A program made the translations under genes and the position numbers. This document shows, in pieces, positions 1 through 64,000 of a stretch of 64,000 nucleotides of DNA (position 1 is the first letter of the stretch; each line of letters opens with the position of its first letter). The DNA comes from Mesaphorura yosii (lineage: Eukaryota > Arthropoda > Collembola > Poduromorpha > Tullbergiidae): contig WIXG01000105.1 of assembly GCA_009869945.1 (NCBI GenBank), positions 157,039-221,038 of the forward strand, in the 5' to 3' direction. A model generated the notes under the pieces. It ran no database searches. It was not told the DNA's origin and was given only the letters and a program-made list of their open reading frames with translations.

Positions 1-704
1 GGACAGGGCACTCGATCATGATCACGAAAACGAAAAGGTGCTTGAACTCCAGCACGAAACTCTGCCCTGCCCTGCCGTCCTGAATGAATTGCAATTAATT
101 TAACCTTGAATTTCATTCTACACACGCCACGCGCTTTTTGCTTTTGTCAAAATTGCCAATTCAATTAGCCAACTTACCAACCGGCCGTCCACTGGATGCT
201 GAATCTCTCCTTATTCGTTATCAGCTCAGCAGCCGCTCGAAATGAATCGAATCAGCAACAGCTCGATTAAGAGACGAGAATAGAGACAGCATGCACCGGA
301 AATTAAAATTTGGCCATTCCCCTTCGTAAATTGCGTAATGGGAGTTGCGACAACAGAGTAGTAAAATCGATGGCGTAGATTCAAAATACCAAATGTCAAT
401 GAAAATTAAAAGCAATGCGGAATTTCCAGGAAAGTAGTCAAGTCGAAATACAAACATGTTGACATACACATTAAAGATCAACAACACGAAAGAAGAAGCC
501 CTTCGGTATTCGTTTCTCGGAAGCATTCTTACTCATGGCGATGAGATCATTAGCGACAAGACAAGCAAAAACTGTATCTCATTACTCGATTGTTAATGTT
601 ATGCGACTGCCGCCAGTGCCACGCATGTCATTAATTTTAATTTGTCCCGCCACGCGTCCGCAAACTTTTCTCGACGTCGTCGCGCCGACGCGCTCGTTTC
701 TTAC
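1..704 (-). other. intron of the Mkp3 phosphatase (continues left)
   Basis: On the minus strand the exon ends at 705 and GTAAGA begins at 704. No frame in 1-704 encodes the expected HCLAGISRS-type active site, so this is read as intron. No other gene is seen. Confidence 0.7.
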
Positions 705-3700
705 CGATAAAGTTGATGGCGCTCGGGAAGTAGGTGAGCATTGTCTGTGTCCAGTGGTCCGAGATGGGGATTTTCATATAGCGGATCTCGTCCTCAAAGT
801 GGTTGGGCAGGTCGGGCGTCACGTTCAGGATATGCTTGATGTTGTACTTCTCCAGCGCCGCCGCGTCCGAGGAGATGGCCGCGTTCCCCAGAAACAGATT
901 GGGAATAATCTCGACCGGGAAATTCTAAAACGCAAGGAGAAAGGCAATTTAGAGTTGACATTTAAAGTTATCATAAATTGCAAATTGCCGGCGCGGTGAC
1001 GCGAGCTTTTTAAATTGAAACAAATTATCTCTTTTATCATCTCTGCAAAGATGCAAAGCCTTTCGCTCTTTCTGTATTTCTATTTCATCTCTGTGCCCAA
1101 TTTACATGGCAATTTCAACGTGAAAGGCGAAATCTCGCAACTCATCTTCCTTTGGGGCGTCCCGACCCATAGCGCTGTACCGCCTTTATTTTCCAAGGTC
1201 TCGCTGTATTGTGTGCCGTCTTGAGGCTTGTGTCTGTAGCTGGCGTAGCTTGATTCGCAAATTCGCATTTTTTTTAACCCTCGCCGAGATGAGAATAAAG
1301 CCTCTAAGCCCGCATGTTTGCACGGCAAACACAATTAAATGCCTTCCTTCATAAAATCCGTAAACCGAAGACCGGAAAACCGAAATTCGCATATGCGATA
1401 GCGGTGAGGCATGGCCGTGCAGTGCACACTTTTTGCACATACGCGAATTGGCGAAAGGCGAATGTGAAGGCGCAGTTTCGCTCGTGTGCTCCCCTGTCAC
1501 CTCATAATTTAATTTAAAACTGAAACGCTACACAAAACGATACATGAAATTGATCTATCACCAGGCTCGTGATGGCGGTGCAATTCATTTTTGATGGATG
1601 AGCAGGCCGATGCGATGATTTTCCATTTGCTATATGCCATTTACGAATTGCAATTTGCTGCGAAAACGAAAAAGTGTCACTTCACCCAATAATTCACCAA
1701 AACCTGTTCCTCGTAGCCTGTCACTCTCACTCTCGCTCCATTCACGAAAATACACTGCAAAAAGGAAAATGTGATGGAGCAGGAGCGGTCCACGCCTTTT
1801 GCAAACCAGAAATTCGCGAATGGAGAATTTAAAGGTTACAATTTCACCAGCGCGTCAGCACGAAGCAACAAGTTCTTATTTCATCCTTCATCATTCGTCG
1901 CGTAGATAGCAAAGTAATTTCTAATTTCACTGAAAGCGAAAGTAACAGACGAGTGAATGCGAATCCATTTGCGAAATTAAATCGTAATGAAAATCTCCAG
2001 CGCTGCGTCAACCCGAGCAGAGTTTTGCCTTTTGCGTTGGTTGCAGCTTCCAAGCGCGACGATATGCTTGGCATATTGACAGTTCAGCACCGCGTAAGCC
2101 GAAAAAGTGATCTTTCATTATGCCACGCCACACCATTTCGCAAGCACTTGCGTGCTTTCTCTTTCTTCTTCTGTCAAGTGGCGCAGGCACGCAGGCTTCT
2201 TGAATTGAGATTAATATTTGTTTTCCATCCAACAGCCAACGAGCCAACATTTTGTATCATCGCAATTCCCAATTCGTATTGTGTTATTCGTATTTCGTCT
2301 TTCTTGATCCGATGACGAAAATAGAAAGCTAATTTAACTTTGAAGTGTGCCCACGCGCACTACTTTCACATATCACTTCTTTCACTTTTCGCTTCGCAGA
2401 GGCAGTGAAAGTGAATAATGGATGAGTTCTCCTATTTCTGAAGGTAAACTGAAGAGCACAGGCTTTATGGCTGGCTTTAAAGGATGCGCATTGTTCTAAT
2501 ATTCATAAAGACACGAATACACGAAGCACGACCGTCTTGGGTCAAGTCCAAGGCTGGTGAATACAAAATTAATTTGAGTTTCTGAAGTTTTGTCTCGCTT
2601 TTCGCGCGCGTCCACGCAAGCAATCATTTAATTTGTAGCGATGACGTAATGCAAACGCTGCGCAAAGGTCAGTTTGCTGCCTCGACTTACATCATCAGCC
2701 TCGAGACCGATGCAGGAATCACAATTTTCGGTCTCGTCCTGGATCCGGAGGGAGGCGAGGCTCCCGAGCCCGAGCAGCGGGATCTCGTTTGATTCTCCCG
2801 CGCCGGAGCGCGGAGAGCCGGCGCCGCCAAACGGACTCCGCTGCTGTCCAGCGCCCGTTCCGCATCCGCGCTGCAGTTGCGCCGCCTCGTTGGTCTCCAC
2901 CCACTCGGGGTACAGTTCGCGGAACTCGTCCAGTCCACCTGCGCAAGGAAAAACCAAGGATTAACGCACGTCGCACATTCACACATCGCCCATCACATTT
3001 AAACTTCGCTTTGCGTCAATCGCACGCGGCACATCCGACGCCCGTCATTGTCACTCGAAAACTGTGTGGGCACCGGCCAGGCCAGAGCACAAAGAACAAA
3101 TTTGCAATTCGCCGATTCGCGGTGACGGTTCGTGAATGAAAATTATCAATTTCTATAATAAAAGTTTGCGTTGTCGTGTTTATTCAACCTAAAAATAATC
3201 TCCAAGCTCGTATTGTGTTTGTGTCAAGTCTCGTTCCCCGGTCGCCTCTGAGTTGTTGCCGTGCCGTGTTCTCATCTGGAATTTACACCCGACAGCCCGA
3301 CGCCTGCCTGCCTAAACTTTGATCCTTTGCAACTTTTTGCAATAGCAAACTTTATTTATGTACGTAAACGCGGCTGGGCCGGAGCCTATTATCGTCATCT
3401 TCATCCAGTTTCATACTAAAAATTCATGTGATTGTGATTATGATGTCATTCACAGAAACAGCACTCGGCACGGCAGGATTTCTGAAAATTGTGATATTGT
3501 GAAACTTTATTACGCATTAAACGACCCAAACTCGACAGAGCTGAAGGATCATCGAGATGGAAAACATGATTGCGATTGGGGATAGGCCGAATACACGTCA
3601 AATATCCACTTCAGCAGGTAACAACGCAGAACGGCGGAACAGGTGAAAGAATTTTTAACTTTTGCTTTGATGTTTTTTGTCCCCGTTCCATTTTCGACCC

Positions 3701-5747
3701 GACTGTGACTTTGCTTTGCTCGTCACTCGTCAGCAGCAGGTGACAATAAATATGGAATGCAAAATGTGAAATATGAGTCATACTTTCATTTCATACGCAT
3801 ACTGCTGTGAATCTACGTAGTAGAAATAAAAAGAAAACAAGGCGAGGCAGGTAAATTCGTCATCAACATCAATTCTTCAAGCACCTCTTGAAAGAAACAA
3901 CAAAGGCAGGCAGGTTTTTCTGTTATATAATCGAGTGAATCAAATCTTCGAGTTCGCGTCCGTATTTAGCAAAACTGTCACCAGTCAGGCGTTAGCCAAG
4001 AAAAGAAGGCAGAACAAAAGAAATGAAATCGGAGCTCGTCATCGCCTTCACCTTCATTCAAGACAAAAGAAAGAAGATGCACGTTAGTCTGGCGACAAAG
4101 CAGCAACGTGTCACTGATAATTGTCACTGCTAGACAACTTTATCAATTCCAGACGCATTAGCAACTCCAGATTGTCAAGACTGCTTTTATTCAATGAATT
4201 ACACGCAAAATGCATGCGAAATGGCACCCGTAGCCTAGCCTTAAGCAATTGCAAATTGTTTTAGAACTACGACGGGCACTTAGTTCGTTATTTACTTTCC
4301 AATTTCTACTCACGCCTCGCCGCTCCATGTCGAGAAAGAAGATTACAAGAAGATTTGTTTCGGAGTTTGATTAAGCTTGTGTCGTGTCAAGTGCGAAGGG
4401 AAATGTAAGTTCGAACACTTGAACAACTTAATTACCAAACCTACGCTGAACCTGAGACGAATTCTAGAATTCTGGCTTTTCCAGGTGCCTGCCCTGCCTG
4501 ACGAATGGCAAATGGGTTTTGTCACCAGAAAAAGAAACCAGGTCCTTTGATCTGTTAATCGTTATTCGTTAGTCTCCTTCGGCTGGCGCCTGGTACGGGT
4601 ACGGACACGACATTTGACATTTCGGGTTCAATTCCTCAGTTCATCAGGATTCAATGAATACTTAAGTAACCAAAACCTAATCTTCTATTTCGAATTTCGT
4701 GGACGTGGCGGTGGTGGCCATGCTGGACTCAGGCACTCAACTATCAAGTGCTAATGAATTGTTATCTTTGCTGAACACGAACTACGAATAAGCGAGAGGC
4801 AGAGAAGAGGATGTTGAATGTTGACTGACTGCGTGTCTGTGTCAGGACGAATGACGTAATGTGTGGTGTCGTTTCTAATTAAAATCACGATATGCCAAAC
4901 TCGAATCTAAACACTGTATTCTGCCTTGCACGCATCGCGTTTCGCGTAAAACTTCAAACTTGGTTGTTACTCATATTAATACCGAAATCAGTAATCATGA
5001 ATGGTGTAATTAAAATTCCAAAGCGAGTTGAGATGACTCGTAGCTGTGGTTAATCATGAAAGTACAGGCTTATTTTTAGGAACTGATTCCTACAAATCGA
5101 AGTTTTACTTGACGTTGCTGACAACCTTCACCTCGACCTTTAATGAGAACTGCCCTGGCCTGTTTTATTGTTTTCCCATACGCCAATTAACATCCGCCTA
5201 CGCATTCTAAAGACTGAAACTGGAAGCATTTCTTTCTTAGGCACTTACCGACAAGCGTCGCCACTCGGCACCCGTTTTGAGCTAATTTTTTGGCAACCAT
5301 TGCCACCAGATCGGAGACTTCGTCTCCGCCGCTGGAATTGGCCCCGTCTTGCTCCATCGCCACAGCCGACGTCGTGATCGGACTGCTCTTCATCGAGTCG
5401 TACACGACGAATGTGAACCGCGTATTGGCCATTTTGGCCTTCAGCTCCTTTGATTTCTCAAAGAGATCAATTTTCCCGGCGGCGATCCTCCGGATCATGA
5501 TGGCAGGGAAGGTCACGTTGATTGCTCCGCGAATGTGGCAGCGGTGGAAGTCGGATGGAGATTGGCAGTCCAGGATGACAATGTCAGAGCGGCCCAGTTT
5601 GCTGTTGCTGCCCCCATCTTCGGCGGCGGCGGTAGACGCAGGCGATGGAGTTATTGACTGCGACTGCATTTCGTTCTGCTGAGGAATACTGTTGCCCAGC
5701 AGTATTTCACTCATGAGCCGCTTCGAACTCAAACGATCGGGTTGCAT
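705..5747 (-). CDS. Mkp3: MAP kinase phosphatase, DUSP6/7/9 (Mkp3) class, 5' part
   Basis: Dual-specificity phosphatase that inactivates ERK-type MAP kinases in the cytoplasm. Three coding exons are visible: 5747-5249, 2938-2691 and 924-705. Their phases fit (1, 0, then 1 at the last donor), giving 322 residues. Exon 1 holds the rhodanese-like (CH2) domain, with ILDCQSPSDFHRCHIRGAIN near residues 58-77 and the kinase-docking motif IMIRRI at 83-88. Exon 2 is an acidic, serine-rich linker; its PLLGLGSLASLRI resembles the LGLGGLRI stretch of DUSP6. Exon 3 opens the phosphatase domain with NFPVEIIPNLFLGN and LNVTPDLPN, and has the general-acid Asp in IPISDHW (about residue 305). The HC(X5)R signature must lie in an exon left of base 1, so the gene is cut by the window, not broken. 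The exon 3 donor after INFI falls where vertebrate DUSP6 also has a junction (from memory). Confidence 0.93.
925..2690 (-). other. Mkp3 intron 2
   Basis: Bounded by a GTAAGT donor at 2690 and a TTTTAG acceptor ending at 925. Short frames on both strands do not look like protein. No RNA gene or transposon is recognised. Confidence 0.8.
2939..5248 (-). other. Mkp3 intron 1
   Basis: Bounded by a GTAAGTG donor at 5248 and a TGCGCAG acceptor ending at 2939. Gene-free by eye. A GGGTTCAATTCC string near 4626 resembles a tRNA T-loop but has no cloverleaf around it. Confidence 0.8.
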
Positions 5748-7551
5748 TGCTTTGTTATTGCTTCACGTTAAATTGCTAATTGCGACCCAAGGTCAAGATC
5801 TACGACCCACACAAATTAGCACGTCAATTATTCGAATGTGACTTGGATGAATGGTGAGTTCTCCGGATAGTCAACAGAAATCAAAGCTGGCGTATCATTG
5901 CTTGTTCTTGCTCACGATTACATTCAGTATCAGCATCTTGATTGTCTGAACTTTCTGTACCTGTTGCTTAAGCTGATTTGCACTTGCACCCAGAATGATT
6001 GTCCATGCAGGTTAAATTGATTGTCTCGCTGATTCGTCAACAAATGTATCACTTTCACTATCTTTAACTTGCTTTACTCGTCTAGATCTAATTTCCGAAC
6101 CTGCTTTACTCTGTTTTGTCCTTATTTGGAACTATTTTGTTTCTGGCACTGAATTAAGTCAAGCGCTGCCACTACAGGCTCCAAATGAAGGTATGAAGTG
6201 TCAGTGCCAGGCCAAGTCCAAGATCACTACGAAACTGACCGACGACTGACTCGTGTATGCTCCTCATTCATAAGTACGTGGACGTGGCGTGGAATGGAAA
6301 AAGAATACCACAATAGCACTGAAAGTGAAGAAAAGGAAGTGCTAACCAAAACAGACGCAGGAGCAGGGAATTTTCTTAATATTGGATTGACACAGTTGTT
6401 GATGTCTTCACTATGTACAAGTGCAAAGTAATCTGTAGGTTCCAAACCTAGTTTCAGTTTCAGCTCTGAGGAGAGCACGGCACGACACGGCTCTCGATTC
6501 GAATGCAACTGAATAACCAACGAATAACCAACTCCAGCGAGAGCGAATTTCGCTTTTCGCGATCGCGAATGTGTTCGTTACTTTACTTTACTTTACACTA
6601 CAACTGAACCAACTTCCTTTTGTATTTGTTCGTATCGTACCACAACCACACAGTCACGTAGGCCTGGCCGTAATAACAGAGGAGATGAGCTCCCTGTCCC
6701 GTCCCTCGTCCCTGTTCTTCAGAGCAGCTTAACGTTGCTACGGTACGTGTTTCTTCTGCTGTGCTACCGAGCCAGCAGAGCAGAATTCTGAATGAAATCC
6801 ATACATTCACATCAAATGCCGCCGTGCCCGTGCGAACCAGCAGCCAGCATGGACAACGTGTCCCATAAATTATTATTAAGCCATGGAGCATGGCAACCAA
6901 GCACGGAGTAGCACGGCAGGGCAAATCAGCACGGACGCAGACGGACGAGCGCTGTGATGGAAGGCCAATGCGATGAGATGAGCGAAAACATTGCGCAGAA
7001 AAGATAAGGCACGAAAAGTAAACAATGAATGAAGTTTTGCGACTTTGCGAGGCATTTCGGGAACACAACTGTCAACACGTCAACTCACGACGACGACGAA
7101 TTTCGGTCATTAATTAGAAGGAATTTGCGAATTGGCTGGCGAGGTGATGAATTATGAAGACGCTGAAGAGTGTAAACAGATTCGAGTGCGTGCTCAAACT
7201 CGAAACTCGCCCGGATTTGCGCGTACAAACTGATGAATCCTCAAATTCCTGATCGCATCGGTGCTCTGCCCTTGGACGACCTTCACCGTAGCCGTTGGCC
7301 AGACTGGCCGTGGCCGTCAAGCATGCTTCCTTTTACACTCTCGTGAAGGTGAAATGTTGGTCGCTGCCGTTGGCCGTTGGCGTGGCGTGTAAGAATCTCG
7401 TTTCTCGTTTGGGGTATGCTACAGTAAAGGAGCAATTATTCAGAGAATCATATTCTTTTGTGTCTTGTGTTTTGTGTCTTGAGCCAGCGTACATTCATTC
7501 ACAATTCGCATTTCGCTGCTCACCCGGATGTCATTAAAACGCAAACGGTCG

Positions 7552-7563
7552 CGTACGCGTACG
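7552..7563. repeat. 12-base palindrome CGTACGCGTACG, copy 1
   Basis: Perfect palindrome read directly. The same 12-mer occurs at three other places in the window. Confidence 0.9.
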
Positions 7564-9235
7564 AATGCAGTGTGGAATTTGAAGCATCTTCTTTCTTGGC
7601 TGCTGCGTTGTATTGCGCTGAGCTGCAACGCAATCTTGTTTTTGCGCAGCGAAGGCGAGCACGACATGGGCAAAAAACGGCTGCGTTGTGGCTGCGACGA
7701 CGAACAAAAACGTTGCCATTCATAGTTTTTGGCTGCCTTACGACTGTGTTTCTTCGTCTTACATAATAATAGCAACAGCAAGGCACTTCCACAGCCACAC
7801 GCGAGGTTGGACGAACGAATTTATCGACCCACGAGACACGTAGCACAGCGCTTCGCTTCCCGATTCACCAGTCACAGTATTGTTTCATTAATCTGTTCCA
7901 GTCAAAACATGGACATCGTACTGTTTACTGGCGCGTACTTTTTTTATAGCATTGCGCGCGTCGGTGGTCATTCATTATTTTCATTCATTCGACGTACGTG
8001 TACACGGCCCGAGTCCGAATCGTTCGCAACGCAAATTCGGTCAAAACGGCTCCGAGCACAACAAAATCGAAGTCCAGGCTCGGGCGATGAAGTTTAAATG
8101 AGCGCTTTTGTGTTACGAAATTGCATCTTCATTCAACCTGCAAACAGCAGGAGAAATGACCAGTTAAATTTGCAAATAAGCGAATGGTTTCGCGTTTCGT
8201 GCACTCATTCATTATTCATATTCGCAATTCTCAATCCTCACTCCAATTAATAGTTTTGGTCCCAGTTTCAATTCCTGGAAAAGTCCAACCGAGTTAGCGA
8301 GGGCGCAGCTGCGCTGGCTAAATAAATAAACATTCGGTATCAGAATTGCAATAGCGCTATGCGCCATTTGCGATTTGCGAAAATATGTCAGCTTTCCCCA
8401 TTACAAGTTCTTTAGTTCCTTCTTTCTTGGCTTAACTCAAGACTCAAGGTGAATGTTGAATGGTGAATGTGTATTAAACAGATTATTCATAATCACGTTC
8501 GAATCAGATGGCAGACCGGCGCAGCCGACGGGCTTCCTTCACTCAATCATTCACTCATTCATTCCACAACTGGCAACTCGACGACTCGACTCGGCTCGTT
8601 CTTTTCGCATTTCGCACACATTCTGCAATACTTATCGGCTTACCGTGTGCAGTACCAATGCGAATGCGGTTTCTTGCCTGCCCACAGCACATCATTTCAT
8701 TATGCATGCATATTTGCCTTGCGTTGGCACTGGGTCGAATTACGTTCACGCTTTGGCTCTACGTGCTCTTGGATATTTACATTTGATTTAAAGATGAATT
8801 CGATTCTACGCGAAATGCGATAACGCAAAATGCGATAAGTTTCCATTCTCCGCGAGCTATTTGCATGCACGATTTCGAGCGTGGGCGGGCGAGAGCCTGA
8901 ATAATTTAGCACGGCACTCCAAAAATAGCGTAAGCATAATTCAAGAATGAAAATGAAGTGACTGAAAAATGAATGACTGACTGACTTCATTGTCTCTGTT
9001 TCAAAGAGGAAAGAATTTAGAATTTCCATGCCCGCCTTTCCATGCAAAATGCATAAGAATGGCAAGGTAAATGTATGCAAATTCTTTGTCATATACTCAA
9101 GTGGGATGAGTGAGTTTGAATGAAGTTTCGCAATACAACACAGCAAAAGTTCTCCAGCGAGTTGTAAGGTTTTTTAATTACTACACGCCAGACTGCTGAA
9201 CGCAAAACCACAAGTGTTTAAGTTTTAAAGCAGTG

Positions 9236-9271
9236 CGAATACGAATGCAAATGCGAATGCAAATTGTAATT
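9236..9271. repeat. imperfect hexamer repeat (GCGAAT/GCAAAT)
   Basis: Alternating GCGAAT, ACGAAT and GCAAAT units run for about 36 bases. This is the densest example of the GCGAAT-type words that mark the 6-11 kb stretch. Probably simple-sequence DNA with no function visible. Confidence 0.6.
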
Positions 9272-10601
9272 GCAAATGTGAGATAATTGCGACAGCTGCT
9301 TGCTGGCTTGGCTTGGCTTTGTGGCATCTTGCGCAAAGACACCGCGTGGCAAAGGCAAAGGCAAAGTTTCAATGTCACGGCGAGCCAACGGCAAAGGCAA
9401 AGAGAATGAATGAAAGAGCCGTGCCTGTGCCTATTTCGCAATGGTAGTTTTGCATAATGCGAATACGAGCTGGGTGTTTGGATGAATGAATGTAAGATGA
9501 GTCGAGTCTCCAAGGCTAAAAATACGCTCTGCTTGTATGCATGGCTGAACTCGAACTCCAACGCAAACTTCTTTCAAATTGTGAATTGCGAGTTCACTTC
9601 GCAATTCGCGAAAAAGCGAAAATAGTAATTATTATATTAGATGGCAGCTTATTTTTATCTTTTTACACTGCTCGCATTGGATTGGAGCCCATGCCTGGCC
9701 TGGCCTGCTGCGCGTTGGGGTTAACGGAGCAGAAACTTTTAACGATGGAGTACCTGGACTGGCGAATGCTCTGCTAAATATGGAAATAATGCAATTATCC
9801 TCCTGGCAAAATGCAAAAATACGCGCAAGGCGCAAGTTCCGCGCTCGATGCGCCAAGCGGACGTGCTAATTTGATCAAACCACGATTCGCGAGGGCGATT
9901 TTGTAATTGCCATTGCCTATTCGCATTCGCAAAGTACGTCACAACGTCGTTCAAATGTAAACATCCGCTACGGCTTGCAAAAATGTGCAAAGTCGTTCAC
10001 GATCCACGTCAATTATCAATTTCGTCAATCAAATCAAAAGGAACATCAAAACAGCAATCGCAATGTTTGTTTTTGTCCAGAATGATTGAATCTATGGAAT
10101 TTGGACTGATGACGAAAGCCGTGCAATTCGCATTGCAAGAATTCAAAACAGAAACACGACACGTAAATTGTGAAATCGTAGCGACCAGCGTTCAGCGTAG
10201 CTTCATTTTTTGCAAGGCACATGTGCAAAAAATCGCGCATCGCGTACACGTCCAACGTAGGCGTTAAGGAGCAAAAACGTCGATCGAGTCCAGTCTCGAT
10301 TCTCGAGAAGCGCGATAAGAAGAAAGAATAATTAAAAGAACGAGCTTATAAGCTTCATTAACGAAGGAATGCAGCACGGGCACGACTCATAATTCAAGAT
10401 CAGCGATCAGGATTCCGGCCAGGCTGGTGCCAGCCGGCCAACCAAACCGGGTCGGGGAATTCCTCGCTCAGTCAAAGACCATTGGGTAAAACGAGGTCGG
10501 GAACGAGCAATACAAGCGTACTGGCAATAGGGCATCCAACCTCACTAACTTATTCTGTCAGAGTCTCGGTCTCGCGAGATTGGCAATAACCATCTCGTTT
10601 A

Positions 10602-10669
10602 GTCTCGAGAGTCTCGTATGTGGTCGGTCTCGCAATCTCGGTTTTGCGAGATTGAAAACCTGCAAGATC
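10602..10669 (+). repeat. TCTCG-rich direct repeat, unit 1
   Basis: Starts GTCTCGAGAG, then has GTCTCG, AATCTCG, TTTTGCGAGATT and ACCTGCAAGAT. The same order of blocks recurs in unit 2, 324 bases downstream. TCTCG and its complement CGAGA are dense around it, and a related block lies near 10285-10310. It could be part of a degenerate mobile element or a satellite fragment. No open frame or clear terminal repeat supports a named family. Confidence 0.6.
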
Positions 10670-10925
10670 TCACGTTGTGAGACCATCAAAATAGCCCGTT
10701 TTGCGGGAAAATGGTTGAAAACTCTAGGTGAAATTGTTGAACAATCATTAATTTCCGCAATTGTTCTAACTTCTGGGCTTAATCACACATTGTGTAGTAG
10801 CTTACTAGGCTATTAGTCTCCCTGAATGTTCTTTTTACACAACCGTATCGAGTTACTGTATCATTTCGCATGTGCGAGATTAATCTTGAGACTCTCGTAA
10901 GATTTGATCTCGCAGTCTCGCGTTG

Positions 10926-10996
10926 GTCTCGAGAGCCTCACAGCAACTCAGTCTCGTAATCTCGTTTTCGCGAAATTAGATGGACCCTGCGAGATT
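10926..10996 (+). repeat. TCTCG-rich direct repeat, unit 2
   Basis: Imperfect copy of unit 1 with the blocks GTCTCGAGAG, GTCTCGTAATCTCG, TTTTCGCGAAATT and ACCCTGCGAGAT in the same order. Confidence 0.6.
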
Positions 10997-11295
10997 GGAT
11001 GCGCTAATTGGCAATTATTCATTTCGCAGCAACAACTTAACATCAAAGCAACGCAACAAGGAATGCATTCACAATCGCAATTTTACGAGCTGCAATTCCC
11101 GAGTCGCGAATTGCAATTTTTGTTGGTGCACCGGCGAGCATGAGCCCAAGCCGCATTCCTTCAGTCAAAATCGAACTTACGATGAATGCAGGAATTCACG
11201 AATTGCAATTGCCAATTGCGGGCTGCAAATTCCTTTTGTTTCAGGTACTCGTTACTTGTGAATTCATTGTCTTAGCCCTAACCATTCTTCTTGCG

Positions 11296-11307
11296 CGTAC
11301 GCGTACG
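11296..11307. repeat. 12-base palindrome CGTACGCGTACG, copy 2
   Basis: Exact copy of the palindrome at 7552. Confidence 0.9.
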
Positions 11308-11701
11308 GACGCGTTCGCGTTCTTTGAAATGCGAGTCGACTTCGACTTGTTTCCTTCGTGAATCGTGAGTCGTGAATGGAGAATGCACGAGTCAAGACAG
11401 AATGAATGAACTGCCCGCATTGCGAGCAATTAGAAAGAATATGAATTCTCTTTGCAGCTGCAGCGTGCAGCGGTTATTGATTGAGGAAAACAAGTCGTAA
11501 ACAAAACATGATGCAATGGAATAAAAATGAAGCCGCGTCCATTCATTCGTTGAATGAGAAAAACGGAAGGATTGAATGAATGAATGATGAGCTGACCGAT
11601 CACGCCAGGCCAAGACGGACTCGGGCGTCCTCCCTTGCAAAATTTCCCTTGAAAAAACTTCGCGATTGCGATTGGCTCAATTTCGAAGATGTACGTTGAT
11701 A

Positions 11702-11707
11702 TTTATT
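11702..11707 (-). terminator. candidate polyadenylation signal of Pgi
   Basis: TTTATT on the plus strand reads AATAAA on the minus strand, about 280 bases past the Pgi stop codon. It is the first canonical hexamer I found downstream of the gene. Position is plausible but use is not proven. Confidence 0.4.
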
Positions 11708-11988
11708 AACTTTCTGATAGGCCACGACGAAGAATTAACGAATTATTGCCACAAAATCCGATTCATTTGATTCTTAACGATTTTAGTTAAGAATTTCGAC
11801 GTTAGACTAATTTTTATCACAACTTTATACTTTTGCTTTTGCTTTCACATGGCTAATAATTAATTTTTGCTATGCAATTGCTATCACTTCCATTTCATAA
11901 AGCTATTCAGTTTCAGATGATTTCTTTGCCATTTTCTTTTTTTGAAAGTTGCATCCGTTTCCGAATCGGGGATGTAGATTTTCTTCAT

Positions 11989-14206
<2,218 letters not shown>

Positions 14207-14800
14207 AATTGCAAGATAGGTGACTTTTTTGCTTAAGTGAGTACACAATTAATTAGGATTCCGTTTCAGTAAGTCTGTCAATGTAATTTCACCGTATTTT
14301 TACTTACAGGATAGATTACGAAAGAATTAAAGAGCTACACTTCCTCGTGACTCGTGATCGCCTGTCTCCGAGCTCTTCCTTGCCTTCTTTACTCACTAAC
14401 CCACTGCCGACTCTTCTTTATAGTGTCGAATGTGTAGCAAGTGACCTTACAAGTTCTGCAACCTTTGGCCTTCTAACTGGCCTTGCCGGTATACCGTCGT
14501 AGTACCAATCAGATTAGTCACTCGGTTGCATTCTGTCAATGCGTGAATACGTGTTGCGTGATATCGCAGCTTGAACATCGCCTGATGTGATGATTTGTGC
14601 AAGATAATGCTAATAATTCGTAATCAATTACACAAAACATGTCTTGAACCGAATCGATTTACTAGCGTCAAATCAAGTCAAGAGTACAAAAATTTACATC
14701 GAACGTGATTTAAAAAATTCGTGTATCTGTATTATAATGTTTTCTTATCTCAAGCTGTGCTGTGGCTGTGTAGCCGGTGCTGTTGACTCTTGATTGCCGA
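14207..14800. other. Pgi upstream region and POLR2I 3' flank
   Basis: About 594 bases between the Pgi start codon and the POLR2I stop codon, with both genes on the minus strand. It must hold the Pgi promoter and the POLR2I 3' UTR. I see no canonical AATAAA for POLR2I and no confident core promoter. Confidence 0.6.
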
Positions 14801-15849
14801 CTACTCGTTCCAGCGATGAGTGCAATGTTGATTTGTACAGACGTAGTAGAGCCTCATTTCATCCTGTACGAAATATGGAGGTTACATATATACAAAATGC
14901 AATAATTGATTGATTAATGAGTTAAGTGGCTTAATTTGGCTCACCTCAGCGCGACGGGTCTGAGATTGGAAGAATACGGCCTCCTTGTTTTGGCATTTTG
15001 GACAGGGGTGGTCTTCTGTCCGTGGCAGAGTCGGATCTGACGTGACATCACTGACAATGTGCGTCAATTCACTAGAAACGGAAACAGAAAATGAGGTACT
15101 GTATGATTCGCGAGAAGTGAGAAAGAAATCCGTCTTATGTGATACAGTGTCTTGTCTTACTCGATTTCATGGGTGATTTTATTGACGTAAATGCAATTGT
15201 TGTCGGCCAGCTGCTTGTAGTCACAATTTCGGCACTGTAATTGAAAAGTAATCAGTAATCGGTATTAGCTCAAGCTACCAAAATCGAAAATGGCCAAGAA
15301 ACTGAAACTTAAGCAATAATGTACGATAAAAGGACTGAAAATGAAAGAGACAACCGGCGTCATCTTGATGCAAGCCCAGATTGCTGGATTGTTTCCATCG
15401 CAAAAATAACTATTCGAACAACTATCCAACTGGAATAAATCTAATGAATGACTTCATATCACCCACTGATCATTGACATAAGAATGATAAGAACATCAAT
15501 GATGCATAGCGCGCTGTGCAAGTGCTTAACTTTTACGATTAAGGACCGATGACGATGCAACGTTGAGCCATTTTATCGATTTTGTACTTAACTGTTAAGA
15601 GAACTTACCGCATACAGTAGGAGTCGATTCTCCTTATCTTCTTTTGCGTACAGCATGTTGTTACTGTTAAGAAATCGAAGTAACTAATGTTAGAATGGGG
15701 TTACTGTAATTATTGAGTTATTCGCATCACAATTAAATCGAGTCCTCCCATTTAACTCACCATTCTGGGCAAAACTTAATTCCGACGAAGCCAGGGCCTT
15801 GTTGTTGACCTCCTGGACCGCCTGCGTCGTAGCTGGTTGTCCGATTCAT
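14801..15849 (-). CDS. POLR2I: RNA polymerase II subunit RPB9
   Basis: Small zinc-ribbon subunit of RNA polymerase II, acting in the nucleus in start-site choice, elongation and transcript cleavage. Five exons join in frame: 15849-15761, 15663-15609, 15234-15161, 15071-14945 and 14863-14801. They give 135 residues against about 125 in vertebrates; the extra length is a Gly/Gln-rich N-terminus. The first zinc ribbon uses Cys27, 30, 49 and 52 (FCPEC and CRNC). The second uses Cys96, 99, 124 and 129 (HPCPKC and VCTNQHC). The family hallmark [12 protein letters not shown] is intact, followed by [13 protein letters not shown]. The protein ends THRWNE, like the vertebrate GHRWTE. The gene is divergent from IntS5. 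Confidence 0.97.
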
Positions 15850-16180
15850 CCTTCCTGCTTGTAATTGTTCAACTGAAAAACTGATTTAACCACAGTAAAC
15901 TATACTCAATTATTTCACGACGGACGACCAAGCCAAGTTCTTCCAAATCGCGCAGTGCAGTCGAACCGGTTGCGCTTTCATATTATAAAGATCACATCAC
16001 AAAACTCATCCTTGCGTTGGGAGACGTGATCTCTCATCGCGTCGCATCTTCTAAGTTGAATTACGGCGACTAGACTGCGACTTGACGGCACGGAGCTGGG
16101 TACTCAAACGGGAACCTAGTGATAAGGCGTTATTAAGCAGCTTTAGCTGTTTAGTGATGGTGTGTTCAGGAAGCTTCATC
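15850..16180. promoter_or_regulatory. shared upstream region of POLR2I and IntS5
   Basis: The two start codons face away from each other across 331 bases, so both promoters must overlap or share this interval unless there are hidden upstream exons. A TATTATAAAG string lies near 15981-15991. The plus-strand frame of IntS5 stays open back to an ATG at 16082, so the IntS5 start could be earlier. No proven element is visible. Confidence 0.55.
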
Positions 16181-19100
16181 ATGGACACCGGAGGAACTTC
16201 ACCTGCATCTTCATCTTCCAATGCATCGGTCTTAAAATGCATGATTGGACGGAGCTCGAACCCGACACCAGAGGAGCTGCTCCACCAGCTCCGATCGTTT
16301 CTGGTTGGATCCAAACGAGCAACTGACCTGCAAGAATGTATTTACAAGGGGCTATGGCTACTTCGACATTTGCCGGTGGCACGCGACGCTGTTTTTGACC
16401 TTATCTCAGTGATCTACGTCGACTTTGCGAATACACACTTGACTAAACTTGAGCAGGTAAGCTGAATATCATTAAAGCTGGCGGACTGCCCGGAATTTAA
16501 TGCCTCTTTGTTTTAGTTGCAGAAATGGAGTGACAAAGTAGCCCGAAATACTGCGGCGGTGGCGGACGAAGATCTGGACGAGGATGGAAATCCGGCAACT
16601 TTCAGTGCCATTGTAGACGACATTCATGCAACATTAATTTACTACCTAAACTCTTGCAATGAAATCTGGTCTCCTATACTGTCTACTTGGTCGCTGCAGC
16701 TTTTGGGCCAAATATCGACGGAGTACTCCAACCGGACAGCGATTACAAGAGCCCAAACTGTGAACGAAATCATTAAAATTTGGATCGGATCGAAGGCAAT
16801 ACAAAGTTTACTGGACATTACGTCAAAGTGCTTAAGAACTATTAATCAGTCTAGCACTAATACGTTCGTATCAGCTCTTTTGGGTGAGTTTTGTAGCAAT
16901 CAGGGTACCACAATTCTATTATTATCTACTCTACAGCTGCATTATGTGTTTAGATACGAGCGCGCAGCATAGCCCCCACTTTGATTGGGTCGTGGCCCAC
17001 GTTGGAAATTCGTACCCCCAAACTGTTGTGAATGAAGTCCTCGGGTTGGGGCTGCAACAGTTTTCTTCGACTCCGCCGCAGATTTCTAGAATACGTTCTG
17101 TCGATGGGATTCTCGGATATTTAGCTACGACGCACGCGAAAGAAGTGGAGCTGGCCTTCGATCAAACTATCCAGGTAACTTGCTGGCTGGCTGGCTGGCT
17201 GGCTGACATGTAATTCTTTTCTGTCGGTGTAACGAAACCTGTACTAATTAATTGCAATTGTATTGCTTGCATTTAGAGCGGACTGTCTTCGATGAGCCAA
17301 ACTGCAGAGAATTATGCGATCCCTTTCTTGTTGCGACTGTGTTCGTCATCCGTTCCATTGCTGGATGTCTTGCTTGACTGTGCGATCCCGAAAGGTAAGA
17401 GGCTTGGTGTGGAGAGTGCAGAATGGTGCAATTGCGTTTACGAATTTTAATATAATTAAAGTTTTGTCTCCGTTAGTTAATGAAGACACCCTCAGAACAA
17501 TTGGACGATTATTTCCTCAATGGGTCGCGCTCCACTTTGGAGGAAACGTAAAGATGCTCATTGATCTCATCACGCACTCGATTCTCAAAAGCAAACGGGG
17601 ACCAAAGGCACTTGTTATGCTGATCTACGGTTGCAAAACGTGGGATGGGTTGGTCGGAGTGAATGCGCGACTTCTTCTGGGTAAGATTAATTCAGGAACT
17701 TTGATTAACAGACTGAAATAAGGCCGGAAATATAGAAATCATGCTTTATGTATTCGCGTTCGTTTCAGACCAATTTGTAATGGAGCTGTCAACCATCCAC
17801 TACGATTTGGACTCCCCGCACAAGAATTTTTCTTGCATCGCAGAACTGCGTGACAACGCCGAAATGCTTCTGCCTTTCTTAACCGACTCCGATCCACAAA
17901 TTGCGAGATCGACGAAGCAAATTATTAAAGTCATAGCGTACTACCAGACATTTTCGCCTGGAGAAAAGGCGATTGTCCACTACATCCGATTTTCGACGTG
18001 TGATTCACATCTGTGGCACCTCGCCAGCCTGATCAGCGCGCTGGAGGTCATGCACCCAAACATTCTGACCGAAGCGGTGCTCACGCTCACGGTCAAGTCT
18101 GGCCTGTTAAACGCTGAGAAGAAATCTGAGCCAGAAAATCTGAGGCAATGGAAAAACGTGTTGCGGCTGGTCAAATCTGAAGTTCTCCCACAATTTCCAG
18201 TGAAAACCGGATTTTCTCAAGTCATCCGCGAAAATCTAACACGATTCACGCCGTTCCTCGACGTCCGTAAGCCGAATTTTTGCATTGAAGAGGCGACGAT
18301 CATAATCGAGATGCTGGCGAACATCGGCGGTGGCGGCGGGCTCACGCGCAAAGTTCGGTTTGGAACTCTGCTGACACTCGAGCGGTACCTCGTCGATTTG
18401 CTCTTCAAAGTGCTCGAGGCCACGGCCCCCGAAAACCGCCAAGAAAAAATTCTAACCGTCTGCAACATTTCCAAGCTGCTCTTCGACCTCGCCTCCGTCC
18501 CGGCGATTCAGAACGACGCACTCCGGAGCCTCGTCCAGTCTTCCCTCAACCCAGAGTGCAAAGACCTGTTCAAGAATATTCGGACGCGCACGTCGATGGT
18601 GACGTCGATGAACTGCGAGAGCAACCTGACCGACAGCGACGAGTACAAACCGGAGCGGTTCACAATGTACGTCTCGCTCCTCAACGAAAACTTCAAGCGC
18701 CGATCGAGCTCGAACATTATGCGCGTGCAGTCGAGCAGTTTCCATTCGGGGCGACTCGCGAAGCAGAATTTTATAAACTCGGACTCTATGTCGAAGATTG
18801 AAGTGAAAGAGAATCCCGACTGGAATTTGAATGTGGAGCTGTTTCTTGGCGTCCTACTGAACGTATGCATGACGGAGACGTCGGCGTACCCGAACGGCGG
18901 TGGCGTCAGCGGGGGGAAAAATGGAGTGGGCATGGACTTGGACGGCCCTGTTCGAAACGGGCACGGACACGCGTTTCCGGAGTCAAGGAAAGACAGAGAA
19001 GCAACCTCCTCCAGCGGCGGCGGCAGGAGCACGCCAGTGCCAGTGACTGATTGCGGAGTTTCGATTGAGGCGATGAGAAAAATTGCACTCCTGATGGTCG

Positions 19101-19908
19101 AAATTGTGTCGCCCGACGTAATGTTCAATGGTCTACCATGGCCAGACGAAGAATTCAGCAAGGTAACTATGCAACTAATTTAATTAATGGACGCGGCGGA
19201 CGCTGGCATTAAGAAAAACGAATGATTTTTGAATTTTCGCGCGTGTGCTCACTTTTGCTTGTATTCTCAGTTGCAAGCAGAACGGGATTTGCAAATACGG
19301 CGGGCCTTCGAAGACCATCCTTATCTCTGGGACTTGCTCGAGCTCGTGGCCCACCACTGCCCTTCGCTGTGTTATTGTTCTGTGCTCCTTCGGGCGCTCA
19401 TGGCGGCTTTGATGGCTCATTGGGCGTCACAGGTAAGTCTCCCATATAAATTAAGGTTCAAAGTTCAAAGACTCCTTTGCTAATTGACCCTGAGTTTGAC
19501 CGCTGATTTGTGATTTCACAGGACATCAAAGTCTCTCGCACTCCGCTTCAGCTGCAGTGGACCCTCCGCCTCATCGAAATAATGAAAACCGGCCAGCTCA
19601 TCCCTCCGCCGCTCTGCCACATTGGAAAGTTGTTGCCCGAGCTGAAATCCACAGAAGCCTTCCTGCTCCTGAAGGATATTTGGTGGTACATGAAAGTCAA
19701 CGTCCCCGTGCCCACGGCCTTCATCCGTGACTCGGCGACGAAGAAATACATCCGGAATTCAGACTTCCTTAAAATCGACCCGGTCTTCACGGAAAAACTG
19801 CGGCTCGTCGTGCTGAATAACGTCGCGACGTTTGGCCATCTGTATTGTAAATTATTTCCCACGGATATCGACATTGACGATGACGACGCCATCGAAGTGC
19901 TAAACTAA
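16181..19908 (+). CDS. IntS5: Integrator complex subunit 5
   Basis: Helical scaffold subunit of the nuclear Integrator complex, which cleaves snRNA 3' ends and terminates paused RNA polymerase II. Eight exons keep frame: 16181-16456, 16517-16883, 16954-17174, 17277-17394, 17477-17680, 17769-19162, 19271-19432 and 19522-19908. They give 1042 residues, against about 1019 in human. Diagnostic matches to human INTS5 from memory are HSPHFDWVVAHVGNSYP, VDGILGYLA, LPWPDEEF, and LCYCSVLLRALMAALMAHW near the C-terminus. The C-terminus is acidic. A Gly/Ser-rich insert sits near residues 780-830 in exon 6 (around 18890-19040). I chose the ATG at 16181, which opens MDTGGTSP; an in-frame ATG at 16082 is possible. 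The tail faces the RFX gene. Confidence 0.95.
17183..17205 (+). repeat. (CTGG)n tetranucleotide repeat in IntS5 intron 3
   Basis: About five to six CTGG units directly after the intron 3 donor. Simple microsatellite, likely length-variable. Confidence 0.85.
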
Positions 19909-19945
19909 GCAAATTAACTTTGTATAAACCGGAAATATAGTAACG

Positions 19946-19951
19946 TTTATT
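19946..19951 (-). terminator. candidate polyadenylation signal of the RFX gene
   Basis: Reads AATAAA on the minus strand, about 107 bases past the RFX stop codon and only 38 bases past the IntS5 stop on the other strand. The two 3' UTRs therefore probably overlap. Confidence 0.55.
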
Positions 19952-20057
19952 AACATAATTGCTTGAGAGAGAAACAATGAAATAATACAGCATTTTCTTT
20001 TTTCTATTCTGTAATTCACAAATCAACTGCTCGGAAAGAAATACACCTTTGCCTAAT

Positions 20058-21878
20058 TTACACCGACATCGACTCCACCATATTTTCTGTTCCTTCTTCT
20101 CCAGTTTCTCCAGCCTCCGCGTCCACGCCTCCTTCGTCTTGCCTGCCACCTGCGTCTGCTTGTTCGATCAGCGACTTGTTTCTGGTGTAGTTCAGATGAT
20201 AATTCTGTGATTCCTTGGCAGAGATTCCGCTTGGGTGTCCGTAATACGAAGGAAGGTCGTTGAGGTCCACGAATTTTAGTGTCGAGGTTGGTTTGAGCAC
20301 CAGGCCAGAGTAATGATATCTTGAACGTCCACGAGTTCCCAAACGTCGAGTTTCGATCCCCAAGAAGACTGATCGAATGAGTTTCCCGAACGATGCTGCG
20401 TTGAGGGGCTCCAGCCCGTGGAAGTTGCAGTGCTCCATGTAATGGAAATACACAGCCGATCGTGGAATGCTTCCGCTCTTGTCCGTCTTGAAATTGTTCA
20501 TCAGCCATTGGACCTGAGAATAAACAGCATGAGCAATTAAAATTAAAATCTCATGCGGAAATTCGATGTGAGTGCGTATTTCTTACGGTCAAAGAAGAAA
20601 ACTGCATTGGAGTCGAGGCACAGCCACTGCGTTTCGGTGTCACGCGGAACATTGACCGCTGCTGGAAGTTGGCGGAATTTAGTGGAGACAACGGGTCGAA
20701 AGCCAATTCATTTCTGCACAAGAAATTCAGGACCACAAAGTGTTCCTCCATTTCCTCTCCGTCGTCCATGCCTCCAAATTGTTCAGGTTGGTTCTGGTCC
20801 TGATTCTCCTTTTCCTGCTCAACCTTCGTGAAATACTCCTTCAAAGCTTGCAGCCGTTTCTAAAATTGAAATCCAGTCGTAATCAGCGAACGTCTCGTAA
20901 AGTTCAAAGATAGCTCGAGCTTGCGAAGATCGTGGACTTTACCTTCGCGTAGAATTCCCTCAGCCGTCCCGTATTCGTTGGCGGACGAGGAATTGTTCTG
21001 ATGTAATTCGCCGCTCGTTCTTTGTAAGTGTGCGAGTACGTGTTTCTTGGAACATTTCTTGTAATGTTAAAGTCCACTGTGAATGTTGGCGGATTCGTCA
21101 TTGACGTGCGGCTGGGATGGCCGTAGTACGACGGAAGTTCGTTAACGTCGATGTACTTCAGCGTGGATGTTGGTTTCAGGACCAGCCCAGAGTAATGGTA
21201 ACGAGACTTGCCGCGAGTTCCCAGGCGCCGAGTTTCGATGCGGAGGAATACGGATCTGATGAGCTTCCCGAAAGACGCTGCGTTCAAGGGCTCCAAGCCG
21301 TGTTGCTTGCAGTGCTCGATGTAGTGGTAATAGACGGTCGAACGTGGAATGCTTCCGTTCTTATCAGTTTGGTAATTCTTCATCAGCCATTGCACCTGTA
21401 ATCAGTAAAGTAGTGGATGAGATCGACTTTTACGAGTTTACACTTGAGCCTGGTGTTAAACTTACTGTCAAAGAAGAAAATGGCATCGCAGCCGGAACTG
21501 GAGCGACCACCGGCGCTGGTTGACCTTGAGCTTGATCACCATCATTTTCTGTGCCTGCCGTATTCTCAGCTGAATTTGGTGCATTTTCGGAAGCTGCCGG
21601 CTTGTTCTTTCCTGTGCCAATGACGACGACTTTTTCCTCAATTTCTCCATAATCTTGCCAGGAGTGAAGTTGTCCGGCTACCGCCGGAGGGTCCATATTC
21701 TCTTGACCCAAACATGCCTGCAGGCACTGATAACGTCTCTGCAGTGCAAGAAGGTCGGTCATTAAACATGACGACAAAGAAACCGACCCCAACGTCTCTG
21801 ATCAGTCGATAATGCACTTACCATTGCAACTTCATCGCGAAGAGGTCTTTGGCCCACGACGACCGCGGTTGTCTCCAT
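20058..21878 (-). CDS. tandem RFX DNA-binding domain transcription factor
   Basis: Predicted nuclear DNA-binding protein. Five exons, all in phase 0: 21878-21822, 21738-21466, 21395-20943, 20859-20587 and 20513-20058, giving 503 residues. Exons 3 and 5 each start with VQWLM and encode a full RFX winged helix (about residues 111-190 and 353-432). Both contain IPRS, NAASFGKLIRSVF, the recognition stretch ETRRLGTRG, and YHYSGL (YHYYG in most RFX proteins). The two domains match at 80 of 95 positions. Exons 2 and 4 are both 273 bases and end FSSLT, so an exon pair was duplicated. The extended dimerisation region of RFX1-3 is not visible. The start codon follows directly on an in-frame stop. Two separate genes are unlikely because exon 3 has a good donor and no in-frame stop before it. 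Confidence 0.9.
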
Positions 21879-22612
21879 TCAGAAGGCAGTAGGTCGGTCC
21901 TGTTCCCGTTCCAGTGTAGAGTAGCGTAAATGCGTCGATGTACGATGTGGTCTTGACTGACCGCCGCGTCTTGACAACGTGTTCAAGATCAAACCCACGA
22001 GAACCAGTTCCAGTACGTTCGAACTTCTGTATCAATGCACTGCAATAAAGGGTCAAGTCGAAGATCCATGAAGAAGTACACCGCACACGAAAGGCGAAAG
22101 ACGAATCTCCATGGATTCTGATGAATGGAGGCACACACGGCACGACTTGAAAAGGCTGCCTACCGGCCTGGATGCTGGTTGTCAAAGAAATTAAGACTTG
22201 ATGGAGGAAGAATTGGCTGCCCGTATCGCTGGGTGTTCTCTTTTTATGTTTTTCTGTCTTCTGCGACTGAAATGAATATGGAAGTTGAATCAAACACAGG
22301 AACGAGATCGTTTGCACTGTGCACCGAGAAGGCCATCCTTCCCTTATGATTGGAAACCAGAATCTTTCAAGCATTTCTAGTAAATGTCATTGATATGTTT
22401 GCTTCAAATGGCTTTTATGATTGCAGGGCAGCGGCTTTGGTTGTAGTGCTCCATTTCCCACGCACTTGTTTGTCGTCTTCGACTCGTCCAGGATTTGTTT
22501 TCCGTCAATAAATTCACATTTCTCGAAGCAAATTAGAACCTGATAGTAATTCCAGATACAAGTTCTGTCTTTGGAAGATCTGACATCTGCACTTTAGGAC
22601 GATTAACGGACG
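21879..22612. promoter_or_regulatory. region between divergent RFX and orphan genes
   Basis: 734 bases between two start codons pointing away from each other. It must carry 5' UTRs and promoters of both genes. I could not place a convincing TATA box or initiator. The minus-strand open frame through 21832-22374 is not in frame with the RFX coding exon. Confidence 0.45.
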
Positions 22613-23479
22613 ATGGAGACGAAGGTTAAAGTTAAAGGTAAGTTCAATTTCATAATTTGCCGAATCTGGTGGTCGAAATTGAAATTACTGATCTCAGCTC
22701 ACACTCTGCTCTGTGCAGGCAGGCTCTACAGTCCATTTCAGGCACGAATTCAGTCGCTTCCAGAAGAAATGGAAATAGAATTGAACTCTTGGTCTAGAGA
22801 ATCATCATCAGAGTCACAGTTGCCGCCAAATCTCGGACGACTGGAACCAGCACTGGCATTGACACGTACTGGACAGTCTCCATTGGAAGCGAGTTCCGCT
22901 GATGCTGAAGGTAGAACTAGGGCTAGCGATCTCGCCCATGAGCCAACTACTGCCACTGTCACTGATCCGCCACGGCCACGGCCATTTTATCTACTTCGAG
23001 TACTTGCAAACAACGACACGAACGACCCGCAATCGCGAATGAACTCAAAGGATAAGGTCAAGATAAGCAAGATGATCGCTTTCATTCAGCGCAAGTCGAC
23101 AAAAGAGAAGCGAAAGGCGCATGAAAAAGAAATGAAGCCGAACAAGCTCAAGAGGAAACAGGCTCTCTCGCAATTCCTGAAAGGCGTGCCTGGAGACGAC
23201 CTTGACATTCCAGCGTCTGCATCAGATCCTTGCAGCAGCAGCGGAATGGGCCTTCGCCTTCGTGACGCAGCCAAGAATCGGCTCACTGCTCGCAAAGAAA
23301 TTTTGCCACTCACGACTCTGGAGTTGGCTGGATTTCGTCTCTTGCCTGGGCCATTGACATCGGGAACGGGGACGGCGCCTGACCGAGCCGAAAAATTAGA
23401 AGAGTCGTCGTTGCTTAGCCCCAGGCTTCCGACCCAGCAGTCAGTAACAGCAGCAAAGAAGGAGACCAGCAATAATTGA
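22613..23479 (+). CDS. basic protein of unknown function
   Basis: I do not recognise this protein. The preferred model has two exons, 22613-22637 and 22719-23479, giving 261 residues. The 81-base intron has GTAAGTTC and CTGTGCAG ends, and its length is divisible by three, so the unspliced reading stays open (288 residues). The spliced N-terminus is METKVKVKGRLYSPFQ. A middle Ser/Thr/Pro-rich part is followed by a Lys/Arg-rich block (KISKMIAFIQRKSTKEKRK, then KPNKLKRKQALSQFL), which could be nuclear localisation or RNA-binding sequence. The C-terminal part contains LRLRDAAKNRLTARKE. No catalytic motif is visible. Possible polyadenylation signals follow at 23507 and 23609, supporting a real transcription unit. 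Further introns cannot be excluded. Confidence 0.65.
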   Translation: METKVKVKGKFNFIICRIWWSKLKLLISAHTLLCAGRLYSPFQARIQSLPEEMEIELNSWSRESSSESQLPPNLGRLEPALALTRTGQSPLEASSADAEGRTRASDLAHEPTTATVTDPPRPRPFYLLRVLANNDTNDPQSRMNSKDKVKISKMIAFIQRKSTKEKRKAHEKEMKPNKLKRKQALSQFLKGVPGDDLDIPASASDPCSSSGMGLRLRDAAKNRLTARKEILPLTTLELAGFRLLPGPLTSGTGTAPDRAEKLEESSLLSPRLPTQQSVTAAKKETSNN

Positions 23480-23506
23480 CATTTTTGGACATGATTTTAC
23501 GTTTCC

Positions 23507-23614
23507 ATTAAATCTTTTATTTTATAAATGTCAATGCGAATGCTTTTTTAAAAAGCAGCAACACAAAATGTCCAATTTATTTGTTCCAGAATTAGCATTA
23601 ATGGCGTAAATAAA
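23507..23614 (+). terminator. candidate polyadenylation signals of the orphan gene
   Basis: ATTAAA at 23507-23512 and AATAAA at 23609-23614, 28 and 130 bases after the stop codon. The AT-rich setting fits a 3' end. Confidence 0.5.
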
Positions 23615-24520
23615 AGGTTACAAAAATGAGAAGACTCGGTAAGGAAAGACGGACGAAAGAGAGATCTCTTGGCTAATCTGGGCTAGCATTTCGCAAGCGG
23701 CAAAAAGTCAACAACGAAAATTCGCAAGACACTGCAAATCTGCAAAATGACATCACAAACTGAATGCTGAACGAATTATTATTAACGTTATCAGCCCGTA
23801 AGCTATTCGATTTGACTATTGGACCATTTATCCACGTCCATCATTCTTTATTTGATTGGTCGCCCGCGGTGTGCCCCGTCCTGTTCATTTACAAAAGGGC
23901 GCAGTTGGTTTTCTCCCTGAACGGGTTATTCTTCGACGGATGAAACCCGTTTATCAGGCAATCTTCACGCTGGTGCTCCGTCACGAATCTCTGCAATTAA
24001 ACATGCCATTGTTTAAGACCTCTGTTTAGGAAAACTTTGCACACCGCTAAAAGGTAGGATTTTGATCACTCCATGCAATTTGAATTTGATGCACTAATTC
24101 GATTACAATTCCTAAATAATTACTCGCTCAATCGATCAACTTCATGCGCTTCATGGGTGGGAAACTGTTCTAGAAGCCGCAATTGTTGACTTCGGCTAGA
24201 AAAGAATAGACGACTTGTGAGCTACAAGAAAGAGTACTTGGGATAATTAATTTAATTAACCAGTGCCAATTGAGTGCATGCACAAAAAGCATAAGAAAAC
24301 ACAACATCAAACACGTAATAGACTTAATTGACAGGTAACGTTAAAGTACTAACCCCAGAGCCGAACATCGACGGACCACGATCACGTAGGAACCTTCGGG
24401 CCAGAAGCGAGGACAAAATCCGATACGAATGACATGAAACGGTGAATAAATCGAAATCGACCGCACACAGTGCACCAGAACGCATTTGAATTTGTATTTG
24501 GATCAGCTGCTGCCGCTAAA
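23615..24520. other. intergenic, no gene seen
   Basis: Lies between two convergent 3' ends (orphan gene on plus, G-gamma on minus). AT-rich, without open frames, RNA genes or clear repeats. Confidence 0.6.
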
Positions 24521-24526
24521 TTTATT
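24521..24526 (-). terminator. candidate polyadenylation signal of the G-gamma gene
   Basis: AATAAA on the minus strand, about 370 bases past the stop codon of the G-gamma gene. Confidence 0.35.
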
Positions 24527-24895
24527 AGACGTACTTAACAAAACAATAGCAGTACAATTGATTACAAGCCAGACTACATGACTTAATTTAACGTAACGTA
24601 ATTAAATAGAGAGTCGTAAGCAAATGGTGACGATTGACAAATAAGACAAGAGACCGAGCCGCCCTCAATTAAGCCTGCCTACTGCCTACGTGTTTTGGAC
24701 GCCAGAACAAATAAAATAAAAGCTAACCCCTAAAAACTGAAGATCTCAGGAGAATGTCTCCATTTACTCTCACGTTAGCAGAGCAGAAATTCATTGATGA
24801 ACACAATGCTTGGAACTAGAAAGATAAGCTCAGCTACTCTATCAGTAACCAGTTAGAGTACTTTTTAGAGAGTTGCTTGGAAACAAGTGCACAAT

Positions 24896-26235
24896 TTAGA
24901 GAACGCAACAAGAACCAGATTTGGCAAACGGATTGTCTTTCTGCGAATGAAATCCGTACAGGAGACAATCATCCTCTTGTCGCTCGGCGATAAATTTCTG
25001 TAAAGTAAAATCCGATACGAGATAAGCCTGCTGAAACAAGTCTGGCTGTCGTGCGTCGTACTCAAGAGTCAAGATCACAGGAATAATTTCAATTTGGTTA
25101 GAACAAAGAAGGCAAAGCCGACAAAACAAGACAAAATCCTGAATACACTGATTAGCTAGGACACAAAGAGGCTGTTAGTGACTTAATCATGTTAATTACA
25201 CGTACAAATGATGTTAGATTAGTACAAAGTGTTTAGTTACAATTTAAGTCCACACAACACGCAGCACACGCGCATTTGGTAGACAACACACAGACAGGCG
25301 GTGGTGAGAAGCGGTGGAGACAACACATCGGCAATCGGCGGTGAATTGGCTGACGGAGCAGAGCGGAAGTGCGGTGGCAGCGTGGAATTGGTGGAATGTG
25401 GATTTTTCATCTTTTCTTGTCGGAATACTGGAAACTGGATACTGATACTTTAAGACTTTACAACGCAACACAGTTCCCGCCCGCCTGCCTGACCGGTCCT
25501 TAAAGGACCGAGCAACTACTCTTTTCTCGGAATGGATTGGCTTTTTGCGAGCTGAATCCGACGAGTAAGTAGTCTTCTTGCTCGTGTTCTCCTATGTATT
25601 TCTAGCAGCAAAACAGAATCCACAATCGCGTCAGTTAGTTAATCAGTTTATTCATTAGTAAAGCCAATCAACAATCACGCACGCATATGCAGAACGCACA
25701 GGCTGGTTGGTTGTTAGTTTTGTTAATTAATGCATGGCTTTGGCGTGGCTTTAATGAGCCGAGCCCCAAACGTGCATCATTAAAGGTCAAATCTAAACGG
25801 TTATGCATTTAATCCTCCGAAATTGCCGAAATTCATCATTAATTGATTGACTAATTAATGTAATCTTACTTTGATGTCCTCCACCGCCTGCGAAACGCTG
25901 ATCCGCTTGATCCCGGCCTCCCGACGAAGCTGCTCCACGATGATCCTCTGCTGTTGGATGCTCGACATCTGCAAATGAGCAAGAGCACATTGCAAAATTA
26001 CACGTGATTTAAAGGATCTGCAAGTGACCTGGAGCAACTAGCTTACAAGTCTGCCAAATGCAGGCGCATTCAGCCGCGCATAAAACAAGTCCCGGTACGG
26101 TGGAAGAAAATAAGGCTCAATCTGAGTCTGGGACGGAGCGGATGGAGAAGGAACTTTTTCATGCTGATAATAATTACAGTCCGGATAGCCGTAATTGCTA
26201 AACTGGTCGGAGTCTGATTCGTATTCGTCACTCAT
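24896..26235 (-). CDS. Ggamma1: heterotrimeric G-protein gamma subunit with N-terminal extension
   Basis: Membrane-anchored partner of G-beta in receptor signalling. Exons 26235-26047, 25968-25870 and 24997-24896 join in phase 0, giving 129 residues. Exons 2 and 3 alone make a normal 66-residue gamma subunit. It opens MSSIQQQRIIVEQLRREA, like Drosophila Ggamma1, and continues with the helix QAVEDIKKFIAERQEDDCLL and the conserved NPF. It ends in the CaaX box CCVL; the final Leu predicts geranylgeranylation. Exon 2 begins exactly at its own ATG, directly after the acceptor. Exon 1, read from the ATG at 26235, adds 63 acidic, Tyr/Pro-rich residues (MSDEYESDSDQ to FGRL). Either a long isoform exists, or exon 1 is a leader and translation starts at exon 2. 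Its frame stays open above 26235. Intron 2 is 872 bases. Confidence 0.9.
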
Positions 26236-29200
26236 TTTAGCTTTAGCACGGGAATTGCTGGTCGAAAGCGGCTCCACGGCTTCAGAAAGAAGACTAACCT
26301 AACGCAGCGCTCGACGCTTAAGAATTTAACGAATATATCATTTTTCCAGCAGAATTCGCGAGTCTCGATCTCATTGCAAGGTTACATCAATAAAGCTATC
26401 AACCATGCGAATGTTAACTGTCAAGTCAAATTCTAATGAGGATGTGATGCAATTGGCAATGGGCTAACTGCTAGCTCATTAATTGAACTGCGTTGTTGGT
26501 GTTTATGTAAACCAAACCGTAACAGCCATGATTATTTGCAATTTCAATTTGCTGGATTTGTCATGCATCAAACGTTAAACTTAAAATGAACTGGAGCATT
26601 GACCATCCACAAATAAAAACAGTACAATTTCGCCAATGCCAATACCAAAAATTGTGTCGAGTCTTCTACCATTTGGGACCAAGTTGTGTCCAGTCCACAC
26701 AACCTATTATACGAGGTTAAACCGTTAAGCAAGATTTAATTGCTCCATTTTTCGGTAAAAGTGTCCTTATGAATTGGGGTCATGATTCTTGCAGCCACCA
26801 CTGAATAATCTAACCAACCACTAATTAATTAATCCATTTATGAATGCGTTAAACTCGATCCAGGACAGAAACTGAATGATGCGCCGTTAACAACTTTCAT
26901 CTTTCACATTGTTCTCCGTCTCTTTAAGAAAGTTAGACGTTAATGCAGCTGGTAAGAACAGAACTTACCTTAACCGATCGAATTAAAGCTGATTAAAGTT
27001 GAACTGCGCTGGTTACCAATTAATTGCTTGATTTCGATTAACCACAACCACAAACCACAGTTAGACTCCAAGAATTCAGCACAAAATCAGAAATTAAGCC
27101 AATTTACGAGCTGAAATCCACGAATTTGTTCTTCGCACCGGTTAATTAATTGTAATTTAGTGAATTAAATGAATTTAGTCCCACTCTGGCCAGATAGAAT
27201 TAAGAATTGAGTGCGAATTTGAAATGGGTGTGCCAAAATGTACACAACACAACTGGCTCAATGTAGCTTTCAATGCATAAGATTCATCTTAGCTTGGAGA
27301 TTACGAGATTCTTCCGAGGAGGCGCAGACGCAGTAATTCGCCTTTGCTTTGTACTACGAGACAAGCCAAAGCCCAGCCAGGCCAAGCAAGATCACAATGC
27401 GAAATTCAATGCAAAAAAGAAAGTCTGCTTTCACCACGCAAAAACGCTGCAATTTTAGCATCAAGCGCTTTTATTTATTTCTTTAATCAATTAATCATAG
27501 AATAAGTATAAGTATACGTGTAATATGTAATATGATGTAGTAATAGAATAATTTTATGCATACCGCATCGCATCTTTCGCGAATACGAGTACGCACGCAC
27601 ACGAATATTTCATCTTTTAACAAATCACGTCGTGATGATTACAGCTGATAAGGTAAAATTAAAGATACGGTACAGTACAGGGTAAGACAGCAGCCGGAAA
27701 GGTAAACTAGAGCACTGCACGTAAAGTAAACGGAACCACAACCACGAACCACGCAAATTAATTGAGCCAGACGCTAGATTAACGAATAACGTGCATTACA
27801 AGATAATTAATTGATTGAGAAGATGCGCTACCGATTTCCATGCCATGCCTGAATTCATTCAAAAATCGCTTAAATCACACTGCACGCCTTCAGAAGAGAG
27901 ATTTAATGGCTAATGGATAAAGTCTTGAACGAACCGAAAGATTGATGGCATTTTGTATCACTAAAAGAATTACGTTTAAGGTAAGGTAGTTATCGCAATA
28001 TTTAACTATACACGAGACGGGATACACAGTTTAGTGTAAAGATATGAAAATATGACGAACGACGAGCCTTTCATAGCATTCACCCTCAACGAACTGGCCA
28101 GGCTACTCCCAAATGAGTAAATTGAAATTACCACTACGATTACAATTAATTATCAAGTATGCTAGTGACAAAATATATTTCGTACGATAAACTAAAGTTA
28201 GATTTCATTTCTCCAATAATTTTCCCCAAAACACAACAATTCAACACATGGCAAAGTGCAATTTGCAATTTTTAACAGTCTGACGCCTGAAACTTCGCAC
28301 GCAAACTTAAAATGCAGCCAAAATCAATTGCAATTGCTAATGGCTAAAATTAATCACTTTGTGGAGAAGGCACAATTCATATTCATCTCGCAAAGAATTA
28401 AATTAATTAATTAAACAACCGTGAATGAAGACGAGGTACATAATCTTGATCAAGTCCTTCAATTCTTGCTAAAGATTCAAAGTTCAAATCAAGTACGCCG
28501 AATTTGGCTTAGGAAAAATGCATTAAAATAAAGTACAATCAGTTTTCGTTAATGGCTGGGTTCTTAATAATTTGCAGAACCACAAATTCATTTTTCATTA
28601 AAATCCGAGCAGAATTTTGCAATTCTTAAATCTTTGCATCTGCGACTTAGCACATGATTCATACTTCATTCTTCTTCGTATTGAATAGTTCACAGCAATT
28701 TCCAAGTACTTATCAGTATTTATCAGTAGAAGTAAGTTCTTATCTCTAGAATTAAGTTAATAATGCAGCGATTGATTGTATCTGGTGCGTCTCACAAGCC
28801 ACTTACAATATTCTTAGAGTACGCTTACATTAGACAAGTCTAATCAAGATAATTATAAGGAAAGCCTGAACGAAGCAGAAAGAAGCATAAACCTAGCGTA
28901 AGTACTGAAAATGTCCCTGAAGTCGAAAATCGCTTATCTCTCGCCGTGGCATGGCGCGGCGCAGATAAGTAACTCCAACTCGGGAAGAACAATGAACTAG
29001 AAGTCACACAACTCATCAATGCATGCACTGAACAGCAATTAGGATTAGCAAGTTCAAGAATTACAGTAATTGTATAATTGTAATTTAGTAATTGTAAAAA
29101 ATACAAAAACGAAGAAGACAAAAATATCTGAATGACCTTTGACCACTTTGACGCACGCCCAAGATGATGGGCTGGTAAATTTCTTGAGACTAGAAAGACT

Positions 29201-29887
29201 CAACCAATTTTACACGAGAAGTCTTGGCAAAAGTACACGAAATACAATACACGTTAAGATAAGTACTAAGTAGATTATCAGTTATCACTCAATTTGCCTA
29301 TCAGTAATTTGCCAATTCTGGTCTAAGTAACGAACTTGAATCGTCGTGAATCGAAGAATTTATGCGTTACGCCACGCTAAAATTGCAATCTGATATCACA
29401 TTATTGTAAATTTTATGTACGATCACGTAATTTTAATCCGCGCAGCTAATTACTAATCACGCTAATCACAATTAGCGATTAGCAATTTCCTTAATTTTCA
29501 CTTACACATTAGTAACTCGAAACGTGCTCCTCAGATTTTAGAAAAATGATTTGTTTTTGGTACCAGAATAATTATTTACCGCTAATCAATAACTTATACG
29601 CTAAAAGCAGTAACTTATCAGTAACTTAATCGAGCTTAATCCTAACCTAGCCTAAGTCTAAGTTTATATCGTCGCCTTGCACTTCACCTTACCCGTAAAA
29701 CTAATGAACAATTACATAAATATTCATAATCATAATATTCGTATTTTCGTATCAATCTTAGGCAACAATAAATAATAATAATAATATATAATTTCTCCAA
29801 CTTCCACAGAAGAAAAGAATAATTAAGCTGTGAACAGTGAACACGATCAACGGTAAATAGTAAATTTGGGTAAATCATCGGCGATTT
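26236..29887. other. AT-rich region between G-gamma start and large gene stop
   Basis: About 3.6 kb without recognisable coding sequence. It should contain the G-gamma promoter on the right of 26235 and the 3' UTR of the large minus-strand gene below 29888. Many TTAATTAA-type words are present. No RNA gene or transposon is recognised. Confidence 0.6.
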
Positions 29888-32800
29888 TCATTGGATATTG
29901 CAGCAGACGGCCTGTTGAGTCGCCGGCGTCATGAGCGTTGAGATTGGGTTTCCCGAGCCGTCCACGCCCGCACCCACAGCCGATGCAGACCCCGCCGAAG
30001 GTGGCGGGAATCCGTACGGCGTCAGCTGAGTGCGGATAAGTTTCTCTCTCGGAGTAAGGTGGCTGAACACAGGCGAGTACGACGGAGGGTAGTTGTAGTT
30101 GAGGAGGTTTGGCGGCGGAGGAGACTCGTAGTCGGGGAGGGGAGGCTCGGGCAGGTCCCACGAGTCTGGCAGCTTCACCTTGCTCGCGTTGGCGGCGTAG
30201 ACGAGCTCCGCAGCAAGCGACAGAGAGTTCACGTACAGGTTCGGGGCGCCGCTACCGCCGGCGGACGAAGCAGCAGCGTTTTTCTTCATGACAGAGTGGA
30301 CAAACTCTTTATAATCTTCTTCATTGATTTCTGGTGGTGTGGAGGACTCGGCCGACTGCGCCATGCGGCCGGCTCCCTTCCACAGGACGACTCTGCTGCT
30401 CTTCTGGGAGTCGGGAGACTTGAGACTGTCCGGGTCGAACGTCCCAATCTCCTCATCCTCCTCCTGAACGGCGATCGGCGGCGTTGACGCAGTCGCAGCT
30501 GTCGTCTTGCTCTTGCTCTTCATCAGGATGGACATTTTCGTCTCGTAGAAATCACAAGTTTTGATCACTTTCGACATGTCGACTGGTGCCGTCGACATGT
30601 TGATGAAGGACGCCCGCTCCTGGTCGGCCAGGCTCAGAGAAAGCAACGCCGATTGATTCTTCTTTTTCTTCTTCTTCTTACCAGAGGTTTTCATAACAAG
30701 TTGTTGTTCTTCATGAACACCTTTCGCATCATCTCCGATTTTCGGCGTCTGTGGAGGCGTTGTCGAATTTGGAGTCGAGGAACCGGAACCAATTCCGTGA
30801 TCTTTCATGTCTTCTTCTTCGTCCTCCTGCGCTTCGGGCTCTCCTTCGAGCACAACGCCAAATTGGTAGTACTTTGCATAATTTTGTGGGTCGCAGTTTA
30901 TTGCCTCCGAGTCTGTCGCGCCCGTGCCGGGAAAAGTGGCCTCGTCAAATGACGAGGAAGACAAAGGTGCACCGGATTTCTCTTCGTCGTCCATCGTTGA
31001 CGTTAACGGTTTCGCTGCGATTTGTTTATTGCCTTTCCTTTTCTTTTTGTTCGCAGTTGCACCAGAATTCGTATTCGCACTCAAGCTTATGCTAGCATTG
31101 GCGCTTCGTTCTTCCTGCTTGCCTCCGCTTGAATTTGCGCCAGGGAAAACCAGAGCTCCGCCCGCAGGCTGCGTGTGGTGCTCGGGCGAGCTCAGATCCA
31201 AGCCAGAGTCTTCTTCGTCAACTTTCACGTGTGACTGGCAGACGTCTTTTCTGTTTTCGCTTGGACTCTTTTCTTCATCTGTCGCCGCCACGACCGTGGC
31301 TGCGCTGGTGCTTGATTTCGTGCTGCCGCGCTCGTGCCTGTGTTGGCGTTCACGCTCGCCGAGATTCAGTGACAACGACGCGGCGGGATTGGAAAACCTG
31401 TCACGACCGTGACCATGCCCGCTGTAACCACGATTGTAGTAATTACGATGTGTGTTTGAATTCTGGCTGTGGCCGTAGTTGTTGCTGTTGCTGTAATTGT
31501 GATGTGAGGAGGAAGAGGCAACCCTTGAGCTGGTACCGTCCCTTCGGCCTGCCGTCGCCGCCGCACCGTTCTTGGCGTTGGCTGAGTAATCTCTGTCTCG
31601 GGAATCTCTTCGTGATGGTCCTGACTCTTGCTGCTGCTGTTCACGCTGCTGCTGCTGATTGGAATAATAGAAAGGCCGCTGCTGATGCTGTCTGCCCTGC
31701 CAATTATCCCTGCCGTACCCCGAATTTCTTTGATTTCTCGTGTTCACGGCAGCTTTTCGATTCTTCTTACTGGACGATACAAGAACCCAAGGGTTGCCAT
31801 ACGCGTTTTTTTGGTTCTCCTCAGAATCGGTTAGACTTTGCCTATCTTCGCGGTCGCGATCGCCTTCGCGTTGGAGTTCGCCTTCGTGTCCTTCCTCTTC
31901 GCTGTCAATGTCACCGTCGTTGTCCTCAAAACCGACGGTCGCGGCTGCCGCCGCCGCGGATTTGAACTGAGCAATGATTTGTGCCGCTGGAGTGAGGGCA
32001 TCCTCGCCTGCAGTCTTCAGCCATTCAGTCACAGCAAGCGTAATACTTTTCGGTCGTTCGGCTGCTGCTCCTGAAGCGGATCCGGCTGCAGTTGACGTTG
32101 ACGGCTGCTGCTGCTCTACTTTTTCGGCTTGGCTCGTAATACTTTGCTCTGGCGACGACTCCTTCGGTTTCGATTCGTCTCTTTCTCGTTTTAAAATAAT
32201 TGGCGCACTCACATCGCGAACGCGGTCGAGCGAATGTAATTCCTGCTGTTGCGATTGCGATTCCAGAAGCTTCGCGTACGCGTAGCCGTACTTTTGAGTT
32301 TCGACGTCGAGCTCTGCGATGTGCTCTTCTTCAACTTTTTCTTCCACCTGCAGCTCAGGAGTCGGGTACAAACTTTCCAGGGGAATCCGCACAGTTTTCT
32401 CGTTTTCGCACGGTTCGTCGGTGCTGAATGGGCTTTCTGCTGTCGGCGGTTCTATTTGCCTTTCAAATGTAGACTCGGGACTCGGTGACGGTTCATTTGC
32501 GCCTGAATCTGATGGGAAAGCTGGAGACGACGATGGCGATTGTGTATCTGATTTGGAGATGGTGATTGGGCTTGAACCGGGAACAGGATTCGGATTTGGG
32601 TTCTCGGAACTCGTTGTAGAATCAATTGTGCTATTTGCTTGCTGCTGCTGAACTTGAGCGTGAAATATTTCTTGCTGCTTGAGCGGAGAACTGTTGCAAC
32701 TCAATTCACGTTCGCGCCCGTTCTCATTCTCGTCTTCGATCGGCAAATCTTCTTCGACCTCATCGATTGACGTGGTTCGGTTCATAAGATCGTCCGACAC

Positions 32801-35800
32801 AGAGCCCACAATCTCGGATCCGGCAACGCTCTGGGTTGTGTTGAAGGAGTCTGGCGAGCCGGGTTCGAGTGTCGTGGGGCTGATTTGGAGGCAGAACGGG
32901 TCCTGAGTGCTTTCCCGTTCCCCCGTCAGCGGACACGGGCCGAGTCCGCTCAGGTTTAACGGTTTCTTCACTTTAATATCGGTTGTCGTCTTGTTGTTAA
33001 TCTTGCATAGGCTCGGGCTGAGCCGCCCGAGATTAGAATCAGTCGGAGTCGGGTTTTGATTGATTTCGTGTTCGGAGGAGGGATTATTCGGGTCAATTAC
33101 ACAGGGCTTTGGCTTTGGCTTTGTGTGTTCATCATCATTCGCGTACGTCGAGTCGTCAGGAGGTGCTTCGGCTTCGTCCTCAGCTTCACCACCATCACTT
33201 CCCTCAAAACTTTCATCTGTCAACTGTGGAAACACAAATAGAGCCGAAATCAAGTGCATGAGTAACGAATCTTTCAACCTTTGCATCGAAGGCAATGAAA
33301 AACCGCTCTGATGTCGCAAAACAAAATGCAGCGCACGCCGTACTGGAAATTTCTGGAGACCTCCACCGAAATTACGCAAAGAAAAGTGTAATTAGCTTTA
33401 TGAGATTGCGGAAACAAAAACAAAGAGATCAAAGTGCTGTGCCACTGCCACGCTCGCTCACGCAAACCATCGCCATCACGTTCGTTAGCTGCAGTAAACA
33501 GTAAACGCGTACAGATATCAACTATCAGCTTCTACAGCGGGTATACGCTAGACGCATAGCATAAATTAATCATAGTCGGGCAGACTGGCGGGCAGGCAGG
33601 CAGCCGAGCCATTCATCTTCTCCACTTTTGCACTCTACGCATATGACTACGATGCGACAGAATAGAGTGCAACTAACAAAGAGATTACAACATCTAAGCC
33701 TAGAATCGCCTTTGCCATTGCATTTTCATTTTGTTAAGCTTCCGTAATTATTTGACTTCGCATTAAAACGCAACATCGAGAAGAGAAGAGAAAGAGACAA
33801 AAGAGAAGAGCAGGCAAGTGCAATTAAGAAGTAGTGCCTGTAATTAATTAAGGGCAGGAAATCCTTTGTGTTGCAATTTGTAATTGGCCACAGCAAAAGC
33901 AAAACCAAAAGTCTCTTAATTAATTAATCTTCCCTACGCGAAAGACGAAAGAGAATTCAGAATTGCTGTGCATAATTTTGCATTTTGCTTTGAAAATTTG
34001 CAATTTGTTGGGGAAGAAACCAGAACAGATGAAGACGAAGGAGGATCGACACTCGCACTAACCTGGGCGTCATCATCATCATTTTGATTGTTTTCGTTAG
34101 CATCGGACAGCTCTGCCCCTGCATTTCTCCGTCTCTTTTTACGCACTTTGCGACTACAACTTGCGGCTGGGGTGGCGGAAGTGGCGGTGGCTGAAGAAGA
34201 AGCAGGAGGTGCAATTGGAACCACAACACCTAATACATAATATACGATTGATTGTAGCATACTTTGTAAAAAATAAAAGTAAAGAAAACCAAGCGCCAAG
34301 CAAAGCTCCACAAAAGGACAGACAATTAAGCAATCAAGCGACATTTAATTAATTAGCAAGTCAAGCGACTGTGAATAAAATACCAAAAGACAGACAAAAG
34401 CCGTACAGGTCAAAGGTTACACATAAAAAGCAACGAATGCTAAATAAATTGGAGTTGGACTTCTTATCACTGAGTTTTCACTTACGAATTCCTGTCTTCC
34501 TTAAAATGTGCGCGTAGATCACTACAGTTGCTAATTCACTAATCACATGTGCTGAAGATGAGGAGGCTTTCAATTGAACGGAAGTATGCACGAACTATTT
34601 AGTAATTAGCGGCCAAAGTCATTCTAATTCTGGAAGATTCTTTGTTCGAGTCGAGGAAAATCACCACCAGCACAAAAGCTGAGTCACTGCACTACAGTCG
34701 CAGTCGGAGTGAAATCAGTCAATTCCAAACTGACAAGTCAAGATTATTCTCTCATCTCGCAGATAATTTCTCCGCATTCTTTTCTCTACGTGCCCGTCTT
34801 GTCTGCACTGAATTACATTAGCGAACTGACTTGGACTTGGATTTGCTTCTGTGTTTTGCCCGACCAGATGCTAGCTAAACACAAATTGAAAAAGGAATCT
34901 CTGCTCGAACTCGAACACAAGAAGGGAGTCAACGAATTACGAATCTTTCAATCTTTCTCTACACCGCATCCTAATTACATTATGCATGCTTTGCTGCTGC
35001 CGTCTGGCTTGCTGTTGCCTCTCGTCTCGAAAGTGAATGTTCTTAAAATAGAATTAAATCTGCGATCGTCGCGTCTCGCGTCGAGAGTACATTTGGCCAC
35101 ACTCCATTTCACATCATCTTCTCATCTCATCTTATACGAAGCTTGAAGCTTAAGCTGTAATGGAAAAGTGGCCTGCCTGCGAAACAGATCTGGATTGGAT
35201 TCAATTCTCGTATCATATTGGTATTACCTCAATGAACCGTGGACCGTCGAATTTGTCTGTTTCTAGAATCCCATTACTGATCCTACACAACAGCAGCAGC
35301 TCAGCAGCGGCTTAGCAGAAGAGCGCATCGGAAAATTTATCGTCGGTCCTCCAACACAACACGAACGCGACAATTTACTTGAGATGCTCCTCGCCTTAAT
35401 GCGATTTTTAATAAATCAACACGCGATTCGCCATTTTGACTTCTTCTGCCTCTTCAATTTTCCGTAAACATGCAAATTAAATCTGGCTGCTCTCTACCTG
35501 CCATTCAACGAAGATATGCAACTTTTAAGCGAATTGTGAGAAAGGTTATTAAAACCGCAAATAGTAAGTGGCATCATGCACACAAAATATAAACATGCCG
35601 TCAATTGCCAAAAGTCGCGAATTCGCGTCTCGCGTCCTCGCGTTTCGTGTGGAGTGCCCAATATTGTTAATGTTAATTGACAACAAAACCCAAAGGACAA
35701 AGTCAATATTGCAAGGTCAAAGAAGGCTAAGGTCAGAAGCTTTTGCTGGAGTAGCAGCAAGAACTCGTGTTAAGAGTGTGCAGTCGTGGTCGGCTGGCGA

Positions 35801-38800
35801 GTAGGAAATGCACCCGGTATTAGCAATTAGCAGTGTGATGCGAAATGCAAGCTTGCAGCTGGAGGCTGAACGTTTAGATTGAATCGTGAAAAGGGAATTT
35901 ACCATTGTAAATTGGTGGTGCGGCGTAGACGAAGCCCGGGTGCGGGTGGGCGACGGCAAAGTACGGGGAATTTTGTGGTGGTCCTCCTGCGCCTACAGGC
36001 GGCAGATGCTGCTGCTGCGGCGGATGTTGGTGATGCTGCTGATGATGATGATGATGAACGGGGACAGAAGCCATGTAGTTCGGGAGGGGAAGATGCTGGT
36101 GCTGGTGGCCGTGCGGGTGAGACGGCGGTCCTGGCAGTGCTGGGATATGCCCGTGGCCGTGTCCGTTGAACGGAGCGGACGACCCGTTCACGTTCAGGCT
36201 GGACATTTGCGCTGATAATGAATTCATCGCCATTGCTTGCTTTGACGTTGTATTTGTGTTTGTATTGTTATTAGACGAGTAATTCTTATTGTTATTATTG
36301 CCGGCTGATTTGGAATCTGTCGAATTGGCGCTGGCGGCGTGGGCGTCTTCGGCGGCTGGAACTTCTGTGCTCGCGTCGCTGCTGCTCGTCGAAGAAGCGC
36401 CGGACGAGTTGGTCGTCGTCGACGTCGACGTGCCTGAGGCTGACGGCGCTGAAGAGGCGGCTGGTCGAAATTCCTTTATTTTACTGATATTCTTCGCGAT
36501 GGAGTCGCTGATCTCAGAAGAACCCTGTAAGTACAGAAAATAGTTTGGGCTTTAGTTTATTTAGCTCGAGAAAAATTTTTCATTTTGCCAAAGAAAAGGG
36601 AATTCTATCGAAAAGAGAAGCTTTAAGTTGTAACTTTCTTTTCCGTATTGATTCCTTACACGGATAAAGGCATGCATGAATTTATGCAAAGTGCTTTAGT
36701 TTTATTTTCAAAGGCTTGGCCCGGCTCGGCTCGGCTGCGCTGCTTTTGTCTTATAAAAGCGTTTATTGATCCTTTGAGAGCCACGCCGAGGCCAACACGG
36801 CGGGCCAGACCACTTTCTTTTCAGTATTCCACAAGCACAAGGCACAAAAAAAAACTGTAAGAGAAAGAAAGCAGCTCAGCGCATTTCAGATTTGCTGTGC
36901 AAATCCTGGAGAAAGTGTCAAAATCCATCCGAGACCAAGCAGCCCAGACGCAAAAACGAAGGAAGAGGAAAGAGCCACAGCCGAGATTGTTATTAAAATG
37001 TAGGATTCTGTCTGAGAGATTAATTTTTATAATTTTTATATATTCAAATGAATAAAAGCACGGAAAGATGCAAGATTTACAAGACCACAGCGCCCGCAGA
37101 GCAAAGCGCTGCTTGCTGCTTCTGATTTATGACATCTTTCATTCCCATTTCTCAGATTTCCAAACGTGCAGCAAATTCAATGCGTCAAAATCTCAAAGAT
37201 CGACCGACCCAAATTCCATTCGACCAGAAGGCAAGAACGCCGAATTTACCTGCACTGCAGCAGCAGCAGAAGAGCAGCCGCCAACGCCGCTGCCATTCAG
37301 CAGCATGCCGCCTTCATCGCCACAGCCGGGCGCGGGGCCCATTGGCGGAGCGACAGCGAGCGGGAAGAGCTGCGGGACGCCGTTCCAGTCGAGCGGCGGA
37401 GGATACGCGAGCTGGTAGAAGATTCCGCCCTGCCCGTTGGGACAGGCGAGCATGACGGGGCTGACGGGGTACGCGTCGAAGAACTCGCCAGTAGAAGAAC
37501 ATTGACCTGGAATGAGAAATTAAAGAATTATTGCACTCCTTCGAGACGAGATGAGACGGTAATTTAATAATGTATGCGCGCTTACGAATTGCGATTTCTT
37601 ACGACAGTCTGACATTTAGCATTATAAATAATTACGGGCGGCCGCGGCGGTGGGAAGACTCGCCCAGTAATGGAATTATGAAGCCATGGTAAAGGTACAG
37701 TAAAGATAATTGCCTTTTAAGGGGATGGGTTTCTAGTTTCTATTTCCAGTCGTACGTAATTTATACACACACGCGTATTTGTATTTGTATTTATATTGAT
37801 ATTGATTTCCTCTCATGATTTTAAGGACCTCGCCTCGTTTGACTTGCCTTTGCCTTGCCAGAATTTATGATACATCGCTTGGCTTGGATTCTATTCACTA
37901 TTTACGCAGCGAGCCTTCTCCATGCACGATGCTTTCTCCGGGCCGCCAAATCAATATTGTGGGCTATCGCAAGAGTATTGCTGTGCTTCGCGTAGGAGTT
38001 CTCTAATGATACAAAATTCAAAGAATTCTTCCCCAACTCGGTCGGGCAAAGTAAAGCGTGGCCGTGGCGGCTCGTGGTCGTGCGGACTAATTATGATTGA
38101 AGAAGTACACGTTTTGCCTTTTGAATGTATCGGCCCACGGCTTCTACTTCGATAAATTGACTTTCTCTTTCTTCTCCTTTCCTGTTAAACTTCTTTCTTA
38201 CGCGATGGCAATTCATTCTATCAATGCCAACGTCAAAATGCGAAAATGTGATGAAACTAGAGCGATTACACGTAAAATGCTTTAAAATTTCGAATTTCGG
38301 CCAACGCAGCGTTCGTTCGATCTTCAACTTTGTTCGAGTTTTCGACCACACATTTCATTTTATCGCCTGGCGCCGACGCAGCACCAAGCCGTCGACGCTT
38401 TTATTAATGCAGTGTCACTCCAGCCTGCCAGGCAGCGTAACAGACAGCTTCAATGACAAACTTCCCGAAAGCTCGGCTGACAAAGATTAATAACGCAAAT
38501 ACCCGCTCGAGAAAGATTCGGGCTCTTTTGTCCATCCGAAAGGAGCTCAAGCTCCGAACGCGAACGCTTCAACGCAACGCTTGAAATGATGACCTGAAGC
38601 GTCGACGAATCAAAAAACTGAATCATATTCATTTGTCATGTGCTAATCGAAACAAAAACACTCCACGCGCGAAGATTCCAGTTTCCAGTCGCCGAGTTCC
38701 AGCGAGCTCGAGAATTGGATGCTGATTGATTAATACGCTCGGTGCGCCAGAAAAACTAGAAACTCATTGAAGCAAGTCGCAGTCGGAGTCGCAAGTCTAG

Positions 38801-41800
38801 AATTTCCTCAGAGACTCAGCACTCAAAGACTGGATTTCAGTTTTGATTGTAATCATTCATACTTGGGCGATTCGCCGAATTCGCATTCGCACATTTCGCC
38901 CGGCGCGGGCTAGCAGACTGTCAATTCAATTTAATTTCAGCTCAGATCAGATTCTCCAAGGAATTTAACAAATTGCAGTTCTCAGGTAACGAGATAATTC
39001 GTTCCTCAGTTCTTCGCTTTGTTTTGCTTTCGTGCAGCGCAGTGCGAACTGTGGACTTGTACAATTCCATTGTCAATGATGGATGGTCGTCGCCATTGAA
39101 TTTTCGAGTTATTATCTCGGTCGCGGTCGCAGTAATTAACAACTTTCTTCACCAGGAATGCATTTTCATTCCGAGCGCTCGAGTGAACAATCGAATCGCC
39201 ATCGCCATCGAGTTAATTGGAAATTTAGTCTCTCGCGACTGCAATTTCGACTGCGACTGACGTGGTTGGCTGGCAAGCTGAGATTGAAGTAATTACTGGT
39301 TTGGCTTTCATCTCCTCGTTTACGTGCCAAACCCACAACCAAAATAGCAAAGCCAGCAAAAGCAAATGCAAGTCTTGGTGTGCTGTGCGTGTGTCCGTGA
39401 AATGTAAACCTGGCAGCCAGGCAGGCAGAGAATTACAAACAACGAATCACAAAGGTGTATGATTTGATAAATGGTTCAAAGAGCCGTGCCGTGCGAGCCA
39501 ACAACTTGAATTCGCATTCGCCATTTGCGTTCACATAAACATTGTTCGCAACATTTGGCATTCGCATATTTGTTCGTGCATTGCTTTGCTTGGTTTGGTT
39601 CAATGCCAACTTTGTAATTCCGCTCAGGCAAGAGAGAGTTATCATCTCGTAGGTACTTCAAATTACTTTGGTCGTTATCAGCAAAGTAAATAATGAACTC
39701 CAAGTCTCGTTCGACTTGGCGTTGAAGTTGAAGTCAGTCCGGGTGTCATTCTATTATTATCATTATCTTCGTTGCCTTTTGCTGACTGCCTGTCGAAAAT
39801 CGGATTCCGGAGACCCATACCAGGTAATTAATACAACACAGGAGCGTTCAACCGTTACCGAAAAGCGCCGTGCGGGTAACTCACCGTAGTAGACTTGGCC
39901 CGTGTGTGGATCGGTGAAGACGGCGGCTTCGGCGGGTGGGCCGTAGTAAACCGTGTCGTCCGCGCCTACGCCGACGTACGGCGGCGCGTGAGCATGTGCG
40001 TGAGCGGCTGCTCCGGCGTTGCTGCCTCCGACGCCGCCACTGCCGTCAGTCTCACCGTTCTCGTATCCCTCGGAGTAATCTGCAAAGACAAAAACAGAAT
40101 TAGACATGCAAACGTTTATGACACGCAAAAATCGATTACGATTAGGCAGAAGAGTTAAGAGAAGCAGGCTCATGAATAAAATGAGGAGCAGTAGCGCCAT
40201 ATTAAATGGCAACGGCTACGCTTTAACGATGTGTCAGCGTCTGTGCCTAAGTTGGGTAATTATACGCCTGAGCCAGTACATTTCCCTTCATTTTAATGGC
40301 CTTTGCGGTTGTTACATATTTCATTAGTCAGCAGTCAGCTCATTGAGTCTATTATTACGAGAATACGAAAATTACCATTGTAAATGACTTGACTTGGCCT
40401 GCCAGTGGGTTTACGTTTTCTTTGCTTTGCGTGAAGAAGCGCCTAGCGCATGTCCTGTCTTGAGTCAATATGGATGCAATAAAAGAGATAAAAATGTCGT
40501 TAAAATGTCAGCGCGGAAGTTTCTGGCACCTGCAGACAGGAGACAGTTTCTGCCCATTACCATAATACAATCGTCGTAGTCGTAATGGATCGTCTCGTCG
40601 ACGAGTTGCTCAATGCAATGGCAATGCCGTCTCCTCATTAAATGCCTATTAACTTCGATTAAGACTATGAGCTGCTAAAAATTGTAGGAGTCACTTGCAC
40701 AATGCGAAAAGCCGGTGCGGGACGGGTCATTCGTCTATTTGACATTTCTAAACTCGTTCGTCAAACAAAAGTGAAATCAGGAGCACAAACCCACAACGAG
40801 AGAGAATGATTTACAGTTGGGACATGCAAACCGGCAGCTAAAATAAGGCAGGAAGACAATGAGAACCGAACTTTTCTCCTTTCCAACCCGAGCCCTAAAG
40901 ATGACATGACAAGAATTGATACCCATAATTTATAACAGTCGCAGTCGCAGTCACACTCGAAGGCGCGTCGAGCCGCCGAAGGACTCACGAGGGAGAACTC
41001 AACAAATCTTGGCATTTCATTTTTAAGTTCAGATCTTTCCGGATATGAATTGAATGGAAGAAGCAGAAACAATTGCTGTGGGTGGTAAATGAGATATGAG
41101 GAATGCGAAATGTAAATCCGAAATACGAATGGCAAATTCATCGCGAAGCAAAAAAGCTTGTAACCCATTTCCACTTCCATTTCGCTCAGCCTCTGGCAAA
41201 ATAATTTGGTCGTGAAAGTATTCGCCATCATTTTTCAAGTCGGGCGTTGCGTTGCAAAAAGTTAAGCCAAAAAGTGGAGGACGATTTTGTGGATATTAAA
41301 TGTTAAGCCCTCTGAATGAAAATAAAGGATGAAATTATTAAAATTGCTTTAATTCAGCCAACAAAAGATGAGATGCCATAAATTTCGCCCGCCTTGTCGT
41401 TGTCGCATTCGCTCGTTCTCTCGTTTCGGATTGTTTAATTTAAGACGTTTGTGTCCACATGACTCATGCATGCATAATGGCGGGGTTCGTATTAAAAACG
41501 TTAAAAATAGTATTCGGAGGTATTTAAAGTTTTAAAGTGTACTTCTACTGATACAACCTTCATGACATAAAAAGTGTGACAAAACTCATGACTTTGTCTC
41601 CGTCGTCTCTGCACTCACACAACTGAAAACGGCAATGCATATCTAGACTTTCGAGTTAAAAATAGCAAGTCGAATGATTACTTGTCGGGCCAAAACAAAA
41701 GTGCGACTGTGATGGCGATGCGCTTTGCTTCTGCACTTGGAATTGGATTATGATGGGGCTGGCCAAAAATACATTTCAATTGTGAGCAGAGAATAATGCA

Positions 41801-44800
41801 AAATGCTGAATTCGTACGCTTTTCATTTGTTATCGTCCCGATGGGATTCATTATTTTTATGGCCATTACATTATTATGCTTTTATGAATATGAAATATGA
41901 AGCACGTATTGTAACTGCGGACTGCGAGGACGAATGCGAACGTTATCAAAGATCTACGACAATACCACCACCACGCATTTGTTTCGCCATGGGACTCCGA
42001 TCCGACTTTCTCCATGCATGCGCACGGCACTCTAAATCCGTTTTCTAGCCTAGCAGCCTGGCTCTGCTCTGCTTAGCACGGCGTCCGCGTCCTTGAATGT
42101 CGTCGAATTTCACACCCACAGTCGGATTGTTGCCATGAATTATGTTAATGGGCCTCGTCTGCGTCTAATTAATAAGTTTTTCATTACACAGGGCCCTTCA
42201 GCTGCATGATTTACGGGATAATGTATCCGAACCCACTAAAACAAGGGAAAAGGTGCCCAGTAAGCCTGTCACGACAAAAAAATAAGAAAAGTACTACACT
42301 AAGAGCGTCCTATCCCTACGTCACGTTAAATGAGTTACTGCTCCTGTTACGTTACGTCGTGCCATATTTCATGCGTCTGTCTTTGAAAGGCGCAGCTACA
42401 GTGCGACCGACGAGAGTAATACAACGCGAGAACACGATGTCGGTCATTAATCACAGCTGAATTGAAAGAACTGGAACAGGAGCCGCTGTTTCTAGTGCTG
42501 GAGCGTGTGTGTGGCCTTCAGACGATGACGGTACGACGTAATCAAGTTCCAGAGTCCGGTTCTTCTGCTTCTAGATTCTGGAATGATCTAAATTCGTACT
42601 CTATAGTCACTGCACTGCTTGGCAGTAGCAATCATTAATAACGTTCAGTGCGCCTTGAATCCTACGCGCAGGGTCTGATTTCGGAGAATCCGGTTACAAT
42701 CTGAGCAGATGCGGCTCAGTAGAACCTTATCTTCGTGTGAATTGTCTGTCTGGAGGCTCAGATTACAGTTGAGACAGTTATACACTACGATTAGCATAAG
42801 ATCTTATCTTATCCTTATCTACTCAAGAAACTCATGATACCGTGTACAAAGACAAAGAAGCTGACAACTGGCTGATGATTAATGCCTGTTACTTGTTGAA
42901 GCTTACCAGAATTGATCCCAGCAGTGGAATGGGTGTCGGGCGTCCCGTTGGTGGAGGCTGACGGAGTCGTTGGCGTCGACGTGCTCTCGAGTGACGAAGA
43001 CTGAGCGGCCGACTTCCGCTGTGACAGGTAACCCTTCTTGAACAGCACATCTTGGCGTGGAGTTGTGATCTTGGTGTACTCCTCTGCAACACATAAGACG
43101 CAAGACAAGTGTCAGATTTTTCTTTACTTTTACTGGTATCATGCGTGCGAATGTGAATGTCAGTGTCAGTCAAAGTCAAAACGGGATCGGGGCATTTCAT
43201 CATTTCATGGCGTTAAAAGCCGTTTTTGTTTTTAAATCCATCTCGTATGTAGCCAATTCCATAACAAAGTTTGGATCAGCTCATTTGTCTTATCGTTTTT
43301 GCACTATTCTCGACTTCAGGCCTTTTTAATCCGTGCGTTTGTGTTAACGCAATTCAAATCACCAAAAATAGATCTTGGATTTCCCAATAAATAAATTACT
43401 TCATGGTTGAAACAATTGTGTCAATTTTGTCAATCAATTCGCATTGTCAAAAATCAAAGCTCGTTCGAGCTGACCGAGATTACCGGATTACCAGCCAACC
43501 CGCAACGAAAAGTTACGTAATTAGTAAATTGCGTAATTTGACTTGATGCACGACTTGACGCTTGATGCTTGTACAATTAGGTAAGTAAATACTTCAGAAA
43601 TATCATATAAGGAACTGAATAACTGAAGTAGGTACGATTTCAGGATTCTAATCCTAACCTAGCTGGTTAATCGTGTCAACTGTCATTGTCACGGCTCTTC
43701 GAATTTTGTAAATCCCACTTTTCAATAGAAATCCCCAGCTGATAAGCACGTCGCACGCGGTACACCGAGGACGAGGGCTGCACTTGAAAATCAGCAGGCA
43801 TAAATACGTCTGCCGTCAACATGTCTCGAACATTGTCCAGGTCCTTCCCGGTCACCCATTGCCAAAATGAAGATTGCCATCGTGCTCGTCTCCGCCTTGT
43901 TGGCGGCGTCCGCCAATGCCGGGCCCATCACTACCGGCGCTCTCGCCGCTCAACTGGCTGCCGGCCCAACCGACATCATCATCCGCTTCGCCTCGACCGA
44001 AGCGACTCTGAACTCCGTCAAGTCCCTCGAGTTCGCGACCCGCGCAGCAAAAATCACCTCTCTCCGCGGCTCTCTGCTTTCCTTCGCCGAGAAATCGCAG
44101 AGCAACGTGGCCAAGTTCCTCAACTCAAAGGGCGTGGAGTCAACTCAGTTCTGGATCAGCAACGAGCTCCTCGTCAAGAGCGCCGACGCCCAGCTCGTCG
44201 CCGAGCTGAGCAAGTTCCCAGAAATCGAGGCCATCCGTGAGAACAGACGACACGAGCTGGAGAAGCCTTTGCCAGGCTTCAGCGTGCGCAGCAACATTTT
44301 GGCGGAATGGGGCATTGAGAACATTCAAGCCAATTTGGTCTGGACTCTTCCAGGCAAGAAATCAAACCCCTCCACAATCTGTCGTACCTGTCCTTTTGAG
44401 CGAACAGTAACTAATTAAACGCTGAATTATCATCAGGTGGCGGTAACGGTCAAGGCGTCGTTGTCTCCACCATCGATACTGGCGTTCGTGGAACTCACGA
44501 AGCCCTGGCAGCCAACTACTACGGAACCTACGGCTGGTACGATCCATACAATCGCAACCCTGCTCCAATGGACTCCAACGGACACGGAACTCACACAATG
44601 GGAACCATCTGCGGATCAGGTGGAATTGGTAAGAAGTCCGACCGACAATCAAGGCAATATATTGTACCAAATTACGTAATTGTCATTGTCTAAACATGCC
44701 CTTTATCGTATTTCTTTCAGGTGTGGCCCCTGGCGCTCAATGGATGGCTTGCAGAGGTTGTGACACAAGCAGCTGCACCGATGCTGCTCTCCTCGGCTGC

Positions 44801-47800
44801 GCCGAATTCATCTTCTGCCCACATCTGCCCGACGGCACCCAGCCCAACTGTGCTCACGCACCCGCTCTGGTGTCCAACAGCTGGGGTGGTGGCCAAGGAG
44901 ACCCATGGTAAGATTTCGACTTTGCCTTTGATCTTGCATACTTTCGCCTAGCCAGATTCTTGTATTTTGCTAACCTTCGCCTACCTACGCTCGAATTGCA
45001 GGTACGACCGAAGCATTGAAGCCTGGCACGCGGCCAACATCATCCCCGTCTTCGCCAACGGCAACTCCGGCTCCAGCTGCGGCTCCGCCAACTCGCCCGC
45101 TGATTCCCAGTCTGGCGTGATCGCCGTTGGCTCCACCACCGACGCAAATGGGCTCTCATCATTCAGCTCTCGTGGCCCGTCCGTCTACGGCGACCTCAAG
45201 CCCGACATCTCCGCGCCCGGCTCCAACGTCCGCAGCGCGTACCACACCGCCGACAACGCATACTCCGTCCTGTCTGGTACGTCGATGGCGTGCCCGCACG
45301 TCGCCGGAGTGGTCGCTCTGCTCAAGGGCATCGACGGCACAATTAACTACCACTCCGCATCTTCCCTCATCTACGGACACGCAGACCATAACCTGACACC
45401 GACCGGCCAGAACTGCGGGGGCCTCGGCGACTCCCTCTACCCCAACCACTCGTACGGGCACGGAAAGGTCAACGCTCTGCGATCGGCACAGGCGCTCCTG
45501 GGCAATTAATGACTCCCTAGCCTAATTTGCTATTTACTTATTCCTCAAAGTGAAATAACCCAATACCAAATTCTAATTCTAATGGAAAATTTCTAATAAA
45601 TGTATGCAAATTGACATTAGTCCCAACCAAAGGAAGAAGAATGTTATTTTTCGGTGTCGGTGTTCCAGGAAGCTCTCCAGCCATTCCAGCCTGAAACATG
45701 AGCCAGCCAGCACCTGTCCTGCCCCACTTTTATAATTTTCATAATGAAGCACGCATGAAGGTCTACTCTTAAGAAGTCACTTCAGGCAAACTCACTGCTC
45801 GTAGCTCGTAATAGTTTAAATTCCTTCCAGGCGTGCCCTGATTATCATATTTTTAATATCGGGCATAAATTCTTCCTCTCGCCCTCGCCCTCAAGCTCAA
45901 CAAACAAATATCAACTTGATCCATGATCCTCGTCTGTGGACCCACTTTTTTTATTAAACGCACAAGCGCACTGCACATGAATTCATTTAACCGTGGCCAC
46001 AGCCAGGCTACGAAGCAGCCGTGAGCCTCCATAAAATGAACTACTTGCTGCTTTGCCCTATAAAAGGCACAAATTCCGGTCTCAGCCTTCTGTTTTCAGC
46101 CTGCGCTGCACGCCGAGTTCATCTCCAAAAATGTATTGGGCGCATATGCCAACGAGGCGTGCGTTTAGCGTTTAGGCATAAACATAAAATAAACAAACAT
46201 CCACAGCTTAAATTCTCGTACCGTGCATTTTGTAATCCCAAATCAAATTGGATCTTTTTGCACTGTCTCGACACGTCTTCGCCTCTTCCTGGCCTTTTCG
46301 TGTTCGTGTCCGCATTCATTATGCAGTGTGAACTTTCACGTACCGTGCCGAGGACGCTGAGCACTGAAATCTGTAACCTGCAATTATAATTAAGCGTCTG
46401 GCCTGCCGTATTTAAATTCATGTATTCAGTTTCTGTTCCCTGCTCCTGCGTTTTGCATAATTTATGTAATTCGTCCGGCCGGCTATCAGGCGTTTCTCAT
46501 GGCGTGGCGAGGACGAGCCTAAGTCAAAAGCTCACTGATGATGATAATTATTACCATGCATTCGTAATGAAGGGTTGAAAGCGAAAGACGAAAGAGAAGA
46601 GAACGAAATGCCAAATGCCAACACGACACGACACGACAAGTCAAAGTCGAGCTTTATGCTTTATGCGGTGTGGGAAAATCGTCCATCGTCCTTGTCCATA
46701 CTTCCGTCGGCCTACCTGCCTGCCTACCCGAAACTCCTTTGCTTGCTTTTGCTGCTTCTTTTGCCTTTGGCTCAATGATTATGATTAGTCGCCATTAAAC
46801 GAGGCAACTCGTCGTGTTTATGGCATCTGGCGACCAACACCGACTGACTTTTGTCTTGACTCCGACTCAAGTGCCCGACAAAATTATGCCCCTGGCTCAA
46901 GTTTTCCCGGAATTTTAATAATGCATTGCTGTTAGAAGCTCTTTGCACTTGCTAGACGCTTGCGCGTCCCAGAAAACAATAAGTTTATAAATTCATTTGT
47001 CCAAAGTTTGCATCGCGCACGCCACGCAGCTTGTCGAAAGTTTTCCTTTTCGCCTGCCTGCCTGGAACACTGAAATACTGGAATACTGAAATAATTGATT
47101 TAAAGCGAGCAAGCAGCGAGCGAGTCGAGCGTGCAAGCTCGTGACACGGCTCAAAAGTTTTCCAATTTTGACAAACAGGCGACTTGAATTTTGTTCCAGT
47201 CGGAAGACACAGCACGGAAAAGAACAAATCAAATTTTGGGCTACCAGACGTTTACATTTGCTCTTTGCTAAGATCATTTCCATCTGAATGCTCATGCATG
47301 ATGCTCTCATTTTGAAGAAACGCAAGGGAGGGCGAGAGTATTTGAGTACCGGTTGGCACCCAGGTGATTATTGCTCATTAACGCATGAATAATTTTCAAT
47401 ATTCAATTTTAGAGCACCGCTTGACTTTAACTTTTGGGAATTTCTTTTGCTTCTTCCAACGTTCCAACTGATGAATTATGGAACGATGATGCCTTGATTC
47501 TTGTTTGTGAACTAATTTGTACTGCACCAACACAAAGCTACACAAATGACCACCTTCTTACTTCGCTTTCAGTTTGTGGTGGTGCGTTTCACTTTCTAAA
47601 CGGCGGTGTTTCGATGTACGCAAAGATTCAAAGATAAGCTATATTTAGTCGATTCTCACGCAATTCCGTGTATTATCTATAATTCATATTCAGTATTCAG
47701 TATATTCAGCGATTTCGTATTCCATTCCATTCCAAGCTGAAGTTGACCGAGCCAGTTAACAGGTCCGAGCCAGCCATGCCATTGTTATTAAGCTATTGTT

Positions 47801-50800
47801 ACACTTTTCCGTGTTGAGTCGAGTGATAAGTTTGCGTTAAACGTGCGTGTTTTGTTTCCTCACTCGTCAAATAAGCGGATGTGAGCCACGGCCGCTTGCC
47901 GCCGCAGCAACGCCAAATAATCATAGACTGATAAAGTAACTAAACTAACTGGCACTGGCAACTGGTAACGTAACAAAAGAAGCTGGTGAACATTTGAATA
48001 GTGTATAGTTGGTGGAATAATTTAGTGCTACTGCTAGCTGCGAGGTGAAATGAAATGTGAGAGCCAGTTGCGTGACGAAGATGACTGGTTTGCATGGATT
48101 CATCATGTCAGCAGCCAGTCACCCGTCAATTGTACGTTTATTAGCATTACAATGGAACTGAACTGCTTTAACAATACAATGTTATGAATTTATTGCAGAT
48201 TACAGCCGCAGCGCAGAAGTGTTTAAACAATCATCGCCGTTGTTGGAAATGGTGGCCAATTAAGACAATGCAGTTGCTTCGCCAGCCATTCTCCCAAGCT
48301 AAATGAAGGATACCGACAGACAATTGGCAAATCAGCACGCAAGACGCAATTTACAGCAGATCTTAAAGCTGATTGCGACCTGCAGTCTGCTGCAGTAACA
48401 TTCGCTACTCGTTACCCGCATGCATTGATCTCAATCTTCCTTTGATTGGATTCTTTTGGCACACAACTTCGATTAACAACCGAACAAGACAAGACGATAG
48501 ACGACCCACTATCAAATGCAATCTCAATAATAGCAGAATACCAGAAACGTGGTGGCAGTGGCTCTGACAAAGAATTGTAAAGACCAAGATTGGAAGTTCC
48601 GAGAAGAAAGTCGTTCAACTGCTGAGCAATAGCGGCAATAGAAACTAAACCGAAAGGCTTTGTTTTTTTAGATTAACTTTCTTTATTAGTCTTCCTTTCT
48701 TTAATGTCCCGAATCCGAATTGCCGCCGTGCCCGCATTGAGACCCCCACGCTCATTTCCCTCGTTTCCAGAATCCAACAATTTTCTACTACTTGCTTAAT
48801 GCCTTGAACGCTTTGAACTACTTTTCTTTTCCTGCGCTACTATTTAGTTTCCTTTCTTAATGTTTAGACAACTTGTAAAAATCCATAAATTCATTCCCAT
48901 TCTATAAATACTTTGTAGCGGAGCGTTTAAACTTTGCTTAAGCACACTTTCATTTTCGTTTTCTTAGAGTAAAGTAAATAAAATAACACCAACAAGTTTG
49001 TTCTGTTTTGGTGTTCAAAGCGAAGCTGAAGAATGAATAAAGGCAACCTATTTGCTATTTGCCTATTTCGGTCTCGGCTCAACTTGAGTACAGGCAGTTA
49101 ATAAAAGTCACTGGCAAGCCAATTCTCGCGATAAACGACTACAGAACCAATTTTGGGAAGAAACTCCACGAATTTGCATTTTCTTGTCTTTGAACGGCCT
49201 TTTCTTTGTGTTTGTGTGTACAAATACGAGACTACCATTACAAAGAGGATAATTAACCGGCAGGGAGCGGAGCAGAATCAGCAGAAGACGTTAGACAAGC
49301 AAGAAAACTTACCTTGATTGTACGAAGGCGTGTTGGGGTTGCCCTCTCCATTAGCCTGCTGGCCTCCGTTCCCATTCCCGCTGCTCCCGCCGTAATAGCT
49401 GTTGTACGAAGAGTAAGATCGGCGGATACGGCCGCGGAATCCACCACCGCCTCGGTCACTGTACCTCGACTGAAAATGGTAGTCGGATCCTCCGCCACCT
49501 CCTCGCCCTCCATGGTGTCCACCGCTGCCGTCGTAGTGGGAACTTCGGTAATTATTGTACGAGTTGCTTCGATGATAGTAATTGCCATTGGAGTACTCGC
49601 CACTACCACCGCCGTGCCCATTTTGGTGATGATACGGCCGTGAGCCCCCGCCGGCGCCCGAGCCGTCCTTATCGTACGACGAGTGGTGATGGTATCCGTT
49701 GTGGTACTGATGCGGATTATTGTAGCTGCTGTGGCGGTGTGAGCCGTAGTGGCCGTTGTACGGCGAGTGCTGGCGGCGATTTGGCACGTCACCTACGCCA
49801 CCACCTCCGTCCGACGACTCTTTCACTTCTGAATCGCCACTTCCTTCGCCATGCCCTTTTTCGCTGTGACCCTTATCACTGTCCTTATCTTTATCTTTGC
49901 CGCAGTATCCGTTTGTGGCTCCCGTTTTGTCGCTCACGACGGCGCCGGAACCTGAAGACATTTTTGAATTGAACCTTCCCGCTCCCGCTGAATCACGATC
50001 CTTAAACGTTAGCGAAGCACTTCGATGTCGATGTATCGAGTTGAGAGAATGACTTTTGTGATGCCGGTAGCCGTACGACGACGGGAATTCACTCCCTTCG
50101 CCCTGCGCCTGCTGAGTCTCGTCGTCCTCCTCTTCGTTGCCAGAGACTTCTCCTACAATTCAGGACAAAGGAAGTGGAAATTATTATAACAATTTAAATG
50201 AAATTGTGTTGGTTGCTGCTGTTTGCTGGGTGGCAATTTAAATTAATGCAAGAATACAAAAACACAACAAGTACGGGACAAGAATCCAATCATCTGATAA
50301 GAGCCAGTCATTAATGCATTCAGCGCAGTTCGATAATGGCAGAGCAGAGCAGTTTAGTTTCACGGTTCACGCATCATTTCCTTTACTGCTTCACGTCTGC
50401 TGTTTTATGGTTGCTTAGATATTAATGAGCTTGGTGCTTGTGCTTGCTTCTTGCTTAAAAAGTTTAAATGACTCGGTTAATTCTGGACTCGAAACTCGCT
50501 AATGATTTACAGCGTGAGAAATGTGCAATTTAAATTTGTCCTGGGCTCATAACTCGTTTTAACTGCCTCAGCCACAGCTTTCAAGTCAACTTCGCTTTCG
50601 CACGTCAGCAGCCAATCAGCGTCAAGAAACCCAAACCATTAGCAGACCAGAGCCAGGCGCTAATAAGGATAATGAATGGAGAAACCGGAAGCAGAGTCTT
50701 GCCTGGCACGGAAATTGCAGTAATTTCGGATATGAACAGTAAGACAATCGGAAAATCAATCCGCTCAATTTAGCAGAAATTCGATCAAAAACTTCAAAAC

Positions 50801-53800
50801 TCCCGCCAAAATTCAGAATTCTAATCTCATTTCCGAAGAACTCGATACTCGAGTATTTCGCGACTCGCGAATTTCGTGCCCCGCTCCGCTAATCAATTAA
50901 ACAACGCAATATTGTCAATTACGCAATGTAAATGCCGTGCCGTACGCGTACGCCGTAATGAAATGCAAGTTAATGAAGCAAATGTGAAATTAAATGGTTA
51001 TTAATAATTAATGCCGTTACCGTTACCGGCAGCCAGCACGCCAGCCAAGTAAATGATGCAATATAAAAGACAGCCTTCAGCTTTAAGCCTGTAAGTCGTA
51101 CGAGTGCGAGCGAGCGATGGCAATATTTCCTAATCACTCTATTACCGGAATTACATAACAGGACTAAAGAATAGGCTGGAGCAAGGCTCCAGCAAGTTAC
51201 AGCACGCTACGCATTTAATATGCAATGCAGGCAGAAGCACAGCTAAAATTGGATTATGGAACACGAGAAGCGAGACACGGCATGAACCAGGCCAAGCCAA
51301 GTCAAGGCAGGTAAGAGAGCTCGTCAGTTTATTTTTGAATGAATAACGAAAGCTCTCATTATTATTATTATTATTATTACCATTAGAATTAGGAAATTAT
51401 GATTATGGAATCATGCAACCTGCGAAGCCAAAGCGAAAGCCTCGGCATCGCATCGGCCATGGACGACTGACGCGTTTTTGATTTGATATATTGGCAAAGT
51501 TCGTGTCTGTCTTGTTTGGAAATTGTTTTTTATTAACGCACAAGCAAAATGAATGGGCCGGTCGCATTTCTGAAGGATTTCATGCATTTTTACTTTTTTA
51601 CGAACGCGACGAACAAAACGAACAAAAGGCTTAACCAGGTCAGAGTTGGTGTGGAGCGGTGCGGTGCTTCGGCACGGCTCATAAAATTGCTACTCAGACA
51701 CCGGAATCGTTGCGTGAGTTGATTCATATTCATTTCCGTAATATTATTGCCACTTTTCTCTGCCTCCTCGCGTTTGCGATGCGATGTTCGCTCGCGCTTT
51801 GGCTGGAATTCCAGTTTCAGCGAGCCAAGCGACACCGAAACGCGAAGGCCAAGCCCGAACAGGACAAAGCTGGCACGCGGATTAAGAAACAATGTAGGAA
51901 TTAAAGAACTTTCTTTTTCTTTCTTCGGTTTTCGTGTGTTTGCCTATGAATTAGCATTTAATGAATATTCCATCCGCCCGTGCCCGCTCACTCCGTCGGG
52001 TTCTGACTCGGATTTCTATTCTATTTTCCTAAACAAATGGTGCCACGACTCCACAACCGGGAATCCTCCCTGTCCTCATTACATTACATTACATTAAGAT
52101 TACACTAACGATCTAGCAGTAGTAATAATTAATATTTTAAAGCTTCAGAGATTCTTTCCCGTGTCCCACACATATCTCCCTTATTTGATCCCAGAAGCGA
52201 AATTACAATGGAACTATTTCATTGCTCCTTCAATGCGTTTGTGATTTTGGACTAGTTCTAATGGCGTTTTTAGCACACCACACAAAATTGCATCGATCAA
52301 TCTCAAAACGATCAGAAGACAATGGAAAGTGGGTAGCAATACCGTGGATGGAATGTAATTGGAGTACGTTGATCGGTTAAGCTGCCAAGGAGCCAGTGAC
52401 AAACGACGATTGGAAAATCTTCAATCAAATTTACTTCACGGCACGTGCCTGTCACGTCATGAGTCACCGTTCGTCCAGCGAACGAGTTCAGTGCAACTTT
52501 ATTTAGCAGCGACAATCGCAGCGGTGCGGTGTCGCTAAAGTTTTCCATTAACCATCGTTATAAATGCTACATCCACTTCAGGTATTCTACCAGTTTTACG
52601 TTTGCAAAGGACGGCCAATACATCGTTCAACACAGTTAAAGTTCATTTTATCGTTTGGCTTGATGAGTTTCCAAGATTTTGCCGTTTCGAATTCGAATTC
52701 ACCTCGAGTTCGTGTACTTCAGCCGTTCAAAATCGTGATAAAAACACAAACTATGAGGAAGACACCGCAGATCAGATGATTGTGGTGTTCAATCCAGCCA
52801 AGTGCCGCATAATTTAACGTGTGACTGTAAAAAAAATGCTCTGTTTATTCACCGGAGAAGTAAAAACAAAAAATATTAGAGGCTCGGGTCTCATTAGCAA
52901 TCATTCGTCACAGCGCGGCGCGGAAGCCGCGGCGCACGGGGCTCGGCGCACGACGACGTTATGACAAGAAGAAAGCGACCGACATTTTTAAAGATTACGT
53001 CGACGGTCGACGGGCGTTCTTGTTTCTTGTGTGCACTGCACCGCAGAGATTTGACAATGACGACGACCCGACAAGTACAGGAAATATTTCTTACCGTGCC
53101 ATGCTTTATTCATTTACGCGTATGTCATGCCCGAAGAGCAGCCGAGGCTCGTATCAGCCTCAAAAAATAAATGACATTCTCAGTTCCTAGAAAGCGTCTG
53201 AGCCTGAGCCCATGCCTGAGCTCTGAGCTCGAGCAGAGCCTTGAATTTTAAATATGAAAGTTTTCCTGAAGAATTGTAGAATTGTCTGTCGTATTAGCAT
53301 TGCCATTTGCTACTGCGTTTGGCTCGGCTCTCACTCTGGACCCGGGCAAAGAACTGTCAGCCATCAATGAGTAATGACATATTCAGGGTCTAATGAGTTT
53401 TCTTAAACGAGGGCCGGAGTTTCTCTTTTCTTTCCTTTGTTTTAAGCGTACATGAGTGCGAGCTGGCGGCTGGGATCTATTTAGAGCCACAGCCACATAA
53501 AACTGAACAAACTAGCTTCTATTCTATTATTAAAATGCTTAAAACGCGAACGCGATACAATTAGCATGGAGCATCGACGGCATCGAGTTCGAGATTCGAA
53601 GCTTGTGTGCCTGCGCATGAGCGTGTAGCCGTTTACTAAATTGGTCGACTCACTCTTAACACAAAATCAACTCAACTTAGCACGGCGGTTAGAAGAAAAA
53701 TCGATTTGAATCTGCGAATTTACGCTGCAGAATACGCCGTTGGGCCAACCAGTTAAAAGTTAGAGCCCCATTATCGACGCAAACCATGAATTGGGAAGAA

Positions 53801-56800
53801 CATGGAAACGACCAACCAACAAGGGACAGTAACTTTTACAATACCGACCAATTTGGAGCGAAAAACTAAAACATGCAAACCGTTTTGGTGAAGACAACAC
53901 AAATTTTCCAACAACGCGGCACGGCACGCGCGGTGGCAGATTTTTATTAAAATTGTTGTACAACTAAAATCTCCATCGCCAATCTTCTCATGTATTCATT
54001 TCGCATGATAAATTACTACAAACCAGGCAGCAAATACGAATTCTTTCGAGTTTTGTGTAAAAATCACGTATGACAGAAAATTATGGGTTTTCTTCAAGAT
54101 TCTTTGCCTGCAAACGTTACGCGAACGAAACGCGTGTAAAATTCCCGGCCCGGTCCGCACCGCGCCCGGCCCCAAAAATCAATGAAACCTTGTAACTTTT
54201 CCGGAACAGAGCTTTTTCGCCCAGCCCAGCACAGAGTAGCATCGCTTTTCGTTGTCCGGCACGGGCAGGGTCATGATTCAGACTTAATTGTTATCTTTCA
54301 GGACGGACGCGGACGTCGGGCTCAAGCACGCTTGTAAAAAAAATATCAAATGTCATCTCACAACCCGCAATTTGAGAACATGGCAGGCACTTTGGTTCTC
54401 TCTCGCGCTGGACTGCTTTTATCATAAAAGTCATAATAAACTTAAAGTGCTGCTCACATGAACCATCCGCAATCGCTAGCCAGTCCGCTTTTGTGAAAAG
54501 TCTATTTCTATTCTATTCACAATTCAGCAGCAGCAATCAACGAGCAATTCAACGAAATCGAACGTTCAGCCCATAGTTTTGCCTTGTTTTTATCACCACA
54601 GCTCGACTGGAATTCGAATGAATTCGATTCTAATGTAGAAATTAGAATAAACGTTTCCATTGTAATACTCTAAAGTAAATAACACACAAGCAATATTCAC
54701 AACTGGAGTTTAGTTTACGAAAAATGTGAGTAAACACAGCCATCAGCCAGCAAGGCAAATTATTATTGCTTTATTGCCGAATAGCCCAATACTCCGACAC
54801 GATAAGCAAGAAGCAACCAAGCTAAGCATAGTTCAATCGCTCAATAAGCCAGTTTATATTAAATAAGCTCTCTATTTGTATTTGTATTTGTATACTTGTG
54901 CGTTGGAATAAAAATATGGCATGGCTTCATCGCAGGCAGGCATTACTGCGGTCGATCGCGGTCGTACAAGATCAATATTTCTTGTGCAGTGCAATATTTA
55001 CCAATATTTTTCTACTCGCTCGTCGTACGCCGTACGCGTACGAAAAAAGTAGCTTAGCGTAAAAAAAGGAGTCCAGCCGCAGCGCGGAGTTCAACTTGAT
55101 TCAACCTTTCAGACGTCAAAGCCGAGGCCCCCTGAAAGTGAATACGAAATGAGAAGCTTGAAGCCCTAGCTTTATTCACATTGACACAAGTCAAGTCGCG
55201 CGTCGGGTCTGTTTGGCCTCGACTCTTCGACAGGATTTTCCATTTCCACGTCCGTCCATTTTCATTTCCAAAAGTCACAATTCATGGCGTGGCTCGCGTT
55301 TTCTCCTTTTCGCGTTATTGAATGAATGGGAAATGGAGAACTGACGCCGGACCCGACCGTGCCTTTTGTGTTCGGGGACCGAAACCGAAATCGAGTAAAA
55401 GCAGTCTGGTCGAGTCGAAAATGGTCTCCAGTTGAGTTTAAAGCATAAATTGCATGCGACGACAGTGAAATATGCCTCGCATTTGCGATCTGGACTCGCA
55501 TACTGCTGCCGCATCGTATCAGATCAAATTTAGAAAGTAAAACATATCAACTCGCACTCACACACTTGCTCAAAAACTGCCGTAAAAACCCATTTGCCAT
55601 TTGCTATTTGCTTTTTCATGCTTCTCGGCATCTCGGCGCACATTGCTCGATTACGACTGCTCGTGTTTCGTGTTTGTATTTTATGACGAATTACTGTGCT
55701 TTGAGTGTTTCAGTTCATGCTAACGAGTTTTTCCCCTTCCAGCAAGATTTTTAGCACAGATTGCCTCGTCGTGCCGCATGCCGCGCGACGGGCATAATTT
55801 TTAACTCAGTTTTTGCTGAGGAGTGCCTGGAAAATGCGAACGTAGCAAGTTTCTTGCTAAATTAAGGCCGAAGCCCTACAATTTGAAGTTGATGAGAAGA
55901 GAAATATGCAACGTGCAGGATGGAGTTTGGAATTTGACCGGAGCTTCTAAATTTAGCATCGGCAATTAAATTCGTTGTTCGTAATAATTAATGTCTGGTC
56001 TGCATTTGCCTTAGACAATTTTGGTGCCGACTTTCGACCCGAGATTAGTTTCGCATTTCAACGGCTTCTGGCTTCCAGGATTAAGTTTCGACTTGCCTTG
56101 CAGTGGGGTTCCTGGCTCGTGGCGTGGCCCGCGCCCAATTAGTGCCTTACGCTAGCATCCGTGGGCGTTCGCACGAAGACGGAATTTCGCGGAAATTAAA
56201 GATAATTGCATGACGGGCAGTGGGCACGGGCACGGGAAATAATTAATGCCATTATGATATTGGCCGTCGTGCATTGTCATGAATGTTAAGTCAATGTTTG
56301 AGTTCATTTCACGACTCATTTAACGAAAATATAGGAGCATAGAGAAACTAAGAAAACCAAGAAAACGGCGAAACGCGAAATTAGAAATTATTCAAAAGGT
56401 ACACAAAACAAGAGAAAATCCGAACTTTTAGAGCGACCCGTCACTGAATTTGTAATCGTATTCGTAATGCTTAATGCATTTTTACTCAGACTCGCAGCTC
56501 ACAACGTCGAGGCTCAGCTGCCAATCTTCCTTTTCTTTCACTCGTTCTCCAAATTCGAGTTCCAAGAATGAAAACAAGAAAAACGGCTCAGACTTTCTAT
56601 TTCTACCTACCTGTCTTTCAGTCTTTTCGGTTAGCTTTTTCATTTGCTGTGCTCTACTTTCTCCCACGTCAACTGTCTTGGAACTGCTCTGCGTGGGCTA
56701 CGCCAAACATTAATAATAACAATAGCCAAGCTTTCTCTGTGTCGCGTACGTGAATGCAATTCATTTTTCAATAAAGTTGTTACGTTACGTGTTGGAGTCT

Positions 56801-57354
56801 AGTACGCAGACGAGCGTGACAGTTTCATTAAATATTTGCAGAATTCGGGGTCGTAGCTTCCAAATACGTATGTACAAATAAAGCCTAATGCCAAATGCCT
56901 GGAGCCTAAATGATTAATTCTCTGCCGCCAAGTGGCAGGCAAATGCTGATACGGCTGCCCTGCCTTTTGTCGTACGTGCAAAGCGAAGACGCTTGAGCCT
57001 CAGGTACTCAATTTGGAGCCACCTACACTAAATCAAATTGATTGGACTCCACCCGACAAGATTACGATCGAAATTTCATAATTACGACAGGTTATTACGT
57101 TGCGCATTGCGAAAATTGCGAGCTTCGCGACTTGTGATCCAGTTTGCGTGGAGAAACGAGAAACGTCAGCCATCAACGGCCGAATCGACTCAATTTATCT
57201 CGGAATCAATCGGATATGACAGCCTTAATGACATTTTCTGTCGCGTACGAGCGTGTGGTTCAGAAAAGAGAAAACTGAAAAGCGCTGTTTCCTGAGCTGC
57301 TTTGTACTTACCGATTGAAAGATGCCTCCATCTTGTCTTCCTTTTTCGGCCCAT
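29888..57354 (-). CDS. large low-complexity protein, identity unknown
   Basis: Eight exons join with matching phases: 57354-57312, 50152-49313, 43083-42907, 40079-39885, 37506-37250, 36524-35903, 34229-34063 and 33223-29888. They give about 1878 residues. I cannot name the family. Exon 1 is basic ([19 protein letters not shown] across the join). Exon 2 is rich in Gly, Tyr, His and Ser with RGG-like patches. Exon 3 has a conserved-looking block, [20 protein letters not shown]. Exons 4-6 carry [27 protein letters not shown] and His/Pro-rich tracts. Exon 7 has KVRKKRRRN. Exon 8 mixes acidic, Ser-rich and Gln-rich tracts with islands such as [17 protein letters not shown], a run of seven Lys near 30675, and [20 protein letters not shown] near the C-terminus. 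The composition suggests an RNA-associated scaffold; this is inference. The start may be further upstream, because the frame is open for about 19 residues before the ATG. Confidence 0.75.
37507..39884 (-). other. intron 4 of the large gene
   Basis: GTGAGT donor at 39884 and CATTCCAG acceptor ending at 37507. A GC-rich patch lies near 37634. No internal gene is recognised. Confidence 0.7.
40080..42906 (-). other. intron 3 of the large gene
   Basis: GTAAGC donor at 42906 and TTTGCAG acceptor ending at 40080. No recognisable gene or element within. Confidence 0.7.
43799..43806 (+). promoter_or_regulatory. candidate TATA box of the subtilase gene
   Basis: CATAAATA lies 61 bases before the start codon, leaving room for a short 5' UTR starting near 43830. 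This would exclude the out-of-frame ATG at 43821 from the mRNA. Confidence 0.5.
43867..45509 (+). CDS. secreted subtilisin-like serine protease (S8)
   Basis: Predicted extracellular endopeptidase. Four exons keep frame: 43867-44353, 44437-44628, 44721-44907 and 45002-45509, giving 457 residues. A signal peptide ([18 protein letters not shown]) is followed by an I9-like propeptide to about residue 140, then the protease domain. The triad is complete: Asp176 in STIDTGV, His212 in NGHGTHTMG and Ser383 in [11 protein letters not shown]. Asn310 in NGNSG is the oxyanion residue. A Cys-rich segment ([12 protein letters not shown] to PNC) lies in exon 3. Intron 1 uses a GC donor, discussed under findings. 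No kexin-type P domain follows, so this is not a proprotein convertase. The architecture is closer to bacillopeptidase F-like subtilases. The ATG at 43867 is chosen because it opens the signal peptide. The gene lies inside intron 2 of the large gene, on the opposite strand. Confidence 0.95.
45595..45600 (+). terminator. polyadenylation signal of the subtilase gene
   Basis: AATAAA 86 bases after the stop codon, followed by an AT-rich stretch. Good position for the 3' end. Confidence 0.7.
46059..46066 (+). promoter_or_regulatory. isolated TATAAAAG box
   Basis: Strong TATA consensus with TTTTCAGCC about 35 bases downstream, but no recognisable coding exon follows. It could be a promoter of a noncoding RNA or a chance match. 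Confidence 0.25.
50941..50952. repeat. 12-base palindrome CGTACGCGTACG, copy 3
   Basis: Exact copy, inside intron 1 of the large gene. Confidence 0.9.
51358..51379 (+). repeat. (ATT)n microsatellite
   Basis: About seven ATT units in a row. Confidence 0.9.
52077..52096 (+). repeat. (CATTA)4 microsatellite
   Basis: Four perfect CATTA units. Confidence 0.9.
55031..55042. repeat. 12-base palindrome CGTACGCGTACG, copy 4
   Basis: Exact copy, preceded by a partial CGTACGC eight bases before. Confidence 0.9.
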
Positions 57355-60300
57355 GAAGTACTCGAATTCTGCTGGCGCTACCCGGGCTACTTTGACTGGG
57401 GAGATGAACTGCCGTTGCTGCTGCCGTTGCCGTTACTTTCGTCTTCTTAATTGTGAATTATGACTCTGCTCCTACTTTTTAATGTGATTTTCTGCGCTTC
57501 GTCGTAGTCGTAGTCTAGTCTTTGATAGTCTTTGAACTTTTCACAATAATAAATACGTCCTCTCAACAAAGTTCTTGATGACAAAGTCTCTTGAGTCTGA
57601 GCACCACCGAAAGGAAATCAATTTCTTGACTTGACTGGGTCGGGCTTCTTCTGTTCTTTTCTTCTTTCCTCTTTGCTTTGGTCTTAGTCTTGGTCGTTTT
57701 CCGATTGAATTAGGCGACTTGACTTTTCTTGCAAGTTGCAACTTCTTCTGAGCACTGCACTGAGCACGTAATTGAGCTGCTTTATGCTATGCTGAAACTG
57801 GAATGGGAACGACAACAATGCGGGTCTGGTCTGGTCTCCGTGCTCGTGAATACCGAACGTGTTCAAATCGCGTTCACGCACTCACTTTCTCACTCGTCAG
57901 TCAAAACACTGCACTGCTGCAGTCAGCAAGTGTTCAGTTCAACTTCGTGTCGTGGTGGCTGGCTGGCTGACCCAGATCCCAAGTCAAAGTCATGATCTTA
58001 TCACGCTCATCAGATTTCAATGCGGCTGTGCCTGCGACTTAATCACTGAATCACGAATCACGACTCCAATTTGCATCGGAACTGCTTCCTGTGTACTTGT
58101 CCAGATCAATCGGTAATCTAGAAAGGAAATACAAGAAAAGGACTGATTAACTTAATTATTCATGAAGTACTCATACCCCCAGACTCCTACAGAATCCTGA
58201 ACACAGAATCGGTCGGCTTCTATCAAGTGTTCAAGCCTCGAGCTCGCTTGTAACGTAATTAATTAGCTGAACAACTGAAGAAATTCATTTTCAAGAAGAC
58301 GAGAAACTATTCGGTGCTCGCTTTTCGGTGTTCGGCATTCTTTCTTTTCTATTTTTGTCCTAGCTTGGCGGTTTCCTGTGTCAAATATTTCATATCCCAA
58401 AGCCAAAGCCAAGATGCGTACGTAGCGTAGCCGAGTCTCATCATCATCATCATTAGAAGCGTTTCATTTGCTCTTTCCTTATTCTTTGTCCGCGAGCCAA
58501 GACGAGACGATGATGGGAGTCGTCGAGAGTCAAGATGAAGGAGAAACGCGAAACGCAACGCAACGAAGCAATGGCAATAAGCAAAGATTCAGAGATGAGG
58601 ATGAAGATGAAATGAGGAAGATGAACGGAAAAATCTGACTGACGAGGTTACAAAGTCAGCTCAGCGTGTTGCGTGTACAAATCTTAAGATTTTGAAAAGT
58701 TTTCTGTACATGTCACTTCATTTGCGTACTGTGCCATAAATATTATGCAGGGAGATAACGCAAGCAAAGTTCATCCGAGACAATCTCTGAGCTGAAGAAG
58801 TCTCGGCAGAAGACTCGAAGATGAAAACTCTCTGAACTTTTTCGTAACAAGACGCAACTTGGAGGCTCGAGACCGAGACTTCCTCTTTTTTTCTTGTTCC
58901 TATTGCGCTACGTTATGTTGCATTGCATTGTGATTCATATTTGCGGTGCAACTTTGTCTTTTTCTTTCGTCTCGTACTTTTGGTTATTCTGGCTTGTACT
59001 TGGCTATTCTTATCTTTTTTTGTCCCGTGAGCTTCCTATCTTTGTCAGAACTCAAAACGCAAGGCTTGGCTTTGGCTTGACTACTTCATTCATGGTGCCA
59101 AAAGCAGGAATAAAAAAAGAATCATGCGGCTAAGCGCTAAAAGCATTCAGTTAAGCAGTTCCAAAACCGAAACTCGGCTCGGACCGAAATTGTATCGTCC
59201 AGCCCGACCTCACCTGTCATTCACGATTCGGTGTTTAGCACGCACAACTTCGAATTCAATCAACGGGGTTTGCAGAAATCTGCATTGATTTGAGATTTTG
59301 CAACTTGGCAAGGGTTCACGCACTCAGGCAAGAGTCAGGAATTCGCCAATTAACGGTTCACAATACCGTCTCTTTGGAGAGATCACAGTTTTATGTGTAA
59401 TTGCCAAATTTTGCACGAGGGTATCGAATCAAGGCACTTTTTGCTTCGGCTCCTATAAAATTCGGACAGCACAGCACAGCACAGCACAGACACACTCGAG
59501 ATGCTATGCTAAATGCTATTCGGGTTCGGGTACGATGGGTATTTGACTGACTGACAATTTGCAACGACTTCGCGTGGGTTGCGTTACAAAATTTCTGCAA
59601 ATATTTAGGAGAACGTCCTAACCGGCAATAACGCAATGCAAATGGAGTTACTGGGGTACGCTTGGCCTGGACTGGCTTGACGTACGGAGTAGAAAATTAA
59701 CGGGAGAAGCACGTAAAGAGCAAAAGCGATGGAATACGGAAAGTAGATGTAGACAGACGGTTGTAGAGCCGCTGGGGGCTGAAACAAGACTGACTCGTGA
59801 AAGCGAGCACCGAGTAGCAGAGCACCAAAGAGTTGCAGGCAGCTTTGGCATTTGCTTGCAGCAGAGGCGAAGGCGACGGCAAACCGATTTGAACCAAATC
59901 CATATCATCGTGAGACTCGACCAGGCTGGCCTGCAAAATGCAGTGCAGTGCGGCGTGCGGTGCAGGGAGACCGGCGGGCCAGCCAAGTCATGAGACTGAC
60001 TAAAGTCTTGTCATGAGAAAATGCTCAAAATGTTAAACGCTAAATGCTAAATGCTCTGGAACACTTTTTGGGACAGACGAATGCCACTGCGAATGTGCGA
60101 GCGTCCAGTCTTTCATTTCACATAATGCAATTGGAACTTCAAGGCCATGATTTGGTGGGTCGATTATTCGAGATTTTGGAGACTGATGAACGTCCAATCA
60201 AAAGATGTTAGAATTTTGTTAATGAAGATTTACGACAACTGCCTTCAAAAATCTTTCATAAAACAACGGCATTTTTAGACATTGATCTTTGTTGTTTGCT

Positions 60301-63300
60301 GTTGGTTTCATGCAGGTATGAGGATTTTGTTACCGGCACCAAAACACTGACGTCCAGCGTTCAGCCTCCCTTGTTTTTTGGCCTTTTGCATTCTTCAAGA
60401 CTGTGCTGTGTAGTTTGAGACTTGAGAGTTGCACTTTGACGAGATTTCTAAAGAGTTTTGCGAAATGTTGAAATCGTATCGATATCGAAATCGGTTATCA
60501 TTGCGAAATCTACTTCTCTTGACAGTGACAGGATGCGTATGCGAGGCGCAATCGTAATCACAATCTCGATTCGCGATCTCAATTCAATGGAAGCGCGGTT
60601 GCGGAATCTTTTTCTTTGCGTCGTTTGTCACGCAGAAGGCAGAATAAAGAAAGTTAAGAGGGTCCAGTCAAAATTCAGTTATTGAGTTATTCCAGTCAAA
60701 AGTCCAGAAGTCAGTTCAGTGTCAGCATTCTCCTCGGTCCAGAATTATTTATATGCAAATTCGTGCACTCGTGTAAGAGTGGATTTGATTTGCTGGCCGG
60801 ACTCCTGCCTTGAAGAGCGCTCGAGGAAGATTCAATTTAAATATGCTAATGCTAATCTTGCTTTGGAAATGGAAACTCCGTTCGTTAACTGTGGGTAATT
60901 CGTAATTTATGCGGAATATTTTACGATTGAGCTGTGCTGCCAAGAAGCAAAGCAGAGTAGAGCAAAGCGAAAGAAGATCAGAAGATCTGCATTTCATTTG
61001 TCTTTTGCATCTGCCTTTTAAATGCCTTTGCCTTCACAGCCGACCGACCGAGCTTCACGTTTTGAGTTTTGAGGTGCTTTGAATTTCATGACTTCTTTTC
61101 ACGTACTTAAAGTTTTACTTACCCAAAAGTTGGCTTGGCCTCGCTTACTTAAGCGTAAGCGTAATAATTCACAACTCATTACGACCGCTTTACAGTCATT
61201 TTATGTTCTTTTAAACAAGCCATGAAATTCACCATTCGCGTATTCGCAAGACGGGCGAGATGAACAATGATCCTGAGGAAGAAGAAATAGGTTCAATTGG
61301 GACAAAAAGAAAGTCTTCCAGGCCAAAAGCGAGTTAGCCGGTAAGTCACGTCGACTTGCATTATCGCAGGCATTTCGCAATGTCAGGCAGCCGGCTGCTC
61401 CGCTTTGCTAAGCCATTACTCATGATTAGCAAAATCTAGTCTCCGTCTAGCTCTCTTGCTCTGGAAAGTTATGCTGGACAATTATAATGTTACTGTTCCT
61501 GGGCGCAGAACGTTTCCAACTTTTGGACTCCTTTTCTCGTTCATTTGTCTTTGTAACAACTTTTTGTCGGCGTCGACACTCGTTTTAATGTGAACAAATT
61601 GCGTGATGATTGCACTTGACTTTGTTACTGACTGTGATTGGTCTCTGTAGTTAATTACTTTACTACTCTGCTCGTGGATTTCCATTTTCCAAGCTCGAAG
61701 CCGGCAAGCTATTAAATCTGACCCAGTTTTAGTCTGCTCAGCGTTTGTGTTTAGCATCCCATTAATTTTCCACTTAACAAACTAAACTCGAGCACGGGAT
61801 GACACGACAGACGTGGTAGTGGTGGTCGCAAGTTATTAATATTAATATTCAATCATCATTAACAAATTAACACTTATTAGTCTAATGCTCTTCGCTGCGC
61901 TGCTCTTCGCTTTTGCTAGCTGTACTCTAAGTCGAACGAGAAAGCAGCCAGCAGTACGAAAGTACGAACACGTTTAATGATATTCTGTATATTTAATACA
62001 AAGTCCCTCCGCATGGTGTTTGCTATTTGCTTCATAGGCGAACACGCGCACTCAATCGCACTCGTGGTGCCGGCGTCCATAAATATTTAATGACCTGCGG
62101 CGCCCAAGGCGGTTAGCATTTAGCATCTCCTACTTTACTTTACGAAGGCCGATAAACTGCAAGGCAAGGCAAGCGATTCCAAGAAATGATCTGGCTCGGC
62201 AAGTGTTACACAATTTAAAATTCAATATTAAATGATAAACACTTAAGCATACGTATTATGTAATGATGCGTAGCATATTTGTAAAGGAAATATGAAAATT
62301 AACAGCTTCGCAAGCCAGCAAGGCATGGCACAATGCTAGAATTGCGAATTACGAATTGACATTCAATCTGAATGATAACAGCTTAATTACATAACAATTT
62401 AACAATTCAATAACTCGTCTGCTTTGTGCTCGACTCGACTGGAAAAGGATGGACATTTTTATTGAATTCTTATTATGTATTGCTGCACTCGCAGATTTGT
62501 GCAGATTTATTTTATGATGCTAATTGTGCTGTGCACGCACAACATATAATGTGGTATTTGTCACCAGACAGACGCTTTAACTTTTTCACAGACTACTGCT
62601 TTGACAGTTAATGCTAATCTGTCGCCGTCGACAGTGAATGCAATGAAATTCGCGTTCGCACCGAGTCAACAAAATTGTTGGTGCGAAGCGAGTGGCGACT
62701 GATAAGCCGGCTAATCTTCAACTCGTTCCCACGCACAATCACACAACAGAATGGATTATGGAACCATTCTTTGACATGACTGGCATGGTGCAGTAGTTGG
62801 GCTCATCTTCATTAACTCCCGCACTTAATTCTCGCTGCTACTTCGCTGTGCTGAATACAAATCGCCCTAAATGAACCATCAAACCGATCTCTTTGCAGAA
62901 TACAAGCCCAAGACACAAGAATTGACGTCATCTTCGCTGCCGCAGCCGCACCTTGTCGTACAGCCGTGCAAGATATTTAACGTCCAAGCACAAACACGTG
63001 CTTTCGTTTTTCGCTTTTCGCGTCGCTGCGCTAAACAAAAGACAAAATTCCATTTACATGTTTTAGAACAAGATTACCATTGCCATTACCATTTAAATGC
63101 ACCGGGAATCATCATCTTTTGTCAGTGCTAAACTGCCAACTGCCAGGAGCCTAAACAATTCATTTTTCCGCACAAATTCCTGGAAAAATAGGCTTCTGTT
63201 AATGAATCCCACAAAATCCTTGCCTGTCGTGCCGTAAACTCACGTAATCGTTCAATGCAATGCAGTGCGGCAAAAACGTGTGACAAATACTGATTTGGGC

Positions 63301-64000
63301 TAAATTGTCTTGTTCTTTGGGGATTCTTCATTTATGACGACGCGAAGACGATGAAGGGCGAATAACTTGGAAAGAACTTTTGAAGATGATGAAGATGAAA
63401 CGAGTGCGTGCGCTTAGGAACAAGAAATTTAGACTTTTCATTCTCTTTTCATCGTCGCCGTCATTGTCTTCATCGTCGCGTCGTGTTAAACTGAAATAAT
63501 AACCTGGCCCCTAAAGTTTTGAGAAACGAACGAGCTCGAGTGTGCACGCGGAATACAAATACTTGATAGGGCACGGCTCGGCGTGGCAGGCACGCGTACG
63601 CGCCTCATGACAAAACTCGAGACCCGAGATGAGCAGCTCTGGCAGCCGCCTGCGCCTGCCTGCCTATCTGCAAGCGAGCCAAATTCGTATGCACTATAAG
63701 GACTTGGCTATAAGCTCCCAAGTACATGTATGAGATATAGTGCGAAAATCGTATCATATAAGAAAAGTTTGCGATTCTTTCTCTCTCGTGATTCCTCGTG
63801 ACTTGCTCTGCTTGCGTTTTCATTATATCATCAACGGGCTGCTGTCGGACAAGATGTTCACGCAATATTCTTCTCCTCGCCATTCGCATATTAGAAGAAG
63901 ATTCGGCCTTGCTATTTGCTAATATGCAATGATGGTCTGGAACCGATTCACATATTTAATACATCCGAGACATTTGAGCTTAGCGTTATGTAATGAGAAA
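57355..64000. other. region upstream of the large gene, no gene seen
   Basis: About 6.6 kb without recognisable coding exons on either strand. It should contain the promoter and possibly further 5' exons of the large minus-strand gene. Short simple repeats are present, including a TCA run near 58440 and a CAGCA run at 59467. Confidence 0.55.
59467..59489 (+). repeat. (CAGCA)n microsatellite
   Basis: Four to five CAGCA units in a row. Confidence 0.85.

Follow-up and report, generated by a model that had tools for sequence, protein, structure and literature searches.

A minus-strand gene of the collembolan Mesaphorura yosii raises the question of whether a single protein can carry two RFX DNA-binding domains (DBDs), how such a protein could have arisen and what it might do at RFX targets. 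RFX factors direct the gene programmes of cilia, and the X-box is a two-half site. Within the window, that is, the whole 64-kb stretch of DNA analysed, the predicted gene (hereafter the fused RFX gene) occupies positions 21878-20058 on the minus strand, and its five exons give 503 codons plus a stop. All four introns are GT-AG and in phase 0, with lengths of 83, 70, 83 and 73 nt. The features, in window coordinates, are as follows:

21879..22606, unstranded: upstream interval, beyond which a head-to-head frame on the plus strand starts at 22607
21822..21878, minus strand: exon 1, start codon and 19 codons; TGA in frame immediately 5' of the ATG; donor ATG/GTAAGT
21466..21738, minus strand: exon 2, N-terminal region, last residues PFSSLT; open, phase 0
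20943..21395, minus strand: exon 3, RFX DNA-binding domain 1 (conserved block 21111-21395) and tail
20860..20942, minus strand: intron 3, 83 nt, the junction joining the two halves
20587..20859, minus strand: exon 4, linker, last residues QFSSLT
20058..20513, minus strand: exon 5, RFX DNA-binding domain 2 (conserved block 20229-20513), acidic tail and stop
19946..19951, minus strand: AATAAA, possible poly(A) signal 3' of exon 5

The first-pass annotation had described two complete domains, identical at 80 of 95 residues, in one open phase-0 chain joined at 20943/20859; the exons and the Pfam matches agree with this description, and the junction is exact. Since every exon is in phase 0, exon skipping could also give one-domain forms. 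Across the join of exons 3 and 4, the residues LREFYAK followed by KRLQALKEYFTKVEQEKENQ look, by eye, like an amphipathic helix, and the acidic tail may have an activation role.

In the surroundings, an Integrator subunit 5 gene (16055-19905, plus strand) is convergent with the fused RFX gene; INTS5_N and INTS5_C matches were found in six of the seven frames scanned, one INTS5_N match (26.4 bits) lying just below the cut-off of 27. On the other side, a 290-codon frame (22607-23479, plus strand), head to head with the fused gene, is perhaps MED19, judging from a weak match to PF10278 (Mediator subunit 19; E 0.0035) that at 17.8 bits is below the cut-off of 25. Farther away, a 1167-codon open frame rich in low-complexity sequence (29891-33391, minus strand) matched no Pfam family at E 0.001; the window scan took in 98 frames, most of them drawn from the listed 166 frames of at least 85 codons.

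Both DBDs were recovered with high scores. PF02257 matches two stretches of the spliced protein with 215.8 bits together (E 8.5e-65), and in the genome scan domain 1 reached 113.3 bits and domain 2 106.9 bits, both over the curated cut-off of 27. From the Pfam stretches and exon lengths, the two domains are spaced by about 165 residues. The weaker matches to Pox_D5 and Cdc6_C (two stretches each) are read as related winged-helix models, and those to EF-hand_8 and DUF5505 as chance. In the DNA, 220 of 285 nt of the domain blocks are identical; the repeat runs over 288 nt at 77% identity with a spacing of 882 nt, and it also covers the final 29 nt of exons 2 and 4 together with 5 nt of the introns that follow (34 nt, 82%). 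The closest solved fold of both domains is 1dp7, RFX1 on an X-box. AlphaFold was run on each DBD exon with a three-row alignment: for exon 5 the domain was modelled with confidence (block means 86-96 through residue 80) and matches 1dp7 by fold at E 1.3e-9, with an rmsd of 0.7 over 73 columns; exon 3 gave a low-confidence model (mean pLDDT 54.3) whose top fold match was again 1dp7 (E 1.1e-7, rmsd 2.8), and its sequence finds 1dp7 at E 3.4e-28. Outside the domains pLDDT was below 50.

The differences between the two copies, 65 of 285 nt, fall 13, 6 and 46 on first, second and third codon positions (dN 0.106 and dS 1.51 by NG86, dS being near saturation). As they are mostly silent, both copies look constrained; in a copy free to drift, many more replacements would be expected. 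TRRLGTRG is identical in each copy and in the ordinary RFX gene of this genome, so the recognition stretch is kept in both copies, as had been noted before. Likewise, neither copy differs from the ordinary gene at R18, K44, R47, R56, R57, R61, S64, Y66, H67 or Y68; K65 is R. Some of these residues are candidate DNA contacts. In the available text of two papers, nine DNA-contact residues are counted in RFX DBDs, the first being Arg or Lys, with the positions unnumbered there (PMC2873420, PMC2533330). Twelve substitutions are common to both copies, among them an R-to-E change at site 54 and an R-to-V change at site 72. R54E reverses a charge just N-terminal of TRRLGTRG and R72V lies near the end; together they could weaken or change DNA binding. 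With twelve shared substitutions, one of them charge-reversing in front of the recognition stretch, the binding specificity of the fused protein may have shifted. The earlier suggestion that both domains are functional thus agrees with the substitution pattern and the retained residues; it does not extend to an unchanged specificity, given the shared R54E and R72V.

Ten PF02257 matches at E <= 1, two of them in the fused gene, were found in the genome (93.0 Mb, 1127 contigs). The same genome has 66 matches to the cuticle domain PF00379, as would suit an arthropod better than a tardigrade, and a single match, at E 0.015, to a tardigrade SAHS protein. The ordinary RFX gene (C105:22147-24397), assembled as a 602-residue part, has PF02257 and a full BCD dimerisation domain (357.4 bits), and it lies on the same contig and strand as the fused gene, about 153 kb apart. 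The same phase-0 intron precedes VQWL in both genes, and in each the DBD exon is uninterrupted. An RFX5/7-like gene on contig C54 gives two PF02257 matches, with an intron inside the domain. Weaker matches lie on C1078, C626, C189 (with two internal stops), C258 and C104; the first two, in open frames, pass the Pfam cut-off with 35.4 bits (C1078, L015:2578-3906) and 35.6 bits (C626, L006:1423-1848). The terminal stretch of the C1078 frame resembles, by eye, the final part of a LINE reverse transcriptase; the frame is upstream of LTR-retroelement-type frames (Integrase_H2C2, L015:6874-7479; DUF5641, L015:7889-8413). An RFX-like winged helix may be carried by a mobile element. Beyond this genome, none of seven pattern matches among viral contigs was confirmed as a relative, and in prokaryote genomes one of 402 was confirmed, a match of 18 residues (78%) from a metagenome bin; its contig (L041, JAITHX010000036.1) is binned as Prevotellaceae and is possibly eukaryotic contamination.

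The ancestry of the fused gene can be read from 74 aligned sites. Its domain copies share 47 and 46 of these with human RFX1 and 51 and 49 with the ordinary gene, the latter itself sharing 65 with human RFX1. Both copies are therefore above the identity to known RFX DBDs, at least 40%, that the available part of PMC2873420 gives for membership of the family. Twelve sites support a pairing of the two copies with each other and of the ordinary gene with human RFX1; no site supports either of the other two groupings. In IQ-TREE trees built without RFX4 or RFX6 sequences, the two copies pair with support of 81/80 in a six-row tree and 100/100 in an unrooted four-row tree; in an eight-row tree that includes the long mobile-element rows, the pair was not recovered with resolution. 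A fork of its own unites human RFX5 with the C54 gene (99/98 with six rows, 99/97 with eight), and the fused gene does not have an RFX5/7-type DBD. The site groupings and the tree support suggest that the fused gene split from an RFX1-3-type gene first and that the domain doubling came after; the fused gene is best read as a divergent duplicate of an RFX1-3-type gene that is without BCD and whose domain was doubled later.

The B, C and dimerisation domains typical of the RFX1-3 and RFX4/6 groups were not found in the fused gene. The first-pass annotation had reported no visible dimerisation region, and this was borne out: a tblastn search with the BCD of the ordinary gene found no match better than E 3.3 in the 64-kb window, and genome-wide the four matches to PF25340 all lie in the ordinary gene (C105:22602-23551). 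Without BCD, the fused protein should not pair with ordinary RFX by that route.

Combining these observations, we consider it somewhat probable that an RFX1-3-type duplicate without BCD, internally doubled, encodes a single 503-residue chain that fills both X-box half-sites and competes with or modulates ordinary RFX. A duplicate of an RFX1-3-type gene would have lost, or never received, the BCD domain; an internal duplication would then have copied a segment comprising no less than the exon 2 end, the intron position and the DBD exon; and the product, read from one predicted transcript of the whole gene, would be a single 503-residue protein with its two winged helices about 165 residues apart. 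In 1dp7, two domains sit on the two halves of the X-box, and with such spacing one chain could reach both, making X-box bridging by the fused protein plausible. The single-domain RFX site is GTTRCY, and inverted pairs of it bind dimers, according to the accessible part of PMC10530576. The single chain may occupy both X-box half-sites, or two nearby half-sites, without dimerising, and might compete with or modulate ordinary RFX at shared targets. The predicted reach of one chain to both halves, together with the missing BCD pairing, favours a bivalent monomer that either has RFX targets in common with the ordinary protein or competes for them. More tentatively, and with rather less than even confidence, this animal lineage might have evolved an obligate 'monomeric dimer' RFX: doubling of the domain inside one polypeptide would have taken the place of the dimerisation domain, and the resulting bivalent X-box binder, unable to pair with ordinary RFX through BCD, would read the same regulatory code independently of it or as its antagonist. 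As for possible autoregulation, a search of the 64-kb window with one X-box consensus and up to two mismatches found none, against 2.2 expected by chance; the upstream interval (21879-22606) contains none of the half-sites GTTGCC, GGCAAC, GTTACC, GGTAAC, GTTGCT and AGCAAC, and no GTTRCY in the plus-strand reading.

The shared R54E and R72V count against a plain copy of RFX1 binding, and they lead to the alternative that survives best, namely that of a fused protein acting as a decoy or antagonist with impaired DNA binding, in which the doubled domain binds a changed site or other partners and does not bridge an X-box. The absence of BCD would suit such a role, as would the presence of R54E and R72V among twelve shared changes in a genome whose ordinary RFX keeps 65 of 74 human RFX1 residues; however, R18, K44, R47, R56, R57 and R61 are unchanged in both copies and the ordinary gene, and the constraint between the copies is strong, so that we consider this alternative unlikely.

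The bivalent reading also presupposes one protein, and the same stretch could instead hold two adjacent genes with one RFX domain each, the first ending at the stop at 20904-20906 and the second starting inside exon 4, possibly co-transcribed and with trans-splicing at the exon 4 acceptor. Exon 3, if unspliced, continues for 12 codons beyond its donor and then stops, making a one-domain protein possible; codon 31 of exon 4 is an in-frame ATG; and the codon bias of the exon 3 tail is weak (reached by 65 and 73 of 5000 shuffles), another frame scoring equally there. The two genes, however, would be separated by only 44 bases from the stop to exon 4, and the minus strand has no AATAAA or ATTAAA from 19952 to 23520, hence none between the domains; within 19500-24200 these signals occur on that strand only at 19951, 23521, 23581 and 23852, the signal at 19946-19951 being the only one in 19501-23520. 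When GT..AG introns of 50-139 nt were tried with a start anywhere from where the conserved block ends to the stop at 20904, eight left the chain open into exon 4, each of them from the donor at 20942; no acceptor among them is richer in pyrimidines than that at 20860, which ties for first place. The good donor after domain 1 and good acceptor into the linker that had been proposed are thus the sole donor that keeps the chain open and a top-ranking acceptor. Together they make an intron of 83 nt, a length in line with six introns measured in the ordinary RFX gene (65-86 nt). The in-frame stop ahead of exon 4 is the TAG of its acceptor itself, meaning that the exon 4 frame opens exactly at the acceptor. 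By donor weights that are our own approximate values, the exon 4 donor (20586) scores 0.2 and the other three 3.6 to 7.0; the position of the former is supported by the 34-nt repeat shared with the boundary of exon 2 and intron 2.

Codon bias, from a small training set of 1070 codons (taken from the ordinary RFX gene plus a single INTS5 exon), points in the same direction. Exon 4, in which no Pfam family was found at E 0.1, has a codon log-odds of 0.124 in frame against -0.127 +/- 0.060 when shuffled, a value reached by none of 5000 shuffles; exon 2 is matched by nine of 5000. The first 90 nt of exon 4, which precede the in-frame ATG, are themselves coding-biased (4/5000; 8/5000 for the remainder), which is hard to square with a second gene beginning at that ATG, whereas the 36-nt read-through of exon 3 shows no such bias, short as it is (1110/5000). 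The coding bias of the linker, the single chain-opening donor and the lack of a poly(A) signal between the domains favour a single two-domain protein, as a gene model, and we regard two genes as quite improbable. The claim of one two-domain protein without a dimerisation region is accordingly well supported as a predicted gene model by the linker bias, the donor, the poly(A) signals and the BCD searches.

Finally, a duplication of assembly or haplotype origin, or a decaying pseudogene, is scarcely credible: the tandem copies are similar in sequence, but they are only 77% identical in nucleotides, 46 of their 65 differences are in third positions and their frames are open, a substitution pattern that argues strongly against it, and introns and linkers are unlike beyond weak scores (33 of 500 shuffles each for introns 1 versus 3 and 2 versus 4; no significant similarity between the exon 4 body and exon 2, with 133 of 1000 shuffles).

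If the single two-domain chain is real, it offers a natural two-reader protein without a dimerisation domain, in which the contribution of dimerisation to RFX binding can be asked directly, and likewise the way in which a duplicated regulator could avoid cross-pairing with its parent. In DBD sequence type and fold it is like the RFX1/2/3 group (human RFX1, 1dp7 and the ordinary gene here), and it shares with the ordinary gene the phase-0 intron before the DBD; unlike that group, it is short, has two DBDs and has no B, C or dimerisation domain. In the latter respect it is like RFX5 and RFX7, which have a DBD without B, C and D domains as described in the available text of PMC2533330, and the first-pass annotation's description of known RFX factors as pairing by dimerisation is therefore too broad. 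The fused protein also resembles RFX5 in the S of its YHYSG (YCYSG in RFX5). RFX5 and RFX7, however, have a single DBD, and the fused sequence groups with RFX1 rather than RFX5 (the 99/98 fork). The absence of a dimerisation domain is thus not new in itself, and it is the doubled domain that stands out. A limited literature search found no mention of an RFX protein with two RFX domains, and a precedent is possible. Doubled DNA-binding domains of one type within a protein are found in the DUX double homeodomain and in group I WRKY factors; the fused RFX protein is like them in repeating a single type of DBD within its chain, and unlike them in that they belong to other fold families.
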